A stretch of DNA of 64,000 bases from an uncultured Bacteroidia bacterium (GTDB taxonomy: Bacteria > Bacteroidota > Bacteroidia > Bacteroidales > UBA932), in assembly GCA_902790635.1 (NCBI GenBank), contig CADASN010000002.1:124001-188000 (forward strand), given 5' to 3'. Numbering within the stretch: position 1 is the stretch's first letter; each line of letters opens with the position of its first letter. Below the pieces are notes generated by a model. The model was not told where the DNA came from. It saw only the letters and a list, made by a program, of their open reading frames with translations, and searched no databases. Below, piece after piece: positions 1 through 64,000 of this stretch. A program made the translations under genes and the position numbers.

Positions 1-1
1 G

Positions 2-490
2 TTTCTGGCGTTGTTCTGCTCCGCTTTGTTCGTGACGGGGTGCTCGACTGATATCGCGGGAGTTTTTGATGACAATAATCATCGGGCCATTCAGCCGGTT
101 GACGAATTGGCGGAGTTGAATTCATATCCAGGCATTAACTTCCTGGTCCGGGATGTGTATAATACGTCCGGACAATCTTTGCTAGGTGAGGGTGCGATCG
201 TTGTCAATCGTCCGGAGATGCTGAAGGAAGTCGTTATGGACGATGAGGTTTTCACCTGGCCTGAAATAGACCTCTCGCAGTATTCTTTGGTCATAGGCCG
301 GTATGCTGGCCCTGATTCAGGCTACTATCTGGCCAATCAGCGGGTCATCAAAGAAGGGAAAAAGGTAAAACTGTACGCCGAAATCAAGCATCGTATCGGT
401 TTTGGCCATGCCACGACAAGAGTATTCGTCGCCCTCTACCCGAAACTGCCGGACGGCGAGGTTGAGTTTGTGCGTTGGAACAATTATTAG
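2..490 (+). CDS. Lipoprotein of unknown function, 5' end cut by window
   Basis: The reading frame is open from the first bases of the window, and the visible part starts inside a signal peptide. Hydrophobic residues lead to a lipobox of the form VTGC, so this is an outer-membrane or periplasmic lipoprotein. The true start lies upstream. The remaining 140 or so residues contain no motif I recognise. The 3' end faces holA and shares a bidirectional terminator with it. Coding assignment is supported by the lipobox and by the lack of a better frame on either strand; function is unknown. Confidence 0.65.
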   Translation, partial: FLALFCSALFVTGCSTDIAGVFDDNNHRAIQPVDELAELNSYPGINFLVRDVYNTSGQSLLGEGAIVVNRPEMLKEVVMDDEVFTWPEIDLSQYSLVIGRYAGPDSGYYLANQRVIKEGKKVKLYAEIKHRIGFGHATTRVFVALYPKLPDGEVEFVRWNNY

Positions 491-520
491 CACCCCGCCT
501 ACCGCCCCTCGATGAATGAT

Positions 521-556
521 AAAACTGCTGGATCTCGTCAGAGATTCAGCAGTTTT
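521..556. terminator. Bidirectional terminator overlapping the holA stop codon
   Basis: AAAACTGCTG at 521-530 pairs with CAGCAGTTTT at 547-556. The stem continues as ATCTC/GAGAT around the loop GTCA at 537-540. Both strands end in a run of four T. The holA stop codon lies in the loop, so its last codons form one arm. It can serve both convergent genes. Confidence 0.75.
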
Positions 557-1581
557 GCGGTTAACTCGACCAGGAGTTCGCCGTCCGTGACGAGCGCCCC
601 GTCGCCGCCCTTGCCGAGGTAGTCGTATTCGCAGAGCAGGGAGACGGCGCTCATGGCCTTGCGGACGGGATAGTTGCGCACGGCGGCGTCGTATTCTTTG
701 TAGAAATAGGGATTGACGCCCGCGAGGGCGCGCGCCTTGTCCTCCGGCGAAGGGAAGCCGCCGCGGGAGAGCAGCGCGCCGTATTTGAGGATGCGGCTGA
801 AATGCGTGAACAGGGCGCTGACGGCCATGGGCATGGCGAACTTGGCGCCGTTGCCCAGGTGCGCCGCGATCTTCAGGGCCTGGGCGCCGTGCTTGTAGGA
901 GAGCTCCTTGGTGAGTTCGAAGACGCTGTACTGGCGGGAGATGCCGACGTTGCGCTCGATGTCCGCGACCGAGACGCGGGTGGCGCCTTCCGGGAGGTTC
1001 CGGATGAGCTTGTCCGTCTCGACGACGAGCGTGGAGAGCTCCGTGCCCGCCGATTCGCCGAGCAGGACGGCCGCCTGCGGATCGATCTGCAGGCCGCGCG
1101 AGGCGTAATAGGCATGGATCCAGTCGGGGATCTGGTAGTCCCGCAGGGCGGGGGAGTCCACGACCGTGCCGACCTTCTGGGCGGCCTTGTAGAAAGCCTT
1201 GCGCTTGTCGGCGGAGGCCTTGTGCATCAGGATCACGAGCACGGTGCTGTCCAGGGGCTCGGCGCAGTAGAAGGCTAGTTCCTCAATGCCCTTCATCTGC
1301 TGGGCTTCCTTGACCACGACCAGCTGGCGCTCGGCCATCATCGGGAAGCGGCGGGCGGCCGTGACGACCTGCGCCGCCGTGACGTCGGAGCCGAAGCAGA
1401 CCGTCTCGTTGAAGTCTTTCTCCTCTTCGGGGATGCAGTACTTGAGGATGGCGTCACAGACCAGTTCGGGGTAATACGGCTCGTCTCCCATCAGCAGGTA
1501 GACCGGGCTGAAGCTGCCCGCCTGCGCATCTGAGATGATTTTCGCACATTGTGCGCCGATATTGACAGAAGTCTTGGCCAT
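538..1581 (-). CDS. holA: DNA polymerase III delta subunit
   Basis: This 347-residue protein matches the family length and layout of HolA, the clamp-loader subunit that opens the beta sliding clamp during replication. The N-terminal AAA+-like fold includes the GDEPYY segment near residue 32, which stands where a Walker A loop would be and is degenerate as usual in delta subunits. A helical three-domain C-terminal part follows, including [12 protein letters not shown] and an arginine-rich end. The ATG at 1581 is preceded by a TAATTTTG box only 7 bases away, which suggests a very short leader. It is divergent from the GH51 gene and convergent with the upstream lipoprotein gene. Confidence 0.9.
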
Positions 1582-1588
1582 ATCATCG

Positions 1589-1596
1589 CAAAATTA
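1589..1596 (-). promoter_or_regulatory. -7 box of holA
   Basis: On the minus strand this reads TAATTTTG, an exact match to the Bacteroidetes -7 consensus TAnnTTTG. It ends 7 bases before the holA ATG. No clear TTG was found 19-21 bases upstream. Confidence 0.5.
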
Positions 1597-1610
1597 CGCA
1601 AAATTCTTCT

Positions 1611-1618
1611 TACATTTG
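1611..1618 (+). promoter_or_regulatory. -7 box of the GH51 gene
   Basis: TACATTTG matches TAnnTTTG and lies 31 bases before the ATG at 1650, in the short divergent region shared with holA. No clear -33 TTG was seen. Confidence 0.45.
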
Positions 1619-1649
1619 TACAAATGCAATCACAATTCCCGTACATATC

Positions 1650-3197
1650 ATGAAGAAAATGATCACCCTGCTGGCAGGTCTCTGTCTGCTGGCATCGGCA
1701 TCCCTTTCCGCACAGGATGCCACCGTCCGTGTCCACGACGCTGGCACCGGTGTCACCATCCCGGCCGAGATCTACGGCCAGTTTTCCGAACACCTCGGCC
1801 GCTGTATCTACGGCGGCCTCTGGGTGGGCAAGGATTCTCCCGTGCCCAACGTGGAAGGCTACCGCAAGGACGTCTTCGACGCGCTCAAGGCGCTCAAGGT
1901 GCCCGTGATGCGCTGGCCCGGCGGCTGCTTCGCCGACGACTACCACTGGATGGACGGCATCGGCCCGCAGGAGAAGCGCGGCTACCTGACCAACAACAAC
2001 TGGGGCGGCACCCTCGAGGACAACAGCTTCGGTACGCATGAGTTCCTGAACCTCTGCGAGATGCTCGGCATCGAGCCCTACATCAGCGGCAACGTCGGCA
2101 GCGGCAGCGTCGAGGAGATGGCCAAATGGGTCGAATACATGACCTCTGACGCGAAGACCCCGATGGCGGACCTGCGCCGCGCCAACGGCCGCGAGAAGCC
2201 CTGGAAGGTCAAATACTTCGGCATCGGCAATGAGGCCTGGGGCTGCGGCGGCAACATGACGCCGGAGTACTACAGCGACCTCTTCCGCCGCTACGGCACC
2301 TACCTGCGCAACCAGGGCAGCAACCGCCTCTACAAGATCGCCAGCGGTGCCTCCGACTATGACTACAACTGGACCCGCGTCCTGATGAAGAACCTGGTCG
2401 GCAAGGGGATGAACGGCATCTCCCTGCACTACTATACCGTCACGGGCTGGCAGGGCAGCAAGGGGGCCGCCACGAAATTCACGGACAAGGACTACTGGTG
2501 GATCCTCTCGAAGACCATCGAGATCGAGGACGTGCTCAAGAAGCACATCGAGATCATGGACGAACTCGATCCGTCCGGCCGCGTGGGCCTGCTCCTGGAC
2601 GAGTGGGGTACCTGGTTCGATGTGGAGCCGGGCACCAATCCGGGCCACCTCTATCAGCAGAATACGATGCGTGACGCCATCGTGGCGGCGCTCAACTTCG
2701 ACATCTTCCACAAGTACACCCGCCGTCTCAAGATGGCGAACATCGCCCAGGTGGTCAACGTGCTCCAGGCGATGATCCTCACCAACGAGACGGAGATGGT
2801 CCTCACCCCGACCTACCATGTCTTCGAGATGTACAACGTGCACCAGAACGCCGAATTCATCGAGTCTGAGTGCCTGACCCCCCACGTCAAGACCGAGCGC
2901 ATGTGCGCGGTCCCCGAGGTGGACGCGACCGTCTCCCGCAAGGACGGGCAGATGAACATCTCCCTGGTCAACACCGACCTGAAGAAGGCCAAGAAGGTGC
3001 TTGTGACCTTCGACGAGGCTGGCGTGAAGAATATCCTCTCTGCGCGCGTGCTGACTTCCAAGGACGTCCGGGACTACAACGATTTCGGCAAGGCCGATGT
3101 CGTCAAGCCCGTCGCGTTCAAGGACTACAAGATTACCAAGGCCGGCCTGGAGGTCACGCTCCCTCCTTGCTCGGTGGTCGCCATTGCCGCGAAATAA
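1650..3197 (+). CDS. GH51 alpha-L-arabinofuranosidase, secreted
   Basis: The 515-residue product has a signal peptide (about residues 1-21, ending SLSAQ) and the full GH51 barrel plus C-terminal beta domain. Typical motifs are [10 protein letters not shown] near residue 40 and [14 protein letters not shown] near 88. The acid/base glutamate lies in [11 protein letters not shown] (E195) and the nucleophile in LLLDEWGTW (E318). The family removes alpha-L-arabinofuranosyl groups from arabinan and arabinoxylan. The signal peptide places it in the periplasm or at the surface. It stands alone rather than in a SusC/SusD locus and is followed by a strong terminator. Confidence 0.95.
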
Positions 3198-3222
3198 ACG
3201 AAATCGAAAACAAATGGTACAA

Positions 3223-3249
3223 AATCGCCTCCAGTGAGGCGATTTTTTT
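3223..3249 (+). terminator. Rho-independent terminator after the GH51 gene
   Basis: AATCGCCTC at 3223-3231 pairs perfectly with GAGGCGATT at 3236-3244 around a CAGT loop. The T run of the right arm continues to 3249. Confidence 0.9.
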
Positions 3250-3292
3250 GTAACTTTACACGATTTTAGTGTATTAGCCTCATTCTTGAAAC

Positions 3293-4153
3293 ATGGCAAT
3301 TATTGAATGTAAGAACGTATGCAAGAATTTCGGGGAGAAAGTGGCTCTTGACCACGTCAGCCTCGATATTCCCGAAGGGCGGATCTTCGGCCTGCTCGGG
3401 CCCAACGGCGCCGGCAAGACGACCCTCATCCGCATCATCAACCGCATCACCATCCCCACGGAGGGAGAGGTCTGGTTCAACGGCCGTCCCATCACGCAGG
3501 CCGATGTCGAGAAGATCGGTTACATGCCCGAAGAGCGCGGCCTGTACCGCAAGATGAAGGTCGGCGACCAGGCGATGTATCTCGCCCGCCTCAAGGGCAT
3601 GTCCACCCATGACGCCCAGCGGGCCCTCAAGGATTGGTTCGTCCGCTTCGGCATCCAGGACTGGTGGGACAAGAAGGTGGAAGAACTCTCCAAGGGCATG
3701 GCCCAGAAGCTCCAGTTCATTACCACGGTGGTCCACAAGCCCTCGCTGATGATCCTCGACGAACCTTTCTCCGGCTTTGACCCGGTCAATGCCGAGCTGA
3801 TCCGCCAGGAGATCCTGCGGCTCAAGGACGAAGGCGCGACCATCATCCTCTCCACCCACAACATGGAGTCCGTGGAGGAGCTCTGCGACGACATCGCGCT
3901 GATCAACAAGGCCCGCCTGGTCATCACCGGCGGGGTGGAACACATCCGCCGCGAATACGGCAACAACAACGTCGAACTGGTCTGGACCGATGCCGACGGA
4001 CGCCACACGGAAGTCCTTCCGCGCGAGACCGACGGGGCCTCGACCCTGCGGACCTTCCTCGACAAGGAAGGCGTGCAGATCAACTCTTACAAGGAGCTGA
4101 TGCCGCGCATGAACGACATTTTCATCAAACTCGTAACGGAAGGGGAGGAATAG
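3293..4153 (+). CDS. ABC transporter ATP-binding protein, ABC-2/NatA type
   Basis: This 286-residue protein has Walker A GPNGAGKTT at residues 36-44, a signature segment LSKGM near 132, Walker B MILDEP with the aspartate near 156, and a switch histidine in STHNMES. The tail beyond residue 225 resembles the DUF4162 extension of NatA-like ATPases. It should power the permease encoded 3 bases downstream. Family members export sodium, lipids, drugs or peptides, and the substrate cannot be told here. A near-consensus TAACTTTA box at 3251-3258 could be the promoter. Confidence 0.9.
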   Translation: MAIIECKNVCKNFGEKVALDHVSLDIPEGRIFGLLGPNGAGKTTLIRIINRITIPTEGEVWFNGRPITQADVEKIGYMPEERGLYRKMKVGDQAMYLARLKGMSTHDAQRALKDWFVRFGIQDWWDKKVEELSKGMAQKLQFITTVVHKPSLMILDEPFSGFDPVNAELIRQEILRLKDEGATIILSTHNMESVEELCDDIALINKARLVITGGVEHIRREYGNNNVELVWTDADGRHTEVLPRETDGASTLRTFLDKEGVQINSYKELMPRMNDIFIKLVTEGEE

Positions 4154-4156
4154 GCT

Positions 4157-5509
4157 ATGAATTTCAAAACGATAGGCATCATCATCAGCCGCGAGTACCT
4201 CAATAAGGTCAAGAAAAAGAGTTTCATCTGGACGACGCTCCTCGTTCCCATCCTGGTGGCCGGCCTGACCATCGGCATCATGCTGGCCGTGATCAACAGC
4301 AAGGAGAAGACCAAGACCATCGCTGTCGTGGACCAGTCCGGCATCGTCCTGCCGTACCTGACCGACTCCGAGACCATCTCCTTCCAGGATTTCAGTTCCA
4401 TGCCGCTGGATACGGTCAAGAACAACCTGTCGGTGATGAACCTGGACGGCGTGCTGTCCGTCGGTCCGCTGGATTCGCTGGAGAAGACCGTGTCGGCCGA
4501 CCTCTATTCGTCGAAGCCCTTCGGCATGGAGTTGACCGACAATGTCAACAGCCGCATCAACCGGGCCGTGGAGGACTACCGCATCTCTTCCTACAACATC
4601 GAAGGCCTGGACCAGATCCTGAAGAACGTCAAGGCCAATGTCCACCTGCGCTCCTATACCCTCGGGGAGGACGGTGAGGAGAAGATCTCCGAGGCCGGCG
4701 TCTATTCCATCCTGTCGATGGTCCTCGGCATCTTCCTCTTTATGTTCATCACCCTGTTCGGCGGCATGGTCATGAGTGCCGTGATCGAGGAGAAATCGAG
4801 CCGCGTCGTCGAGGTGCTGGTCAGCTCCGTCAAGGCGACCGAGCTGATGTTCGGCAAGATTATCGGCATCGCCCTGGTCGCCCTGACCCAGTTCCTGCTG
4901 TGGCTGCTGCTCTCCGGCGCCATCATCGGCATTGCCGGAGGCATCATCGGATTCGACAAGCTCGCCGGACAGAATCCTACGGAAATGGTCAACACCATGG
5001 GCGTCGATGCCGACCAGCTGGAAGCCATGACGGCGCAGATGAACGACGAGAGCGAGCTTTCCGTGGTGCTCAGCACCCTGCAAAACCTGCCTTACGGCCA
5101 GCTGATCGGGCTCTTCCTGGTCTATTTCGTCTTTGGTTACCTGCTTTATGCATCCATGTTTGCCGCCATCGGCTCCGCCGTGGAGAACGAAGGCGACACG
5201 CAGCAGCTGCAGCTGCCGCTGACCATCCCGCTGATGCTGGGCTACATCATCGCATTGTATGCTTTCCGGGCGCCGGACAGCTCGATTGCGTTCTGGGGAT
5301 CCATCATTCCCTTCACTTCACCGATCGTGATGATCTCGCGCCTTCCCTTCGGCGTGCCGACCTGGGAGATCATTCTCTCCATCGTGCTGCTGGTCATCAC
5401 CTTCATCGTTTTCGCCTGGGCATCCGCCAAGATCTACAAGGTCGGCATCCTGATGTTCGGCAAGAAATCTACCTGGAAAGACCTTTGGAAATGGTTCAGA
5501 CAAAGTTAG
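4157..5509 (+). CDS. ABC-2 type permease, NatB-like
   Basis: The 450-residue membrane protein has one transmembrane segment near residues 24-45. A large extracytoplasmic domain to about residue 180 follows, then five or so membrane helices (for example VYSILSMVLGIFLFMFITLFG from about 185). This is the NatB/YhaP-like topology. The segment after the second helix, VIEEKSSRVVEVLVSSVKATELMFGKIIG, is a hallmark of ABC-2 permeases. It follows its ATPase with 3 bases between and overlaps the next gene by 19 bases, so these genes and the split nucleotidase are probably co-transcribed. Confidence 0.9.
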   Translation: MNFKTIGIIISREYLNKVKKKSFIWTTLLVPILVAGLTIGIMLAVINSKEKTKTIAVVDQSGIVLPYLTDSETISFQDFSSMPLDTVKNNLSVMNLDGVLSVGPLDSLEKTVSADLYSSKPFGMELTDNVNSRINRAVEDYRISSYNIEGLDQILKNVKANVHLRSYTLGEDGEEKISEAGVYSILSMVLGIFLFMFITLFGGMVMSAVIEEKSSRVVEVLVSSVKATELMFGKIIGIALVALTQFLLWLLLSGAIIGIAGGIIGFDKLAGQNPTEMVNTMGVDADQLEAMTAQMNDESELSVVLSTLQNLPYGQLIGLFLVYFVFGYLLYASMFAAIGSAVENEGDTQQLQLPLTIPLMLGYIIALYAFRAPDSSIAFWGSIIPFTSPIVMISRLPFGVPTWEIILSIVLLVITFIVFAWASAKIYKVGILMFGKKSTWKDLWKWFRQS

Positions 5510-6336
5510 TTATCCTCGCTTCCTGCGTGCTGCTCGCCTGCTCCTGCCAGTATGAGTACTCGTGGGAGAAATACCGGATGGACGGCCATCGGACCGGCGT
5601 GACCGCCCCCACCGCCGATAATGTACCCTCTGCCCTGGGCGTTGTGAACGACAGTATCTACATTGCACCCAACGGGAAGACCTTTGCGAAAGGGACGGCG
5701 ACCTATGCGACCGCCGCAGACCTGATCGCGGTGCAGCCCGAGATGAGCCGGATTAAGCAAGTCATCGCCTATGCTCCCCGCGAGATGGTCGCGGCCTCTC
5801 CGGAGAGTGAACTCTCCAACTGGTGGGTGGACCGCATCATGGTGGATGTCGCGGCGCTGACCAAGCACAAGGTGGATGTCGGCATCGTCAATTTCGGCGG
5901 CATCCGCACCGCCTTCCCGGCCGGCGACATCCTGCTGGAGGATGCGGTGGCCATGTTCCCGTTCAACAACAAACTGACCTACGTGGCCCTGAGCGGCGCG
6001 GACCTGCAGGCTGTTTTCGACTTCATGGCTTCTACCCGGCCCCAGGTGGTGGGTGGCGTGAAGTTCGTCCTGGACGGCCACCGGATCGATACGCTCCTGG
6101 TCGGCGGCAAGCCCATCGACCCGAAAAAGACCTACGGCGTCGCTACGGTGGATTTCCTGCTGGACGGCGGAGACGGCCTGACCATTGCGAAGAACGCCAA
6201 GGAGCTGGTCATCACGGATGCCAAGGTCATTGATGCGATCCTGCCGTATCTGCGCAGCCTGGGTGCTGCGGGCAAGCCTGTCGAGTACCACACCGACGGC
6301 CGCGTGGTCGTCAGAAACTGGGAGGAAGGACAATGA
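5491..6336 (+). CDS. 5'-nucleotidase C-terminal domain lipoprotein
   Basis: I chose the ATG at 5491, inside the permease gene, because the 281-residue product then begins with a signal peptide and lipobox (LLAC). Residues about 60-270 form the C-terminal substrate-binding domain of 5'-nucleotidases. It includes the conserved N-x-G-x-R motif in VNFGGIRT near residue 134, and FPFNNKL. The catalytic metallophosphatase domain is missing but is encoded by the next gene, which overlaps by four bases (ATGA). The two lipoproteins probably act together on nucleotides or related phosphoesters in the periplasm. Confidence 0.85.
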   Translation: MVQTKLVILASCVLLACSCQYEYSWEKYRMDGHRTGVTAPTADNVPSALGVVNDSIYIAPNGKTFAKGTATYATAADLIAVQPEMSRIKQVIAYAPREMVAASPESELSNWWVDRIMVDVAALTKHKVDVGIVNFGGIRTAFPAGDILLEDAVAMFPFNNKLTYVALSGADLQAVFDFMASTRPQVVGGVKFVLDGHRIDTLLVGGKPIDPKKTYGVATVDFLLDGGDGLTIAKNAKELVITDAKVIDAILPYLRSLGAAGKPVEYHTDGRVVVRNWEEGQ

Positions 6337-7166
6337 GAAAGGGAATGATTCTGCTCGCAGCGGCTGCACTGGCCGTCTGCGCCTGCCAGCAGCCCAAGCT
6401 GGTGATCCTGCATACCAACGACACGCACAGCCATTTCGAGCCGCTTCGCGGCGGCGAGGATTCCGGTGCCGGCGGATCCATCGAGCGCGCCGCCTTCGTG
6501 GATTCCATCCGCACGGCGTATGGCCGGGACCGGGTGCTGCTGCTCCATGCCGGAGACTTCAGCCAGGGTTCCCCGTATTTCAGCGAGCTGGGCGGCGTGC
6601 TTGAGCCGCGGGTCATCAACGACATGCAGTACGACTGCGTGACCCTGGGCAATCACGAATTCGACAACGACATCGAGGCCCTCACCGAGCGGATCAAGAT
6701 GCTCCGCCCCGAGACCCGGGTCGTCTGCGCCAACCTCGACCTTTCACCGTTCGAACTGGGCGAGTACGTCAAGCCGTACGCCGTCATCCAACGGGCCGGG
6801 CTGAAGATCGGTATCATCGGCCTGGAGTCCGACATCTCCACGAACGTGACCAAGACGGTCTCCGCGCGCCTGCAGCAGCTTGACAATGTAGAGGTGGTGG
6901 GCCGCTGGTCCGACTACCTCCACCAGACGGAGAAATGCGACATGATCATCCTCCTGTCCCACTTGGGATACGAGGAAGACCAGGCCCTGATCCCGCAGAC
7001 GCGCTGGATAGACCTGGTCGTGGGAGGGCATTCGCATACCTTCGTGGAGGACTTCGTCTATGTCGCGGACGCCGACGGCAAGCAGGTCCCGATCATCACG
7101 GACGGCCGTTGGGGGCTTGAGATGGGACAGGTCAATGTCCGTCGCAAGCTTTCCTTCGCACGTTGA
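6333..7166 (+). CDS. Metallophosphatase (5'-nucleotidase N-terminal domain) lipoprotein
   Basis: The 277-residue product has a lipobox (CAC near residues 16-18) followed by a calcineurin-like phosphoesterase domain. The metal ligands of the 5'-nucleotidase family are present: D30 and H32 in HTNDTHSH, D75 in GDFSQGS, N107 and H108 in GNHEFD, H210 in LSHLG, and H233/H235 in GGHSHTF. It lacks the C-terminal domain of full UshA-type enzymes, which the preceding overlapping gene supplies. Its 3' end overlaps the convergent zinc-motif gene by 35 bases. Confidence 0.9.
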   Translation: MRKGMILLAAAALAVCACQQPKLVILHTNDTHSHFEPLRGGEDSGAGGSIERAAFVDSIRTAYGRDRVLLLHAGDFSQGSPYFSELGGVLEPRVINDMQYDCVTLGNHEFDNDIEALTERIKMLRPETRVVCANLDLSPFELGEYVKPYAVIQRAGLKIGIIGLESDISTNVTKTVSARLQQLDNVEVVGRWSDYLHQTEKCDMIILLSHLGYEEDQALIPQTRWIDLVVGGHSHTFVEDFVYVADADGKQVPIITDGRWGLEMGQVNVRRKLSFAR

Positions 7167-7515
7167 AAATCTTCGTACTGGTCCGGTAGAAGCTGATATC
7201 GAAGCAGGTATATTCATCGTGCCGGTACAGCCCCTTCCGATGCCCTGTGACAAAAGCCGGATCGTATCCGGCTTTTACCAATTCTTCCAGTTCGGCTGAC
7301 ACGCGCTCCTCTTTCAGGAGCGCGTTGAGGATCTCGTAATTCCGGGCGAGCGCCGCCATGACTTCCATCCGCAGGTGCCGGCGCTCGCGGACTTTCCGGT
7401 TGTGCCACATGTTTTTGCAGCTGAGGCTGCAGAAATGCTTGTCCTTGCGTCCGTAGAAGGCTTTGCCGCATTCCAGGCAGGTGCTTTCCTCTTCAAATTG
7501 TTTCTTGTATGCCAT
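7132..7515 (-). CDS. Small zinc-finger protein of unknown function
   Basis: The 127-residue basic protein carries a four-cysteine zinc motif, C13-x2-C16 and C29-x3-C33, in CLECGKAF and HFCSLSCKN. A helical, arginine-rich middle (HNRKVRERRHLRMEV) and a compact C-terminal part follow. The arrangement resembles small nucleic-acid-associated zinc proteins of Bacteroidales, but I cannot name a function. It runs opposite to the nucleotidase pair and diverges from the ssb/fimbrial operon. It overlaps the metallophosphatase gene tail-to-tail by 35 bases. Confidence 0.75.
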   Translation of the reverse strand: MAYKKQFEEESTCLECGKAFYGRKDKHFCSLSCKNMWHNRKVRERRHLRMEVMAALARNYEILNALLKEERVSAELEELVKAGYDPAFVTGHRKGLYRHDEYTCFDISFYRTSTKIFNVRRKACDGH

Positions 7516-7844
7516 GTTTTTCCTTTTTTTGGCTGCAAGATTGCCATTCGCTCCGGCATTGTCAAGGCTTGTTCAGAATTGCGGGCTTTTTTTCAAGAAT
7601 CTGTCGTTTTCAATTTTATTTGAGGGTATTCAAATAAAATGAACGGGATCAGAAAACGCTTCCGGCAGCGGCGTATTTTTGAACATCCGCATAAAGAATT
7701 GCATGCAAACGCACAGGATCCCGGCTTTTTGCACCTCACCGGGCCCGGCAGGGCTCCGGATGTCCGGGAAGCGTTGTTCCTTTGCATCCGGGATCCGGAC
7801 CGCGCGGCCGGGCTCCCGGAAGAAAACTACTAAAAAACTGAATT
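7516..7844. promoter_or_regulatory. Intergenic leader between the zinc-finger gene and ssb
   Basis: This 329-base divergent region has no convincing gene; short frames across it look random. It holds an 11-bp AT-rich palindrome (7613-7640), a TATTTTTG -7 box at 7674-7681, and a GC-rich stretch from about 7730 to 7820. In that stretch CCGGATG (about 7757) and CATCCGG (about 7786) can pair in a stem. If the -7 box is used, the ssb/fimbrial transcript has a leader of about 160 bases that could be regulated. Confidence 0.5.
7613..7640. repeat. Perfect AT-rich palindrome upstream of the ssb/fimbrial operon
   Basis: ATTTTATTTGA at 7613-7623 is the exact reverse complement of TCAAATAAAAT at 7630-7640, separated by GGGTAT. 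It lies about 35 bases upstream of a -7 box. There is no T-run on either side, so an operator is more likely than a terminator. Confidence 0.7.
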
Positions 7845-8192
7845 ATGGAACAACTCAACCGAATCGAACTTCGCGGCGTCGTCGGAAGCATCAAGATGCA
7901 GACTTTCGACGAGAACCGGATGGCCAGGATCGGCCTGGCTACCAACTATGCGTATAAAGACCGGGACGGGACGGCCGTCATCGATACGAGCTGGCACAAT
8001 GTCGTGGCGTGGGAGGGAAGGAACATCCAGGGACTCCAGCAGATCACCAAAGGGACCAAACTGTATGTGACGGGGCGGATCCGCTACCAGAAATACACGG
8101 GACTGGACGGCGTGGACCGGGTCGGAACGGATATCCTGGCTTCCCGCATCCAGATAATTGACGATCCGGAACAGATGCAATATGAAATGTAG
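7845..8192 (+). CDS. ssb: Single-stranded DNA-binding protein
   Basis: The 115-residue product is a single OB fold of the SSB family, seen in NRIELRGVVGSIK, TSWHNVVAWEG, GTKLYVTGRIRY and ASRIQII. It lacks the flexible tail and the acidic D-D-x-P-F tip through which main SSBs bind partner proteins, ending instead in DDPEQMQYEM. It could be an accessory SSB or a minimal family form. The next gene, of the fimbrial cluster, starts 11 bases before the ssb stop, so the genes are translationally coupled. Confidence 0.9.
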   Translation: MEQLNRIELRGVVGSIKMQTFDENRMARIGLATNYAYKDRDGTAVIDTSWHNVVAWEGRNIQGLQQITKGTKLYVTGRIRYQKYTGLDGVDRVGTDILASRIQIIDDPEQMQYEM

Positions 8193-8853
8193 TTCCCGGA
8201 TCGGAAGAGGAACGGGCGGGGCCGGCATCTGCCTCACTCCTGTGGTCTCGCCCGGGCCTCTTTTATGGCTGCTCTGCGCCTTGCTCTGGCTCACCCCGCT
8301 GACGGCCCGCTCGCAGCCGGCTTTTCCGCCGGCAGACGCCGGGTCGCTGGAGCGGCAGGCCCGCTTCGCTTTCTCGCAGAACCTCGCGGACTATCTGTTC
8401 CTCGGGACGCTCAATGCCGAACTGCAATACTCCATCCATCGGTCCTGGACCCTGTTGGGCGGGGCCCGCTACAACAACTGGACTTGGCGCCACCGCCAGG
8501 ACTCGCAGTTCGAGTCCCGGCAGCAGACCTATTATCTGGGTGTTCGCTGGTGGCCCTGGTACACCTATTCCGGCTGGTGGCTCGGATCGCGGATGCAGTA
8601 TCAGGAATACAACCGGGGCGGCATCTTCTCTCCGGAGACCGAGGAAGGAGATGCTTTCGGGGTCGGACTGTCCGGTGGCTACAGCGTGCACGTAAACCGC
8701 TGGTTGAATGTGAATTTCGGTATCGGTGGCTGGGGTGGACTGACCCGCTATGTGAGCTATGCCTGTCCGTACTGCGGCAAGCGTACCGGCGAAGGCACCA
8801 AAGCCTTTTTCCTTCCGAACGAACTGCTGGTAGCCCTTGAACTGATCTTCTGA
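8182..8853 (+). CDS. DUF3575 outer-membrane protein of the fimbrial cluster
   Basis: I chose the ATG at 8182, within ssb, because a signal peptide follows (hydrophobic PLLWLLCALLWLTPL, cleavage near ARSQ). The 223-residue product is rich in aromatic beta strands and fits the DUF3575 family, usually the first gene of Bacteroidales fimbrial operons and probably an outer-membrane beta barrel. Near the C-terminus it carries a C-x2-C knuckle (CPYCG, residues about 195-198), unusual for a barrel. It is followed by the DUF3868/OmpA-like gene after 3 bases. Confidence 0.8.
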   Translation: MKCSSRIGRGTGGAGICLTPVVSPGPLLWLLCALLWLTPLTARSQPAFPPADAGSLERQARFAFSQNLADYLFLGTLNAELQYSIHRSWTLLGGARYNNWTWRHRQDSQFESRQQTYYLGVRWWPWYTYSGWWLGSRMQYQEYNRGGIFSPETEEGDAFGVGLSGGYSVHVNRWLNVNFGIGGWGGLTRYVSYACPYCGKRTGEGTKAFFLPNELLVALELIF

Positions 8854-8856
8854 GCC

Positions 8857-10851
8857 ATGAAAAAGATCTTGAACAGACTTGCGCTGGTCTCGCTCCTGGG
8901 GCTGCTGGTCCTGTCCGGCTCCTGTGCGAGCCGGAGAAAGCTGCAGACCGTCCAGCGGGAGCAGGTCTCGGCGGCTCTCCGGCTGCCTGCGCGGATGGAG
9001 GCGCCGCCGACCATCGAAGTCGGCACCGCGCCCCGGCGGGACACCCTCCGCGTGACGGATCTGGACGGCCGCGAGATGATCATCATGCAGGCCATCCGGG
9101 ACGAGCAGACGGGTGAGATGGTGGCGACCGAGCAGCTCGAAGCCGCGATGGTCACGGCGCGCTTCCGCAATGTGGCCGAGCGCCACGGGCGGATCGACCT
9201 GGAGTTCCAGGTCGTCGTGCCCGAAAGGATGCAGGACTCGCACTGGCAGTTGCGCCTGCACCCGGACCTGTTCGTGCTGGAAGACAGCCTCCGGCTGGAA
9301 GATGTCGTGATCACGGGGGCGGACTACAGGAAGGCACAACTGCGTGGATATGAGCAGTATGCCAAGTTCCTGGGCCGCATCGTCACGGACACGCTGGCTT
9401 TCGTGGACCTGCGTAATCTGGAGATCTGGCTGGAACGGAACATCCCGCAGGTCTATGCCCTCAAGGCAGATACGACCTATGTCTCGGACGAGCAGTTCGC
9501 AAGTTATTTCGGCGTCTCGGAGGCGGAAGCGGTGGAGCACTACACCAACAAGTTCCTGCGCCGCCGGAACGAATGGCGCAAGGCGAACCGCGAGCGGATG
9601 TTCCGCAAGTACATCAAGGCGCCCCTGCTGGCGGATGGTATCCGCCTGGACACCGTGATCCGCGGACAGGCGGGAGAGTTCATTTACAACTACGTGCAGA
9701 CCATCACGACGCGGCCGAAACTCCGCAAGGCAGATATCCGGCTCTGCGGAGAGATCTACGAGCAGGACCGTCAGCTCTACACCGTGCCCCAGTCCGACCC
9801 CCTGACTTTCTATATCTCGTCGGTGGCGGCGTTCGTGGACGGGACGCCCCGCTACAAGACGGTCATCCTGTCGCGGAACGTGGAAACGAACACCACCAGC
9901 AACATCGACTTCCGGACCGGCCGCTTCGATATCGACGAACGGCTCGGCTCGAATGAGCGGGAGATCCGTTTCGTCAAGGAGAACCTGCGGAACCTGCTGC
10001 TCAACGAGACCTACGAACTGGACAGCATCACCATCGCCGCATCGGCTTCGCCGGAAGGTACGGTCAAAGCCAACAATCAGCTGACCTACAAGCGGTCCCG
10101 CGCGGCGGCGGATTATTTCAACCGCTATATCCAATACGTGCGGGATTCCGTCCGCCGAGCCGACGGGGCCTTCATCACGCTCGGTGCAGACGGCCGGGAG
10201 CAGATCCACGGTTCCGGCAGGGCGTCGGCCCAGATCCCTTTCCTGTCGCGCAGCGGCGGGGAGAACTGGCTGGCCCTGGACGATTTCGTGCGCGTGGACA
10301 GCCTGCTGACCGAGGGGCAGAAAGCGGACTATTTCCGCCTGGCTGCCTTGACGGATGCGGATGAGCGGGAGAAGAAGATGCGGAGCGAGACATGGTACAA
10401 GTATCTCACGGAGCGCTATTACCCCCGTCTGCGGACGGTCCGCTTCACCTTTGCGCTGAGCCGGCGGGGGATGCTCAAGGACACGGTGCATACGACCGAG
10501 CTGGACAGTGCGTACATGCACGGCGTCGAGGCGATCCGGGACCACGACTATGAGCGCGCCCTGACTTACCTGACTCCGTACCAGGACTTCAATACCGCTG
10601 TGGCCTACGTGGCGCTGGACCGGAACGCCTCTGCGATGGCCATTCTGGACCCGCTGCCCCGGACGGCCCCGGTCAACTACATGCTGTCCCTGCTCCATGC
10701 CCGGGCAGGGGACGAACAGAATGCCGTCCAGCACTATCTGGTGGCATGCGGGCAGGACAGATCCTATGTCAGCCGGGGCAACCTGGACCCGGAAATAGCA
10801 GCCTTGATCCGGAAATACGATCTCCACAAGGAGCCGGATGAAGAATATTAA
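8857..10851 (+). CDS. Fimbrial-cluster lipoprotein with OmpA-like region (DUF3868 type)
   Basis: The 664-residue product has a signal peptide and lipobox (SGSC near residue 24). The N-terminal half resembles the DUF3868 proteins of Bacteroidales fimbrial loci. Around residues 385-430 it has an OmpA-like peptidoglycan-binding pattern, ITIAASASPEGT followed by N..L...RA. The last 100 residues look like TPR helices (ALTYLTPYQDFNTAVAYVAL). It may anchor or assemble fimbriae at the cell wall. It lies between DUF3575 and the fimbrillin gene in the same operon. Confidence 0.8.
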   Translation: MKKILNRLALVSLLGLLVLSGSCASRRKLQTVQREQVSAALRLPARMEAPPTIEVGTAPRRDTLRVTDLDGREMIIMQAIRDEQTGEMVATEQLEAAMVTARFRNVAERHGRIDLEFQVVVPERMQDSHWQLRLHPDLFVLEDSLRLEDVVITGADYRKAQLRGYEQYAKFLGRIVTDTLAFVDLRNLEIWLERNIPQVYALKADTTYVSDEQFASYFGVSEAEAVEHYTNKFLRRRNEWRKANRERMFRKYIKAPLLADGIRLDTVIRGQAGEFIYNYVQTITTRPKLRKADIRLCGEIYEQDRQLYTVPQSDPLTFYISSVAAFVDGTPRYKTVILSRNVETNTTSNIDFRTGRFDIDERLGSNEREIRFVKENLRNLLLNETYELDSITIAASASPEGTVKANNQLTYKRSRAAADYFNRYIQYVRDSVRRADGAFITLGADGREQIHGSGRASAQIPFLSRSGGENWLALDDFVRVDSLLTEGQKADYFRLAALTDADEREKKMRSETWYKYLTERYYPRLRTVRFTFALSRRGMLKDTVHTTELDSAYMHGVEAIRDHDYERALTYLTPYQDFNTAVAYVALDRNASAMAILDPLPRTAPVNYMLSLLHARAGDEQNAVQHYLVACGQDRSYVSRGNLDPEIAALIRKYDLHKEPDEEY

Positions 10852-10877
10852 TCCTTTAAACTATCATTCATCTCAAC

Positions 10878-11972
10878 ATGAAAATGAAAAACTTTATGGC
10901 GGCGCTCTGCGCTGCCGGCGCGGTGCTCCTGGCAGCATCCTGCGACAAAAACGCCCGGACGGGAGAAAACGGAAACTTCGCGGAAGGGGAAGTCTTGCTC
11001 AATGTGCACTTCGGCAGTCCTGCGACCAAGGTGGCGGCCCAGTCCGCGACCAGCGAACAGACCATCCGCAACGTGCAGATCTTCGTGTTCCGTGCCGGGA
11101 ACGGCGGGGACGCCGGCAACCTGGAAGTGGCGGCTTCTGTGGGATTCGACCAGGAACTGAATGTCACCGGAGGCAGTTTTGACGGGATCAAAGTGAAGTG
11201 CTCGACAGGTGAGCGGGAGATCTGGGCCGTGGTCAACGACTCGGCGGACCGGACTGTCGGGACGGACGCCGTAGCGACCTTGAGCGATTTCCTCGCCCTG
11301 ACCCATGAACTCAAGGACGCCCGGAAAGACAAATTGCTGATGATCGGTACCTGCGGGGTACAGAGCCTGCACGAGGGAGAGATGGAAATCCCGATGCAGG
11401 TGCACAGGATGGCGGCTTCGGTGGTCCTCGAATCCGTGACCAACGGCTTCTATGCCCCGGCTTACCGCAAGGCCGGAGCGTTCCGGGTGGAAAACTGCTA
11501 CCTGATCAACGTCCCGGCGTCGGTCGATTTCGGAGAATCTACAGTGCCTGCACAACTGACTGAAAGTCAATGGTATGCCAGGATGGGTGCGGAGACGGCC
11601 TCCCCGAAGGGCGATCTGATCTTTGATCAGGTGACACCCAAGGTGGTGAACTACGGGGAAGCTGACCAGACGGCCCATACCTTTTATGCTTATCCGAATG
11701 ACTGCTCCGTCAACGAAGACGCCACCTGGTGTCCCCGCGCGACCCTGCTGGTGCTGGAAGCCTCGCTCAACAACGGCCATGACTGGGTCAAATACTATTA
11801 TCCGGTACCCATCGAGGGCGGACTGGAGTCCAACAAGCAATATAAGGTGAACCTGACCATCCGCCGCCCGGGCTCCCTCAATCCGAATACGCCGGTGAAA
11901 CTGGGTGATGTCCAGCCGGTTATCACGGTGCTGCCCTGGGTGGACGGTACACATTATGACCAGGAGATCTGA
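10878..11972 (+). CDS. Major fimbrillin, FimA/Mfa1-like lipoprotein
   Basis: The 364-residue product has a lipobox (LAASC, C22) and the two-domain beta sandwich of Bacteroidales fimbrillins. Typical family segments are VLLNVHFG, IRNVQIFVFR near residue 72, a central RMAASVVLESV, and a C-terminal NKQYKVNLTIRRPG. In characterised relatives the lipidated precursor reaches the outer membrane, is cut by an arginine-specific protease, and polymerises by strand exchange. It is followed after 8 bases by the anchor-type gene. Either of two close ATGs (10878 or 10884) may be used. Confidence 0.85.
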   Translation: MKMKNFMAALCAAGAVLLAASCDKNARTGENGNFAEGEVLLNVHFGSPATKVAAQSATSEQTIRNVQIFVFRAGNGGDAGNLEVAASVGFDQELNVTGGSFDGIKVKCSTGEREIWAVVNDSADRTVGTDAVATLSDFLALTHELKDARKDKLLMIGTCGVQSLHEGEMEIPMQVHRMAASVVLESVTNGFYAPAYRKAGAFRVENCYLINVPASVDFGESTVPAQLTESQWYARMGAETASPKGDLIFDQVTPKVVNYGEADQTAHTFYAYPNDCSVNEDATWCPRATLLVLEASLNNGHDWVKYYYPVPIEGGLESNKQYKVNLTIRRPGSLNPNTPVKLGDVQPVITVLPWVDGTHYDQEI

Positions 11973-11980
11973 GTGCGCTT

Positions 11981-12811
11981 ATGGACACCAGGAGAATCAG
12001 GTTTGCGAAGGCTGTCCTGCCGTTCGTCCTCCTCCCCGGTTTGCTGTCATGCAGCGTGAAGGAAGACCGGGCCGAGTGCCCGGTCTATGTCACCGTCCTC
12101 ACGGACCGCTTCATGCAGAAGGGCATCAACGAGGGGATGGTCTCCTTCGCGGCCGACGAATTGATCAAGCGGGAGGCGATCAGCTTCCTCTCCTACGTCC
12201 GGGGCGGGTACGAACAGGCCTGCCCGCGGAAGTATGCCCGGGCCGCCGTCCTGGCCGGCGTAGAGAACAGCCGCGTCGAAGAAGAGACGCTGATGGTCAA
12301 TCCGGGTTGCCAGGCGGGAAGGGTCTGGGCGTTCGGTACCAGTTTCTCGGCAGAGCAGGACGAATATGTCGTGGACGCTGTCCCGCACAAGCAGTATTGT
12401 CTGGTAAAATTCCTGTTTGACGGGAGCCCGACGGCGCCGGAAGGCTATCCTTGGCGTTTCCGCCTGGTGGCGGAGTGCGCCGGGATGAATATCTACACGC
12501 TGGAGCCGGTCCCCGGCCCCTATTGTCCGGCCATCGGGCCGAATGCGGTGGGGGAGTGGCTGGGGACGCTGCCCCGCCAGCGCAGCAACAACATGCAGCT
12601 GGAGGTATTCCGCCCGCTGGAAGGCAGCGAGACCGAGGGGCCGACGGAATACGTCATCGACCTCGGAAAAGCCTTCGAGAAGCAGGGCTACGACTGGACC
12701 GCAGAAGACCTGAAAGACATCGAGGTCAAAGTCGGTTTCGTCAATGCGAAGCTGACCCTGACCATCGAGGACTGGGAAGGGGAGGACGATTACAAGAACA
12801 TCGATATTTAA
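11981..12811 (+). CDS. Fimbrial anchor protein, FimB/Mfa2-like
   Basis: The 276-residue lipoprotein has its lipobox at C24 (LLSC) and then the start typical of Mfa2/FimB proteins, C-x-V-x-E-D-R-x-x-CP. Family members sit at the base of the fimbria in the outer membrane and set its length. The body is beta-rich, and its C-terminal segment KLTLTIEDWEGEDD matches the end of the last strand in this family. It is placed between the fimbrillin and the large DUF4906 gene, as in other Bacteroidales fimbrial operons. Confidence 0.85.
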   Translation: MDTRRIRFAKAVLPFVLLPGLLSCSVKEDRAECPVYVTVLTDRFMQKGINEGMVSFAADELIKREAISFLSYVRGGYEQACPRKYARAAVLAGVENSRVEEETLMVNPGCQAGRVWAFGTSFSAEQDEYVVDAVPHKQYCLVKFLFDGSPTAPEGYPWRFRLVAECAGMNIYTLEPVPGPYCPAIGPNAVGEWLGTLPRQRSNNMQLEVFRPLEGSETEGPTEYVIDLGKAFEKQGYDWTAEDLKDIEVKVGFVNAKLTLTIEDWEGEDDYKNIDI

Positions 12812-12812
12812 A

Positions 12813-15800
12813 ATGAGAATCATGAAGACAAGATTTGTGTTGAGGAACGCGTGGATGGCGGTGCTCTTGTGCTCATGGGCCTGTGCCTGCGATCCGGATG
12901 TGCTGAGCGAGACGCGGGAAGCACCGGCTGACCGGGAGGAGCCCGGTCGGGTCGAGCTGCCGCTGCGGATCGGCACCGGCCCGGAGGGGACGAAAGCTTC
13001 CCTGCTCGGCGGGGTGGAGTCCGTCGGTTCGGGGGCGCTGGTCCTGGTCTACCGCACGGCCTCGGGGCAGTTGGACTCGTACCGCTACTTCACGCAGGCG
13101 GAACTGGATGCGCAGCAGGAGTCGCCCCTGCGCATCCAGGCCCCGCTGACGACCTGTGATTTCTACATCCTCGGCAACCTGAATGCCATCCGGAAGGCAG
13201 ACGGTACCGCCATGAACCTGCTGGACGCTTTGGAAGAGGGTTTCCCGGCCAGCGAGCCGGAGCTGGAAGCCTTTGTCTACCGTTTCGACGGGGGCGAACT
13301 GAATGCGGCCTTCCGTCGCGAACTTTTCTCCGAAGTCGCCCGCTGCGGCATCCCCTATGCGCATATCCGAAAGGGGGTGGATGTCGTCCGGCAGGTGGAT
13401 GAGGCGGACGGAATCCCGGGTTCCGGGAACTGCCGGCGCCTGTTCAGCAAGGTCACGGTGCGGATCGATCATGCGCGGCTGGACGGGAGCGGAGCTCGCC
13501 CCCAGGCGTTCGTCAACCGGAAACTCTATCTGCGCCAGGCGAATGCCCGGGTGCAGCCGTTTTCCGATGCCGGCCAGAAAGCGCTGGAAGCCCGGGACAT
13601 CCTGTCGGAGAGCGATTATGACCCGGATATGGCGGCGTCCAACGCTTCGGTGACCGTCTATAGTTTCTACGTCCCGGAGAACCTCCAGGGGACCCTCCTT
13701 CCGGGAAATACGGACAACCGCCGCAAGACGCCGGAGGTCCTGCAGGCCAGCGGCCGGGGGGCGGTGACTCCCTACCTGACGTATGTCGAGTTCTCGGGAC
13801 GCCTGGATCCGACGCAGAGCGGCTACGGCGGGGATGTGACTTACCGTTTCTATGTCGGGGCGGACAATTGTTCCAATTTCGACCTGGAGCGGGGCCGGGA
13901 GTACAATATCCACCTGACTTTCCGGGCCGGCTCGCTCTTCTCGCCGGACTGGAGCGTGGGGGTGGAGGGCTGGACGGACCAGCGCCTGTTCTGCCTGACC
14001 GCAGATGCGGCTTACCAGACGCGCTTGCCTGATTATCAGCGGGTTGCCGTGCGTCAGAACCGCCCGGGAACCTTCTATCTCTATGCCAGTCCGGGCGGAG
14101 CCCTGGGTGCGGCGAACGCCCTTGCGGGTGCTTCATACGTCCATCCGTCCGCCCAGGATACCTATTCGCCGCTCCATATCACGGATTACGCGTTTACGGG
14201 GGCGCTTTTCGCTTCCGGAACCGGTGATGCGGAGTGGCTCTCCGCCCGGGGAATCACCCCGGGATATGACAGCGGGAGCGGCCGCCTGACCCTGACGGTG
14301 ACGGATCCAGGCCGGTTCCGGGCGCACCTCGGGGAGGAGGCCAGTTTCAGCCTGCGGCTGCTGCCCGGCGGGGAGTGGCGCTATTTCAATGTGATGCTGG
14401 CGGACAACATCGCTGCCGGCCTGTCCGGGGGCGGGGATTTCTATCTGGGCCAGCAGCGCACGGCCTCCGTATCCGGGATGTGCGGATCGGTCTGGTACCG
14501 GGGGGACGGCGCCCATTGGAATACCGCCCCGGCGACGGGCGCCGTAGGACCGGAGGATCACCCGTACACCGGAACGATTGCGGTGTACGGTTCGTATCCG
14601 GGCGCCGCCAGCGTGACTTTCGTTTCATCCGATCCTTTCAACGATGATCCCCAGACGCTCTATTTTACGGTCAATCAACCCTTGCTGCGGGCCGCAGTCT
14701 CCAGCATGTGGCTGCCCTTTGACGGGACCGAGCAGTCCGTTGGCGTGGGTTATTATACGGCGGACGGAGCGGGTTTCATGCCTCCGTCGGCCTTCGATGC
14801 GGACTGCTGGCGCAATTTCATGCAGCCGTCAGTCTATTGCGAGTCCCAGCCCCAGTGGTCGGATTGCGTGGGAGCGGATTACAGCACCGGGCAGATGTAC
14901 CTGGTGAAGACCTCCAATGCCTCGGGAAATATCGAGGACGGGGATTTCCGTATCATCGGCGGACCGGGCACGGGCCTTTCCACGGTCCGTGAGAACGGCC
15001 TGTCCCTGGGCTTTGTCCACATCTACAACCCGGCCCTTCCGGCGCTGTATCCGAACAGTGCCTATGGTTGCAGGATCAGCGGGAAGGTCTCGAAGATCGT
15101 CCTGGGCAATATCCGCGCCCTGGACGGGTGGAACGGCTCGACCCTGAAAACGGACGGCACCTTGCAAGTCGGGTATTATTTCGAGAAAGCCAGCTGGACC
15201 GGAGACAGTCCGCACAACCAGCTGACAGATGATTTCGCTTTCGGCGTAACGATCCCGTATGCCTATCCCGGAGCGGACATGAGCCGTGTCAGCTGGACCC
15301 GGAGCGGACAGGCGAAGACCTGGAGAAGCTCGAACGGCGAGCAGTTCGGGCCCGTCATCGACTACGAAGTGAGCGAGTCGGATACAGGCAGCGGAGGAAA
15401 GGTTTTGTGGAAGTATGACGAATCCCGGCAGGTTCGTTCCGCTTCCAACGGCGAGCCGGTACCCGGCGGCCTGCTGGTCCCGTATGGCGACCAGACCGTG
15501 ACGGCGACCATCACCAACAAGTGGGACCACAGAAGTTGTTCCGTCTCATCCGTCTTCCGGCCGAACTACGGGATCATCAGCTGTTCGTATTTCGTGACGG
15601 CCCGGAGCGGGGCTTCCAGCGCCAAGGTCTATCCGCTTCCGCGCAAGGTGATCAGGTACCTGTACCGGGACGGCAGTTCGCTGAGCCGCACGCAGCGGCA
15701 GGAGATGATCCGGCTGTTCGACCAGGGAACGGGATATTGGGCCCCGTTGCAGGGCGTGAGCCTGTACCGGCGGGATTCCTATGCTGCCGGATATCTTGTG

Positions 15801-16040
15801 AACACCTATTACGGGAACTATCCGCTGGGCAATTTCCAGGCTTCCTACCTGTCGCAATACAAATATGGCAATCAGACTGTGACCGTCTGGTCGGCCGGCC
15901 TCATGTCGACCCTGAAGACCTGTCCCGACAACCAGATCGGGACCATGAGCCTGAAGGCCATTCCACATGTCGAATCCGTTCAAAATGCCTCCAAGAACAA
16001 CGAAGGAGTCCTGTTCTCCGGTTCTGAGGATTATTTATAG
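12813..16040 (+). CDS. Large fimbrial-cluster lipoprotein, DUF4906 type (probable tip or accessory subunit)
   Basis: At 1075 residues this is the longest protein in the window. It has a signal peptide with a lipobox (WACAC, C24 or C26). It starts with a fimbrillin-like region (VELPLRIGTGPEGTKASLL; NIHLTFRAGS near residue 370), then long beta-rich repeats. The overall layout fits DUF4906 proteins, which end fimbrial operons and are thought to be tip or accessory subunits. It begins one base after the anchor gene and ends before the operon terminator. A second ATG at 12822 could also serve as start. Confidence 0.8.
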   Translation: MRIMKTRFVLRNAWMAVLLCSWACACDPDVLSETREAPADREEPGRVELPLRIGTGPEGTKASLLGGVESVGSGALVLVYRTASGQLDSYRYFTQAELDAQQESPLRIQAPLTTCDFYILGNLNAIRKADGTAMNLLDALEEGFPASEPELEAFVYRFDGGELNAAFRRELFSEVARCGIPYAHIRKGVDVVRQVDEADGIPGSGNCRRLFSKVTVRIDHARLDGSGARPQAFVNRKLYLRQANARVQPFSDAGQKALEARDILSESDYDPDMAASNASVTVYSFYVPENLQGTLLPGNTDNRRKTPEVLQASGRGAVTPYLTYVEFSGRLDPTQSGYGGDVTYRFYVGADNCSNFDLERGREYNIHLTFRAGSLFSPDWSVGVEGWTDQRLFCLTADAAYQTRLPDYQRVAVRQNRPGTFYLYASPGGALGAANALAGASYVHPSAQDTYSPLHITDYAFTGALFASGTGDAEWLSARGITPGYDSGSGRLTLTVTDPGRFRAHLGEEASFSLRLLPGGEWRYFNVMLADNIAAGLSGGGDFYLGQQRTASVSGMCGSVWYRGDGAHWNTAPATGAVGPEDHPYTGTIAVYGSYPGAASVTFVSSDPFNDDPQTLYFTVNQPLLRAAVSSMWLPFDGTEQSVGVGYYTADGAGFMPPSAFDADCWRNFMQPSVYCESQPQWSDCVGADYSTGQMYLVKTSNASGNIEDGDFRIIGGPGTGLSTVRENGLSLGFVHIYNPALPALYPNSAYGCRISGKVSKIVLGNIRALDGWNGSTLKTDGTLQVGYYFEKASWTGDSPHNQLTDDFAFGVTIPYAYPGADMSRVSWTRSGQAKTWRSSNGEQFGPVIDYEVSESDTGSGGKVLWKYDESRQVRSASNGEPVPGGLLVPYGDQTVTATITNKWDHRSCSVSSVFRPNYGIISCSYFVTARSGASSAKVYPLPRKVIRYLYRDGSSLSRTQRQEMIRLFDQGTGYWAPLQGVSLYRRDSYAAGYLVNTYYGNYPLGNFQASYLSQYKYGNQTVTVWSAGLMSTLKTCPDNQIGTMSLKAIPHVESVQNASKNNEGVLFSGSEDYL

Positions 16041-16078
16041 TTATTGCATAGTATTAAGTTAAGTCGAACGGATGCGGC

Positions 16079-16108
16079 AAGCCGGTTGCGTGAGCAACCG
16101 GCTTTTTT
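16079..16108 (+). terminator. Terminator of the fimbrial operon
   Basis: AAGCCGGTTGC at 16079-16089 pairs perfectly with GCAACCGGCTT at 16094-16104 around GTGA. The T-run continues to 16108. Confidence 0.95.
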
Positions 16109-16191
16109 CGCTTTATCCGGGCATAAAGGGACAAATCCGGCAAAAATGACTATCTTAGCAAGATACTTAACGGAAACAGAAGCATTCGGGA

Positions 16192-16419
16192 ATGAAGAAG
16201 ATACTCCTCCTTCCGCTCGTCCTCATGAGCTGTCTGCTGCAGGCGCAGACGATGGACTACCAGCAATTCATGCAGCGGGTCTCACGCGACAACGCGCAGC
16301 TGCTCGCCGAGCAGTACAACGTCGAGATCGCAGCCGCGAATCTCCTGGCTGCGGCGGATTCACAGTCGGACAAACTGACCGCCACGGCGCACCTCTGGGC
16401 GAGCCTGGGGATTGATTGA
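16192..16419 (+). pseudogene. Truncated TolC-family outer-membrane factor (N-terminal remnant)
   Basis: The 75-residue frame starts with a normal signal peptide (ending LLQAQ). It continues with the first helix of a TolC/OEP protein: a LDxxLxxVSxxNxxLLAExYNVEIAxANLLAA-like pattern covering residues about 20-55. Full members have 400-480 residues. After about residue 56 the sequence no longer looks like the family, and a stop follows at 16417-16419, two bases before the tcdA start. A deletion has probably removed the rest. The remnant may still be translated and coupled to tcdA. Confidence 0.65.
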
Positions 16420-16420
16420 T

Positions 16421-17161
16421 ATGGAAAGCGCTTTTTCAAACCGCACCGAACTGCTGCTGGGCGCCGATGTGCTCGGGCGCTTGCACGAAGTGCGTGTCAT
16501 CCTGTTCGGGGCCGGCGGCGTTGGCAGCTGGTGTGCCGAGGGGCTGGTGCGTTCCGGCGTGCGGCACCTCACGCTGGTGGATGCCGACCGGATCTCGGAG
16601 AGCAATGTGAACCGGCAGCTGATGGCCACCCGCCGTACGGTGGGGCAGGTCAAGGTGGAGGCTTTGCGGGAGCGCCTGCTGGAGATCGATCCGGAGGCGG
16701 ACATTGTCGCGGTGCAGCGCATCTTCAGCGCGGAGACTGCGGACAGTTTCGACCTTTCCTCCTACGATTACATCCTGGACGCCATCGATTCGCTCAAGGA
16801 CAAAGCGGAATTGATCCTTCGCGGGACGCGCACCCCGGCCGTTTTCTTCAGCGCGATGGGCGCCGCCCTCAAGCTGGATCCCACGAAAGTGCAGGTGGCC
16901 GAATTCTGGAATGTGCGTGGCTGTCCGCTGGGCGCCGCCCTGCGCAAACGCTTCAAGCAGAACCATACCTGGCCCGGGCACAAATTCCGCTGCGTCTATG
17001 ACGAGGAAGTCCTGCCCAACCGGGGCGGGGAAGCCCTCGCGGAGACGGATCTGTTCAATAAAGCGCAGATCAATGGATCGCTGGTGCACATCACGGCCAT
17101 CTTCGGGATGACCCTGGCCGGCCTGGTGATCCAGGACGTCTATCAAAAAATGACCGCCTGA
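16421..17161 (+). CDS. tcdA: tRNA threonylcarbamoyladenosine dehydratase
   Basis: The 246-residue protein is an E1/ThiF-like ATP-dependent enzyme of the TcdA (CsdL/YgdL) type, which cyclises t6A at position 37 of tRNAs. It has the nucleotide-binding GAGGVGSWCAE at residues 30-40, the NRQLMAT arginine region near 65, and DAIDSLKDK near 120. I chose the ATG at 16421 over a TTG at 16412. The stop shares one base with the start of the next gene (TGATG), so these two are translationally coupled. Confidence 0.9.
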   Translation: MESAFSNRTELLLGADVLGRLHEVRVILFGAGGVGSWCAEGLVRSGVRHLTLVDADRISESNVNRQLMATRRTVGQVKVEALRERLLEIDPEADIVAVQRIFSAETADSFDLSSYDYILDAIDSLKDKAELILRGTRTPAVFFSAMGAALKLDPTKVQVAEFWNVRGCPLGAALRKRFKQNHTWPGHKFRCVYDEEVLPNRGGEALAETDLFNKAQINGSLVHITAIFGMTLAGLVIQDVYQKMTA

Positions 17162-18420
17162 TGGAAACCCTGGATATCCGGAAAGGGGAGCAGGTCGCCC
17201 TGGTGGGCGGCAATGCCTCCGGCAAAAGCCGCCTCGCGGCCGCTTTCGCGGGACGCTGCGGCGCCAATTATATTACCTTCCGCGACTCGTACGGCGGCTA
17301 CGGAGACCGCAACTTCTTCATGCAGCAGCGCTGGAACCTCTTCACCCTGGAGGACGATCCGCCGTCGGCGGGGGAACAGCTGCGCAAGGAGGCGGCAGCC
17401 AGCGCGGATCCGGATGCCGCGCTCCGGCGGCTGGAGGAACTGACGGTCCTGTTCGGGCTCACGCCCGTGCTGGACAAGTACCTGGTCACCCTCTCGTCCG
17501 GTGAACTGCGGAAATTCCAGCTGACCCGCTCGCTGCTGGGCGGCCCTTCGGTGCTGGTGATCGACAATCCTTTCATCGGACTGGATCCGGCGGCCCGCCG
17601 GCTGCTGACGCAGCTGCTGGAGTCGCTTTCGGCTACGACCACCCTCGTGCTGGTGCTTTCCCGCGTGGCGGAGATCCCGCCTTTCATCACGCACGTGATC
17701 CCGGTGTCGGACGGGGAAGCCGGAGAGAAAGTGACGCTCGGAGACTACCTGGAGCGCGTCCTGCCGCCGGCCGTGATCCGGATGCGGGACGTGACGATCC
17801 GTTTCGGCGAGCGGGTGATCCTGGACCGGCTGAACTGGACCGTGCGGCAGGGGGAGCATTGGGCGCTGACCGGGGCCAACGGCAGCGGGAAGAGTACGCT
17901 GCTGAGCCTGATCTGTGCCGACAATCCCCGGGCATACGCCTGTGACATCGAATTGTTCGGACGGCCGCGGGGGACGGGGGAGACCATCTGGGACATCAAG
18001 CGCCGGATCGGCTTCGTGAGTCCGGAGCTTCACCGGGCCTTCCAGGTGGATGCCCCGGCGTTGGACATCGTGACCAGCGGGCTCTTCGACACCGAGGGGC
18101 TCTACCGGCATCCGACGGAGGAGCAGCGGGAGACCGCGCGGCGCTGGATGGCGGAGTTCGGCATCGCCGGACTGGCTGAAAGGCCCTTCCTGTGCCTCTC
18201 CAGCGGGGAGCAACGGCTCTGCCTGCTCGCGCGTGCCTTCGTGAAGGATCCGCCCCTCTACATCCTGGACGAGCCGCTCCACGGACTGGACGAGGATCAG
18301 CGCTGCCGGGTGAAGACCCTGCTGGACCGCTTCTGCGGCGCTCCCGGCAAGACGCTGCTCATGGTCACCCATTACCCGGAAGAGTATCCGGCCTGTATCG
18401 ACCATAGTCTCACCCTTTGA
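17161..18420 (+). CDS. Double ATP-binding cassette protein, ModF-like
   Basis: The 419-residue protein has two fused ABC ATPase domains and no membrane helices, like ModF/PhrA-type proteins whose role is poorly known. Domain 1 has Walker A GGNASGKS (16-23) and signature LSSGE, but its Walker B reads LVIDNPF, with asparagine in place of the catalytic glutamate (N139). Domain 2 is intact: GANGSGKST near 238, LSSGEQRL near 345, and ILDEP with the aspartate near 370. One site therefore probably binds but does not hydrolyse ATP. It overlaps tcdA by one base. Confidence 0.85.
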   Translation: METLDIRKGEQVALVGGNASGKSRLAAAFAGRCGANYITFRDSYGGYGDRNFFMQQRWNLFTLEDDPPSAGEQLRKEAAASADPDAALRRLEELTVLFGLTPVLDKYLVTLSSGELRKFQLTRSLLGGPSVLVIDNPFIGLDPAARRLLTQLLESLSATTTLVLVLSRVAEIPPFITHVIPVSDGEAGEKVTLGDYLERVLPPAVIRMRDVTIRFGERVILDRLNWTVRQGEHWALTGANGSGKSTLLSLICADNPRAYACDIELFGRPRGTGETIWDIKRRIGFVSPELHRAFQVDAPALDIVTSGLFDTEGLYRHPTEEQRETARRWMAEFGIAGLAERPFLCLSSGEQRLCLLARAFVKDPPLYILDEPLHGLDEDQRCRVKTLLDRFCGAPGKTLLMVTHYPEEYPACIDHSLTL

Positions 18421-18465
18421 TAAAAAACCGGCCCCCATTCGCTTCCGGATGCGGGAAAAACATTG

Positions 18466-18473
18466 TACCTTTG
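18466..18473 (+). promoter_or_regulatory. -7 box of the flavodiiron gene
   Basis: TACCTTTG matches TAnnTTTG and ends 26 bases before the ATG at 18500. It supports the choice of that start over an in-frame upstream ATG at 18449, which lies before the box. Confidence 0.55.
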
Positions 18474-18499
18474 CACAAACTAACAAAACCAATCAGATT

Positions 18500-19690
18500 A
18501 TGATCCGTGCCATCAGTGATGATATCCGTTACATCGGCGTAGATGACGCCGCGTTGGACCTGTTCGAGAGCCAGTACGAAGTCCCCGAAGGGATGTCCTA
18601 CAACTCCTATATGATTCTGGATGAGAAGATTGCTATCCTGGATACCAGCGACGGCCGCACGGCGGACCGTTGGATGGAGCATGTGGAGGGTGTCCTGGAG
18701 GGCCGCCAGCCGGACTATCTGATTGTCCACCACATGGAGCCGGACCATTCCGCCTGCGTCGCCGCCATGCTGGAGAAGTATCCTTCGCTGACGCTGGTCG
18801 CCACGGCGCCTGCGCTCCGGATGCTCCCGCAGTTCTTCGAGGGCGTGCAGCTGGAAGGCCGCACGCGCAGCGTCGGCGACGGCGATACCCTGGAACTCGG
18901 CGCGCACACGCTCAGCTTCCTGACGGCGCCGATGGTCCATTGGCCGGAGGTGATGATGAGTTTCGACCACAAGGACAAGGTGCTCTTCAGCGCGGATGCT
19001 TTCGGCAAATTCGGCGCCCTGGAGCAGACGGGCGGCCTGTGGTGCACCCCGGAGACGGACTGGGCCTGCGAGGCACGCCGTTACTATTTCAACATCTGTG
19101 GCAAATACGGCGCCCAGGTGCAGCGCGTGCTGGCCAAGGTGGTTCCGCTCGGCGTGCAGACCATCTGCCCGCTGCACGGTCCGATGCTCCGCGACACGCT
19201 CGGCGAAGCCCTTCGCCTTTATGATATCTGGAGCAGCTACGGCGTGGAATCGCCGGGCATCTTCATCGCCCACGCTTCCATCCACGGCGGCACGGCCGAA
19301 GCTGCCGAGAAGCTGGCCGAACTGCTTCGCGCCAAGGGCGCACCGAAAGTCGTTGTCACGGACCTCTGCCGCAGCGACCTCGCCGAAGCCGTCGAAGATG
19401 CCTTCCGCTACGGTACGCTGGTCGTAGCCGCTTCGTCCTACGACGCCGGGCTCTTCCCGCCGATGCACGATTTCCTCTGGCACCTGCAGATCAAGGGCTG
19501 GCAGAAGCGCCGCGCCGCCGTGATCGAGAACGGCAGCTGGGCCCCGTCCGCGGGACGCGTGATGACGGAGATGCTCTCCGTGATGAATGACGTGAAGCTC
19601 GTGGGAGAGAAGGTGACGCTGCGCAGCCGCATGCACGCCGCCGACCTGCCGGCCCTGGAGGCTCTGGCAGACGCGCTCCTTATTCCTTGA
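18500..19690 (+). CDS. A-type flavoprotein (flavodiiron protein)
   Basis: The 396-residue protein has an N-terminal metallo-beta-lactamase-like diiron domain and a C-terminal flavodoxin domain (from about residue 250, FIAHASIHGGTAEAAEKLAELL). The diiron ligand motif H78-x-E80-x-D82-H83 is intact, and a further histidine lies in CPLHGP. Such proteins reduce oxygen or nitric oxide in anaerobes, using electrons from rubredoxin or a reductase. With the rubrerythrin at 46-47 kb it points to oxygen defence. Its end overlaps the convergent Na/Pi gene by 11 bases. Confidence 0.92.
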   Translation: MIRAISDDIRYIGVDDAALDLFESQYEVPEGMSYNSYMILDEKIAILDTSDGRTADRWMEHVEGVLEGRQPDYLIVHHMEPDHSACVAAMLEKYPSLTLVATAPALRMLPQFFEGVQLEGRTRSVGDGDTLELGAHTLSFLTAPMVHWPEVMMSFDHKDKVLFSADAFGKFGALEQTGGLWCTPETDWACEARRYYFNICGKYGAQVQRVLAKVVPLGVQTICPLHGPMLRDTLGEALRLYDIWSSYGVESPGIFIAHASIHGGTAEAAEKLAELLRAKGAPKVVVTDLCRSDLAEAVEDAFRYGTLVVAASSYDAGLFPPMHDFLWHLQIKGWQKRRAAVIENGSWAPSAGRVMTEMLSVMNDVKLVGEKVTLRSRMHAADLPALEALADALLIP

Positions 19691-21392
19691 CCTTCGCCTG
19701 GGAAATATTGATGATAAAGTCTCCGATCTTCTCCAGTTCGGAGACGATGTCGATGTAGAAGACCCCCGTCTGGTAGTTGTAGTCCGGGTTCTCCTCGATG
19801 TTGACGATGTGCTCTTCGCGCAGGGTGTTGCGGCACTCGTTGATGTGGTTCTCGGCGTTGATGGCGTTGGTGATGTCCTTGAGGGCGCCGTAAGGCACCT
19901 TCAGGTTCGTCAGCATGGCCTGGTAGGCTTCGTCGACGGTATCCAGCATCCGGTTCAGCCGGCTGATCAGGTTCTCGTCGAAGAACTTGCCGTGTGAGCG
20001 GGCGCGCTGCAGCATCCGGGAGATGCTCTCGCCGGAATCGCCCAGGCTCTCCATCTCGCCGATGGTCTTGTACATGCCCTTGATGCGCAGCGAGGAACGC
20101 TCGGAAATCTCCCCGCGGGAGACTTCGTTGAGGTATGCGGCGATCTCCCGCTCGATGTTGTCGGTGATCTCCTCATATTTGACCAGCTTGGCCCTGTACT
20201 GCTCGAAGCTGTCGGAATTCTCGGCATTGATGGCATCCCGGATATGTCCGAAGCCCTTGTAGCAGATCTCGCCGAAGTTGACGATCTCCTTGTTGGCCTC
20301 TTCGAGTGAGAGCTCGGCCGTGTTGAGCGGACCTCCGGAGATATATTTGAGACGGTACACGTCCTCTTCTCCTTCCTTGCTCGGGAAGATGGCCGTGACG
20401 AGCTTCTCAATCTGCGGGATGAACCACACCAGGAGCAGCACGTTCGTCACGTTGAACAAAGTATGCATCGTACAGACGCTGTACAGCAGGGAAGTGCCGA
20501 TCGCGTCGGCATTGGCCGCGTCCGTCAGGTCGGCCGTGTTGGGATCCGGCAGGCCGAACAGGGTGACGATGCTGCCCACCAGCCGCAGGAAGAGCGGGAA
20601 GAGGCAGAGCACCCAGGTCACGCCGAAGAGGTTGAAGACCGTATGCGAGATGGCCGTACGCTTGGCTGCCAGATTACCTACGGACGCTGCGATGTTGGCT
20701 GCGATCGTGGTGCCGATGTTCTCGCCGAGGATCATCGCGGCGGCGAGCCGGAAGGGGATCACACCCGTGGTCACAAGGACCATGATGATGGCCATCGTGG
20801 CGGCGGAGGACTGGAAGCAGACGGTCAGCACGATACTGATCATCAGGAAGATGATGATGGACCAGCCGCCCAGGTTCGTCCAGGCCTGCACGAAGCCGAG
20901 CTTCTCGGGGGTGATGAGGACCTGTGCCGTCGCGCGCAACTGGGCGAAGCCGATGAAGAAAAGGCAGAAACCGATGAGGATCTCTCCGATGTCCTTGGTG
21001 CGCTGCTTCTTCTGGCTTCGCAGGAAGAATCCCACCAGGAAGAGCGGGAAGGCGAAGTCGGCCATGTTGAAGGAGAAGCCGAACAGGGCCATGATCCAGG
21101 AAGTGACGGTCGTCCCGATGTTGGCGCCCATGATCACGCCGATGGCCTGTCCGAGCACCAGGAGTCCCGCATTGACGAAACTGACCACCATGATGGTGGT
21201 CGCCGTGGAGGATTGGATCACGGCGGTGACGCCGATACCGGTAATGATCTGCTTGAACGGGTTGGAAGTCATCGAGGCGAGGAAGGCACGAAGACCGTCG
21301 CCTGCTACTTTCTGGAGGCCGCCGCTGAGGAGGCTGAGACCGAAAAGGAAAAGGGTGACTGCGCCGAGCAGCGTAAGGATCTGGAGAATCAT
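19680..21392 (-). CDS. Na+/phosphate cotransporter family protein with PhoU-like tail
   Basis: I chose the ATG at 21392, giving 570 residues and the family start LTLLGAVTLFLFGLSLLSGGLQ. The upstream TTG (21419) lies within a -7 box. The membrane part has two inverted Na/Pi repeats, each with a QSSTATTIM or QSSAATMAI motif. The C-terminal 200 residues form a PhoU-like helical domain. The family moves phosphate with sodium, although its members in anaerobes are not well characterised. Confidence 0.9.
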   Translation of the reverse strand: MILQILTLLGAVTLFLFGLSLLSGGLQKVAGDGLRAFLASMTSNPFKQIITGIGVTAVIQSSTATTIMVVSFVNAGLLVLGQAIGVIMGANIGTTVTSWIMALFGFSFNMADFAFPLFLVGFFLRSQKKQRTKDIGEILIGFCLFFIGFAQLRATAQVLITPEKLGFVQAWTNLGGWSIIIFLMISIVLTVCFQSSAATMAIIMVLVTTGVIPFRLAAAMILGENIGTTIAANIAASVGNLAAKRTAISHTVFNLFGVTWVLCLFPLFLRLVGSIVTLFGLPDPNTADLTDAANADAIGTSLLYSVCTMHTLFNVTNVLLLVWFIPQIEKLVTAIFPSKEGEEDVYRLKYISGGPLNTAELSLEEANKEIVNFGEICYKGFGHIRDAINAENSDSFEQYRAKLVKYEEITDNIEREIAAYLNEVSRGEISERSSLRIKGMYKTIGEMESLGDSGESISRMLQRARSHGKFFDENLISRLNRMLDTVDEAYQAMLTNLKVPYGALKDITNAINAENHINECRNTLREEHIVNIEENPDYNYQTGVFYIDIVSELEKIGDFIINISQAKVKE

Positions 21393-21416
21393 AAGGTTCT
21401 GGATTGTTACGGTCGA

Positions 21417-21424
21417 CAAATTTA
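21417..21424 (-). promoter_or_regulatory. -7 box of the Na/Pi cotransporter gene
   Basis: The minus strand reads TAAATTTG here, 24 bases before the chosen ATG. It lies back to back with the -7 box of the divergent esterase gene. Confidence 0.5.
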
Positions 21425-21436
21425 ATAAATAAAATG

Positions 21437-21444
21437 TATATTTG
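21437..21444 (+). promoter_or_regulatory. -7 box of the esterase gene
   Basis: TATATTTG matches TAnnTTTG and ends 20 bases before the ATG at 21465. Confidence 0.5.
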
Positions 21445-21464
21445 TTTCGTTATTTTTCCGGAAT

Positions 21465-22385
21465 ATGTCTCTGATGTCCGCATTGATCACCACCCTGGCC
21501 ATTCTGCCTTATACGATGCCCAAGTATACGGTATCGGTCGAGCGGGATGTCGTCTATGCGCAGGCGGAGGGCTACTGGACCCATGCCCCGGTGGGGGAGC
21601 GGGGCACGGTCACGCGGCTTGCCCCGGAGCTCTTCCAGCAGCGGATGCTTGACCTGGACATGGACATTTATCTTCCGGAGGGGGATGATTCCCCGCAGCG
21701 TCCGCTGCTGCTGATGATGCACGGGGGCTCCTTCTTCGTCGGATACAAGGAAGAGAAAGGCCAGGCGGGCTGGTGCGAGTATTTCGCTTCGCTGGGCTAT
21801 GTGGCCGTATCCATCAATTACCGTCTGGGCTTCCGGCCCACCCGGAAGGACCTTGCCGCGGCGGAGCTCCGCGCGCTGGAGGATGCGGACGCCGCGCTGG
21901 ATTTCCTGCTTGCGCGGAAAGACCTGCGCATCGATTCGGACCACATCTTCGCGGCCGGGACCAGTGCCGGCGCCATGACGGCCCTGCGCCTGGCATTCCG
22001 CCCGTCCGGCGGGCATCCCCGCATCCGGGCGGTAGCCAATCTCTGGGGCTCGGTCCACGACCTGTCGGTACTGGAGCATGCCGATACGGCCATCCTCTCT
22101 TTCCAGTCGCCGGACGATCCGGTAATGCCCTACGGGCGGGGTTATCCTTTCCATGCGGCCAAGCGCAAGGTCCAGCCGCCCTCGCAGCTCTTTTCCGAGG
22201 TGATGTACGGCACCCTGGCCGTGCACGAACGGGCCCGGGAACTGGGCATCCGCGCAGAGCATCATCCCTGTCCGGAGCCGCGGCACCGCCTGCACATCGG
22301 GGACGACGGCGAGTACACGCCGCGCTTCTACGAGATACGCGACCGGATGGCGGCTTTCTTCGCCGAAGAATTCCCTGAGAGATAG
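21465..22385 (+). CDS. Alpha/beta-hydrolase, carboxylesterase type
   Basis: The 306-residue protein has the alpha/beta-hydrolase fold. The oxyanion motif MHGGSFF (H86-G87-G88) and the nucleophile elbow GTSAGA (S167) are visible. A likely acid is in SFQSPDDPV and a histidine lies near the C-terminus. An N-terminal hydrophobic stretch suggests export. The HGGS-F form is typical of esterases that remove acetyl or feruloyl groups, but the substrate is unknown. It is transcribed from a short divergent promoter region. Confidence 0.8.
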   Translation: MSLMSALITTLAILPYTMPKYTVSVERDVVYAQAEGYWTHAPVGERGTVTRLAPELFQQRMLDLDMDIYLPEGDDSPQRPLLLMMHGGSFFVGYKEEKGQAGWCEYFASLGYVAVSINYRLGFRPTRKDLAAAELRALEDADAALDFLLARKDLRIDSDHIFAAGTSAGAMTALRLAFRPSGGHPRIRAVANLWGSVHDLSVLEHADTAILSFQSPDDPVMPYGRGYPFHAAKRKVQPPSQLFSEVMYGTLAVHERARELGIRAEHHPCPEPRHRLHIGDDGEYTPRFYEIRDRMAAFFAEEFPER

Positions 22386-22396
22386 ACTGCGCCGGA

Positions 22397-22729
22397 TCAG
22401 ACCTTCTCCGGCTCGACTTTCTCGACTTCGTAGCCGAGTTTGCGGATGGCGTCAGCGAGCGTCTGCTCGTTGGTGCGGGCCGGGTCGTAGGTGATGGTGA
22501 CGACATTCTCTTCCAGGCTGACTTTGAGGTCCTTAACCCCACGCAGGAAGGAGATGTTCTCCGTGACTTTGCGGACGCAGTTCTCGCAGTGCATCGTGGT
22601 CTTGAAAGTGACGGTCTTCGTCTCCTTCTTGTCCGGTGTAGAGCGGGTCACAGTGGCTTCTGCAGGGATGGCCGCAGATGCTGCCGGGGCTGCGAAGAGC
22701 AGCGGGAAAAGTATGAATAAAGCTTTCAT
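22397..22729 (-). CDS. Secreted heavy-metal-associated (HMA) domain protein
   Basis: The 110-residue product has a signal peptide (about 1-20) and one HMA ferredoxin-like domain with the metal-binding motif MHCENC (C48, C51). HMA domains bind Cu(I) or other soft metals. Being exported, it would act in the periplasm as a metal carrier. It lies 65 bases downstream of the TonB receptor gene in the same direction and is probably in its operon, which links both to metal handling. Confidence 0.85.
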   Translation of the reverse strand: MKALFILFPLLFAAPAASAAIPAEATVTRSTPDKKETKTVTFKTTMHCENCVRKVTENISFLRGVKDLKVSLEENVVTITYDPARTNEQTLADAIRKLGYEVEKVEPEKV

Positions 22730-22794
22730 TATTAATAGGTTTTCCAGATTGTTACGCGAATGCCTGCATTGATTTTCAAGCCCATGATTGGGCC

Positions 22795-24786
22795 TCAGAT
22801 GGCGCTGGCGTCGAAGGCCGGGGATATCGCTGATATCCCGGTCGCATTGAAAGGATCAACCAAACCCAGGATCACCTTTTCCTGCCGGAAATTGGTCAGG
22901 TTCTCTCCGCCGATGTAGATGTCGAAGCCTTTGAAGCGACGCGTGACCTGGGCGAAAAGCAGGGGATAAACGGGAGTGCGCCCATGCGGGTAGAGCCGGT
23001 TGCCCTGGGCATCGATGGTATTCATGTAGTCATACACGCGGGCACTTCCGTTCAGCGAAGCGGTGAAATCGAAAATCCAGCGGCTCAGGCGTGTCTTGTA
23101 CTGGAGCGCCAGCACGCCCTTGAAATTGCCGACAAGCGGGATTTCGCACAGCCCGGCTGTCCGATAGGTGGTCTTGGCGTCGGTGTATCGGGCCGTCAGA
23201 TCGACGGTGAAGCGCTCGAAAGGCTCCGTGTGGAAGTCCAGCTGCCAGCTGTTGCTGTAGGACTTGCCCTCCAGGGGATAGAAACAGATCGTATAGGGAT
23301 TCTGCTCATAATCCACGACCAGCTGGTCGTGGAAACGGGTGCTGAAGAAGTCGAAGCTGAGATAATTGGACTCTCCGGAGAAATACCATGTAGCGTTGCC
23401 CCCGAAAGTCCAGGCGTCCTCCAGCTGGTGGGTCAGGTAGTCCCCGTCGAAAACCTTTGCCGTGGACAGGACCCCCAGGTGGTCGATCAGCGGCAGGGCT
23501 TCGCGCAGGCCCCGGCCTGCGTTGGCCCGCAGGATCAGTGACTCGGCTGGCTCGAACTTGAGCGTGAGGCGGGGTACCAGCCGGAAACCGGCGCCCCGGT
23601 ACCACTCTCCGCGCAGGCCCGCAACGAGATTGAATCTGTGGTGGACGTGGAAAGTGTATTCGCCGTAGAGGCCGCCGTGTAGCAGTTCGCTGCGCTGCAG
23701 GGGGCTGGAGGGAAGCTGGAACTGGTCGGGAATCAGCGGACGGTACAGCGATTCGTCATAGCGGTCCCAGGAGGCGCTTGCGCCGGCCGTGAGGTCGTGC
23801 GCTTCGGAGAACTGGTTGTGATAGATCAGGTTGGCGAAGACGGAGTGCTGGCGGCCGGTGTAGAGGCCTTGGCCGTAGGCACCGTCCAGGCGGTCGTGGG
23901 TGTAGTCCGCCACGAGCGCGACGCTCGCACTTTGGTCCTCGCGCAGCGGCCGCCCGAGCTTGAGGTAGGCGTTCAACTGCTTGTTTTTGATGTCCGTCTG
24001 CCAGCCACCGCCGATCTGCCCGCCCTTGCGGGAGTCGTACACGGCTCCCACACCCCAGCGGACCTGGATCTCGGGGATGTAGTAGAGCCAGCGGCTCTGT
24101 ACGTTGAACTGGTGGGCGCGCGGCTCGTCGAGGACCCCGTCCATGTTCATGTCGTGGTCCTTGAAATTGGCCTCGGCGTGTCCCAGGGTCACGGTATAGA
24201 GCGAAGGACTGAGCGAGAGCGACGAGGCTATGTTGGCATCCAGCCGGCTGTCGGACATCATCGAGGCGTTGAAGAAGAAGGGGATCTCGTCGGTGGGCTT
24301 TCGGTGCTCCACATTGATCTGGCCGGTCATCGAGTCCGGACCAGACACCACGGAAGGGGAACCCTTGGCAATCTGGATGCTCTCCAGCCAGGGGCCCGGG
24401 AAATAGGAAAGCCCGAAGGGGGCAGACAGTCCATGGAGGATCGGTCGGCTCTCGTCGAGCATCTGGGTGTAGATGCCGGACAGGCCGAGCAGGCGGATCT
24501 GGCGCGCGCCCGTAGCGGCATCTGCGTATCCGACCGTCACGGCGGCGGAGTTTTCGAAACTCTCCGCCAGGTTGCAGCAGGCCATCTTCATCAGGCCGGC
24601 CGAATTGATGATCTCCGTCCGGAGGTCTTTTCCGCGCGAAAGGGTCCCGCCATGCTGATGGGCCGTCACCACGCTCGTAGCGAGGGTGTCCACGCGCTCC
24701 TCGTGCTCATGTTCATGACTGTGCTGGGCGTAGCCAAGGCTGGCGCACGATAGTAGGATAATAACTGAGAAGTATTTGATATTCAC
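22795..24786 (-). CDS. TonB-dependent receptor, likely metal-linked
   Basis: The 663-residue protein has a signal peptide, then a histidine-rich mature N-terminus (HSHEHEHEE, residues 22-30; another HQHGG follows), a plug domain and a 22-strand-type barrel. It lacks the carboxypeptidase-like domain of SusC proteins. Start is GTG at 24786. The plug contains MKMACCNLAESF, with a vicinal cysteine pair. The His-rich N-terminus and the downstream HMA protein suggest binding of a transition metal or its chelate. The substrate is an inference. Confidence 0.85.
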   Translation of the reverse strand: MNIKYFSVIILLSCASLGYAQHSHEHEHEERVDTLATSVVTAHQHGGTLSRGKDLRTEIINSAGLMKMACCNLAESFENSAAVTVGYADAATGARQIRLLGLSGIYTQMLDESRPILHGLSAPFGLSYFPGPWLESIQIAKGSPSVVSGPDSMTGQINVEHRKPTDEIPFFFNASMMSDSRLDANIASSLSLSPSLYTVTLGHAEANFKDHDMNMDGVLDEPRAHQFNVQSRWLYYIPEIQVRWGVGAVYDSRKGGQIGGGWQTDIKNKQLNAYLKLGRPLREDQSASVALVADYTHDRLDGAYGQGLYTGRQHSVFANLIYHNQFSEAHDLTAGASASWDRYDESLYRPLIPDQFQLPSSPLQRSELLHGGLYGEYTFHVHHRFNLVAGLRGEWYRGAGFRLVPRLTLKFEPAESLILRANAGRGLREALPLIDHLGVLSTAKVFDGDYLTHQLEDAWTFGGNATWYFSGESNYLSFDFFSTRFHDQLVVDYEQNPYTICFYPLEGKSYSNSWQLDFHTEPFERFTVDLTARYTDAKTTYRTAGLCEIPLVGNFKGVLALQYKTRLSRWIFDFTASLNGSARVYDYMNTIDAQGNRLYPHGRTPVYPLLFAQVTRRFKGFDIYIGGENLTNFRQEKVILGLVDPFNATGISAISPAFDASAI

Positions 24787-24809
24787 TGCGTTCGTGTATC
24801 TTTGTCAGC

Positions 24810-24840
24810 CAAAGCTAAGCGATTTCCGGGAACTATGCAA
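24810..24840 (-). promoter_or_regulatory. Promoter of the TonB receptor/HMA operon
   Basis: On the minus strand a TTG (24840-24838) is followed by 20 bases and TAGCTTTG (24817-24810). This is an exact Bacteroidetes-type promoter, 23 bases before the GTG start. Confidence 0.75.
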
Positions 24841-24852
24841 GAGATTGCGCCC

Positions 24853-27111
24853 TTAATCTTTGCTTCCGCCGAGCCACTCGCAGGAGCTGGTCTCGCCGGC
24901 GATCCAGACCACATCGCCCGGCTCGAACTTGTAGTCGGGCTTGGGATTGGTGTAGAAGTCCGAGCCGTGCAGGACGCTGATCACCATGCAGTGGTAGTCG
25001 CGCATGTTGGTGCTGCGGAGGGTCTTGCCGCTGAGATAGGAGTCTTCGTCCAGCGTGATCGGGATGACCTCGAATTCGGCATCCGGCAGTTTCTCATGGA
25101 CGGAGGACTCGGAGAGCATGGTGCGCAGGCGGTTGATCTGCTCCGTCGTACCCACGGCCAGGAGCCGGTCGTGCGGGAACACGGGGACGTCCCCCGACGG
25201 GATCGTGATGCTCTGCGAGCCGCGCTCGATCTTGATGATGTTGGCGCCGGTCTCCGCGCGGAAGGGAATCTCCTTGAGCGCCTTGCCGGCGAAGACGGAA
25301 TCGGGGGAGACATCCAGCAGCTCCAGGTGCACGTCGTAGCCCGCCATCTTGTTCTGGACGGAGGTCGTGACCGGACGGCGGCGCCGCTCGGACTCTTCCT
25401 TTTCGTTGAGGTTGGACAGGAAGCGCTGCTCCAGCGCCGAATAGCGGTGCATCGTGCGGCGCGCGAGGATGATGAAGACGGCGCCGGCCAGGATGATGAG
25501 GACGATGGCCCAGCCGGCCAGCTTGAAATGGCTGGCCACGACGCTGAGCACCATCGAGATGGCCAGGAAGGTGCGGGCCAGGACCAGTCCCGCGATCGGC
25601 CATTTGTTGCTGTTTTTCTCTTTGAGCAGCTTGGCAGCGGAGGCGTTGATGGAGCCGGAACTGATGGCCAGGCCCCAGAGGAAGGGCGACATCACCAGCA
25701 GGGTCACGACCACGACCACCAGGTTGTGCAGGAAGGGGCTCCAGCCCGGGAAGAGCCGGGTGGCCGTCGGCTCGAGGAACTGCTTGGAGCCGATCATGAT
25801 GGCGATGAGGATCACGCTGTACAGCACGATCCGCAGGAAATACGACTGGAGGAGCTTCTTCCATTCGCTCTGCTCGGCGGCGCTGGATCGGGTGTTCTGC
25901 TCCGGCGCGTCCAGCCGCGCGATCCATTTGTCCGGCAGGACGCGCAGCAGGCCGCCGTAGGCCGGGCCGGCGAGCTTGATCATATAAGGGGTCGTGAAGG
26001 TCGTGATGACGGACACGGCGATGATGACGGGATAGATGAAATCGCGCATCACCCCGAGGCTGACGCCGACGCCGGCGATGATGAAGCCGAATTCACCGAG
26101 CTGCGCGAGGCTGAATCCCGTGTTGACGGCGTTCTGCAGGCCGCCGCCGGTCATCAGGATGCCCGCTCCGGCGAACAGGATGTGGCTCAGCATCACGATG
26201 AGCGTGATGATGAGGATGGTCAGCCAGTGCTCCGCGATCACGGCAGGGGCGACCATCATGCCCACGGAGATGAAGAAGATGGCGCCGAACAGGTCCTTGA
26301 TCGGACTGACCAGGCGTTCGATGTGCTCGCTCTCGATGGTCTCGGCGAGGATGGAACCCATCACGAACGCACCGAGGGCAGAGGAGAAGCCCACGGCCTC
26401 GGCCAGCGCGACCATTCCGAAGCAGAGGCCGATGCTGACGATCAGCAGGATCTCGTCGCTGAGGTACTTGCGGGCGCGCTTCAGGACGGTCGGAATCAGG
26501 TAGATGCCCACGAGGAACCACAAGATCAGGAAGAATGCCAGCTTGGCGAGCCCGCGGAGCATCTCGCCTCCGGCGAAACGGTTGGAGACGGCCATCGTGG
26601 AGAGGAGCACCATGAGCAGGATCGCGATCAGGTCTTCGACCACGAGCGTTCCGAAGACCATCCCGGCCCAGGGCTTGTCCTTGAGGCGCATGTCGTCGTA
26701 GGATTTGAGCACCACCATCGTGGAGGACATGGACAGCAGGCCGCCGAGGAAGATGCTTTCCATCGTGGTCCAGTCCATGGCCTGTCCGGCCACGAATCCC
26801 AGCACGAAGACGCCGAGGAACTTGCTTCCCGCCGTCACGAGGGCGCTGCTGCCCACCTTGAGCAGCTTCTTGAAACTGAACTCCAGGCCGAGGCCGAACA
26901 TCAGGAAGATGATGCCGATCTCGGACCACTGATGGACGGTCTCTTCGCTCTGGATGCCCGGGAACCAGGAGATGTGCGGGCCGATCAGGAAGCCGGCGAT
27001 GATGTAGCCCAATATCAGCGGCTGCTTGAGGGCCTTGGAGATGATGGTGAATACACCGGCGGAAACCAGGATGATGGCGAGGTCCCGGACGAGATTGAGT
27101 TCTTCGGACAT
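24853..27111 (-). CDS. CPA2-family cation:proton antiporter with TrkA-C domains
   Basis: The 752-residue protein begins with the 12-helix membrane domain of CPA2 antiporters (KefB-like; ILGYIIAGFLIGPH near 35, VVEDLIAILLM near 165, QLGEFGFIIAGVG near 340). A further block of helices (about 425-570) and two TrkA-C/RCK-C-type regulatory domains at the C-terminus follow. It should exchange K+ or Na+ for protons. I chose the ATG at 27111 over TTG 27120, since the TTG overlaps a -7 box. Confidence 0.9.
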   Translation of the reverse strand: MSEELNLVRDLAIILVSAGVFTIISKALKQPLILGYIIAGFLIGPHISWFPGIQSEETVHQWSEIGIIFLMFGLGLEFSFKKLLKVGSSALVTAGSKFLGVFVLGFVAGQAMDWTTMESIFLGGLLSMSSTMVVLKSYDDMRLKDKPWAGMVFGTLVVEDLIAILLMVLLSTMAVSNRFAGGEMLRGLAKLAFFLILWFLVGIYLIPTVLKRARKYLSDEILLIVSIGLCFGMVALAEAVGFSSALGAFVMGSILAETIESEHIERLVSPIKDLFGAIFFISVGMMVAPAVIAEHWLTILIITLIVMLSHILFAGAGILMTGGGLQNAVNTGFSLAQLGEFGFIIAGVGVSLGVMRDFIYPVIIAVSVITTFTTPYMIKLAGPAYGGLLRVLPDKWIARLDAPEQNTRSSAAEQSEWKKLLQSYFLRIVLYSVILIAIMIGSKQFLEPTATRLFPGWSPFLHNLVVVVVTLLVMSPFLWGLAISSGSINASAAKLLKEKNSNKWPIAGLVLARTFLAISMVLSVVASHFKLAGWAIVLIILAGAVFIILARRTMHRYSALEQRFLSNLNEKEESERRRRPVTTSVQNKMAGYDVHLELLDVSPDSVFAGKALKEIPFRAETGANIIKIERGSQSITIPSGDVPVFPHDRLLAVGTTEQINRLRTMLSESSVHEKLPDAEFEVIPITLDEDSYLSGKTLRSTNMRDYHCMVISVLHGSDFYTNPKPDYKFEPGDVVWIAGETSSCEWLGGSKD

Positions 27112-27117
27112 AGAATA

Positions 27118-27125
27118 CAAAAATA
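27118..27125 (-). promoter_or_regulatory. -7 box of the antiporter gene
   Basis: The minus strand reads TATTTTTG, ending 6 bases before the ATG at 27111, so any leader is only a few bases long. No clear -33 TTG was found. Confidence 0.5.
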
Positions 27126-27128
27126 CGA

Positions 27129-27284
27129 AAAAATCCCGGATATTCTCTGCGATCTGGTGGGCCAGGTGATGAACATCCCCTGGGCGGCGAGATGTGGTTT
27201 GCCGCCATCACGTTCCAGCACAACAGTATCTTTTCGGGGAGAAGCAACGCCTATCCGCTCACCCGCATCGTGGACAACAGATAG
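27129..27284 (+). pseudogene. 3' remnant of an unidentified gene
   Basis: One frame is open from about 27129 to a TAG at 27282-27284. From 27186 it reads like a real protein end, with GEMWFAAITFQHNSIF and then a Ser-Gly-Arg-Ser-Asn-Ala-Tyr-Pro segment just before the stop. There is no start codon upstream in this frame, because the promoter of the divergent antiporter gene lies there. I take it as the last 33-50 codons of a deleted gene. The family is not recognised. Confidence 0.5.
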
Positions 27285-27405
27285 CTCCCCGGGCACGCCT
27301 GTAAGGCGACATACAAAGGGGCAAGGGTGCAGCTGACCATGTGTGTTGGGTATTGCTTGAAAATGTCTCTCAGTCGTTACCAGCCACATCGCCCGGGCCA
27401 GCTGG

Positions 27406-27819
27406 TCAGTTCATAAAGAAGAAGTACCACGCCACCCAGGAGCGACGGACATCGGAGGCGTGGCCGATGGTGCGGTAGTTGCCGTCCTGGACGGTACCGT
27501 CGGACTTGACGTATCCGATGGTATGGTAATTCCCGTTCTGGACGGTACCGTCCGACTTGATGTATCCGATGGTATGGTAATTACCATCCTGCATGGTGCC
27601 GTCCGACTTGATGTAACCGATGGTGTGGTAATTGCCGTCCTGGACCCTGCCGTCCGATTTGAAATAACCGATGGTATGGTAATTACTGTCCTGCATGGTG
27701 CCGTCCGACTTGATGTAGGCTACCGTGCTGTAGTTGGAATTGCTGATACGCTGGGCATAGGCCTCGCTTCCGGCCAGCACCAGGATCACGGAAATCAGGA
27801 GGGGCAAGATTGTTTTCAT
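27406..27819 (-). CDS. Secreted protein with five 17-residue repeats (possible 5-fold beta-flower type)
   Basis: The 137-residue product has a signal peptide (ending AYAQ). It then has five tandem 17-residue repeats of the form Y-H-T-I-G-Y-I-K-S-D-G-T-x-Q-D-G-N, residues about 30-115, encoded by a 51-bp period, and a short aromatic tail (SWVAWYFFF). The regular SDG turns suggest a closed ring of beta hairpins. It recalls the small Bacteroides proteins annotated as 5-fold beta-flower, but that name is from memory. Function is unknown. It diverges from the esterase gene. Confidence 0.85.
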   Translation of the reverse strand: MKTILPLLISVILVLAGSEAYAQRISNSNYSTVAYIKSDGTMQDSNYHTIGYFKSDGRVQDGNYHTIGYIKSDGTMQDGNYHTIGYIKSDGTVQNGNYHTIGYVKSDGTVQDGNYRTIGHASDVRRSWVAWYFFFMN

Positions 27820-27830
27820 GCCCTGTTTCC

Positions 27831-27862
27831 TTGCAAAAATCTTTCCTGAATGCTTATCTTTG
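27831..27862 (+). promoter_or_regulatory. Promoter of the downstream esterase gene
   Basis: TTG at 27831-27833 is followed by 21 bases and TATCTTTG at 27855-27862. The box ends 13 bases before the ATG at 27876, which argues against longer in-frame starts upstream of it. Confidence 0.7.
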
Positions 27863-27875
27863 TTTGGAAAACCTG

Positions 27876-28568
27876 ATGCAGCACATGGAAGAATGGACGA
27901 TCGGCGGACGGAGCTGCCGCCTGTTCGGATCGGAACGGCCGGCGTGCCTGCTCGTGCAGCCGTCGGCGCGGCACGAGAATGCCACGCTGGAGGACGAGGC
28001 AGCCCGCATCGCCGCCCTCGCCCGCTCCCCTTTTGCCCTCGTCACCTTCGAACTGGAAGACTGGATCATCGATCTGATGCCCTGGGCGGACGGGAACATT
28101 TCCCGCGAAGCGGAAGCCGGCCGGCACGGGCAAGAGACCCTGCAGTACGTCCTGCTCACGCTGCTGCCGGCCATGCAGGAGCGCTTCGGTCCCCTGCCCG
28201 CCGTGCTGGGCGGGTATTCCCTCGGGGGGCTTTTCGCCCTCTGGGCGGCCAGCCAGACAGACAGTTTCCGCGCCGTGGCGGCGGCATCGCCTTCCGTCTG
28301 GATCCGGGACTGGCAGGGCTATTCCCAGGCGCATCCGACCCTGGCCGAGGCGGTCTACCTGAGCCTCGGCGACCGGGAAGAGCATGTCCGGAACCAGGCA
28401 ATCGCCCGGGTCGGAGACGGCATCCGGGCACAGCACAAACTCCTGCAGCGGCAGCTCGGGGCTGAGCGCTGCACCCTGGTATGGGAGCCGGGGGGCCATT
28501 TCGCCGATAACGGCGGACGCCTGGCAAGGGCTTTCGCCTGGTGCCTGGAGCGGATTCGGACCGATTAG
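27876..28568 (+). CDS. Alpha/beta-hydrolase (putative esterase)
   Basis: I chose the ATG at 27876, just downstream of a consensus promoter; 27885 is also possible. The 230-residue cytoplasmic protein has a nucleophile elbow GGYSLGG (S115), the segment AAASPSVW and a late histidine in EPGGHF. This is the layout of the small esterases related to enterochelin esterase/IroE (putative esterase family). Natural substrate is unknown. It is followed by a short gene remnant on the other strand. Confidence 0.8.
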   Translation: MQHMEEWTIGGRSCRLFGSERPACLLVQPSARHENATLEDEAARIAALARSPFALVTFELEDWIIDLMPWADGNISREAEAGRHGQETLQYVLLTLLPAMQERFGPLPAVLGGYSLGGLFALWAASQTDSFRAVAAASPSVWIRDWQGYSQAHPTLAEAVYLSLGDREEHVRNQAIARVGDGIRAQHKLLQRQLGAERCTLVWEPGGHFADNGGRLARAFAWCLERIRTD

Positions 28569-28574
28569 CCTACG

Positions 28575-28628
28575 CTATCGCGCGACGGCCGGCAGGATGA
28601 CAAGCAGGAAGGCGGCCAGGTTTCTCAT
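28575..28628 (-). pseudogene. 17-codon signal-peptide-like remnant
   Basis: On the minus strand an ATG at 28628 opens a 17-residue frame, MRNLAAFLLVILPAVAR, that looks like a complete signal peptide and then stops. It lies 16 bases downstream of the neighbouring lipoprotein gene on the same strand. It is probably the start of a deleted secreted-protein gene, although chance cannot be excluded for so short a frame. Confidence 0.3.
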
Positions 28629-28644
28629 GATCCTGGGGAGATAG

Positions 28645-29154
28645 TTAATCATATTCATACACTTCGAGAACATCCTCCTCGGAGGAAGCGTCGATCAGCG
28701 ACTGGATGTACTGGTTGATGGCGTCGATGCCGTCCCGCAACGCCTGGGGCGGCCAGGCATTGTCGCCTCCGGTGGAGATGCCGTTGTTCGCGAAACGGAT
28801 GTAGGCATGCCACATCTTGCCGTCCCGCACATCCGCCCGCGGCAGATAACGATTCTTCAGTTTATGCAAATTGTATTGCGCAACCAGTTCGTCGAGATGC
28901 CGGAAGAAATCCTCGGGGCCGCGGATAACCCGGACATCCGGTTCGTGTCCCGTCAGCCAGGCGATCCGGACCATGCCGGTCGAATCCCGGTTTACCACAT
29001 AGTACGTGTAGGGATAGCGCATCGTACCGCTAAGCTGGTACTCATAGGAAGTGGCCGGGCCATCAGGCTTCGGATTCCTGCCGGAACTCTTGACAAACAA
29101 AGAAGAACACGAAAGGAGGGGCAGCATCATGGACAGTAATAATAAGGTTTTCAT
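28645..29154 (-). CDS. Lipoprotein of unknown function
   Basis: The 169-residue product has a signal peptide with lipobox LLSC (C16). The mature part is mixed alpha/beta with RYPYTYYVVNRD, a WHAYIRF segment, and an acidic C-terminal helix (ASSEEDVLEVYEYD). I recognise no family. It diverges from the next small lipoprotein gene; the intergenic region has near-consensus TATTTTTA (minus) and TATATTTA (plus) boxes. Confidence 0.75.
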   Translation of the reverse strand: MKTLLLLSMMLPLLSCSSLFVKSSGRNPKPDGPATSYEYQLSGTMRYPYTYYVVNRDSTGMVRIAWLTGHEPDVRVIRGPEDFFRHLDELVAQYNLHKLKNRYLPRADVRDGKMWHAYIRFANNGISTGGDNAWPPQALRDGIDAINQYIQSLIDASSEEDVLEVYEYD

Positions 29155-29221
29155 GCCTAAAAATAGATATTATTTCCGTTTTTTCCTATATTTACACATT
29201 GGTAAACAACAACATCCAAAT

Positions 29222-29575
29222 ATGAAAAGAATCGTCTCCCTGATCCTGACGGCCGCCCTCGCCGTCCTGGTGGCCGCCTCCTGCGGCGAGTCTTTCTCCC
29301 CGAATAAGTTCCACGCCTTTGTGGACGACATCGAATCCCGCTGCGCGGCCTTTACCGCCGACGACTGGGCGCAGGCCAACAACGAGTACCAGGGCTATGT
29401 CTCCGACTTCCGTCAAAGCAAGGCTTCCCCGGAAGTCGCCAAGCAGGTACAAGCCGACATGAACCGCTATATGAGCCTGTTCCTCAAGGCTGTTCCCGCC
29501 GTGGGCGTCAATCCGGACGAGATCCTGACGAACTCGCAGGACGTGGAGAAATTCCTCAAGGGCGAGCAGCAATAG
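29222..29575 (+). CDS. Small helical lipoprotein of unknown function
   Basis: From the ATG at 29222 the 117-residue product has a lipobox AASC (C21) and a helical mature domain that begins FHAFVDDIESRCAAFTADDW. It resembles small Bacteroidales lipoproteins in which one helical bundle follows the lipid anchor (DUF6565-like), but I cannot assign a role. The stop is 10 bases from the end of the convergent carbonic anhydrase gene. Confidence 0.75.
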   Translation: MKRIVSLILTAALAVLVAASCGESFSPNKFHAFVDDIESRCAAFTADDWAQANNEYQGYVSDFRQSKASPEVAKQVQADMNRYMSLFLKAVPAVGVNPDEILTNSQDVEKFLKGEQQ

Positions 29576-29585
29576 CGGCCGGCGC

Positions 29586-30125
29586 TCACTTCACTTCAGT
29601 GAGCTCTCCGGTCGCCGAGTCGATGATGAAGCCCCGGACGGTCACATCCGCGGGAATCAGCGGATGATCCAGGATGGCGGAGACGGTCGTCCTGACGGAT
29701 TTCTCCGTGTCATGGAACCCCTCCAGCCAGGCATCCAGGTCGACATCCCCGCGCTGCAGGGCGCTTTCCGGGATCCCGCGCCGGAGCATTTCCTCCCGGA
29801 AATGGTGAAAACTCATGTGGCAGGCCCCGCAGGTGGTGTGCGCCACGACCATGATCTCATTCACGCCCAGCTCATACACCGCTACGATGAGGCTCCGCAT
29901 CGCGGAGTCCCACGGCGTCGGGATCACGGCTCCGGCATTCTTGATAATCTTGGCGTCGCCGTTCTTCAGCCCCAGTGCTTCCTGGAGCAGGACGGACAGC
30001 CGCGTGTCCATGCAGCTGAGCACCGCCAGCTTCTTGTCGGGGAACTTGTCCGTGAGATGCTTTTCATAGCCTTTCGAGGCCACATATCCCCGGTTGAACG
30101 CGAGGACTTGATCGATATTGCCCAT
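29586..30125 (-). CDS. Beta-class carbonic anhydrase
   Basis: The 179-residue enzyme interconverts CO2 and bicarbonate. The zinc ligands C38, H96 and C99 are all present, in SCMDTRL and HTTCGAC, as is the D40/R42 dyad of beta-class enzymes. Length and sequence fit the short, type-III-like cytoplasmic subgroup common in anaerobes. A 7-bp hairpin (29584-29604) covers the stop codon at the convergent junction and may help termination. Confidence 0.92.
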   Translation of the reverse strand: MGNIDQVLAFNRGYVASKGYEKHLTDKFPDKKLAVLSCMDTRLSVLLQEALGLKNGDAKIIKNAGAVIPTPWDSAMRSLIVAVYELGVNEIMVVAHTTCGACHMSFHHFREEMLRRGIPESALQRGDVDLDAWLEGFHDTEKSVRTTVSAILDHPLIPADVTVRGFIIDSATGELTEVK

Positions 30126-30241
30126 ATAGTGGAGATTAAATGATACGCAAATAACTTTTCAAATCAACGGTAATCATCACCATGTAAATTTAAGAATAAA
30201 AAGAGATTTTTACTAACTTCGAATCCATAAACATCAGTACC

Positions 30242-31171
30242 ATGAAGATTGTATTTCTGGATGCGGCCACGCTGGGGAGCACGCCCCTGGATGAGATCAC
30301 CGCGCTGGGCGAACTTGTCACCTGGCCGGTCAGCAGCCCCGAAGAAGCCCTGGAGCGGGTGGGAGACTGCGACGTGTTGATCGTCAACAAGGTCCGGGTG
30401 ACGGACACCCTGCTCGCGCGGGCGCCCCGACTGAAGCTGATCTGCGAAGCCGCCACCGGCGTCAACAATATCGATCTCGAAGCGGCGGAGCGGCGCGGGA
30501 TTGCGGTACGCAATGTGGCCGGCTACGCCACCGAGACCGTAGTCCAGTGCACCTTTGCCCACCTGCTTTCCCTCGCCGGGCATGCCCCGTATTTCGACGA
30601 CTGCGTCAAGAGCGGCCGCTACTCCGCCGGTCCCCTGTTCTGCGACATCTCGCATCCGACCGTGGAACTGGACGGCAAGACGATGGGCATCGTCGGCCTG
30701 GGAGCGATCGGCGTCCGGGTCGCTGCCGTGGCGGCGGCCTTCGGGATGCGGGTGATCTATTATTCGACCTCGGGCACCTCCCACAACCATGACTACCCGA
30801 GCGTTCCGCTGGACACGCTTCTCCGGACGGCGGATGTCGTCAGCATCCACGCGCCGCTGAATGCGCGCACGCAAGGACTGATCGGCGCGGCCGAACTGCG
30901 CCGGATGAAGCCCTCCGCCTACCTGATCAATCTCGGACGCGGCGGCATCGTGGACGAAGCGGCATTGGCCGAAGCGGTGGATGCGGGCGTGATCGCCGGC
31001 GCGGCGCTCGACGTCTATTCGTCCGAGCCGCTGCCGGCCGGAAGCCCGCTGCTGCAGGTCCGGCACCCGGAGCGTTTCCGCTTCACGCCGCACACGGGAT
31101 GGGCCAGCCAGGAGGCGCTGGCGCGGCTTGTCCACGGGATTGCAGAAAATATCAGGATTTTTTTCGGGTGA
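30242..31171 (+). CDS. NAD-dependent D-2-hydroxyacid dehydrogenase
   Basis: The 309-residue protein has the two-domain fold of this family, with the Rossmann motif GLGAIG near residue 152. The catalytic set is arginine near 233 (LGRGG), glutamate near 262 (SSEPLP) and histidine 284 (PHTGW). Sequence around the active site is closest to glycerate or hydroxypyruvate dehydrogenases, but substrate cannot be fixed from sequence alone. It is a single gene with a TAACTTCG near-match to the -7 box at 30214-30221. Confidence 0.88.
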   Translation: MKIVFLDAATLGSTPLDEITALGELVTWPVSSPEEALERVGDCDVLIVNKVRVTDTLLARAPRLKLICEAATGVNNIDLEAAERRGIAVRNVAGYATETVVQCTFAHLLSLAGHAPYFDDCVKSGRYSAGPLFCDISHPTVELDGKTMGIVGLGAIGVRVAAVAAAFGMRVIYYSTSGTSHNHDYPSVPLDTLLRTADVVSIHAPLNARTQGLIGAAELRRMKPSAYLINLGRGGIVDEAALAEAVDAGVIAGAALDVYSSEPLPAGSPLLQVRHPERFRFTPHTGWASQEALARLVHGIAENIRIFFG

Positions 31172-31252
31172 TTTCCGTTTTGGCACGGTTTTAGAAATTA
31201 TCCCATTCGGAAAGAATGGATATTAAACAATAAACTGTACTACAACCTAAGA

Positions 31253-31285
31253 AAAAAGCGGCGGCCGGGATGGTCACCGCTTTTT
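31253..31285 (+). terminator. Terminator downstream of the hydroxyacid dehydrogenase gene
   Basis: AAAAAGCGG at 31253-31261 pairs with CCGCTTTTT at 31277-31285, across a 15-base loop. The right arm forms the T-run. Confidence 0.7.
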
Positions 31286-31403
31286 GCATTTCATCCCCCC
31301 CCCGGGCCGTGCTGCCGCTGTGTCATTGATTTGCTTAAAACAAGAGGTGTCCAGCAAACCGGCACCTGGCAAGTCTTCAAATAGTGATTCCATCAGCGCA
31401 TAT

Positions 31404-31434
31404 TTGCTGAATTAGCGCAAATGCAGTATATTTG
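31404..31434 (+). promoter_or_regulatory. Promoter of the DUF4988/PA lipoprotein gene
   Basis: TTG at 31404-31406, 20 bases, and TATATTTG at 31427-31434 make an exact Bacteroidetes promoter, 44 bases before the ATG at 31479. Confidence 0.8.
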
Positions 31435-31478
31435 TTGAACAGCTCTGCCTGCAATAACCTATTAATAACACTTTCACC

Positions 31479-33227
31479 ATGAATGCATCTCTCAGATTCA
31501 TCCTTGCGGCATGCTTCTGCGCCTGCCTCGCTCTCTCGTGCGAGAAGTACGACGACTCCGAGCTTCGCAACGGGCTCTCTTCGCTGACCAGCCGGGTCAC
31601 CGCTCTCGAAAGCTGGAAAAACACGGCCCAAGGCAACATCCAATCCCTGCTCACCCTCACCGAGGGACTGAACAAGAATTACTTCATCACGGCCATCAAC
31701 AAGCTGGATGACGGCTACGAGTTTGTCTTCTCCAACGGTAGCAAGGCCGTCATCAAGGACGGTCACTCGCCCGCCATCGGCGTCAAGAAAGACAGCGACG
31801 GCGAGTATTACTGGACCCTGGACGGCGCCTGGCTGCAGGATGCAGACAAGAATAAAATCCGCGCTACCGGGGACGCACCCCAGCTGAAGATCGAAGACGG
31901 CTTTTGGTTCGTCTCCACGAACAAGGGCGCTTCCTGGACCAAACTCGGCCAGGCGACCGGCGACAAAGGAGACTCCATGTTCAGGGAGGTAACATATGAC
32001 GCCAGCTTCGTCTATTTTGTCCTTGCCGACGGGACAAGCCTCAAGTTCGGCCGCGGCGTCAATGGCGTGCAGACTCTCGCCGTGGTGCCGGATCTGGAAG
32101 ACGGCGGCGTGCTGGGTGTCCTGAACGATTTCACCATCCGCTTCGACGTGCTGCCGGCCTCATCGGCCGAAGCCCTCGCTTCCCTCGATCCGTCCCGCTT
32201 CCACGTGAACCTGGTCTATACACGCACCAAAGCCCAGGTCGGGGATGAATTGACCCTGCCCATCACCGGCATCACCGGATCGAACGGACGCATCACCGTC
32301 ACGGTGAACGGATCCGCCTTGTGCGAAGACTTCGCCGTGGGAAAGCTCGCCGCCAGTGCTTCGCTGAGCATCGACGACGGGACCAATGCCGTTACATCCG
32401 GCTACTTCCCGGTGCGCTACGACACGGAGCGGATCAAGAAACTCATTGAAAATCAGTGGATTAGTACGGAGATCGTACCAACTCCTGTCAGGGATATCGG
32501 TTATTCTTTTCCCGGGTACTATTTTTATACCGATAAAACTGATATCCTCGCCGGTATTAATCCTTCCAATGCAGTAAAAGGTCCATATCTCATTTATCAG
32601 TTACCGAACGGAATCATCAAGCTGTTCGCTGATAACTATCAGTACTGGTACATGTTCCGCGTTGTTTCGGAAACGGAGATTGAGCAGTGTGTTTATTCTA
32701 AAGAGTACGAGGCACCATATACTGAGCAAGATGAATACGGTTGGCATTCAAGCAATTGGGTTCTTCTTGCTTTGAACGACGCTCCCCAGAAATTATACTG
32801 GAAAAGCATGGGTATCGGTGCCAATGGTTCATATTATACTCTTTATGAAGCCGAGTCAGCTCCGACTGTTCCTTCTTTCGAGACTCACCTCTCCGGTCTT
32901 GAACAGACTCTCCCGATGGTGCGAATGAACAATGCCGGCACGGTGGCCGACTTCGCGTCAGTGACCGTTACCGGAAAGATCGTCGTACTGAACCGGGGCG
33001 AAATCTCTTTTGCCGAAAAACTCAACAATGCCTATGCTGCCGGTGCGGCCGGAGTCCTCTGTGCTAATAATTCGCCAGACACTACTCCTTACGCTAACTT
33101 GAGCGGCGTCAATCCAGCTGTCAATATACCCTTTGCCATGATTTCCCAAGAGGCAGGACAAATGCTGGCTGGACATACTTCCTTGAGTTTTATCTTTTGC
33201 TCAGATCCTTCAGCGTTGAAGCCCTGA
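31479..33227 (+). CDS. DUF4988 lipoprotein with C-terminal PA-like domain
   Basis: The 582-residue product has a lipobox LSC (C21) and a short coiled coil (LRNGLSSLTSRVTALESW). The DUF4988 beta domain follows (about 60-190; DGYEFVFSNGSKAVIKDGHSP). A middle region of about residues 320-470 is encoded by visibly AT-richer DNA. The last 100 residues resemble a protease-associated (PA) domain, with VTGKIVVLNRGEISFAEK and AGAAGVLCANN. PA domains often cover proteases or bind sugars, but no protease is fused here. It probably faces the cell surface. It is a single gene with its own promoter and terminator. Confidence 0.8.
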   Translation: MNASLRFILAACFCACLALSCEKYDDSELRNGLSSLTSRVTALESWKNTAQGNIQSLLTLTEGLNKNYFITAINKLDDGYEFVFSNGSKAVIKDGHSPAIGVKKDSDGEYYWTLDGAWLQDADKNKIRATGDAPQLKIEDGFWFVSTNKGASWTKLGQATGDKGDSMFREVTYDASFVYFVLADGTSLKFGRGVNGVQTLAVVPDLEDGGVLGVLNDFTIRFDVLPASSAEALASLDPSRFHVNLVYTRTKAQVGDELTLPITGITGSNGRITVTVNGSALCEDFAVGKLAASASLSIDDGTNAVTSGYFPVRYDTERIKKLIENQWISTEIVPTPVRDIGYSFPGYYFYTDKTDILAGINPSNAVKGPYLIYQLPNGIIKLFADNYQYWYMFRVVSETEIEQCVYSKEYEAPYTEQDEYGWHSSNWVLLALNDAPQKLYWKSMGIGANGSYYTLYEAESAPTVPSFETHLSGLEQTLPMVRMNNAGTVADFASVTVTGKIVVLNRGEISFAEKLNNAYAAGAAGVLCANNSPDTTPYANLSGVNPAVNIPFAMISQEAGQMLAGHTSLSFIFCSDPSALKP

Positions 33228-33308
33228 TCACAACTCATCCTCTGACATACGCAAAGGGACATGTACGAGGTAAAGCTTTTTTCAGACACAACAGAAGGTG
33301 GAATCCGC

Positions 33309-33339
33309 AAGACCTCGTTCTGCACGTGCGGGGTCTTTT
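33309..33339 (+). terminator. Terminator of the DUF4988/PA lipoprotein gene
   Basis: AAGACCTCG at 33309-33317 pairs with CGGGGTCTT at 33329-33337 with one G-T pair. The T-run extends to 33339. Confidence 0.75.
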
Positions 33340-33377
33340 GATTCATGTTTTTTATGCCGGAAGGATTGGATGCCCGT

Positions 33378-35042
33378 ATGAAAAAGATTTTCTGTCGCTT
33401 GTTGGCCGTCCTGCTCTGCCAGGGAGCGCTGTTTGCCGGCACACCGTCATTCTACAATATCCTGGATTTCGGCGCCCGGCCGGGCGGCTGTGAGCAGGCC
33501 CATGTCCCGATCAACGCCGCCATAGAGGCCGCTCACGCCGCCGGGGGAGGGACCGTCGTGGTACCTGCCGGGCAGTGGCTCTGCTTCGGCATCACTCTCC
33601 GCAGCAACGTTACCCTGTTCCTGGAGAGCGGCTGCGTGATCAAGGCGGCGCGCCCCACTGCCGAAGCGGGATATGTCGAGCCCGGTCCCGATGGCCGCTA
33701 TCCCCGCTGGAACGGTTCGCTTATCTATGCCGAAGACATCCACGACGCGGCTGTGGTTGGGCCCGGGCTGATCGACGGATCGGATGTCGTGACCCGCGGT
33801 TTCGGCAGCGATATCCCTTACCCGGTCCCGAGCCGCATTTTTACCGTGCGTGAAAGCCGCAATCTCCTTTTCCGTGACTTCAGCGTCCGAATGGGCGGTG
33901 CCCGTGTGCTGTGGCTCGTGGGTGCCGACAACGTGATCCTGCAGGGTCTGCGGGTTGATTCCAACCGGGACGGTATCGATATCGACTGCTGTCGCCATGT
34001 CCGCGTGTCGGACTGCACGGTCAACTGCCTTAATGACGATGCCATCGTCCTGAAGAGTTCCTACTCGCTTGGCCGGGTGCAGGCCTGCGAGGACATCACC
34101 ATCACGGGCTGCCAGGTGTCCGGCTTCGATCCCGGGACTTTCCTGGACGGTTCATACAGCCGTACGATCGATGAAGCACCCGACCTGGACGGTCCCACGG
34201 GACGCATCAAGTTCGGCACCGAGTCCGTGGGCGGTTTCCGCGGCATCACGGTCAGTAACTGCATTTTTGAGCGCAGCCGGGGACTCGCATTGGAGTGTGT
34301 GGACGGCGGCATCCTGGAGGATGTCAACATCTCGAACATTGTGATGCGGGACATCTGTACCGCACCGATTTTCCTGCGGCTGGGCCACCGCGGCCGCGGG
34401 CCCGAAGGCCGCGGGCCGGGGGCGCTGCGCCGCATCAAACTCTCGCACATAACCGTGGACGGGGCCGATGCCCGCTATGCGTCACCTTTCGTCGGAATCT
34501 CCGATGCCTGGATTGAAGACGTGTCGGTCACCGATGTGCTGATCCGCTACCGGGGAGGGCTGTCGCTCTCCGATGCTGAAGACCAGCAACTCAGCAACAG
34601 TTTCTTTACCGCCGAGGGCATCAATGGCGTCGGCGGGCCGAATACCGGCGGCCTGCCGACCCGGGCGCGCGCAGAGGATATCGCCCCACGGGATGCCTAC
34701 GCCATCCCGGAATGCCGGACAGCCTATCCGGAGCCCTCCATTTTCGGTGTATTGCCCGCCTGGGGGCTGTTCGTGCGCTATGCCCGGCGGGTCTCGTTCC
34801 GCGACGTGCGCATCGAGACCATCGAGCCCGACACCCGCCCGGCCATCGTACTGATGGACGCCGAAGACATCCGCTTCGACGGCTTGAGCATCTCCAACGC
34901 CGCTTCCGCCCCCGCCTTGGTCCTGCGTGGCGTCCGGAACCTGCAGGTCTCCGCTTCCCCTGGTCTCAAAGACCTGCGGATCAAACAAGCCGATGACAAA
35001 ACCATTGGAACCTGCAGGTCGTATTTGAAGACGCCGCTCTAG
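33378..35042 (+). CDS. Secreted right-handed beta-helix enzyme, GH28-like
   Basis: I chose the ATG at 33378 because a signal peptide follows directly (MKKIFCRLLAVLLC, ending LFAG). The 554-residue product begins with the pectate-lyase-superfamily motif ILDFGARPGG and has a parallel beta helix. GH28-type motifs are NRDGIDID near 196 and NDDAIVLK near 219. The usual GHG motif is replaced by GTESVGG near 280, so the activity may differ from polygalacturonase. The last ten or so residues read through a 14-bp direct repeat (34936-34949 and 35007-35020), which suggests the natural end was altered. Confidence 0.85.
   Translation: MKKIFCRLLAVLLCQGALFAGTPSFYNILDFGARPGGCEQAHVPINAAIEAAHAAGGGTVVVPAGQWLCFGITLRSNVTLFLESGCVIKAARPTAEAGYVEPGPDGRYPRWNGSLIYAEDIHDAAVVGPGLIDGSDVVTRGFGSDIPYPVPSRIFTVRESRNLLFRDFSVRMGGARVLWLVGADNVILQGLRVDSNRDGIDIDCCRHVRVSDCTVNCLNDDAIVLKSSYSLGRVQACEDITITGCQVSGFDPGTFLDGSYSRTIDEAPDLDGPTGRIKFGTESVGGFRGITVSNCIFERSRGLALECVDGGILEDVNISNIVMRDICTAPIFLRLGHRGRGPEGRGPGALRRIKLSHITVDGADARYASPFVGISDAWIEDVSVTDVLIRYRGGLSLSDAEDQQLSNSFFTAEGINGVGGPNTGGLPTRARAEDIAPRDAYAIPECRTAYPEPSIFGVLPAWGLFVRYARRVSFRDVRIETIEPDTRPAIVLMDAEDIRFDGLSISNAASAPALVLRGVRNLQVSASPGLKDLRIKQADDKTIGTCRSYLKTPL
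34936..35020 (+). repeat. 14-bp direct repeat GGAACCTGCAGGTC flanking 57 bases
   Basis: Identical copies lie at 34936-34949 and 35007-35020. The first is within the GH28-like gene; the second lies where that frame and a different downstream coding frame meet. The core CCTGCAGG is palindromic. It marks a probable recombination or deletion junction. Confidence 0.75.
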
Positions 35043-35254
35043 CCCAGTCCGAGAAGAAGATGCAGTACACCGGCTCCATCTACTACACCGACCCCGTCGT
35101 CTTGATAGTAGCCGACCAAAAGAACACCTTCTACGACGACCAGATTGTCAAATGCCCCAAAGACAGCAAAGTCATGCAGGTCGGCACCTACCAGTACCAG
35201 ACCAAAATGGGCTGGAAAACAGTCCCCATCGTCCGCTTCGTCAAACAGCAATAA
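34997..35254 (+). pseudogene. Small secreted protein lacking its signal peptide
   Basis: A frame is open from 34997 to a TAA at 35252-35254 and reads as a protein from about 35030. It starts with AALAQSEKK, which looks like the end of a signal peptide and the first mature residues, and ends VPIVRFVKQQ. The only normal start is an internal ATG at 35060, giving 64 residues (YTGSIYYTDPVVLIVADQK). The signal peptide and promoter are missing, and the loss coincides with the 14-bp repeat shared with the GH28-like gene. I do not recognise the family. Confidence 0.5.
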
Positions 35255-35306
35255 AACCCAGCCTCAACAATAACAGATTGGCTTCACTATAAAAATAGAG
35301 TATCAT

Positions 35307-36335
35307 ATGGCAAAGACAAAAAACTCATTCTCCAAGATTCTGTGGATATCTGTATACCTGGTGATTGTCATCTTCGTCGTGGCGATTTTTGCCGTCTTGT
35401 CGAAGATCTTCTCGTCCCAGGAATTGCTTATCCAAATAATGGCTGTTGTCCTTTCTGTTGTCTTTACAGCCGTAGTTACTAATACGCTCCTTACTGGCCA
35501 AAGTGAGCAGGAGGAGGCAAAGGATAAGAGTAGCAAGGTCTTCGAGAAGAAGTTATCCATCTATCAGGACTTCTTGGCCAAACTTTGTGATGTTGTCAAG
35601 GATGGGGTCATTACAAAACAGGAAGCTGTAGAGCTTGAGTTTGCCACATCCTATCTGGCCATGCATATGGATAGTAAGGATGTTGAGATGCTCATCAGCG
35701 AGATTAAAGGCATCATTGATAGTATGGGGCCGCAGGCCGTGGCAGAAGGCGTCCGCTCCAGCACTCCTTTCGATTCTGCTAACCTGTTCAGGATTGTGGC
35801 TATTTTCAAGAATGATTTGTACAAGGAAGGGACGAAACTGGACACTCCAGAGTTTAAGAATACTACCACGAAGTTTAACGAGATTATCAAACTCTATTTC
35901 GACCAAGATGAACAGCCGGCTCCGGAATCAATTGTATCCGATAATGCGCGTGAGAATATGACTGCCATCGTTGAGGAGATCAAGAAGGAAATGGGCGCTG
36001 GCTGGAACGGAGAGATTATGAACGACGATCCTCTGGGCTTTGCATTTGACAAAGGGAATCGAGAGGAAATGGCTTTCTTTATGAATTGCGAGTCCGGGTA
36101 TTACTTCCAGCTTCATGTAGGCGCTCCGGAGAAGGTGGATGCAGTTTATGATGGCTTGAAGTATTTCTTTGGCGGCCGTAGAAATAAGTACTCCTGGTGG
36201 CAGTGGCTCGCTCCAGAGTATCGTGACGAGAAAGAGTTCGTCAGACTGCTTGAGTCCGGGGATAAGGATTTCAAGAAGTATCTTGTCGAGCAGACCGTTG
36301 ATCGCTTACAACACTTTGAGTCCCTAAACAAATAG
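35307..36335 (+). CDS. Two-TM membrane protein with large cytoplasmic domain, unknown function
   Basis: The 342-residue product has two adjacent transmembrane helices at residues about 11-32 and 38-58 and no signal peptide cleavage site. A lysine/glutamate-rich helix follows (EQEEAKDKSSKVFEKKLSIYQDFLAKL). The soluble part of about 270 residues is mixed alpha/beta and ends in a tryptophan-rich segment (KYSWWQWLAPEY). I recognise no family. The gene is AT-rich, leads the accessory island, and lies 78 bases before the zinc-motif gene. An effector or sensor role at the membrane is possible but not shown. Confidence 0.8.
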   Translation: MAKTKNSFSKILWISVYLVIVIFVVAIFAVLSKIFSSQELLIQIMAVVLSVVFTAVVTNTLLTGQSEQEEAKDKSSKVFEKKLSIYQDFLAKLCDVVKDGVITKQEAVELEFATSYLAMHMDSKDVEMLISEIKGIIDSMGPQAVAEGVRSSTPFDSANLFRIVAIFKNDLYKEGTKLDTPEFKNTTTKFNEIIKLYFDQDEQPAPESIVSDNARENMTAIVEEIKKEMGAGWNGEIMNDDPLGFAFDKGNREEMAFFMNCESGYYFQLHVGAPEKVDAVYDGLKYFFGGRRNKYSWWQWLAPEYRDEKEFVRLLESGDKDFKKYLVEQTVDRLQHFESLNK

Positions 36336-36380
36336 TTCAAGTATTTATAATGGCTGCCACACTTTAGCAGTTTGACTGAT

Positions 36381-36388
36381 TATTTTTG
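36381..36388 (+). promoter_or_regulatory. -7 box of the tandem zinc-motif gene
   Basis: TATTTTTG matches TAnnTTTG and ends 25 bases before the ATG at 36414. No TTG lies at the right distance. Confidence 0.4.
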
Positions 36389-36413
36389 CCAACGAATAAA
36401 CAACCCCAACAAT

Positions 36414-36665
36414 ATGCCTAGATTTTATTGCGTTAATTGCGGAAGGGATTTCTCCAGTGTGAGGGACTTGGTCTCCCGTACCTGCCCCAACCATCCCAAC
36501 GGTTTCTGTAAAGGGAATCACATCCTCTATGAAGGAAGTGAGAAGTCGAAATATACATGCAAGTACTGCGGCCGTCAGTTCTCTTCAATTCGAGACTTGA
36601 CATCTCGGACTTGCCCTGATCATCCGAACGGATTCTGCAAAGGGAATCATTCTCCGGCTCTGTAA
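36414..36665 (+). CDS. Small protein of two tandem zinc-binding repeats
   Basis: The 83-residue product is almost entirely two copies of a 32-residue unit. Each has C-x2-C-G-R-x-F-S-S near its start and T-C-P-x-H-P-N-G-F-C-K-G-N-H at its end. The units cover about residues 5-36 and 48-79. Cysteines and histidines in each unit could bind one or two zinc ions. The linker is LYEGSEKSK. Role is unknown; nucleic-acid or protein binding is plausible. It is followed after 14 bases by the GyrB-like gene. Confidence 0.8.
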   Translation: MPRFYCVNCGRDFSSVRDLVSRTCPNHPNGFCKGNHILYEGSEKSKYTCKYCGRQFSSIRDLTSRTCPDHPNGFCKGNHSPAL

Positions 36666-36679
36666 TCAATTTCATCAGA

Positions 36680-37273
36680 ATGAATTCAGCAGATAACACC
36701 ATTCAAACTCTTGAATGGTACGAGCACATTCGCCTAAACCCTGAAATGTATATCGGCAAGATTGGGGATGGCTCGGACGCGGGAGATGGCATATACACTC
36801 TTCTCAAAGGCCTTATTGACAGCTCGGCCGACGAGTTCGAAATGGGCTATGCCAAGGGACTTGAGATTGAAATCAGCGGCTTGACCGTTTCTCTGAGAGA
36901 ATACGGCCGTGGAATTCCTCTTGAATCTGTTGTTTTTACAACCAGTGGAATATCCGTTGGAATTGGCGCCAGAAAGGATGTCGTCACGACCAATGGCTAT
37001 AAGGTGGCCAACGATCTTTCCGAAGAATTCAAGGTTAATTCATACCGTAGCGCAGCACGCTCCTGGGCATCGTATTCTAAGGGGGTACTCGTTGATCAAA
37101 GAATAGAAGAAGACAAGAATCAGGAGCCCGACGGTATCTGGGTTAAGTTTACCTTAGATAAAGACCTATTCCCCATTAGCTACTACAGGCAGGAGATTGT
37201 CAAGAACATTCTCATGCAATATGCCGAGAAATATAAGGGCTTTTCAATTACCCTCAATGGCGTAAAGCTATAA
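36680..37273 (+). CDS. Stand-alone, degenerate GyrB/ParE-like GHKL domain
   Basis: The 197-residue protein aligns along its length with only the N-terminal ATPase subdomain of GyrB/ParE. It has the family start (RLNPEMYIGKIG), the N-box region, a G-R-G-I-P motif near 75, and the closing VKFTLDKDLFP and ITLNG strands. Key residues are changed. The usual D-N-S-x-D-E-A helix reads IDSSADEF, so the Mg-binding asparagine is serine. D-N-G-R-G-I-P reads EYGRGIP. The glycine-rich ATP lid is shortened to TTNGYKVANDLS. It probably does not hydrolyse ATP and has no transducer or Toprim domain. Confidence 0.8.
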   Translation: MNSADNTIQTLEWYEHIRLNPEMYIGKIGDGSDAGDGIYTLLKGLIDSSADEFEMGYAKGLEIEISGLTVSLREYGRGIPLESVVFTTSGISVGIGARKDVVTTNGYKVANDLSEEFKVNSYRSAARSWASYSKGVLVDQRIEEDKNQEPDGIWVKFTLDKDLFPISYYRQEIVKNILMQYAEKYKGFSITLNGVKL

Positions 37274-37336
37274 AATTACTCAATACGTTGAAGTATGGAG
37301 TGTTATGATATGTCGATATTATAAACAAAAAAAGTT

Positions 37337-37891
37337 ATGGAATCATTCTTTATGAAAGACGACTCTGAAAACAACCAGGGATATGAGCATATGCTTGATT
37401 TTCAGATGTCATGGGTAATGCGTGTCCCAACCAAACAAGAAATTAAGAGCAAGAATAAGAAGCTTTATAAGCGTTGCTATGGCATTCTAATGAAACTGAT
37501 TGAAAAAGACAAGGTGGAAAAAATTGTCAGTGTCAACGTTTGGAAACAGTGGAAGCGCATCGATGTTATAGCCGAGGTTGTCGTTGAGTATGATGGTAAA
37601 GAGGAGAAACATGTCGTAGTCATAGAGGATAAGGCTTATACCATGATTCATGATGATCAGCTCAATCGATACGAGAGAACTGTAAGTGATTGGTATGCAG
37701 ACAAGGATATCAAGCCTCATTATTGGGTTATCACATTCTTCTCAGAGGGTGAGGATGGTTATAAGACGATTAAATCTATGTGCGATTCCTCGAATGGTAA
37801 ATGGCAGTTGCTCTCTTATGATAACGTTTTAGACGATTATTCTCCAACAGGAAGCGAGCTCTTCGATGATTTTTGGATAAACAAATGGTGA
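37337..37891 (+). CDS. PD-(D/E)XK nuclease superfamily protein
   Basis: The 184-residue protein has a PD-(D/E)XK core. D76 lies in KRIDVIAEV, E97-x-K99 is in VVVIEDKAY, and Q108 and Y112 are in QLNRYERTV. This spacing matches the PDDEXK_4-like group, whose members are often single-domain DNA nucleases in restriction, phage or defence loci. The ATG at 37337 follows an AT-rich region. It is 63 bases downstream of the GyrB-like gene and ends 12 bases from the convergent unknown gene. Confidence 0.8.
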   Translation: MESFFMKDDSENNQGYEHMLDFQMSWVMRVPTKQEIKSKNKKLYKRCYGILMKLIEKDKVEKIVSVNVWKQWKRIDVIAEVVVEYDGKEEKHVVVIEDKAYTMIHDDQLNRYERTVSDWYADKDIKPHYWVITFFSEGEDGYKTIKSMCDSSNGKWQLLSYDNVLDDYSPTGSELFDDFWINKW

Positions 37892-37903
37892 GTCTGAAGA
37901 GTT

Positions 37904-38239
37904 TTAAGATAGGTGGTGCTGACTAGCATCGCCTTTCTTATTACAATAATCGATAGCATCCCTGAAGTCAGAAAACTCGATCTCCTCATCATCTGTTTCA
38001 TACATCACATGCTCATAGAAATGATCTTCTGAGCGATTCCCGGCCAAAGCATACGAGAGCTTCGTCTTGACGCCGTTCTCGTTCTCATATTCAAACTGCA
38101 TCCGTGCCATGAAGAATTCCAGATAGGGTTCATACTCAAATTTGGCAATGGTGAATCTGCTCTGCTCTTCCTTCGTCAAATCCCTAAATCCATACAGGGA
38201 GTATAGGAGGTACATTTCATCAAGGGGTATTCGATTCAT
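37904..38239 (-). CDS. Acidic protein of unknown function divergent from the WYL operon
   Basis: I chose the ATG at 38239, giving 111 residues, because a TATCTTTG box lies 18 bases upstream and a longer frame would run through the operator. The protein is acidic and aromatic (FEYEPYLEFFMARMQFEYENENG) and ends in a cluster DDEEIEFSDFRDAIDYC. I recognise no family. Its promoter mirrors that of the WYL gene, so it is probably controlled by the same regulator. Confidence 0.65.
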   Translation of the reverse strand: MNRIPLDEMYLLYSLYGFRDLTKEEQSRFTIAKFEYEPYLEFFMARMQFEYENENGVKTKLSYALAGNRSEDHFYEHVMYETDDEEIEFSDFRDAIDYCNKKGDASQHHLS

Positions 38240-38257
38240 AGTGCTTTGATTTTTCGG

Positions 38258-38265
38258 CAAAGATA
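38258..38265 (-). promoter_or_regulatory. -7 box of the gene divergent from WYL
   Basis: The minus strand reads TATCTTTG. It lies exactly 10 bases downstream of the left operator arm (38276-38292), as the WYL -7 box does relative to the right arm. Confidence 0.7.
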
Positions 38266-38275
38266 TGGAGCGCCC

Positions 38276-38348
38276 CTGCCAAAAACCAGCAGCCCTCATT
38301 TTTCCTCTTCTTTTTAGCACCAATAATCAAGCTGCTTGTTTTTGGCAG
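38276..38348. promoter_or_regulatory. Symmetrical operator pair between the WYL operon and its divergent partner
   Basis: CTGCCAAAAACCAGCAG at 38276-38292 is the reverse complement, 16 of 17 bases, of CTGCTTGTTTTTGGCAG at 38332-38348. Each arm also has CTGC and GCAG at its own ends, so each may be a dyad. The arms are 39 bases apart and each is 10 bases upstream of a TATCTTTG box, covering the -33 position. Confidence 0.8.
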
Positions 38349-38366
38349 CGAGAACTTTTATCTTTG
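38336..38366 (+). promoter_or_regulatory. Promoter of the WYL operon
   Basis: TTG at 38336-38338, inside the right operator arm, is followed by 20 bases and TATCTTTG at 38359-38366. The ATG of the WYL gene is 21 bases further on. Overlap of the TTG with the operator fits repression. Confidence 0.8.
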
Positions 38367-38387
38367 CTGCAGATCAAGATACTGAAT

Positions 38388-39302
38388 ATGGCAAAAAACT
38401 ACTTCGAAAGGTATGTATGGTTACTGAACGTAATCAATGACCACGGCCCCATTACCTTCAAAGAAATCAGCAATCGTTGGGCACATGCTCAGGCAAATAC
38501 GCTTGGTGAGAGTTATCTGCCCGAAAGGACCTTCCATAATCACAGAGAAGCTATCCAGGAGACCTTCGGCATTGAAATCAAATGCGACCGCTCGCTTGGG
38601 TACTACATTGCCGATAGTGATGAACTCAAGGGCGAAGGAGTCCGCCAGTGGTTGCTGGCCTCTCTCTCGTTGATCAATCTCCTCAACGAAAGCCGGGATA
38701 TGCGGGACCGGATTCTTTTCGAGAAGATCCCGTCAAGCCAGCGTTGGCTCTCCGTCATAGTAAATGCGATGCGAGCAAGCAAAGTCATCGAGATGACATA
38801 TCAGAGCTTCTGGAGAGATGAGCCCAACACCTACAAAGCAAAGCCTTATTGCCTAAAGCTATTCAAGCAGCGCTGGTATATGCTGGCAAAGAGTGAAGGC
38901 AAGGATACGCCGCGTATCTATTCCCTCGATGAGCGGATGATTGACGTCAAGCCAACGGATGAGAGCTATAAGCTTCCTGCCAAGTTCAACGCAGAGGAAT
39001 ATTTCAACGACCATTTCGGCATCATCGTGGGCGCAGAATGGAAGCCGCAGGAAATCAAGATCAGGGTCGTGAATGACCAGGTCAAGTATTTCGATTCGCT
39101 GCCTCTGCATGATTCTCAAATGAAGGTGCCCGCTGAATCAAATGAGGAGTACACAGTCTATAGGTATCACTTGGCGCCGACATTTGATTTAAAGCAGGAG
39201 CTACTTGGCCGCGGGTCGGCAGTAGAGGTATTGAGTCCAGAAGCATTCCGCCAGGAAATAAAGGAAGATATCGCCGCGATGGCAAAGCTGTATGGTCTAT
39301 GA
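38388..39302 (+). CDS. WYL-domain transcriptional regulator
   Basis: From the ATG at 38388 the 304-residue protein has an N-terminal winged-helix region (residues about 1-65, FKEISNRWAHAQAN and RTFHNHREAIQETFGIEI). A WYL domain begins about residue 125 (VIEMTYQSFWRDEP, KPYCLKLFKQRWYMLAKSE), and a WCX-type C-terminal extension follows. WYL proteins sense ligands, often nucleic acid, and repress phage-defence or stress genes. Its start is just downstream of the operator pair, so autoregulation is likely. The stop overlaps the exonuclease start by four bases (ATGA). Confidence 0.88.
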   Translation: MAKNYFERYVWLLNVINDHGPITFKEISNRWAHAQANTLGESYLPERTFHNHREAIQETFGIEIKCDRSLGYYIADSDELKGEGVRQWLLASLSLINLLNESRDMRDRILFEKIPSSQRWLSVIVNAMRASKVIEMTYQSFWRDEPNTYKAKPYCLKLFKQRWYMLAKSEGKDTPRIYSLDERMIDVKPTDESYKLPAKFNAEEYFNDHFGIIVGAEWKPQEIKIRVVNDQVKYFDSLPLHDSQMKVPAESNEEYTVYRYHLAPTFDLKQELLGRGSAVEVLSPEAFRQEIKEDIAAMAKLYGL

Positions 39303-39793
39303 AGGATTTTGCGGCCATAGATTTTGAGACGGCCAACGAGTGTCGCTGCAGTGTGTGCTCGGTAGGTGTTGTCATCGTCCGTGACGGCAAGATTGTGGAC
39401 TCATTCTACAGTTTGATTCACCCGGAGCCGGAGTACTATCAGTGGTTCTGCCAGCAGGTTCATGGCCTGTCGGAAGAAGACACAGATGATGCGCCGGTGT
39501 TCCCGTATGTGTGGGAGAAGATTGCTCCGCTGATTCAGGACCTTCCGCTTGTGGCTCATAACAGCCGCTTCGATGAAGGCTGTCTGAAGGAAGTGTTCAA
39601 GGTGTATCAGATGGATTATCCCGATTACGAGTTCTACGACACGCTGGCCGCCTCCAGGAAGCATTACGGATGCAGTCTGCCAAACCATCAGCTCCAGACT
39701 GTCGCTGCTGCTTGTGGGTATGATCTGAAGAATCACCATCACGCATTGGCCGACGCAGAGGCCTGTGCTCACATCGCAATGAAACTACTTTAG
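39299..39793 (+). CDS. DEDDh 3'-5' exonuclease, DnaQ-like
   Basis: The 164-residue protein is one exonuclease domain. Exo I is D8-F-E10 (AAIDFETAN), Exo II lies in PLVAHNSRFDEGCL (aspartate near 97), and Exo III is the DEDDh form H148-x3-D152 (HHALADAEACAHI). All catalytic acids and the histidine are present, so it should degrade DNA or RNA from the 3' end. It is too short to hold other domains. Overlap with the WYL gene and the 4-base gap to the next gene show an operon. Confidence 0.9.
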   Translation: MKDFAAIDFETANECRCSVCSVGVVIVRDGKIVDSFYSLIHPEPEYYQWFCQQVHGLSEEDTDDAPVFPYVWEKIAPLIQDLPLVAHNSRFDEGCLKEVFKVYQMDYPDYEFYDTLAASRKHYGCSLPNHQLQTVAAACGYDLKNHHHALADAEACAHIAMKLL

Positions 39794-39797
39794 AGAT

Positions 39798-40190
39798 ATG
39801 CAGAAGATTAACAAGAGAATTGCCCCCAATCATATCACGGAACTCTCTCAGTGCGAAATTTTCGTTTTCGGCAGCAATCTGGAAGGCCAGCACATGGGCG
39901 GAGCAGCACGCTATGCCTATGATCATTTTGGCGCAGAATGGGGCAACGAAGTAGGACCGCAGGGACAGGTACGCGAATGCACCTCGCTTGAAGGGAAGGA
40001 GCGCAGGCACATATCCATTGGTGCTTATGATACAGTCTTGTCCTTCCGGAACTTCGGAAAAGGGATTGCACTCGGCCGGATGGTCAGACATCTCTTCCCG
40101 CTCGAGGATGATGATGCCGAGGTCAATCACATCTGCCTCTCGGACTTTTACGAGCAGGATGTCTTCGTCGGTTTGTGCGAAAAGAAGTAA
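39798..40190 (+). CDS. Phage-type FVFGSNL protein (A1S_2505-like)
   Basis: The 130-residue protein starts with the segment EIFVFGSNLEGQHMGGAARYA (split here only by the family pattern FGSNL-x-G-x-H-x-G-G-A-A). It is followed by FGAEWGNEVGPQGQ, the pattern of small proteins common in phages and plasmids that I know as A1S_2505-like. The glycine-rich loop looks like a nucleotide-binding loop, in layout somewhat like macro domains, but that is speculation. The C-terminal half (RNFGKGIALGRMVRHLFP) is less typical. It is the last gene of the WYL operon. Confidence 0.7.
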   Translation: MQKINKRIAPNHITELSQCEIFVFGSNLEGQHMGGAARYAYDHFGAEWGNEVGPQGQVRECTSLEGKERRHISIGAYDTVLSFRNFGKGIALGRMVRHLFPLEDDDAEVNHICLSDFYEQDVFVGLCEKK

Positions 40191-40262
40191 CCTCTCTTTC
40201 CCTCTCGCATCTCACTTTGTCACTGCTTCTTTGTACCTTTACGGTCCAAACTGGCATAACAG

Positions 40263-40430
40263 ATGAAAAAAGGTCTTAAAGTTGCGCTGTGGATCCTCAT
40301 GGGGGACATCTCGTCCTTCGTTGTTTGTTCGTGGCTGCTCTTTGGTCCGCTGGTGAAGGGGGCGATGTCTGTGGAGCACGGTGCCTCCGTCGACTGGTTC
40401 CAGCCCTTGAACAAAGCCCGGATGGGTTGA
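40263..40430 (+). CDS. Small membrane protein, 55 residues
   Basis: An ATG at 40263 opens a 55-residue frame starting MKKGLKVALWILMGDISSF. One hydrophobic segment spans residues about 6-32, with a polar tail ending in KARMG. A near-consensus TACCTTTA box lies at 40234-40241, 21 bases before the ATG. It lies at the right edge of the accessory island. Homology is unknown, so the call rests on the promoter-like box, membrane segment and good codon use. Confidence 0.45.
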   Translation: MKKGLKVALWILMGDISSFVVCSWLLFGPLVKGAMSVEHGASVDWFQPLNKARMG

Positions 40431-40442
40431 CATATCAATCTC

Positions 40443-40450
40443 TACATTTG
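40443..40450 (+). promoter_or_regulatory. -7 box of the thioredoxin-like lipoprotein gene
   Basis: TACATTTG matches TAnnTTTG, 25 bases before the ATG at 40476. A TTG lies only 13 bases upstream, so the -33 element is unclear. Confidence 0.45.
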
Positions 40451-40475
40451 CTTTTAAACTGGTTTGATAATCGAA

Positions 40476-41453
40476 ATGAAACGCTTTTTCCTCCTCTTCC
40501 TTCTTCTCACGGCGACACTTCTGTCGTGCACACAAACACGGTATCAGATTGATGGCGTCTGGGATACCGATGATAATACGCCTGTCTGGTTGATTGATAT
40601 GAATGCCAAGGATACGCTTGCGCATACGACGGTCCAAGCGGGGCGGTTCGCTTTCGAAGGGACCACGCAGACACCATTTTTTGCCTATGTGGGGAACGGG
40701 AAGCAGCGGGTATGCCTGATCCTGGAGCCGGGCCAGGTGAAGGTCGACATCAATGAGCGTGTGGCGACCGGCACGCCGATGGAGGATGATTATATGGCTT
40801 TCCATCGGGTCTTCTACGGATACAGCCGGGAGCAGCGGGACGCCAAGGTCGCCCTGGCGGACTCCGTGGTCCTTGCGAACCGGGACAACCTGCGGGGCGC
40901 CCTGGCACTGGAGGACCTTTTCCACGTAGACAAAGACCGTTTCCTCGAACTCTATGAGCAGATCTCGCCTGAGAATCAGGCATTCTATCTGGTTCAGTCG
41001 GCCTATCAAGCCTTGTTGATCCAGAGGAAAACCGGTGAGGGACAACCTTTTACGGATTATCTGGTGCGGGGCGGGAATCCGGACGGTTCTGACGTAAAAC
41101 TTTCCGATTATGTGGGCAAGGGGAAGTTCATCCTGCTGGATCACTGGGCATCCTGGTGCGGTCCCTGCAAGGCAGAGATGCCTATTATCAAGAAAACCTG
41201 GGAGGCTTTCCAAGGAGATCGTTTCGATGTGGTGAGCATAGCCGTGAGCGACAATCGGGCCGATACGGAGAAGGCCTTGCAGCAATTGGACATGCCCTGG
41301 AACCAGATTCTCGACGGCCAGAAGATTCCGGTGGAATTGTACGGAGTAAATGCCATTCCGCACTTGATACTCTTTGCCCCGGACGGCACCATCTTGAAGC
41401 GCGGACTTCGTGGCGAGGACATCTACTCCGCCGTTGCTGAAGTGCTCAAATAG
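40476..41453 (+). CDS. TlpA-like thiol-disulfide oxidoreductase lipoprotein
   Basis: The 325-residue product has a lipobox LLSC and a beta-rich N-terminal domain of the type found before Bacteroidales thioredoxins (DUF4369-like). A helical linker and a C-terminal thioredoxin fold follow. The active site is WCGPC (C228, C231), and the cis-proline segment is AIPHLILFAPDG. It would reduce or isomerise disulfides in the periplasm. I chose the ATG at 40476, 12 bases into the longest frame, because the signal peptide starts there. The next gene is 38 bases downstream. Confidence 0.9.
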   Translation: MKRFFLLFLLLTATLLSCTQTRYQIDGVWDTDDNTPVWLIDMNAKDTLAHTTVQAGRFAFEGTTQTPFFAYVGNGKQRVCLILEPGQVKVDINERVATGTPMEDDYMAFHRVFYGYSREQRDAKVALADSVVLANRDNLRGALALEDLFHVDKDRFLELYEQISPENQAFYLVQSAYQALLIQRKTGEGQPFTDYLVRGGNPDGSDVKLSDYVGKGKFILLDHWASWCGPCKAEMPIIKKTWEAFQGDRFDVVSIAVSDNRADTEKALQQLDMPWNQILDGQKIPVELYGVNAIPHLILFAPDGTILKRGLRGEDIYSAVAEVLK

Positions 41454-41491
41454 ACTTCGTTCCAATCGGACCCCATTGCACCTTGTTTATT

Positions 41492-42625
41492 ATGCAAAGT
41501 ACCAAACACATACTTATCTCCCTGACACTGATTGCCATTACGGGCAGTCTGTTTGCCCAGCCAGCGCAGCGCAGCTGGTCCGGAACCACCGTCCGGCAAT
41601 TCATCCACCGTTACGCCGACCCCGACGAGATCCGCTGGGGCACCCAGGACAATTCCTTCACTTGGCAGGCTGGCTATCTGATGTTTGCCATGGAGCACCT
41701 ATGGCGCTGGACCGGGGATCCGGTCTGTTTCGACTATATCCGCCGCTACGTGGACCAGAATGTGGACGCAGAAGGGCACCTGCGGCAATTCCGCCCCGAT
41801 GCGCTGGACAATTTCCTGCCGGGCTACGCCTGCCTTCTGTTGTACGAGCAGACGGGGCAGGAGCGTTATGCCCACGCGGCGGAGACCATCCGACGGGGCT
41901 TTGACGCCTATCCCCGATTCGACAACGGGATGTTCTGGCACTCGGCCCGCATCCGGCAGGTCTGGGTGGACGGTGTATTCATGGGGCAGATTTTCCTGGC
42001 CCGCTACGCCAGCACGATGGGCCACCCGGAGGACTACGCTGAAGTGGTGCGCCAGATGAAGGGCATTACGGCGCTCTGCGTTAAGGACAACGGCTGCTTC
42101 GTGCATGGCTGGGACGAGTCCCGCGGAGCTTACCCCGAGGTCTGGAGCGAAGGGATGGGGTGGCTGGCCGTCCTTTGGGCGGACGTGTTTGATTTCCTGC
42201 CGGAGGACCAGCCGGGACGCGAAGAACTGCTGGATCAACTGCGACGGATGTGCAGCGGCCTCAAGGCCGTGCAGGACCCCCGCACCGGACTGTGGTGCCA
42301 GGTGGTGGATAAGCCGCTTGAGGCGGGCAATTGGAACGAGACTTCCGGCAGCGGGATGTTCCTGTACCTCATCCAGCGTGCCATCGACAAGGGCTTTATC
42401 CCTGCGGAAGAGTACCAGCCGGTTGCCGACCGGGCCTACGGGGGACTGGTCACGAAAGCGGTGGTCAATACGGACGGATTCGTCAACCTGACCGACTGCA
42501 GCAGCATCGGGCTCAAGCGCAGCTACGCCGAGTACATCGCGCAGCCGCGCGAGATCAGCACCTTCGCTGCCTACGGCTCCTTCCTGCTGGGCACGGGTAT
42601 CATAGAGCACCGCCCGGGACGGTAG
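41492..42625 (+). CDS. GH105 unsaturated rhamnogalacturonyl hydrolase-like enzyme, secreted
   Basis: The 377-residue protein has a signal peptide (ending LFAQ) and the alpha/alpha six-barrel of GH105/GH88 enzymes. The catalytic-aspartate motif VWVDGVFMG is near residue 155; EVWSEGMGWLAV and ETSGSGMFLYLI are further barrel motifs. Such enzymes cut unsaturated uronyl residues left by pectin lyases. With the GH28-like and GH51 enzymes it supports pectin use. It is followed by a 252-base AT-rich gap in which I see only the promoter of the next gene. Confidence 0.85.
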   Translation: MQSTKHILISLTLIAITGSLFAQPAQRSWSGTTVRQFIHRYADPDEIRWGTQDNSFTWQAGYLMFAMEHLWRWTGDPVCFDYIRRYVDQNVDAEGHLRQFRPDALDNFLPGYACLLLYEQTGQERYAHAAETIRRGFDAYPRFDNGMFWHSARIRQVWVDGVFMGQIFLARYASTMGHPEDYAEVVRQMKGITALCVKDNGCFVHGWDESRGAYPEVWSEGMGWLAVLWADVFDFLPEDQPGREELLDQLRRMCSGLKAVQDPRTGLWCQVVDKPLEAGNWNETSGSGMFLYLIQRAIDKGFIPAEEYQPVADRAYGGLVTKAVVNTDGFVNLTDCSSIGLKRSYAEYIAQPREISTFAAYGSFLLGTGIIEHRPGR

Positions 42626-42826
42626 GGTTTAAGAGAGATTGTCATTGAAAGGGTAGTAATATAAAAAGAAATGAGTTGGTACCATCCCGGCAACAACTCA
42701 TACTAACCACATAATTAATAACACTAAAACTAATAACCAATAGGTTGATGGGCCAGATGAAAAAAATTTAATAACTTGTCTTTGGCCTGATTTTCAATCG
42801 ATTGCAGTTAAGAAGATTTTTATCTA

Positions 42827-42856
42827 TTGTGGAATGCTCTTTTTTGCGTATCTTTA
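42827..42856 (+). promoter_or_regulatory. Promoter of the BASS transporter gene
   Basis: TTG at 42827-42829, 19 bases, and TATCTTTA at 42849-42856 (7 of 8 to consensus). The ATG at 42878 follows 21 bases later. Confidence 0.6.
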
Positions 42857-42877
42857 GGCGCAAAAACCCGTGTACTT

Positions 42878-43831
42878 ATGTCACCTGATACCGTTCAACT
42901 CATCGATGCGATCGATGTTACCCTGAACGCCGGTGGAATGAACACCATCAACATCGTACTGGCTTTCGTCATGTACGGTGTGGCTCTCGGAATCCGCCCC
43001 GGCATCTTCGTAGACGTATTCAAGAATCCCAAATCCCTCATCCTCGGCATGTGCTGCCAGCTGATCCTGCTGCCGGGCTTCACGTTCCTGCTGACCCTGG
43101 CGTTCGGTACGTCCATCAGCTGGACGATGGCCCTCGGCATGATCCTCGTCGCATCCTGCCCAGGTGGGAACATCTCCAACTTCATGAGTTCGCTTTCGAA
43201 GGCGAACGTGGAGCTGTCCGTGAGCCTCACGGCCGTCAGCACCGCCCTGTCCGTGCTGTTGACGCCGTTCAACTTCTGGCTCTACGGCAACCTGTACCTC
43301 CATTTCGCCAACGTGGCGGGGGAGGTCCCGACCCTCGTCATTCCGCTGTGGGATGTATTCAAGACCATTTTCATCCTGCTGGGTATTCCCCTGACCGCCG
43401 GCATCCTGACCGCGAAGTACCTGCCGAAGGTGGCTGCCGTGCTCAAGAAGCCCTTGCAGTACCTCAGCATCCTCTTTTTCATCGCGATGGTGGTGCTGTC
43501 CTTCGCCGGCAACCTCGATGCGTTCATGAAGTGCATCAAGTACATCTTCCTGATCGTGCTGGTCCATAACTTCCTTGCACTCAATATCGGCTTCTGGACG
43601 GGTACAATCTTCCGCGTGCCGAACAAGGACCGCCGGACGCTTACCATCGAGACCGGCATCCAGAACAGCGGCCTCGGGCTGGTCCTGCTGCTGGGTACCG
43701 GCCTCTTCGCCGGTTTCCCGCCCCATGGCGGCACCCTCGTGATCACGGCCTGGTGGGGGGTGTGGCATATTATCAGCGGCCTGACCGTGAGTGCTTTCTT
43801 CAACATGCGCCAAAAGCGTCTTGACAGATAA
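42878..43831 (+). CDS. Bile acid:sodium symporter (BASS) family transporter
   Basis: I chose the ATG at 42878, downstream of the promoter, giving 317 residues. The protein has about nine to ten membrane helices with the BASS fold. The conserved crossover segments are SCPGGNISNFMSSLSKAN near 90 and ETGIQNSGLGLVLL near 265. The family takes up organic acids such as bile acids, pantoate or pyruvate with sodium; substrate is unknown here. The acyltransferase gene starts 2 bases after its stop. Confidence 0.88.
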   Translation: MSPDTVQLIDAIDVTLNAGGMNTINIVLAFVMYGVALGIRPGIFVDVFKNPKSLILGMCCQLILLPGFTFLLTLAFGTSISWTMALGMILVASCPGGNISNFMSSLSKANVELSVSLTAVSTALSVLLTPFNFWLYGNLYLHFANVAGEVPTLVIPLWDVFKTIFILLGIPLTAGILTAKYLPKVAAVLKKPLQYLSILFFIAMVVLSFAGNLDAFMKCIKYIFLIVLVHNFLALNIGFWTGTIFRVPNKDRRTLTIETGIQNSGLGLVLLLGTGLFAGFPPHGGTLVITAWWGVWHIISGLTVSAFFNMRQKRLDR

Positions 43832-43833
43832 TC

Positions 43834-44769
43834 ATGGAACACAGAAAGATATGGGAACGGTATCCGGGCTATGAACTGTTGCGCTGGTATGCCCGCTGGT
43901 CCCTCCGCTCCTGCTTCCGCTCGATGACAGTCGAGGGGCGCGAGCATATTCCGACGGATGACGGTGCACTCCTGCTGGCACCCAATCACTGCGCGACGCT
44001 GCTGGATCCGATGTCGACCCTCTATGGATTCGATGCCGCCGTCGGTTTCGGCGCCCGCTCGGACATTTTCGCCAATCCGAAAGTCGCCCGCATGCTTTAC
44101 TGGCTGAGGATCCTCCCGATCGCGCGGGAGCGCAACGGTTTGTCGGAGGTAGCCAAGAATTTCGAAGTCTTCGACGAGATCGTGGATTGCCTGGCCCACG
44201 ACATGCCTTTTTGCCTCTATGCTGAGGGGCGGCATCGCCCCGAACGCGGGCTGCTTCCGATCAAGAAGGGGATTTTCCGCGTGGCGAAACAGGCGGTCGA
44301 TGCGCTGGACAAACCGGTGCGCGTGCTGCCGATGGGACTTGACTACGAGTATTTCTTCCGCGGCCAGGGCCGCGCGGCGATCCGTTTCGGCGAGCCGATC
44401 GACGTAGGGGAGTTCTTTGCCGCGCATGCGGACTTGCCGGAGGCGGAGGTCTATCGCCTGCTGTGTGAAGAACTGCGGGAGCGGATCCTGGCACTCATCG
44501 GACGCATCCCGGAGCGGCGTCACGGCCGTATCCTGCTGCGGATCCTGGCTTCGATCCTGATGCTGCCGGTGTTCGTGCTGTGCGCGGTCGGTTCAATCCT
44601 GATCTGGCTGCCGCTGCTGATCATCATGTCCCGGATCAAGGACAAGGCCTGGACGCACACGGTGCGCTTCGTGCTGCATCTGCTCTTCCCGGTCCTCTGG
44701 CCGTTCCATATCTTCTTCGAGCGCATCCTCCGCTACTGGCTGGAACTGGCTGAAGACCTGAAGAAATAG
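43834..44769 (+). CDS. PlsC-like 1-acylglycerol-3-phosphate acyltransferase family protein
   Basis: The 311-residue protein has the acyltransferase NH-x4-D motif in NHCATLLD near residue 51 and the substrate-binding YAEGRHRPE near 129. A C-terminal pair of membrane helices follows (ILASILMLPVFVLCAVGSIL and beyond, about 230-285). It acylates a lysophospholipid or another acyl acceptor at the inner membrane. It is co-transcribed with the BASS transporter and convergent with maf. Confidence 0.85.
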   Translation: MEHRKIWERYPGYELLRWYARWSLRSCFRSMTVEGREHIPTDDGALLLAPNHCATLLDPMSTLYGFDAAVGFGARSDIFANPKVARMLYWLRILPIARERNGLSEVAKNFEVFDEIVDCLAHDMPFCLYAEGRHRPERGLLPIKKGIFRVAKQAVDALDKPVRVLPMGLDYEYFFRGQGRAAIRFGEPIDVGEFFAAHADLPEAEVYRLLCEELRERILALIGRIPERRHGRILLRILASILMLPVFVLCAVGSILIWLPLLIIMSRIKDKAWTHTVRFVLHLLFPVLWPFHIFFERILRYWLELAEDLKK

Positions 44770-44794
44770 TGCAGGGGAGACGCCGGGCGCGCCG

Positions 44795-45361
44795 TCAGAG
44801 GAAGCGCTGCAACGCCTGCCAGACCCGGTGTACCGGGAATCCCATCACATTATAGAAGGACCCTTCTATTGCGGAGATGCCTACGTAGCCGATCCATTCC
44901 TGGATCCCGTAGGCACCTGCCTTGTCGTAGGGCTTGTATTGGTCGATATAGTGGTCGATTTCCGCCTGGGTCAACTCCGAAAAGTGCACCCGGGTCGAGT
45001 CGCTGAAGGTCTCTTCGTGTGCGCAGTCACGGATCGTTACGGCCGTCACCACTTCGTGCGCGCGCCCGGACAGCATCCGGAGCATCCGGACCGCATCCTC
45101 GCGGGAATGCGGCTTGCCGAGGACCGTCCGGTCCAGGATCACGACCGTGTCGGAAGTGATCAGTACCTCGTCGTGTTCCAGCGGGCGGTGGAAGCCGTGG
45201 GACTTGCCCTTGCTCAGGTACACCGGGACTTCATGGGCCTCCAGGCCCGGCTGCGGCGTCTCTTCGAAGGTGTTGCCCGTGTCTACGGTGAAGTCGATAT
45301 CCAGCCCCGCCAGCAGTTCCCTGCGGCGGGGCGAATTGCTGCCGAGAATGATCCGTTTCAT
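44795..45361 (-). CDS. maf: Maf-family nucleoside triphosphate pyrophosphatase
   Basis: The 188-residue protein has the Maf start G-S-N-S-P-R-R-R-E-L-L near residue 8, TSDTVV near 69, and a C-terminal segment G-I-Q-E-W-I-G-Y. It hydrolyses dTTP/UTP and modified pyrimidine triphosphates and is linked to division control. It follows the KdsC-like gene by 10 bases and ends the DUF3467-kdsC-maf operon. Confidence 0.93.
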   Translation of the reverse strand: MKRIILGSNSPRRRELLAGLDIDFTVDTGNTFEETPQPGLEAHEVPVYLSKGKSHGFHRPLEHDEVLITSDTVVILDRTVLGKPHSREDAVRMLRMLSGRAHEVVTAVTIRDCAHEETFSDSTRVHFSELTQAEIDHYIDQYKPYDKAGAYGIQEWIGYVGISAIEGSFYNVMGFPVHRVWQALQRFL

Positions 45362-45371
45362 GGGGTCCGGG

Positions 45372-45917
45372 TCAATAGAGCAGTTCGTAGTGGTCTTCGT
45401 CGAAGTGCCACTTGTCCTGGGCTTTCATGATCAGTTCGATCCCTTCGCGGATGCACCCGCGCCCGCCCGGGACCTTTGTCACGTAGTCTGCGGCGGCCTT
45501 GGCTTCTTCGGCGGCGTCCGCCGGGGCGATGCCGAAACCGCATGCGCGCAGCACCTGCGTGTCGGGGATGTCATCCCCGAAATAGGCGACTTCCGCGGGC
45601 TGCAGTCCGTGCCGGTCGCAAAACTCTTTGAATACGGATAATTTACCGCGGACGCCGAGATAAAGGTTCTCCTCCTTGACTCCCATGTGGAGGCAGCGGC
45701 TGCGGAGTGCCGGGGTGTTGCCGCCGGAGATGACGGCCACGATGTAACCCTTGGCGGAAGCTACGCGGGAAGCGAAGGAATCCTTGGCGTTCACGATGCG
45801 GACCAGGTCTTCCGGCGCCGGTCCGATGGGGATGATGCTGCCGTCCGTTGCCACGCCGTCGAGGTCATAGGCGATGGCCTTGATGCCCTGGATGCGGTCT
45901 TTAAGACTTTGTTCCAT
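45372..45917 (-). CDS. kdsC: 3-deoxy-D-manno-octulosonate 8-phosphate phosphatase (KdsC-like)
   Basis: The 181-residue HAD-superfamily protein has the nucleophile motif D18-L-D20-G-V-x-T-D-G, motif II ISGGN, and motif III/IV GDDIPD. It lacks a cap domain, as KdsC tetramers do, and ends in a tail that may reach a neighbouring active site. It would release inorganic phosphate in making KDO for lipopolysaccharide. The start overlaps the end of the DUF3467 gene by 17 bases. Confidence 0.88.
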   Translation of the reverse strand: MEQSLKDRIQGIKAIAYDLDGVATDGSIIPIGPAPEDLVRIVNAKDSFASRVASAKGYIVAVISGGNTPALRSRCLHMGVKEENLYLGVRGKLSVFKEFCDRHGLQPAEVAYFGDDIPDTQVLRACGFGIAPADAAEEAKAAADYVTKVPGGRGCIREGIELIMKAQDKWHFDEDHYELLY

Positions 45918-46230
45918 TGGGCGTGAAGTCTCCGAGGTTGAACGTGCCTTTCTGCTCCGGGGCGGGAACGCCCAGACTGATGGGCCCGAACTGGGCTTCG
46001 TAGCGGCCGATGTTGTCCGTCAGCGCGTTGAGCAGCCGCTTGCAGTGCTCCGGGGTCATCACGATGCGGTTCTGGACCTCCGGCTTGGCGAGTCCGGGGA
46101 GCATCGTGGCGAAATCGATGATGAATTCGCTATGGGAATGGCTGATAATGGCGAGGTTGGAATAGGTGCCCTTGGCAACTTCGGGTTTCAGGTCGAGGTT
46201 GAGTTGCTTCTTATTGTCGTTGTTGTCCAT
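45901..46230 (-). CDS. DUF3467 protein
   Basis: The 109-residue protein matches the DUF3467 pattern: a short polar N-terminus, YSNLAIISHSHSEFIIDF, then VQNRIVMTPEHCKRLLNAL and a polar tail. The family is widespread and its role is not known. It is the first gene of an operon with kdsC and maf, read from a consensus promoter. Confidence 0.85.
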   Translation of the reverse strand: MDNNDNKKQLNLDLKPEVAKGTYSNLAIISHSHSEFIIDFATMLPGLAKPEVQNRIVMTPEHCKRLLNALTDNIGRYEAQFGPISLGVPAPEQKGTFNLGDFTPNGTKS

Positions 46231-46250
46231 ATATTAAGATTCAATCCGTG

Positions 46251-46281
46251 CAAAATTACGAAAATCATACGACCAAAACAA
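46251..46281 (-). promoter_or_regulatory. Promoter of the DUF3467-kdsC-maf operon
   Basis: On the minus strand TTG (46281-46279), 20 bases, TAATTTTG (46258-46251). The ATG at 46230 follows after 20 bases. The TTG lies within the terminator of the upstream rubrerythrin gene. Confidence 0.75.
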
Positions 46282-46312
46282 CACGGAGGGCGGCCCGGAC
46301 GGACCACCCTCC
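46275..46312 (-). terminator. Terminator of the rubrerythrin gene
   Basis: On the minus strand GGAGGGTGG (46312-46304) pairs with CCGCCCTCC (46293-46285), with one G-T pair. GTGTTGTTTT follows. Confidence 0.7.
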
Positions 46313-46338
46313 TTTCAGATCCCGGACACGTCCGGAGA

Positions 46339-47160
46339 TCAATAGTTGGTTGCTTCTACCTGGAAAAAGCTCTGCGGATGGTCGCAGACCGGGCAGACCG
46401 CGGGGGCCTGGCGGCCGACCACGATGTGGCCGCAGTTGGCGCACTGCCAGATCACGTCGCCGTCCTTGGAGAAGACTTTGCGGCTGTTGATGTTCTGCAG
46501 GAGCTTGCGGTAGCGCTCTTCATGGTGACGCTCGATGGCGGCGACCATCTCGAACTTGGCGGCAATCTCGGTGAAACCCTCCTCGCGGGCCTCGCGGGCC
46601 ATCCGGACATACATGTCCGTCCACTCATGCTGCTCGCCGTTGGCGGCATCCAGCAGGTTGGCGGGGGTGTCGTTGACGACTCCGCCGTTGAGGTACTTGT
46701 ACCAGAGCTTGGCGTGCTCCTTTTCGTTGGCGGCCGTCTCTTCGAACAGGGCTGCAATCTGCTCAAAGCCGTCTTTCCGGGCCTTCGAAGCGAAGTAGGT
46801 GTATTTGTTGCGGGCCATGGACTCGCCGGCGAAGGCCTCCTGGAGGTTCTTCTCGGTCTTGGATCCGGCCAGCTGGCGGCGGTAACCCGGGGCGGACGGG
46901 AAGCCGGTGTTCGGCGTCGTGTAGGCCGGGTTCGGAGCCGCATAAGCGGGGTTCTGGTTCGGGTAAACAGGATTCTGGGTCGGATAGCCCTGGTTCGGGG
47001 CAGGGAAGCCGGAGGAGAACTTCGGCTCGACAGGTCTGTAATTGCCGCCGCCGAGCATCTCGACAAACTTCTCCCTGGGCTGCTTGCAACGCGGGCAGAC
47101 GTCCGGAGCGTCCGGCCCTTCGTGGATATAGCCACAAACTGTGCACTTGAATCTTGCCAT
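46339..47160 (-). CDS. Rubrerythrin with two rubredoxin-like domains and a Pro/Asn/Tyr linker
   Basis: The 273-residue protein is longer than the usual 190. It has an N-terminal rubredoxin-like knuckle (C6-x2-C9, C22-x2-C25), a linker of about residues 45-92 made of short repeats such as YPNQNPAYAAPNPAYTTPN, and the four-helix diiron domain. The diiron glutamates lie in NLQEAFAGESMARNKY, ANEKEHAKLW and AIERHHEERYRKLL. A C-terminal rubredoxin domain (CANCGH...CPVCDH) follows. It reduces peroxide in anaerobes. A near-consensus TATCTTGG box lies upstream, divergent from valS. Confidence 0.9.
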   Translation of the reverse strand: MARFKCTVCGYIHEGPDAPDVCPRCKQPREKFVEMLGGGNYRPVEPKFSSGFPAPNQGYPTQNPVYPNQNPAYAAPNPAYTTPNTGFPSAPGYRRQLAGSKTEKNLQEAFAGESMARNKYTYFASKARKDGFEQIAALFEETAANEKEHAKLWYKYLNGGVVNDTPANLLDAANGEQHEWTDMYVRMAREAREEGFTEIAAKFEMVAAIERHHEERYRKLLQNINSRKVFSKDGDVIWQCANCGHIVVGRQAPAVCPVCDHPQSFFQVEATNY

Positions 47161-47312
47161 GTGTGTAATCGGATTAATAAGTTACTGTGGTTTGGTCTTG
47201 CCAAGATAGGAAGGATTTTGCGGATTTCAAAATAAAAAGCGGCAGAATTGCCGGGAAGGAATCAAGGAAAACATTGAAGCCGAAAAGTAAGCAGATTTCT
47301 GATTTTTTTGCG

Positions 47313-47320
47313 TAATTTTG
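47313..47320 (+). promoter_or_regulatory. -7 box of valS
   Basis: TAATTTTG matches TAnnTTTG and ends 6 bases before the ATG at 47327, so the mRNA may be leaderless. No good -33 TTG was seen. Confidence 0.5.
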
Positions 47321-47326
47321 CCAATT

Positions 47327-49963
47327 ATGGAACTTAGCACAAAATACAATCCCTCCGAGGTGGAGGATAAGTGGTACGCCTACTGGTTGAAGAACCGGTG
47401 TTTCCACTCCGAACCGGACAATCGCGAACCCTATACCATCGTCATCCCGCCGCCCAACGTGACGGGCATCCTGCACATGGGCCATGTGCTCAACAACACG
47501 CTCAACGACGTGCTGATCCGCAAGGCGCGCATGGACGGCAAGAACGCCTGCTGGGTTCCCGGCACGGACCACGCTTCCATCGCCACGGAGTCCAAGGTCG
47601 TGGCCCGTCTCAAGGAGCAGGGCATTTCCAAGGAAGACCTGACGCGCGAGCAGTTCCTTGAGCACGCCTGGGCGTGGAAAGAGGAGCATGGCGGCATCAT
47701 CCTGGAGCAGCTCCGCAAGCTTGGCGCCTCCTGCGACTGGGACCGTACCCGCTTCACGATGGAGCCGGCCCTGACGGAGGCCGTCCTGGCGACTTTCGTG
47801 CATTTCTACCGCAAGGGCTGGATCTACCGCGGCGTGCGCATGGTCAACTGGGATCCCGTGGCGCTGACCGCGATCAGCGACGACGAAGTGGTCCACAAGG
47901 ACACCGCCAGCCATTTCTATCATTTGAAATATTATGTCTCCGACGGCAACGGCAATCCCACGGACCAGTTCCTCGTGATCGCCACCACGCGTCCGGAGAC
48001 CATCATGGCCGATGCGGCGATCTGCGTCAATCCGGCCGATGAGCGCCACCACTGGCTGCGGGGCAAGAAAGTGCTGATCCCCCTCATCAACCGGGAAATC
48101 CCGGTGATCGAGGACGATTATGTGGAGATGGACTTCGGTACGGGCTGCCTCAAGGTCACGCCCGCCCACGACGCCCACGACTATGAGATCGGACTGCGGC
48201 ACAACCTGCCGATCCTCGACATCATCGACGACCACGGCTGCCTCAACGAGCAGGCGCAGATCCTCGTGGGCGAGGACCGTTTCGTGGCCCGCAAGAAGAT
48301 CGCAAAGATGCTCGAAGAAGCCGGCAACCTCGTGAAGGTGGAGGAGTACACCTCCCCGGTGGGTTACAGCGAGCGTACCGACGCCGTGATCGAGCCGAAG
48401 CTTTCCGCCCAGTGGTTCCTCAAGATGAAGGACCTGGCCGTCCGCGCCCTCGACTGCGTGGAGTCCGGCCGCATCAAGTTCATTCCGGACAAATACCGCA
48501 ATACCTACCGCCACTGGATGGAGAATGTCCGCGACTGGTGCATCTCCCGCCAGCTCTGGTGGGGACAACGCATTCCGGCGTGGTACCTGCCTGACGGTCA
48601 GGTGGTTGTCGAGGAGACGGCCGAGAAGGCCCTCGCGGCTGCGCAGAAGATCGATCCGTCCCTGACGGCCGCCGACCTCCGGCAGGACGAGGATGTGCTC
48701 GACACCTGGTTCTCCAGCTGGCTTTGGCCGATCTCGGTCTTCGATCCCGAGTATCCCGGCCACCCGGAGCACAAGCCCAACCGCGACCTTTCCTATTATT
48801 ATCCGACCAGCGACCTGGTGACGGGCCCGGACATCATCTTCTTCTGGGTGGCCCGCATGATCATGGCCGGTGACGAGTTCATGCACGACGTGCCGTTCCG
48901 CAATGTATATTTCACCGGTATCGTGCGGGACAAGATCGGGCGCAAGATGAGCAAGACCTTGGGCAACAGCCCCAATCCGCTCGACCTTATCGCCAAATAC
49001 GGCGCCGACGCCGTCCGGCTCGGCATGCTGCTCTGTGCTTCCGCGGGCAACGACATCCTCTACGATGAGTCGCAGGTGGAGCAGGGGCGGAATTTCTGCG
49101 CGAAGATCTGGAACGCCTGGCGCCTGGTCAGCAGCTGGAATGTCGATCCTGCCGCCGAGCAGCCTGATGCTGCCCGCGTGGCCGTCAAGTGGTTCGACAA
49201 CCTGCTTTCCCGGACCATCGGGACGGTGGAGGACCACTATGCCAAGTTCCGCATCAACGATGCCTTGATGGCCATCTACAAGCTCTTCTGGGACGACTAT
49301 TGCAGCTGGTTCCTCGAGTTGGTGAAGCCGGAGTTCGGCAAGGCCGTCGATGGCCGTACCTACGAGGCCGCCGTGGTCTTCTTCGAGAAGCTGATCAAGC
49401 TGATCCACCCGGTGATGCCGTTCATCACCGAGGAGCTCTGGCAGGCGATGGAGCGCCGCCACGACGGGGAGACCATCATGTTCCAGCGTACCCCGGTGGC
49501 CGGTCCTTTCGACGAGAAGTTCCTCGCGCAGTTCGACCGGGCCCGTGAAACCATCATCTCGGTCCGCTCCATCCGCGCCCAGAAGCAGATCGCCCCGAAG
49601 GAGCCGCTCAACCTCTATGTGGACGGCGAATTCAGCGACGAGCTGATCCCTGTCGTCAAGAAGGCTGCCAACCTCGGATACGTCCTGCCCGGCGCCGCCG
49701 CCGGCACCGCCGTCTCCTTCCTGGTGGGCACCATCAAGATGAGCGTCCCGATGGCCGGGCTCGTCAATGCCGACGAGGAGCGTGCCAAGCTCGAGGCGGA
49801 GCTGGATCGCCAGCGCAAGTTCCTCGCGGGCGTGCGCGCCAAGCTCTCCAACGAGAAATTCGTTGCTCACGCACCCGAGGCCGTCATCGCCACCGAGCGC
49901 AAGAAAGAGTCCGACTGCCTGACCCGTATCGAGGCACTGGAGGCTTCGCTCGGAAGTTTGTAA
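47327..49963 (+). CDS. valS: Valyl-tRNA synthetase
   Basis: The 878-residue class I synthetase charges tRNA-Val. It has the HIGH-type motif H50-M-G-H (PPPNVTGILHMGH), the KMSKT loop near 539-543, a complete CP1 editing domain (TTRPETIMAD, DYVEMDFGTGCLKVTPAHDAHDYE), and a C-terminal coiled coil (EERAKLEAELDRQRKFLAGVRAKL). Length is normal. I chose the ATG at 47327, since an in-frame TTG at 47318 lies in the -7 box. tatA follows after 24 bases. Confidence 0.97.
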   Translation: MELSTKYNPSEVEDKWYAYWLKNRCFHSEPDNREPYTIVIPPPNVTGILHMGHVLNNTLNDVLIRKARMDGKNACWVPGTDHASIATESKVVARLKEQGISKEDLTREQFLEHAWAWKEEHGGIILEQLRKLGASCDWDRTRFTMEPALTEAVLATFVHFYRKGWIYRGVRMVNWDPVALTAISDDEVVHKDTASHFYHLKYYVSDGNGNPTDQFLVIATTRPETIMADAAICVNPADERHHWLRGKKVLIPLINREIPVIEDDYVEMDFGTGCLKVTPAHDAHDYEIGLRHNLPILDIIDDHGCLNEQAQILVGEDRFVARKKIAKMLEEAGNLVKVEEYTSPVGYSERTDAVIEPKLSAQWFLKMKDLAVRALDCVESGRIKFIPDKYRNTYRHWMENVRDWCISRQLWWGQRIPAWYLPDGQVVVEETAEKALAAAQKIDPSLTAADLRQDEDVLDTWFSSWLWPISVFDPEYPGHPEHKPNRDLSYYYPTSDLVTGPDIIFFWVARMIMAGDEFMHDVPFRNVYFTGIVRDKIGRKMSKTLGNSPNPLDLIAKYGADAVRLGMLLCASAGNDILYDESQVEQGRNFCAKIWNAWRLVSSWNVDPAAEQPDAARVAVKWFDNLLSRTIGTVEDHYAKFRINDALMAIYKLFWDDYCSWFLELVKPEFGKAVDGRTYEAAVVFFEKLIKLIHPVMPFITEELWQAMERRHDGETIMFQRTPVAGPFDEKFLAQFDRARETIISVRSIRAQKQIAPKEPLNLYVDGEFSDELIPVVKKAANLGYVLPGAAAGTAVSFLVGTIKMSVPMAGLVNADEERAKLEAELDRQRKFLAGVRAKLSNEKFVAHAPEAVIATERKKESDCLTRIEALEASLGSL

Positions 49964-49987
49964 TAACCCGCTAAAACAAAGATAATT

Positions 49988-50206
49988 ATGTTGATTTATC
50001 CACTTGGTGTCATCGGTCCTTGGCAGATCGTTATCATTGCCCTGGTCATCCTGCTTCTCTTCGGCGGCAAGAAGATTCCCGAATTGATGAAGGGGCTGGG
50101 CAAGGGCGTCAAGAGCTTCAAGGAAGGGATGAACGAGATCGAAGACCAGATCAACCAGGCGGACGACACGCTGAAGAAGGACTCCAAAGACGAGCCCGGC
50201 AAGTAG
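49988..50206 (+). CDS. tatA: Twin-arginine translocase subunit TatA
   Basis: The 72-residue protein has the TatA layout: a short N-terminus, one transmembrane helix (about residues 9-25, [22 protein letters not shown]), and the F-G-x-x-K-x-P hinge. An amphipathic helix ([16 protein letters not shown]) and a charged tail follow. With TatC it exports folded proteins with twin-arginine signals. The next gene starts one base after its stop. Confidence 0.95.
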
Positions 50207-50207
50207 C

Positions 50208-50987
50208 GTGGCAGGATCCGGCCAGGAGCAGGAGATGTCCTTCTGGGACCATCTCGAAGAATTGAGAGGAACCATCTTCCGCTCAATTCTTGCTATATGC
50301 CTGTTCTCCGTGCTCGGATTCATCTTCAAGCGTGCGCTTTTCCACGTCGTGCTGCTGCCGGCGTCGCAGGATTTCTTCATCTACCGGCTGCTGGGCTGGA
50401 CCTTCGACCTGGAGCTGATCAACGTGGAGGTGTCCGCCCAGTTTTTCGTGCACCTGCAGGCGGCGTTCGGCGCCGGCCTGATCGTGGCCTTTCCCTATGT
50501 GATCTGGGAGTTGTGGCGCTTCATCGCGCCGGCCCTGTACGCGAAGGAGAAGAAGGCTGCCGGGGGTGCGTTCCTGATGGCTACGGGACTGTTCTATGTC
50601 GGCGTCGCCGTAGGGTATTTCCTTGTCCTTCCGGCTTGCGTGCAGTTCTTCCTGAACTATTCCGTCAGCGACCAGGTCACGAATTCGATCACGATCGGCT
50701 CCTATATGTCGATGTTTACGTCCACGGTGCTGATGATCGGGGTAGCTTTTGAGTTCCCGACCGTGATCTGGATGCTCTCCAAACTGGGGCTGCTGACCCG
50801 GGCGCAGCTGCGCAAGGGGCGCCGCTACGCGCTGGTGGGGGTGCTGGTCATCGCCGCCATCGTGACCCCGGCGGATCCGCTGTCGATGATGATCGTGGCG
50901 GCGCCGCTGTATCTGTTGTATGAAATCGCCATCCTCCTATGCTCCAAGTCTCCCGCGAACTCCGAAGAGAGCGGCTCGGCTGCCTGA
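50208..50987 (+). CDS. tatC: Twin-arginine translocase subunit TatC
   Basis: The product has six membrane helices and the TatC signature MSFWDHLEELR at the N-terminus, followed by F-P-Y-V-I-W-E-L-W-R-F-I-A-P-A-L near residue 90. Two starts are possible. GTG at 50208, one base after tatA, gives 259 residues; ATG at 50235, preceded by AGGAG, gives 250. There is no TatB in the pair, as is common in Bacteroidetes. The next gene starts 49 bases before its stop. Confidence 0.95.
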   Translation: MAGSGQEQEMSFWDHLEELRGTIFRSILAICLFSVLGFIFKRALFHVVLLPASQDFFIYRLLGWTFDLELINVEVSAQFFVHLQAAFGAGLIVAFPYVIWELWRFIAPALYAKEKKAAGGAFLMATGLFYVGVAVGYFLVLPACVQFFLNYSVSDQVTNSITIGSYMSMFTSTVLMIGVAFEFPTVIWMLSKLGLLTRAQLRKGRRYALVGVLVIAAIVTPADPLSMMIVAAPLYLLYEIAILLCSKSPANSEESGSAA

Positions 50988-51523
50988 ACTGGCCGGACGC
51001 TTTCCCGTATCAGCCCGAAGTGAGCTTCGGGATCGCCCATTCCGGCGATGTCCTGCATCTGCATTTCCAGGTGCGGGAGGAGGCCGTGCGGGCGGTTTGC
51101 GCCGCGGACGGGGAGCACGCCTGGGAGGATTCGTGCGTGGAGTTTTTCTTCATGCCGCGTGAGGATGGGTTGTATTATAATCTGGAATGCACCTGCGTGG
51201 GGAAGATCCTGCTTTGCCGGGGTAGTGGCCGCCACGGGCGGGAGCCGCTCCCGGCGGAGCTCGTGCAGGGGATCCGCCGCCGCCCGTCGCTGGGCACGGA
51301 GCCTTTCGGTCTGCGGGAGGAGCCGACGGCCTGGGAACTGGAACTGGACATCCCGGCCGCATCTTTCGGCCTGGAAAGCTTTCCGGGGCTGCAGGCCCGG
51401 GGCAATTTCTACAAATGCGGTGACCGCCTGCCGGTCCCGCACTACCTGTCCTGGGCTCCCATCGCTACGCCGAAGCCCGATTTTCACCGTCCGGAATTCT
51501 TTGATTCTTTGATATTTATATGA
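50939..51523 (+). CDS. Carbohydrate-binding family 9-like protein
   Basis: The 194-residue product matches the stand-alone CBM9-like beta-sandwich proteins of Bacteroidales. Segments are FGIAHSGDVLHLHFQVREE, the EDSCVEFFF motif near 65, YYNLECTCVGKILL, and a C-terminal FYKCGDRLPVPHYLSWAPI. It has no signal peptide, and its ligand is unknown. It overlaps tatC by 49 bases in another frame, so it is translationally linked to the Tat operon. Confidence 0.8.
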   Translation: MLQVSRELRRERLGCLNWPDAFPYQPEVSFGIAHSGDVLHLHFQVREEAVRAVCAADGEHAWEDSCVEFFFMPREDGLYYNLECTCVGKILLCRGSGRHGREPLPAELVQGIRRRPSLGTEPFGLREEPTAWELELDIPAASFGLESFPGLQARGNFYKCGDRLPVPHYLSWAPIATPKPDFHRPEFFDSLIFI

Positions 51524-51532
51524 TTGTTATTA

Positions 51533-51704
51533 TTTGCAGCCAGGCAACTGCCGCAACAAACCTTCGCTTCGCTCATCCCACCGCTGCGCTTGCTGTACCC
51601 CACAAATCTGAGATTTGCGGGGGCCCCACATCTCGCTTGCGGTCCCCCCGTTCATGGGCCACGGGCGGCCACGGTTTGCCTGCGCCAGTTGCCTGGCTGG
51701 CAAA
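51533..51704. repeat. 172-bp palindromic element with nested hairpins
   Basis: The ends are near-perfect inverted copies of about 30 bases. CAGCCAGGCAACTG (51537-51550) is the exact complement of CAGTTGCCTGGCTG (51686-51699), and the pairing continues with few mismatches into GGTTTG and CAAA on either side. Inside lies a second hairpin, CAAATC-TGA-GATTTG within a C-run and G-run (about 51597-51623). The element fills the gap between the CBM9-like gene and the ABC-F gene. Short frames across it look spurious. It resembles a MITE or REP-type dispersed repeat. Confidence 0.75.
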
Positions 51705-51719
51705 TTAAAGAATAATGGT

Positions 51720-53630
51720 ATGATATCGATTGAAGATGTGACCGTCGCGTATGGAGGTTTTGTCCTGCTGGACAAGATCAATTTCCATATCAGCGAGACC
51801 GACAAGATCGGCCTCGTGGGCAAGAACGGGGCGGGGAAGTCCACGATCCTGAAGCTGATCTGCGGTCTGCAGAACCCGACTTCCGGCCGGATAGACCGGC
51901 CGAAAGAGCTGTCTATCGGCTACCTGCCGCAGATCATGGAGCACCACTACGGCCGCACGGTGCTCGAGGAGGCGATGACTGCTTTCGAGAGCACGGCCGG
52001 AATCGAGCGGGAGATCGAACGGGTGACCCGCGAACTGGAGACGCGGACCGACTACGAATCAGATGCTTATGCTGCGCTGATCGATCACCTGACCGCGCTC
52101 AACGACCGGCTTGAGATGAGCCATACCGAACCGCCGGAAGTACAGGCGCGCCGGACCCTGCTGGGCCTGGGCTTCCTGGACAGCGAACTGGACCGCCCTA
52201 CGGAGACTTTCTCGCAGGGCTGGAACATGCGCATCGAACTGGCCAAGATCCTGCTCCGGCAGCCGGAGGTGCTGCTGCTCGATGAGCCGACCAACCACCT
52301 GGACATCGAATCCATCGAATGGCTGGAGGACTATCTGAAGGGCCGCCGCTGCGCCCTGCTGCTGGTCAGCCACGACCGGCGCTTCCTCGATACGGTCACC
52401 AACCGGACGGTCGAAGTGATGCTGGGCCATATCCACGATTACAAAGTCCCATACAGCAAGTATCTTGAGCTGCGTGCTGAGCGCATCCAGCAGCAGGTGG
52501 CCGCCTACGAGAACCAGCAGCGGATGATCCAGAAGACGGAGGAATTCATCCAGACGTTCCGCTACAAGCCGACCAAGTCCAACCAGGTCCAGTCGCGCAT
52601 CAAGGCGCTGGAGAAACTGGACCGCATCGAGATCGACGAGACCGACAACGCCCGCCTGACGGTCAAATTCCCGCCTGCTCCGCGCTCCGGCGACGTGGTC
52701 TTCAAGGGCACGGACCTGACCGTCGGTTACCCGCAGAAAGTCGTTTTCCGCCATGCGGAAGTGGAGATCCGGCGCGGGGAGAAAGTCGCCCTGATCGGAC
52801 GCAACGGTGAAGGCAAGACGACGCTCATGCGCGTCATCACCGGAGAACTGGCGCCTTTCAGCGGTGAAGCCCGGCTCGGATACAATGTCCAGATAGGCTA
52901 TTATGCCCAGAATCAGGAAGATATCCTGGACAAGAACGAGACCGTCTTCTCTACGCTGGACCGGATTGCGGTGGGGGACATCCGCACCAAACTGCGGGAC
53001 TTGCTGGCGCAGTTCCTGTTCCGGGGGGAGGATATCGACAAGCGCGTGTCCGTGCTGTCGGGAGGCGAGCGCGCCCGGCTGGGAATGGCGAAGCTGATGT
53101 TGCAGAGCTACAACCTGCTGGCCCTGGACGAACCGACCAACCACATGGACATCAAGTCGAAAGAGATCCTGAAGCAGGCGCTCAAGGCCTATGATGGCAC
53201 GTTGATTGTCGTGTCCCATGACCGGGATTTCCTCGAGGGGCTGGTGGACAAGATGTATGAGTTCCGCGACGGCCGCGTGAAGGAGCACCTGGGGGCGGTG
53301 TCTGATTTCCTCGCGAAGCGAAAACTGGAAACGCTTCAGGAACTGGAGCGGAAATTCGCTCCGGAGGAAGCGCCCAAGCGGGTGGACGAGCAGAAAAAGA
53401 ACGCCTTCGAAGAGCGGAAACAGGTATCCCGGATGGACCGCAAGAAGAAGAACCGCATCTCATACCTCGAGTGCGAGATCGGGAAGCTGGAGCAGAAGAT
53501 GAAGGAGATCGAGACCATCCTGGCCGCCCCGGGCGAGAAAGACGATATCATGGAACTGACCCGCAGCTATCTCGAGTGCAAACGGGACTTGGATGCCAAG
53601 ACCGAGGAGTGGGGGAGTTTGATAGATTAA
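51720..53630 (+). CDS. ABC-F family ATPase
   Basis: The 636-residue protein has two ABC ATPase domains joined by a charged linker of about 80 residues and no membrane part. Walker A motifs are GKNGAGKST (about 35) and GRNGEGKTT (about 360). Walker B motifs are LLLDEPTNHLD and LALDEPTNHMD. The first signature reads FSQGWNMR where most ABC-F proteins have FSGGW; the second, LSGGERAR, is normal. A C-terminal coiled coil follows. ABC-F proteins act on the ribosome, in translation or antibiotic protection. ATG 51720 was chosen, since upstream codons lie in the palindromic element. Confidence 0.9.
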   Translation: MISIEDVTVAYGGFVLLDKINFHISETDKIGLVGKNGAGKSTILKLICGLQNPTSGRIDRPKELSIGYLPQIMEHHYGRTVLEEAMTAFESTAGIEREIERVTRELETRTDYESDAYAALIDHLTALNDRLEMSHTEPPEVQARRTLLGLGFLDSELDRPTETFSQGWNMRIELAKILLRQPEVLLLDEPTNHLDIESIEWLEDYLKGRRCALLLVSHDRRFLDTVTNRTVEVMLGHIHDYKVPYSKYLELRAERIQQQVAAYENQQRMIQKTEEFIQTFRYKPTKSNQVQSRIKALEKLDRIEIDETDNARLTVKFPPAPRSGDVVFKGTDLTVGYPQKVVFRHAEVEIRRGEKVALIGRNGEGKTTLMRVITGELAPFSGEARLGYNVQIGYYAQNQEDILDKNETVFSTLDRIAVGDIRTKLRDLLAQFLFRGEDIDKRVSVLSGGERARLGMAKLMLQSYNLLALDEPTNHMDIKSKEILKQALKAYDGTLIVVSHDRDFLEGLVDKMYEFRDGRVKEHLGAVSDFLAKRKLETLQELERKFAPEEAPKRVDEQKKNAFEERKQVSRMDRKKKNRISYLECEIGKLEQKMKEIETILAAPGEKDDIMELTRSYLECKRDLDAKTEEWGSLID

Positions 53631-53637
53631 TTTGGAT

Positions 53638-54564
53638 ATGAAATTATTGAGAAATAGTATTTTACTGCTTGTTATCGGGATGTTTGCTTTAGTTCCGGTG
53701 CAGGCTCAGTCTGTCCGGGAATCCGTCCAAGATGCCCTGCCTGCGTTCAACAGCATTTCCCTGGGGGGAGATTTCAGCATGGAGATCCGCTACGGCAAGC
53801 AGTTCTCGGCGCGCCTCAATGTCGAGGAACTCTTTGCGGAGTACGTACGTTTCAACGTGGCGGACAGCACCCTGACCGTCGAGTTGGACGAGCGGCGGGT
53901 CCCGATGGACGTCAAGAAGCGCTTCCGCGCCAAAGACGGCTCGCCGACCTTCCGGGTGATCGTGACGATGCCCGAATACCTGCGGACGCTGCGCCTGCAG
54001 GAACGGGCGGCGCTGCTGGCTGCCGACGATCTGGTCGTCGCGCCTTCCGGGGTGGATATCACTGTGACGGACAACGCGCGGATCGCCCAGTTCGCTTTCG
54101 GGAGCGGGCGGGTGAATCTCGAGATGGACCGCCGGGCGGAAGTCAATCTGCACGTCAGTTGTGACTCGCTGGCGGTGCGGCTGGGGGGAAATGCTTCCCT
54201 GACCCTGGAGCAGCACGCCCTGGCTTCCGCACTGGATGTATCCGGGACCGCCAGCCTGCTGCTCAAGGGGGCTGCCAAGTCCATGGATCTGGTCGCGAAG
54301 GGGAGTTCGAAGTCGATTTTGAACGGGGTTGTGCCGACGGTGAATTACCAGCTTTCCGGGATGTCGAATGTCAATGCCGTCGCCCTCGAAGCAGAGCGCG
54401 CGCGGGTCGTGATGAACGGTTTGTGCACGCTGGTCCAGTCGGCTTCGGAAGAGCTGACGGTCGACCTGAGCACCGGCGCCACGCTCTCTTTCCAGAACCA
54501 GCCGGCCATCCGGATCGTGCAGGTGAAGAACGCCTCGATGCTTCCGTACGAGCCTGCCAAATAG
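53638..54564 (+). CDS. Secreted DUF2807 (GIN domain) protein
   Basis: The 308-residue product has a signal peptide (ending VQAQ) and the beta-helix-like GIN domain, DUF2807. This is seen in FNSISLGGDFSMEIRYG near 40, regular strands with alternating hydrophobic and polar residues (LVVAPSGVDITVTDNARI, LVAKGSSKSILNG), and a C-terminal LSTGATLSFQNQP. The family is exported and its role is unknown. It starts 7 bases after the ABC-F gene. A hairpin lies downstream. Confidence 0.85.
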   Translation: MKLLRNSILLLVIGMFALVPVQAQSVRESVQDALPAFNSISLGGDFSMEIRYGKQFSARLNVEELFAEYVRFNVADSTLTVELDERRVPMDVKKRFRAKDGSPTFRVIVTMPEYLRTLRLQERAALLAADDLVVAPSGVDITVTDNARIAQFAFGSGRVNLEMDRRAEVNLHVSCDSLAVRLGGNASLTLEQHALASALDVSGTASLLLKGAAKSMDLVAKGSSKSILNGVVPTVNYQLSGMSNVNAVALEAERARVVMNGLCTLVQSASEELTVDLSTGATLSFQNQPAIRIVQVKNASMLPYEPAK

Positions 54565-54566
54565 TC

Positions 54567-54601
54567 GAAAAAAAGCCCGAAAATGGGGGATTTTCGGGGC
54601 T
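54567..54601 (-). terminator. Terminator of the pncC operon (hairpin shared with the DUF2807 gene)
   Basis: AGCCCGAAAAT and ATTTTCGGGGCT pair with one bulge around a G-run. On the minus strand a run of seven T follows, so it terminates transcripts from pncC. The hairpin may also help end the plus-strand DUF2807 gene. Confidence 0.75.
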
Positions 54602-54648
54602 AACAAAAATGTTATAGTCTTTAACTTTTTTGTTTCTCTTGCTGGCTA

Positions 54649-55131
54649 TTATTTATTTAGATCTTCTTTGATATAATCAGCCAAAAAACGCAGTGCGGCG
54701 GTCGCAAAACTGCGGATATTGCCTTTTCTGCCGTGGTCACACTGGTACAATCGGGTCCTTGTACCGAGCGGTCCGGCGACTCCGATCCAGACAGTTCCTT
54801 CCGGATAGTGCTCGTCGGGACCTTCGGCAAGACCGGTGGTGGAGACAGCATAAGAGCTGCCGGTCAGGGTGCGGACACCCTGGGCCATGGCGGCTGCAAC
54901 CTCGCTGCTTGTGAGTCCGTGCTTGCAGATAATCTGGGAAGGCACGTGGAGGATCTGCTCCTTGAGTGCGGTGGCGTAGGTCGTGACGGAGCCGAGGTAC
55001 CAGGCGGAGGAGCCGGATACGGTCGTGAGCAGGTGGGAAATCTGTCCGCCGGTGCAGGATTCGGCGGCGCTAAGCGTCCGGCCGCTGGCTTTCAACATCG
55101 CCGCGATCTTGAGCTGGACTGGTTCTTTCAT
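54649..55131 (-). CDS. pncC: Nicotinamide-nucleotide amidase, CinA C-terminal type
   Basis: The 160-residue protein is the stand-alone CinA C-terminal domain (PncC), which deamidates nicotinamide mononucleotide. Family motifs are TLSAAESCTGGQISHLLTTVSGSS near 19-42, with the catalytic serine/threonine region, YAVSTTGLAEGPD near 95 and GTVWIGVA near 112. The first is split here only by family notation. The start lies inside the end of the upstream dihydroorotate dehydrogenase-like gene, overlapping by 62 bases. Confidence 0.9.
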   Translation of the reverse strand: MKEPVQLKIAAMLKASGRTLSAAESCTGGQISHLLTTVSGSSAWYLGSVTTYATALKEQILHVPSQIICKHGLTSSEVAAAMAQGVRTLTGSSYAVSTTGLAEGPDEHYPEGTVWIGVAGPLGTRTRLYQCDHGRKGNIRSFATAALRFLADYIKEDLNK

Positions 55132-55930
55132 TCTTGAAGACGCTTAAGAGGTGTTTCAGGATGCTTCCGACAAACTGGGGGCCTTCGCGGACCAGGCCGT
55201 TGCGGACTTCGATCAGGGAAGCCCCGGCTTTCAGCGCTTCTTCGGCCTGTTTCGGAGTCTCGATGTGGGTATTGGCGATAATCGGCAGTTTATTGCGGGT
55301 ATACGAGGCGATCAGGCGCACTTGACCGATGTCGCGGGCCTCGATACCGTCGACGCGGTTCATGAGGCTGTAATCGGCTATTTCTTCGATTTCCGTGTTG
55401 GAAATGATCTTGGGGAGTTTGATGACGATCGGCTTATAGACATCCTCGGCTACGCGGGCGTCCAGGATGGCGTCCACGATGTCCGAACTGAAAGGCGTCG
55501 TGGTTGAGAAGTCCAGGACGAAGAAGTCGCAGAAGTCATAGGCGAGGGTGAAGGCGGTCAGGTAGTCGGCGTTGATGCACACGGCCAGAATGTCGTCCTG
55601 CGGGTCATCCTGGATGCGGCGGACAGCTCTGCGGACCCCGTCGGCACCCATGGGGCCGACCTCTACGAAGCTGAATCCCAGGTTGTTGAGGTCGTTGTAA
55701 AGCTCTCCGTGGATGTCCAGTCCGGCACCGAGGCCGACCGGGTTGTAGAAGTCCAGGCCGAAGACCTCGCGCTGCAGGCCGACGGGGCGGTTGTTGTGGA
55801 TCCAGCGGCTGATCAGGCGCCCCCCGGGGATCTTTTCGACGAATTCAAAATAGCGGAGGGCGATTTTGGAAGCGCTCTCGATGTTCATCCGCCGGGCGAA
55901 AGGTCTGACTATGATGCTGTACAATCCCAT
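55070..55930 (-). CDS. Divergent dihydroorotate dehydrogenase-like protein
   Basis: The 286-residue protein follows the class 2 DHODH fold from start (LYSIIVRPFARRMNIESASKIA) to end (GLVREGPQFVGSIL). The usual FMN-lysine motif GLAAGFDKNG reads GLGAGLDIHG, with isoleucine for lysine. The SPNTP catalytic loop reads FSTTTP, and KL-x-P-D reads KLPKI. Activity is therefore doubtful. The last 20 residues are encoded in the overlap with pncC and look like read-through. I chose the ATG at 55930; a TTG at 55948 precedes the -7 box. Confidence 0.75.
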   Translation of the reverse strand: MGLYSIIVRPFARRMNIESASKIALRYFEFVEKIPGGRLISRWIHNNRPVGLQREVFGLDFYNPVGLGAGLDIHGELYNDLNNLGFSFVEVGPMGADGVRRAVRRIQDDPQDDILAVCINADYLTAFTLAYDFCDFFVLDFSTTTPFSSDIVDAILDARVAEDVYKPIVIKLPKIISNTEIEEIADYSLMNRVDGIEARDIGQVRLIASYTRNKLPIIANTHIETPKQAEEALKAGASLIEVRNGLVREGPQFVGSILKHLLSVFKNERTSPAQDRGDVESQRPDA

Positions 55931-55937
55931 AACAGGA

Positions 55938-55945
55938 CAAATATA
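55938..55945 (-). promoter_or_regulatory. -7 box of the DHODH-like/pncC operon
   Basis: The minus strand reads TATATTTG, ending 7 bases before the ATG at 55930. The -33 element is not clear. Confidence 0.5.
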
Positions 55946-55996
55946 CAAATAATTACAATACGCTCCTCCCCACGGCCCCCGACGGCGCGGGCAGAA

Positions 55997-56443
55997 TCAG
56001 AAGACTTCCTGGAAGGATCCGTCGGAGTAGAAGATGATTATCTTTGAGATAGTACGATGATTATTAGTATCTTGTATTAGTCTATCTAAATCATCGGATG
56101 AATTGAATTGGGGCGAAAGGGGAGTCTGGGGTGCGGTTTCCGGCTGTTTTTCGGGTTCGCCGTAGAGGCCGTTTCCGGCCAGGGGTGACGGGGGAGTCAT
56201 CGCCTCTACAGGGGGCTCTGGGGCCGTTTTTGCGTTGTTGTACATCCGTCCGCGACCCGTGATCAACCACTCCAGATTGAGCTCGGGGTAGTGCCGGGCC
56301 ATGCTCTCGAGGAAATCGAAGCCTGGTTTGTTGCGTCCGGCGAGAATGTGCGAAATACTGGCCCGCGCGACACCGATTGCGTCGGCGAATTGGGACTGGC
56401 TGATGTTTTCAGCAGCGAGAAACTGTTGGAGCCGCTTGTTCAT
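55997..56443 (-). CDS. XRE-type helix-turn-helix regulator
   Basis: I chose the ATG at 56443, giving 148 residues. It starts with an HTH_3 domain (residues about 1-60). The recognition part is QSQFADAIGVARASISHILAG, quoted by pattern: Q-S-Q-F-A-D-x-I-G-V, then A-S-I-S-H-I-L-A-G-R-N-K-P. A proline-rich linker (EPPVEAMTPPSP) and a C-terminal acidic tail follow. This regulator type is common and conserved in Bacteroidales, but its targets are not known. It lies divergent from queA and has its own consensus promoter with a possible self-operator. Confidence 0.88.
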   Translation of the reverse strand: MNKRLQQFLAAENISQSQFADAIGVARASISHILAGRNKPGFDFLESMARHYPELNLEWLITGRGRMYNNAKTAPEPPVEAMTPPSPLAGNGLYGEPEKQPETAPQTPLSPQFNSSDDLDRLIQDTNNHRTISKIIIFYSDGSFQEVF

Positions 56444-56463
56444 TTTTCGAACGGATTTGTTTA

Positions 56464-56494
56464 CAAAAGTAACAAGTCTTTTCCACTTTTTCAA
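56464..56494 (-). promoter_or_regulatory. Promoter of the HTH regulator gene
   Basis: On the minus strand TTG (56494-56492), 20 bases, TACTTTTG (56471-56464). The near-palindrome TTTGT-TT-ACAAA at 56456-56467 overlaps its -7 end and start site, as an autoregulatory operator would. Confidence 0.75.
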
Positions 56495-56849
56495 ATGTTA
56501 CAGATGGCAACTGTTGACAAATTGTAATCGGATTGTTGAAAAGTCACCTGCTTTAAAAATGCAAGAAACAATTTCTAATAAATTGGTCTATTGCCTTTTA
56601 TGAAAATCAAAACCAAAGGTGTTGTTTTCTGGAAGCCGGAAAGTGGGGGAGTAAGCCCGTTTTCAACATCGTTGTTAACTTCAGGTGTTTTTTATAAAAT
56701 ATTGGGTTTGTTTGGATTAATACCTTTAAATTCCAGTTATTATTTTTGCTTATCCCGACCTGGAATGCCTGTTGATAACTTGTTCGTTAATATTTGTATA
56801 TTTAACAAATCCGAACCAAATATTTACAAATGTTTACATAAAACCGGGC

Positions 56850-56880
56850 TTGCCTGCCTGCTCAAAAAGCGTTACCTTTG
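56850..56880 (+). promoter_or_regulatory. Promoter of queA
   Basis: TTG at 56850-56852, 20 bases, TACCTTTG at 56873-56880. The ATG follows after 8 bases, so the leader is very short. Confidence 0.8.
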
Positions 56881-56888
56881 TGCCCGCG

Positions 56889-58097
56889 ATGATACCTGAG
56901 ATTCACATTGAGGATTACAATTATCCACTTCCTGACGAGCGGATCGCGAAATATCCGCTTGACGAGCGTGATGCGTCGAAATTGCTGATTTACCGCGACG
57001 GATGTATCACCGAGCGCAAATTCCGCAATCTCGCGGAGGAATTGCCGGCGGACTCCCTGATGGTATTCAACGATACGAAAGTGGTTCCGGCACGGCTGTT
57101 CTTCCGCCGCGAGAGCGGTGCGCATGTGGAAGTTTTCTGTCTGGAGCCGGCCGATCCCGCTGACTATAATGTTTCTTTCGCTTCCACGGAGCATTGCCGC
57201 TGGAAATGTGTGCTGGGCAATGCCCGTCATGTCAAGGAGGGCGAGTGCCTGGTTCCTGACGGCGGCCTCGGCGAGATCCTTCCGGACCTGGGCCTGTCTG
57301 CACGCATGATCAGCCGCGAAGGTCCCACCGGGATCGTGGAGTTCAGCTGGCAGGGCGGGGTTCCGTTTTCCCGCGTGCTGGAGCGCTGCGGGCAGGTTCC
57401 CATCCCGCCGTATCTGCGGCGCGGGACGGAAGCGATTGACCTCGAGCGCTATCAGACCCTGTATGCGCACATCCGCGGGTCCGTGGCAGCGCCGACGGCG
57501 GGCCTGCATTTCACGCAGCGCGTGCTGGATGACATCGCCGCCCGCGGGATCGAGACCGCGAATGTCTGCCTGCATGTCGGGGCGGGGACCTTCCTGCCGG
57601 TCAAGAGTTCGCTCGTGTCTGAGCATCCGATGCACCGGGAGCCTTTCACCGTGAGCCGCGAACTGCTCTGCCGTCTGCGGGACGGCAGCCGGAGCGTGGT
57701 GGCCGTGGGGACAACTTCCGTGCGGACGCTGGAGTCGCTGTATTACGTGGGCGTGGACTGCCTGGAGCGGGGAGAACCGTTCGACGTGGCACAGTGGGCG
57801 CCGTATGAGCGGGAGTACGCCCCGACGCGGGCGGAGGCGCTGGATGCGGTTGTCCGCTACCTGGACGCCCGCGGACTGCCTGAACTGCAGATAGGTACGC
57901 GTATCATCATCGTGCCGGGATTCCGTTTCCGGGTCGTGGATGCGATGGTGACCAATTTCCACCAGCCCCAGAGCACGTTGCTGCTGCTGATCTCGGCTTT
58001 TGTCGGGGGAGACTGGCATAGCATCTATGATTATGCGCTTGCCGGCGGGTTCCGTTTTTTGAGTTATGGGGATTCTTCGTTGCTTTTCCGGCGCTGA
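56889..58097 (+). CDS. queA: S-adenosylmethionine:tRNA ribosyltransferase-isomerase
   Basis: The 402-residue enzyme makes epoxyqueuosine on tRNA from preQ1-tRNA and SAM. The family start DYNYPLPDERIAKYP, VFNDTKVVPARL near 60, PIPPYLRRG near 178, GSVAAPTAGLHF near 202 and the C-terminal TNFHQPQSTLLLL are present. The ATG at 56889 lies 8 bases after an exact promoter, so an in-frame upstream start at 56772 is not used. The length is slightly greater than the usual 350, with an inserted segment near 75-130 as in Bacteroidetes. Confidence 0.95.
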   Translation: MIPEIHIEDYNYPLPDERIAKYPLDERDASKLLIYRDGCITERKFRNLAEELPADSLMVFNDTKVVPARLFFRRESGAHVEVFCLEPADPADYNVSFASTEHCRWKCVLGNARHVKEGECLVPDGGLGEILPDLGLSARMISREGPTGIVEFSWQGGVPFSRVLERCGQVPIPPYLRRGTEAIDLERYQTLYAHIRGSVAAPTAGLHFTQRVLDDIAARGIETANVCLHVGAGTFLPVKSSLVSEHPMHREPFTVSRELLCRLRDGSRSVVAVGTTSVRTLESLYYVGVDCLERGEPFDVAQWAPYEREYAPTRAEALDAVVRYLDARGLPELQIGTRIIIVPGFRFRVVDAMVTNFHQPQSTLLLLISAFVGGDWHSIYDYALAGGFRFLSYGDSSLLFRR

Positions 58098-58110
58098 TTC
58101 ATTATATTTG
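58080..58110 (+). promoter_or_regulatory. Promoter of the acyltransferase gene after queA
   Basis: TTG at 58080-58082, 20 bases, TATATTTG at 58103-58110. The ATG at 58129 follows 18 bases later. The TTG lies within the last codons of queA. Confidence 0.8.
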
Positions 58111-58128
58111 TAAACTGGAACTAAACCG

Positions 58129-59277
58129 ATGGACGCGAACGATTTCGAAAATATCCGACCCTATACCGATGAGGAGACCGTAGCGGCGATGGAGCGCATC
58201 TCGCGCCATCCGATGCTGCCGGTCATCTCGAAGTATCTTTTCCCGGACGAGCCGGTGGGGACGCTCTCCAAGAAGCTCCTCAGCATCACGAGCACCGACG
58301 AGTTCCAGGACAAGGTCATGATCGATATCGTGGCGTCTATCTTGCGCAATACCTCCGCCGGCTTCTCATGCAGCGGGCAGGAGCACCTGCAGTCGCTGGC
58401 CGGACACCGTTTCCTGGCGATCTCCAACCACCGGGACATCGTGCTCGACCCGGCGCTGGTGCAGTATGTCATGAACTCGGCCGGCTTGCCGTACACGCAG
58501 ATTTGTGTCGGGTCTAACTTACTAACCAGCAGGCTTATAGAAGATTTGATGCGCTCCAACCGCATGATCAAGGTCATCCGCGGGATCAGTGCGCGCCAGC
58601 TCTACCTGAGTTCGCAGAATCTCTCGCGCTATATCCGCGAGACGATCACCTCCGACACCGCCTCCGTCTGGATCGCACAGCGCGAAGGACGCACCAAGAA
58701 CGGCCTGGACAGCACGGAGCAAGGGCTGCTCAAGATGTTCGACATGAGCGGCCAGGGGACTTTCGAGGAGAATTTCCGTGAGCTGAACATCCTTCCGATG
58801 AGCATTTCCTACGAATACGAGCCCTGTGATTCGCGCAAGGCACGCGAGACCTTGCTTCGCCGCGAAGGACCTTATACGAAGAAGCCCAAAGAGGACCTGC
58901 ACAGCATCCTGACCGGCATCCGGCAGCAGAAGGGCCACATCCACCTGGCGTTCGGAGCGCCGCTGAGCGCGGAGGAGATCGCCGAGGCCGCCAAGGCCGA
59001 CAAGAACGAGCGCTACCAGGCGATCCGCCACGTACTGGACCGCCGCATCATCGGAGGCTACAAGCTATGGAAGACCAATTACATAGCGCACGACATGCTG
59101 CACGGCCGGTCCGAGTATATGAAAGCCGGATTCTACACGGACGCCGACTGGGATGCGTTCGACGCGTACATCGCGCACAAGCTCGGCAAACTGGAGTGGC
59201 GGCTTGACCACGCGGCGCTGCGCTACCTGTTCCTGAATATCTACGCCGGGCCGATCGATGCCAAGAAGGAACTGTAG
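58129..59277 (+). CDS. PlsC/PlsB-like glycerolipid acyltransferase
   Basis: The 382-residue protein has the acyltransferase block I as NHRDIVLD near residue 103 and block III as AQREGRTKNG near 183. It lacks a clear signal peptide. The long N-terminal helical part and C-terminal extension (YKLWKTNYIAHDML) make it larger than PlsC and similar to Bacteroidetes 1-acyl-glycerol-3-phosphate acyltransferases of this length. It should act in phospholipid or aminolipid synthesis. Confidence 0.85.
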   Translation: MDANDFENIRPYTDEETVAAMERISRHPMLPVISKYLFPDEPVGTLSKKLLSITSTDEFQDKVMIDIVASILRNTSAGFSCSGQEHLQSLAGHRFLAISNHRDIVLDPALVQYVMNSAGLPYTQICVGSNLLTSRLIEDLMRSNRMIKVIRGISARQLYLSSQNLSRYIRETITSDTASVWIAQREGRTKNGLDSTEQGLLKMFDMSGQGTFEENFRELNILPMSISYEYEPCDSRKARETLLRREGPYTKKPKEDLHSILTGIRQQKGHIHLAFGAPLSAEEIAEAAKADKNERYQAIRHVLDRRIIGGYKLWKTNYIAHDMLHGRSEYMKAGFYTDADWDAFDAYIAHKLGKLEWRLDHAALRYLFLNIYAGPIDAKKEL

Positions 59278-59350
59278 TGTCCCCTGCCGTCCGGGTTTGT
59301 TACACAATTTATATTATGTTAAGTTGAAGCGGTAGAACCAGCCCCCTGCC

Positions 59351-60625
59351 ATGGAATTATACACGATTATCCTCATAACTGCCGCCGTGGCCGCTCTCCT
59401 GGCGTGGCTGCTGACCCATTTTATTGTCCGCGCACGATTCAGCAAGCAATTGTTCGCCAAGGAGACGAAACTTGCCGAGTCGGACGCGAGCTTGCGCGCC
59501 GAGCGCTCGATGCGCGAGCACGAGGCGGCTCTCTACGAGAAATCGCTCGATGAGCTGAAAGCCAGCCATAAGCAGGCGCTGGATGCTGCCCGGACCGAAC
59601 TGGCCCTCGAGAACGAGAAATTGCTCAAGGCCCGCGAAGAGTCCCTGCGAAAAGAAGCGGAAAACACGATGCGTGCCCTCACGGGCGGCCTGGACAAGGA
59701 TATCCGGGAGATGAAAGACGCTTTTGAGGCGCAGAAAAAGACCCACGCCGAGGAGGCTTCTTCGATCAAGACGCAGTTCGAGCAGACCGTCCGGCACCTC
59801 AAGGAGCAGACGGATGCTATCGGCACCCAGGCGGGTGACCTGGCCAATGCCCTCAAGGGCCAGAACAAGATGCAGGGCATCTTCGGAGAGACTATCCTGG
59901 AGAACCTGCTGCAGGCGGAGGGCCTGCGGCCAGGACGGGACTATGAGACGGAGTTCTGGCTGCGGGACAAAAGCGGTCAGATTATTCATAACGAACTGAC
60001 GGATAAGAAGATGCGTCCTGACTTCGCGCTGCATTATCCGGATGAGACGGACGTGATCGTGGATGCCAAGGTCTCCCTCACCGCCCTGTCGGACTACTTC
60101 AGTGCCGACTCGGACGAGAAGCGGGCGGAAGCCTCCCGGCGCAACCTCCAGTCTGTCCTCACCCATGTGCATGAACTGGCCGGGAAAGAGTATCAGAAAT
60201 ATCTGGTCGGCCGCAAGACGCTGGACTACGTGATCATGTTCATCCCCAACTACGGAGCCTGGCAGTTGGCCAAGCAGGAAGATCCCGATATCTTCACCAA
60301 GGCGCTTGCGCAGAATGTCCTGGTCACGACCGAGGAGACCCTCCTCCCCTTCCTCCGCCTGATCCGTTCCGCCTGGGTGCAGAAGGACCAGATGGAAAAC
60401 ATGGCCGACATTGTCGCGGGGGCGCAGAAGATGCTCGACCGCGTGGCACTCTTCTGCGAGAAGAACGCCGAGGTGGAGAATGCCCTCCGTCAGACCCTCA
60501 AGAAGATGGAAGAGAACTCCAAACGCCTCGTGGAAGGCCGCCAGAGCATCGCCAAGGCGGCTCAGGAGGTGCTTGACTGCGGGGTCTCCCCTTCTCCGGG
60601 AAAGCGGCTGCCGGAGCCGGAATAG
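59351..60625 (+). CDS. rmuC: DNA recombination protein RmuC
   Basis: The 424-residue protein has an N-terminal transmembrane helix (about 5-25, ILITAAVAALLAWLLTHFIV). A long coiled coil to about 170 follows, then the RmuC nuclease-like domain with MQGIFGETILENLL near 176, RPDFALHYPDETDVIVDAKVSL near 224 (aspartate and K of a PD-(D/E)XK core) and YVIMFIPNYGAW. RmuC limits inversions at repeats. No strong promoter is seen in the 70 bases upstream. Confidence 0.93.
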   Translation: MELYTIILITAAVAALLAWLLTHFIVRARFSKQLFAKETKLAESDASLRAERSMREHEAALYEKSLDELKASHKQALDAARTELALENEKLLKAREESLRKEAENTMRALTGGLDKDIREMKDAFEAQKKTHAEEASSIKTQFEQTVRHLKEQTDAIGTQAGDLANALKGQNKMQGIFGETILENLLQAEGLRPGRDYETEFWLRDKSGQIIHNELTDKKMRPDFALHYPDETDVIVDAKVSLTALSDYFSADSDEKRAEASRRNLQSVLTHVHELAGKEYQKYLVGRKTLDYVIMFIPNYGAWQLAKQEDPDIFTKALAQNVLVTTEETLLPFLRLIRSAWVQKDQMENMADIVAGAQKMLDRVALFCEKNAEVENALRQTLKKMEENSKRLVEGRQSIAKAAQEVLDCGVSPSPGKRLPEPE

Positions 60626-60641
60626 TCTGCGTGCGGCCGGG

Positions 60642-60672
60642 TTGAAATATTGCATATTTCTTGCTAAATTTG
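60642..60672 (+). promoter_or_regulatory. Promoter of the beta-propeller/NlpC/esterase operon
   Basis: TTG at 60642-60644, 20 bases, TAAATTTG at 60665-60672. The ATG at 60694 follows 21 bases later. Confidence 0.8.
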
Positions 60673-60693
60673 CACCCCTAAAACCTGACCTTC

Positions 60694-62097
60694 ATGAGAT
60701 TAATCGTGTCCTTGTCCCTGGGAATGCTGTTGCTGGGCGCGGCAGCGCTGTCGGCGGTTCCCGCCGGCGCCCAGACCGTGGTGCATCCCAAGCCCGGCAC
60801 GCAGTGGATCGGTGACGGGATCAAGGTGACTTTCCAGACCCGCAAACAGCACTATTCGTTCGCTGAGACAGAGACGCTGGACAAGGATATCCACTCCCCC
60901 AAGTCCGTCAACATCCACCCCACCGGCCGGAAATACTATGTCAATTCGCTCGAAGGTGCGAAGACGGTGGTGTATGACTTTTTCACGGGTGAGAAGCTCA
61001 AGGTGATCCGCCACCATTTCGATGAGAGCAGCAAGGACCTCTGGGCACCCTCCAGCGGCCTGTTCTCCTATGTGCACAGCTACTCGAATCCGGACACTTT
61101 CGACGGGAAACCCGTCGAGAGCACGTTCTCGCACGATGGACGCTATCTCTGGGTCCCCTACTACCGCCGCAGTTTCGACATGAACGCCCAGGAGCCGTCT
61201 GCGATGGCCGTTATCGATACCGACCGGGATGAGATCATCCGCGTCTTCGAGACCGGTCCCCTGCCCAAGATGGTGGCGACCTCTCCCGACGGGAAACTGC
61301 TGGCCGTGACCCATTGGGGCAACAACACGGTGGGTCTGCTGGACATCTCCGGCGAGAAGCCGGAAGACTGGCACTACATCTCCTGCCTGATCGTGGACTA
61401 CCAGCTGAAACTCAATTACAGCCTGACGCAGAAAGTGGACCGTGACGTGAACAGCGGGTACTGCCTGCGCGGGACTGTATTCACCCCGGACTGCCATTAC
61501 CTGCTGGTCGGCTGCATGGGGGGCGGCGGCGGGATCGCCGTGATCGACCTGACCACGGATCGCTACCTGGGCCGTGCGATGGGCGTGATGTCCAACCTGC
61601 GGCATCTGGTCATCAAGAACGGCTACCTGTATATCAGCATCAACAAGACGGGCTACATCCAGCGCATCGGCCTGGATGATTTCCTGGAGCAGGTGCAGGT
61701 GCTCGACGGCGACAAGCGCAAGACGGTGACGGTCCAGAACTGGGTGAACTGCAAGATTCCGGCGGGTGCCCGGACCATCGAACTGTCCCCCAGCGGGAAA
61801 TATGTCTTCGCGGCATGCAATTTCAGCAGCTGCCTGGCTGTGGCGGATGCCGAGAAGATGGAACTTCTCGGCACGATTCCTGCTGACTCTTTCCCCGTCG
61901 GGCTCGACATCTCCCGGGACGGAAGATACGTCTTCACGACATCACAAGCGAGGAATATCGCCGGCAACGCCGTGGATATCTTCAAAATAGAATATCTGGA
62001 TGAGACATTTAAACGCTATATTGATTGGCTTCCTCCTCTGCCGGGCATTGTCGGTGACGGCCCAAACACCGTCCTCGATTGGTTCATCAGCCGCTGA
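60694..62097 (+). CDS. Secreted YncE-like beta-propeller protein
   Basis: The 467-residue product has a signal peptide (ending AGAQ). It then has repeats of the YncE/cytochrome cd1-type seven-bladed propeller, such as HSPKSVNIHPTGRKYYVNSL, PKMVATSPDGKLLAVTHW and ARTIELSPSGKYVFAAC. No catalytic motif is evident; related proteins bind DNA, metal or cell-wall ligands. It is the first gene of a three-gene operon and overlaps the next gene by 98 bases. Confidence 0.82.
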   Translation: MRLIVSLSLGMLLLGAAALSAVPAGAQTVVHPKPGTQWIGDGIKVTFQTRKQHYSFAETETLDKDIHSPKSVNIHPTGRKYYVNSLEGAKTVVYDFFTGEKLKVIRHHFDESSKDLWAPSSGLFSYVHSYSNPDTFDGKPVESTFSHDGRYLWVPYYRRSFDMNAQEPSAMAVIDTDRDEIIRVFETGPLPKMVATSPDGKLLAVTHWGNNTVGLLDISGEKPEDWHYISCLIVDYQLKLNYSLTQKVDRDVNSGYCLRGTVFTPDCHYLLVGCMGGGGGIAVIDLTTDRYLGRAMGVMSNLRHLVIKNGYLYISINKTGYIQRIGLDDFLEQVQVLDGDKRKTVTVQNWVNCKIPAGARTIELSPSGKYVFAACNFSSCLAVADAEKMELLGTIPADSFPVGLDISRDGRYVFTTSQARNIAGNAVDIFKIEYLDETFKRYIDWLPPLPGIVGDGPNTVLDWFISR

Positions 62098-62998
62098 CAG
62101 TGTCCAGGTGACCATCTCCGAGCTGGCCGACCGCATCATAGACGAAGCGAAACTGTATCTCGGCACGCCATACCGGCGTGGCGGGAACGGTCCCAAGGTG
62201 TTTGACTGTACCGGGTTCACGAAGTTCATCTTCGGAAAATTCGGCTACGAACTCGGACGCACCGTCCCGGCGCAGGCCGTCGACGGCCGGGAAATGATCG
62301 GCAGCCTGGCGGACCTGCAGAAGGGAGACCTGTTGATCTTCGGCGCCCGCGGCAATCCCCGCCGGCAGGGCCATGCCGGCATCTTCATCGGAATGGACAG
62401 CACGGGGACCAACTTCAGCTTCATCCACGCCGCCGTCCACGGAGGGATCACCATTTCCAACTTGAACGAGACCTACTACAAGAAGCGCTTCTTGGGCGCC
62501 CGCCGCATCTTGCCGGATTTCCTGCCGGCCGTGACGGATACGACGGCCGTGGCCGTGCTGGACAGCCTGTCGGGACAGTTCGTTCCCCAGACGGATACCC
62601 TGCAGCTCTCCCCTGCCGACCGCAGGATCATCCTCTTTGCTGACGGGACCTGGGCCCTTGTGGACTCGACCGGCGCCGTGGCGGCACCGGCTTCCCAGGA
62701 CCGGATCCTGCTGGCTGAGAATGGATCCTGGAGGACCGTGACCTCCTCTACGGTCCAGATTCCCGACTTGAAGAAGCCCGAGCCGCAGACCCAGAAGACG
62801 ACGGGCAGTTCGTCCACGAAGACGACGGCTCCCCCGCCTCCGGCTGACGGCTCCGCTGTGTATCATACGATCGTGTCGGGTGATACGCTCTACGGACTTG
62901 CCCGCCGTTACGGGACCACCGTGTCGAATCTCTGCGCCCTCAACGGCATCACGACCAAGACGACGCTCCGTCCCGGCAAGAAACTGCGTGTCCGATGA
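62000..62998 (+). CDS. NlpC/P60 peptidase with LysM domain
   Basis: The 332-residue product has a signal peptide (about 1-21, ending VTAQ). An NlpC/P60 domain (about 40-170) carries the catalytic cysteine in FDCTGFTKFIF and the histidine in GHAGIFIG. A proline/threonine-rich linker and a C-terminal LysM domain (YHTIVSGDTLYGLARRYGTT and ending LRPGKKLRV) follow. It should cut peptidoglycan stem peptides. Its first 33 codons lie within the end of the propeller gene in another frame. Confidence 0.9.
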   Translation: MRHLNAILIGFLLCRALSVTAQTPSSIGSSAADSVQVTISELADRIIDEAKLYLGTPYRRGGNGPKVFDCTGFTKFIFGKFGYELGRTVPAQAVDGREMIGSLADLQKGDLLIFGARGNPRRQGHAGIFIGMDSTGTNFSFIHAAVHGGITISNLNETYYKKRFLGARRILPDFLPAVTDTTAVAVLDSLSGQFVPQTDTLQLSPADRRIILFADGTWALVDSTGAVAAPASQDRILLAENGSWRTVTSSTVQIPDLKKPEPQTQKTTGSSSTKTTAPPPPADGSAVYHTIVSGDTLYGLARRYGTTVSNLCALNGITTKTTLRPGKKLRVR

Positions 62999-63816
62999 GA
63001 CGCTTCTTCCGGATCATAGGGGTGCTGCTCGCCGTACTGGTGCCGAACCAGTTGCGGGCGGACCATCTGTATGCCTACCGGGATGTGGTCGAGGATGCCT
63101 ATGATTTCCTGGTTTACATCCCCGATTCTTACTACAACAGCGACAAGCCCCTCCCCCTCCTGCTGAATCTGCATGGCAGGAGCCTGACCGGCAATGACTT
63201 GAATATGGTCACCCGCTACGGCTGCATCGATGCCCTGCGTCGCGGCCGCAAGATCGAAGCCGTGGTCGTATGCCCCCAGTGCCGTACCACGGGGGGGTGG
63301 GATCCCGAGAAACTGATGAAGGTCGTCGATTGGGTCCGGTACAATTTCCGGACGGACCATAACCGCCTGTATGTCTTCGGTATCAGCATGGGCGGCTGGG
63401 GGACGTTCAAGTTTGCCGCCGCCTACCCGGACCAGGTGGCTGCCGCCATCGGGATGTGCGGGGGCTATACCGGACCGGTCGAGCCGCTGTCTCGGCTCCC
63501 GCTCTGGATCATCCACGGCACGAGCGACCGCGTCACCGAGATTTATTACTCGACCTCCGTCGTGGAGAAGATGGCCCGGACGGGTAAGTCCGGACGGCTG
63601 TATTTCACCTGGCTGACCGGTTGCGACCATTCGATCCTGGCGCGGGTTTTCCTGCTTCCGCAGGCCTACGATTGGCTTTTTGCGCATTCCCTGAAGGATC
63701 GGGACCGGCAGGTGAACCGGGACTTTCGGATCGTGCCCCGGGACCTGGATGCCGCTTATATGCACCTGGATCAGAGCCGGGCGCAGCGGCTTCCGATCCA
63801 GGAACCCTATAAGTAG
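62995..63816 (+). CDS. Secreted alpha/beta-hydrolase, PHB-depolymerase/feruloyl-esterase-like
   Basis: The 273-residue protein has a signal peptide (ending LRA) and an esterase fold with LNLHGRSLTGND near 60 and the nucleophile elbow GISMGGWG near 127. It also has the acid segment IIHGTSDRV near 170 and GCDHSIL near 207 for the histidine. This set fits the phospholipase/carboxylesterase or feruloyl-esterase-like group. It overlaps the NlpC/P60 gene by four bases (ATGA) and is the last gene of that operon. Confidence 0.82.
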   Translation: MRRFFRIIGVLLAVLVPNQLRADHLYAYRDVVEDAYDFLVYIPDSYYNSDKPLPLLLNLHGRSLTGNDLNMVTRYGCIDALRRGRKIEAVVVCPQCRTTGGWDPEKLMKVVDWVRYNFRTDHNRLYVFGISMGGWGTFKFAAAYPDQVAAAIGMCGGYTGPVEPLSRLPLWIIHGTSDRVTEIYYSTSVVEKMARTGKSGRLYFTWLTGCDHSILARVFLLPQAYDWLFAHSLKDRDRQVNRDFRIVPRDLDAAYMHLDQSRAQRLPIQEPYK

Positions 63817-63828
63817 CAGACGACTCCC

Positions 63829-64000
63829 CTACCGGGCTTTCAACGGCTGGGTAAACGGCTTCTTGAGCAGGGGCGTGCGGATGGTCAGCGAGACCGGTCC
63901 GGCGTTTTCTCCGCTGCGCAGGATGGCCAATGCCGTACCGTGGAAGAGCCGGACATGGTCGTCCGTGGAGATCTCTTCTGAAGTGATGTCACCGTTGGCG
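63829..64000 (-). CDS. C-terminal end of a glycoside hydrolase, probably GH2, cut by window
   Basis: On the minus strand one frame is open from the window edge to a TAG at 63831-63829. The 57 visible codons read like the last beta domain of GH2 beta-galactosidase-type enzymes, ending VRLFHGTALAILRSGENAG and then a strand pair. The catalytic part is outside the window, so the family call is tentative. It is convergent with the esterase gene, 12 bases away. Confidence 0.55.
   Translation of the reverse strand, partial: ANGDITSEEISTDDHVRLFHGTALAILRSGENAGPVSLTIRTPLLKKPFTQPLKAR

Follow-up and report, generated by a model that had tools for sequence, protein, structure and literature searches.

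A recurring promoter palindrome at fixed spacing in Bacteroidales, and a WYL-domain regulator that may activate a modular island through it

An intergenic region from an uncultured Bacteroidales bacterium carries what appears to be an operator-promoter tag: a 17-bp palindrome lying exactly 10 bases upstream of a -7 promoter box. Sequence comparison indicates that this tag recurs in related genomes, that its spacing hardly varies, and that it is associated with a WYL-domain regulator. We somewhat favour a reading in which a dedicated, DriD-like WYL activator serves a modular, nuclease-rich, defence-like island through this tag. That is, we infer that the WYL protein binds the palindrome, responds to a ligand, and activates genes with a role in defence or repair. 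In the following, the window is the whole 64,000-nucleotide stretch of DNA that was analysed; related WYL loci and genomes are numbered with the prefixes L and G.

Results

Operators and genes in the window

The operators, boxes and genes of interest are as follows.

36354-36370, + strand: operator 3, CTGCCACACTTTAGCAG; 26.5 bits; found in the own-genome scan; counterparts in L041, L042 and L066
36381-36388, + strand: -7 box behind operator 3, TATTTTTG
36414-36665, + strand: 83-residue zinc-finger-like protein; first gene behind operator 3; related family behind an operator in three of eight loci
36680-37273, + strand: 197-residue protein resembling the GyrB/GHKL ATPase N-terminus; NCBIfam gyrase B, best 3.7e-16
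37337-37891, + strand: 184-residue PD-(D/E)XK nuclease-like protein; Pfam PF14281 at 5.3e-9, above cut-off
37904-38239, - strand: 111-residue protein, function unassigned; model with a helix, five strands and a helix
38258-38265, - strand: -7 box of the 111-residue gene, TATCTTTG; 10 bases from its arm
38276-38292, - strand: operator 2 (left arm), divergent promoter, CTGCTGGTTTTTGGCAG; 25.4 bits; counterparts in L040, L041, L042, L045 and L066
38332-38348, + strand: operator 1 (right arm), WYL promoter, CTGCTTGTTTTTGGCAG; 38.0 bits with its -7 box; conserved in relatives
38359-38366, + strand: -7 box of the WYL operon, TATCTTTG; exactly 10 bases past operator 1
38388-39302, + strand: WYL regulator, 304 residues (wHTH, linker helices, WYL, WCX), from Pfam and the structure model
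39299-39793, + strand: DEDD 3'-5' exonuclease; four-base overlap with the WYL gene
39798-40190, + strand: 130-residue A1S_2505-family protein; NCBIfam NF049995 at 2.9e-14, above cut-off

The original prediction described operators 1 and 2 as inverted copies with 16 of 17 matches, each 10 bases from a -7 box on its own strand, and on both points it was accurate. The arms at 38276-38293 and 38331-38348 match at 17 of 18 positions (equal to 16 of 17 in the earlier frame), and their outward-facing TATCTTTG boxes lie at 38359-38366 (+) and 38258-38265 (-). Two further elements of that description are replaced here. Firstly, the arms had been taken as a single symmetric unit; each arm is itself a full operator with the consensus CTGCC-N3-TTTTGGCAG. 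We reject the half-site interpretation because many operators stand alone, and because each arm is an (imperfect) palindrome in its own right. Secondly, the TTG of the right arm had been read as a -33 element. Both arms contain TTTTTGG, which puts TTG 14 bases from the -7 box, whereas TTG in generic promoters of the same loci peaks at 19–20 bases; a TTG at gap 20 occurs in the right arm only (38336-38338). The idea that the arms are simply the -33 elements of ordinary promoters was likewise rejected: the spacing is wrong, and there are only three such sites in 2.24 Mb.

Matches to the arm pattern with up to three mismatches occur twice in 64 kb (0.07 expected; 100 shuffles never gave two). Scanned with a 35-base matrix that covers operator and -7 box, the window has three matches and each of 20 dinucleotide shuffles has none. 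In the bacterium's own genome (2,241,365 bases scanned, 39 contigs, 83% complete), the pattern at up to three mismatches gives three sites in total—the two arms and 36354-36388, which the original prediction lacked—all within ~2 kb, and a backward control pattern gives one.

Invertible promoters flanked by inverted repeats are used in Bacteroidales, and the geometry of the arms (two of 18 bp, with a 37-base loop) would suit a phase-variable promoter of this kind, or a cruciform or terminator. We consider this very improbable. Inversion would alter nothing, since neither -7 box is enclosed by the arms; spacing between operators differs among loci (0 to 107), and that between operator and box hardly does; operators without a mirror partner are common; and the arms lie upstream of the transcripts.

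For the WYL gene, the ATG at 38388, 21 bases past the -7 box, is the most likely start, since a longer reading frame from 38265 would begin upstream of the gene's own promoter. Similarly, we place the start of the zinc-finger-like gene at 36414 because the listed TTG start (36372) sits upstream of the -7 box. The 130-residue gene is probably the last gene of the WYL operon. NCBIfam labels its family as a phage non-structural protein, and longer versions (median 384 residues) are present in L040-L042 (for example, L040 7411-8565). The DEDD exonuclease family is found in 50 of 76 loci (75 loci plus the window, some of them incomplete). For the 197-residue GyrB/GHKL-like protein, NCBIfam scores are far below the curated cut-offs and the Pfam search returned no match; the PD-(D/E)XK-like protein matches PADLOC PDC-S26 (2e-9) over part of the model only.

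The divergent 111-residue gene

The original prediction linked the 111-residue gene to the system, and comparison with relatives agrees: an operator precedes the gene in six of the seven loci in which it was found (the window, L040, L041, L042, L045 and L066). In L066 the gene does not adjoin the WYL gene and faces another gene; its operator is still present. In the seventh, L044, the gene lies within a different operon and lacks its own operator. The L040 copy was hidden from the gene caller, and its operator site was found by the matrix. A check for related loci that keep the genes and lose the arms found both operators retained in L040, L041, L042 and L045, where WYL identity to the window is 94%, 93%, 91% and 69%, respectively.

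We assign no fold to the 111-residue protein because the best PDB match to its model (mean pLDDT 78.5) has an E value of 0.073, which is not significant. Protein family searches (Pfam, NCBIfam and PADLOC among them) gave no convincing family, and a search for the gene among 81 genomes found it in its own genome only. A likeness to the c18 family was considered and dropped (hhalign probability 4.6, not significant).

Recurrence of the operator at related WYL loci

Eighty WYL loci were fetched, of which 75 were used; the remaining five, with matches at or near a contig end, were omitted. Most of these loci have a CTGCC-N3-TTTTGGCAG-type palindrome upstream of the WYL gene, often without a mirror partner. 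A matrix built from 50 WYL-proximal sites within the same 75 loci (threshold 17 bits) finds 137 sites in their 788,801 bases, a palindrome flanked by two boxes, such as that of L077, counting twice; the reversed matrix finds none. The close clade (53 loci: L040-L094 as used, plus L106 and L114) accounts for 126 sites, with at least two in 40 loci, one in 12 and none in one. Of these, 68 lie away from the WYL promoter at a median distance of 1.9 kb, in loci that extend at most ~6 kb to each side. The other 22 loci contribute 11 sites, and in wider stretches sites span 14 kb (L176) and 12 kb (L181).

With the window included, sites of their own precede 119 genes, which fall into 28 protein clusters (WYL and 27 others). 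These cluster counts are rough: many clusters are single and some reading frames are probably spurious, eight other proteins were joined to the WYL cluster, and the 111-residue gene of L040 was missed.

Among 21 further WYL loci, all on the minus strand (32–64% identity), the script found a palindrome 10 bases before a box in L011; L010 has a palindrome with a TACCTTTA box that the script did not catch, and the other 19 (32–50% identity) have no palindrome 10 bases before a box. Of eight plus-strand loci inspected by eye, L012, L013 and L014 have palindrome and box. No operator lies directly upstream of several WYL genes whose proteins have 45–50% identity (L015, L016 and L017). The same is true of L047, L076, L092 and L096; in L047 and L076, an operator is present on an upstream operon instead. 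Viral contigs were also searched with the WYL patterns, and no DNA matched.

Spacing between operator and -7 box

The 10-base spacing was imposed in the window, own-genome, locus-matrix, covariation and 398-genome scans. It was left free in counts of exact and one-mismatch palindromes, and in the choice of the best 17-mer upstream of WYL. Exact CTGCC-N7-GGCAG palindromes number 36. In 33 of them a T[AT]nnTTTG box stands exactly 10 bases away, with a box on both flanks in one case; of the remainder, one has a box only elsewhere (L082) and two have no box in range. Palindromes with one mismatch (n = 153) have a box at 10 bases in 113 cases, only elsewhere in eight and not at all in 32; none has a box at spacing 11. 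Three control palindromes, with 76 one-mismatch sites between them, have no box at 10. Among the best 17-mers upstream of WYL (n = 75), TAnnTTTG lies at 10 bases in 54 and T[AT]nnTTTG in 62.

If the -7 box is taken as centred at -7, following PMC7366714, this spacing places the operator at about -38 to -22. The usual -33 TTG is displaced. In other promoters of the same loci (n = 177), TTG is found at gap 19 in 8.5% and at gap 20 in 13.0% (21.5% together). Island promoters (n = 74), which were picked by a matrix that itself favours C at the gap-20 position, have TTG at gap 19 in none and at gap 20 in 6.8%, operator sequence replacing TTG at the usual -33 position in 69 of 74; in 75.7%, TTG lies at gap 14, inside the operator.

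The WYL protein and its relatives

Pfam detects the WYL (6.3e-13) and WCX (7.9e-9) domains of the regulator, both above cut-off, and no separate HTH match. The structure model (mean pLDDT 85.9; 61–70 over residues 71–120) has N-terminal helices at 3–19, 24–32 and 46–60 and strands at 64–67 and 71–74. Foldseek ranks DriD first (3.4e-13), followed by PafBC (3.1e-11), CapW (4.3e-7) and BrxR (2.1e-6). Alignment with DNA-bound DriD covers about the whole chain, with a TM score of about 0.5 at best and an rmsd of 11. A profile search with the WYL family gives PafBC as the best match (2.2e-16), then DriD (1.3e-13 to 6.6e-13) and CapW (0.001); BrxR gives no match up to 0.01. By both profile and fold, the protein is thus nearer to the activators DriD and PafBC than to the repressors BrxR and CapW. 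The RxxRLDR motif of DriD, with its three ssDNA-binding arginines, aligns with R-I-Y-(A/S)-LD-(E)-R, in which the middle arginine is Ala/Ser; D181 and R183 of the WYL protein are invariant in A1.

Repression had been proposed as the likely mode of action. The constant spacing, the displacement of the -33 box and the kinship with DriD and PafBC favour activation instead, and we regard the WYL protein as probably, by a modest measure, an activator. The -7 boxes here count against activation: they are near consensus, whereas the -10 boxes of DriD promoters are poor. The operator at the WYL gene counts against it too, DriD being without self-regulation.

Under the competing interpretation, the WYL protein would be a BrxR/CapW-like repressor that blocks RNA polymerase at all island promoters until it is released by a ligand. 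CapW and BrxR offer a precedent on palindromes in defence promoters (PMC9122588 and PMC9122601, both in the parts available). The palindrome here covers the -33 region of promoters with strong -7 boxes, the island genes look defence-like, and repression would easily explain both autoregulation and the sharing of one palindrome by two promoters (L077). Occlusion has no need of an exact 10-base spacing with none at 11, however; promoters whose operator sits at the position of the -33 TTG would be weak unaided; and profile and fold kinship lies nearer to DriD and PafBC. We judge repression to be the less likely mode, yet a strong contender.

Association between operator and WYL protein

The proposal that one regulator, most simply the WYL protein, controls both directions is supported by the distribution of the site. 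The survey covered 398 genomes from the family, and 43 of them are listed as having a WYL protein with 50% identity or more (E no higher than 1e-50; this and the following genome figures hold among the matches listed and are hand counts). The site, at up to one mismatch, is present in 40 of these 43 and in 71 of the 355 others (odds ratio 53). In all, 111 of the 398 genomes have the one-mismatch pattern, and seven have a backward control pattern. In one genome (G366), WYL and sites lie on different contigs.

Operator and protein also covary. With the recognition helix RTFxNH, the first base of the operator is C in 47 of 51 loci, and with RTFHKW in none of seven; 60 loci were kept for this comparison (15 of 75 dropped), and its statistics ignore common descent. 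The KW-helix site in L117 is probably no real operator.

Exact sites occur, among the matches listed, in 26 genomes, of which 21 have a WYL protein of at least 50% identity; G128, G412, G413, G023 and G394 do not. In G128, none of the five query proteins lies within 9 kb. Two cases look like decay: in G394 (L187 5132-5760) the exonuclease lies directly behind the operator and WYL was not found, and in G413 (L186 6187-6884) only a WYL fragment is left. G023 (contig C13; L184 6313-6419), a genome with no WYL match, has a c6-family cassette that carries two divergent operators; this cassette is either an orphan or read by another regulator.

A number of genomes have a sister operator type, GTGCC-N4-TTTGGCA, spaced from its -7 box in the same way. 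Some of these genomes carry a more distant WYL protein, and operator and protein possibly form a separate WYL-operator pair.

The palindrome might instead be read by another transcription factor, or by an alternative sigma factor of the island or host. Operators without a full WYL gene (G023, G394, G128 and G412) and the 71 genomes with at least one one-mismatch match and no close WYL protein would fit such a reader. Many of these 71 are of the GTGC type, though, and since some have a distant WYL protein they may belong to the sister pair. The ordinary TAnnTTTG -7 boxes, the strong WYL association and the helix covariation count against another reader; overall, we find this explanation improbable. 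A LexA-type motif was also considered and set aside: the operator is unlike the Bacteroidetes LexA motifs GGA-N5-TCC and CTAA-N5-TTAG given in the accessible portion of PMC8565304.

Distances between back-to-back operators

The centres of operators 1 and 2 are 56 bp apart. Across divergent gene pairs (n = 23), nine lie at 56 or 53–58 and four at 45; the remaining distances are 34, 67 and 78–79, but also 32, 72, 75, 92, 99 and 107. At L077 (4816-4868), a single palindrome has boxes on both sides (distance 0). The 23 pairs show ~11-bp periodicity (p ~0.001 against two nulls), in a test that takes one value per gene pair, omits shared palindromes and was devised on a pattern noticed after the fact. 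Rayleigh tests at 10.5 bp give p 0.0012 for all 36 pairs (zeros included) and p 0.0054 for the 32 unique ones. Centre distances in helical register would suggest contact between neighbouring activator complexes; we treat this as a lead only, with recombination between cassettes as a possible alternative.

Genes of the islands

Several families have their own operator in at least one locus: (i) an AAA ATPase family (IetA models, 3.5e-28, part of the protein), (ii) a PD-(D/E)XK family (PDC-S26, 2.5e-93), (iii) a GmrSD family (HEC-06, 1.1e-50; Pfam GmrSD_N and GmrSD_C), (iv) a MoxR-like AAA protein followed by a VWA protein, and (v) KaiC-like and DnaB-like ATPases and a PLD-like nuclease. Others occur in the islands without their own operator, namely the DEDD exonuclease of the WYL operon (PDC-S48, 2.9e-28), a metallophosphoesterase (PDC-S10, 1.6e-50) and a weakly UDG-like protein. 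A role in defence or repair is put forward conditionally because the PADLOC names are those of candidates (PDC, HEC) or partial matches to system proteins, and because several island clusters match no PADLOC model. One WYL island (L183 6525-8501 and 9356-13950; G044, contig C1) encodes three GmrSD-family proteins, one of them directly behind an operator.

Discussion

The activator reading can be laid out as a mechanism. A WYL dimer would sit on each 17-bp palindrome, at about -38 to -22 and centred near -30, where the operator takes the place of the -33 box normally found by the sigma factor, 10 bases from the -7 box. On sensing, through its WYL domain, nucleic acid set free when DNA is damaged or a phage attacks, the protein would bring in RNA polymerase in the manner of DriD and PafBC. 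Three transcription units would be switched on at the same time: the operon that encodes the regulator (WYL, DEDD exonuclease and A1S_2505 protein), the 111-residue gene on the opposite strand, and the operon of operator 3 (zinc finger, GHKL-like protein and PD-(D/E)XK nuclease). The presence of the same tag before changing nuclease, ATPase and restriction-like cassettes in relatives points to a modular island under one local regulator. We tentatively extend this, at rather less than even confidence, to a scheme in which captured cassettes join an alarm regulon by carrying the operator-promoter tag, are served by one DriD-like activator, and stand back to back in helical register.

Of the known WYL systems, DriD is the best fold match. 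As described in PMC12340889, its sites keep one distance to the -10 element and overlap -35 boxes of poor quality, and transcription from the driD promoter region runs in both directions. The two systems share the order wHTH, linker helices, WYL and WCX, the use of several promoters, constant-distance sites over a degenerate -35 or -33 element, and a bidirectional promoter at the regulator gene. They differ in that DriD serves the separate promoters of dnaG, recJ, bapE and didA, whereas the own-genome sites here lie within ~2 kb; DriD is without self-regulation in that account, whereas the WYL gene here has an operator; and the same text, as far as available, reports no changing island among DriD targets, in contrast to the island described here.

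PafBC and SiwR act at a -26 element (PMC10693628 and PMC11804915, as available), a promoter position near that proposed here, and PafBC is the best sequence-profile match. SiwR binds an imperfect palindrome of 19 bp that adjoins the gene for SiwR (PMC10693628). Unlike the present case, PafBC is a heterodimer and SiwR serves one small operon, and the mycobacterial phylum and promoter class differ. According to PMC10693628, the WYL regulators that its authors know from phage defence are repressors. CapW and BrxR are WYL dimers that repress defence operons from promoter palindromes or inverted repeats and, as here, combine such palindromes with defence or defence-like genes, BrxR having two boxes in one island (PMC9122588 and PMC9122601, in part). 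Their site positions differ from ours, the CapW site lying over -10 and the BrxR site between promoter and gene; both are more distant by profile and fold, and BrxR homologues are reported predominantly in Proteobacteria.

A WYL regulator with promoter palindromes is therefore known; what appears new is a modular island marked by the tag, together with the constant spacing, in the Bacteroidota phylum. A literature search, mainly outside the subscription journals, turned up no paper title that links a WYL regulator to a tagged island of this sort in Bacteroidales. The tag offers a means of finding, from sequence, genes that may be co-controlled by one damage or phage sensor, including many without an assigned function, the 111-residue protein among them. 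If the activator reading is true, WYL activation, known from Caulobacter and mycobacteria, would extend to Bacteroidales, and to islands of a defence-like kind, a setting in which the WYL regulators studied best act as repressors.
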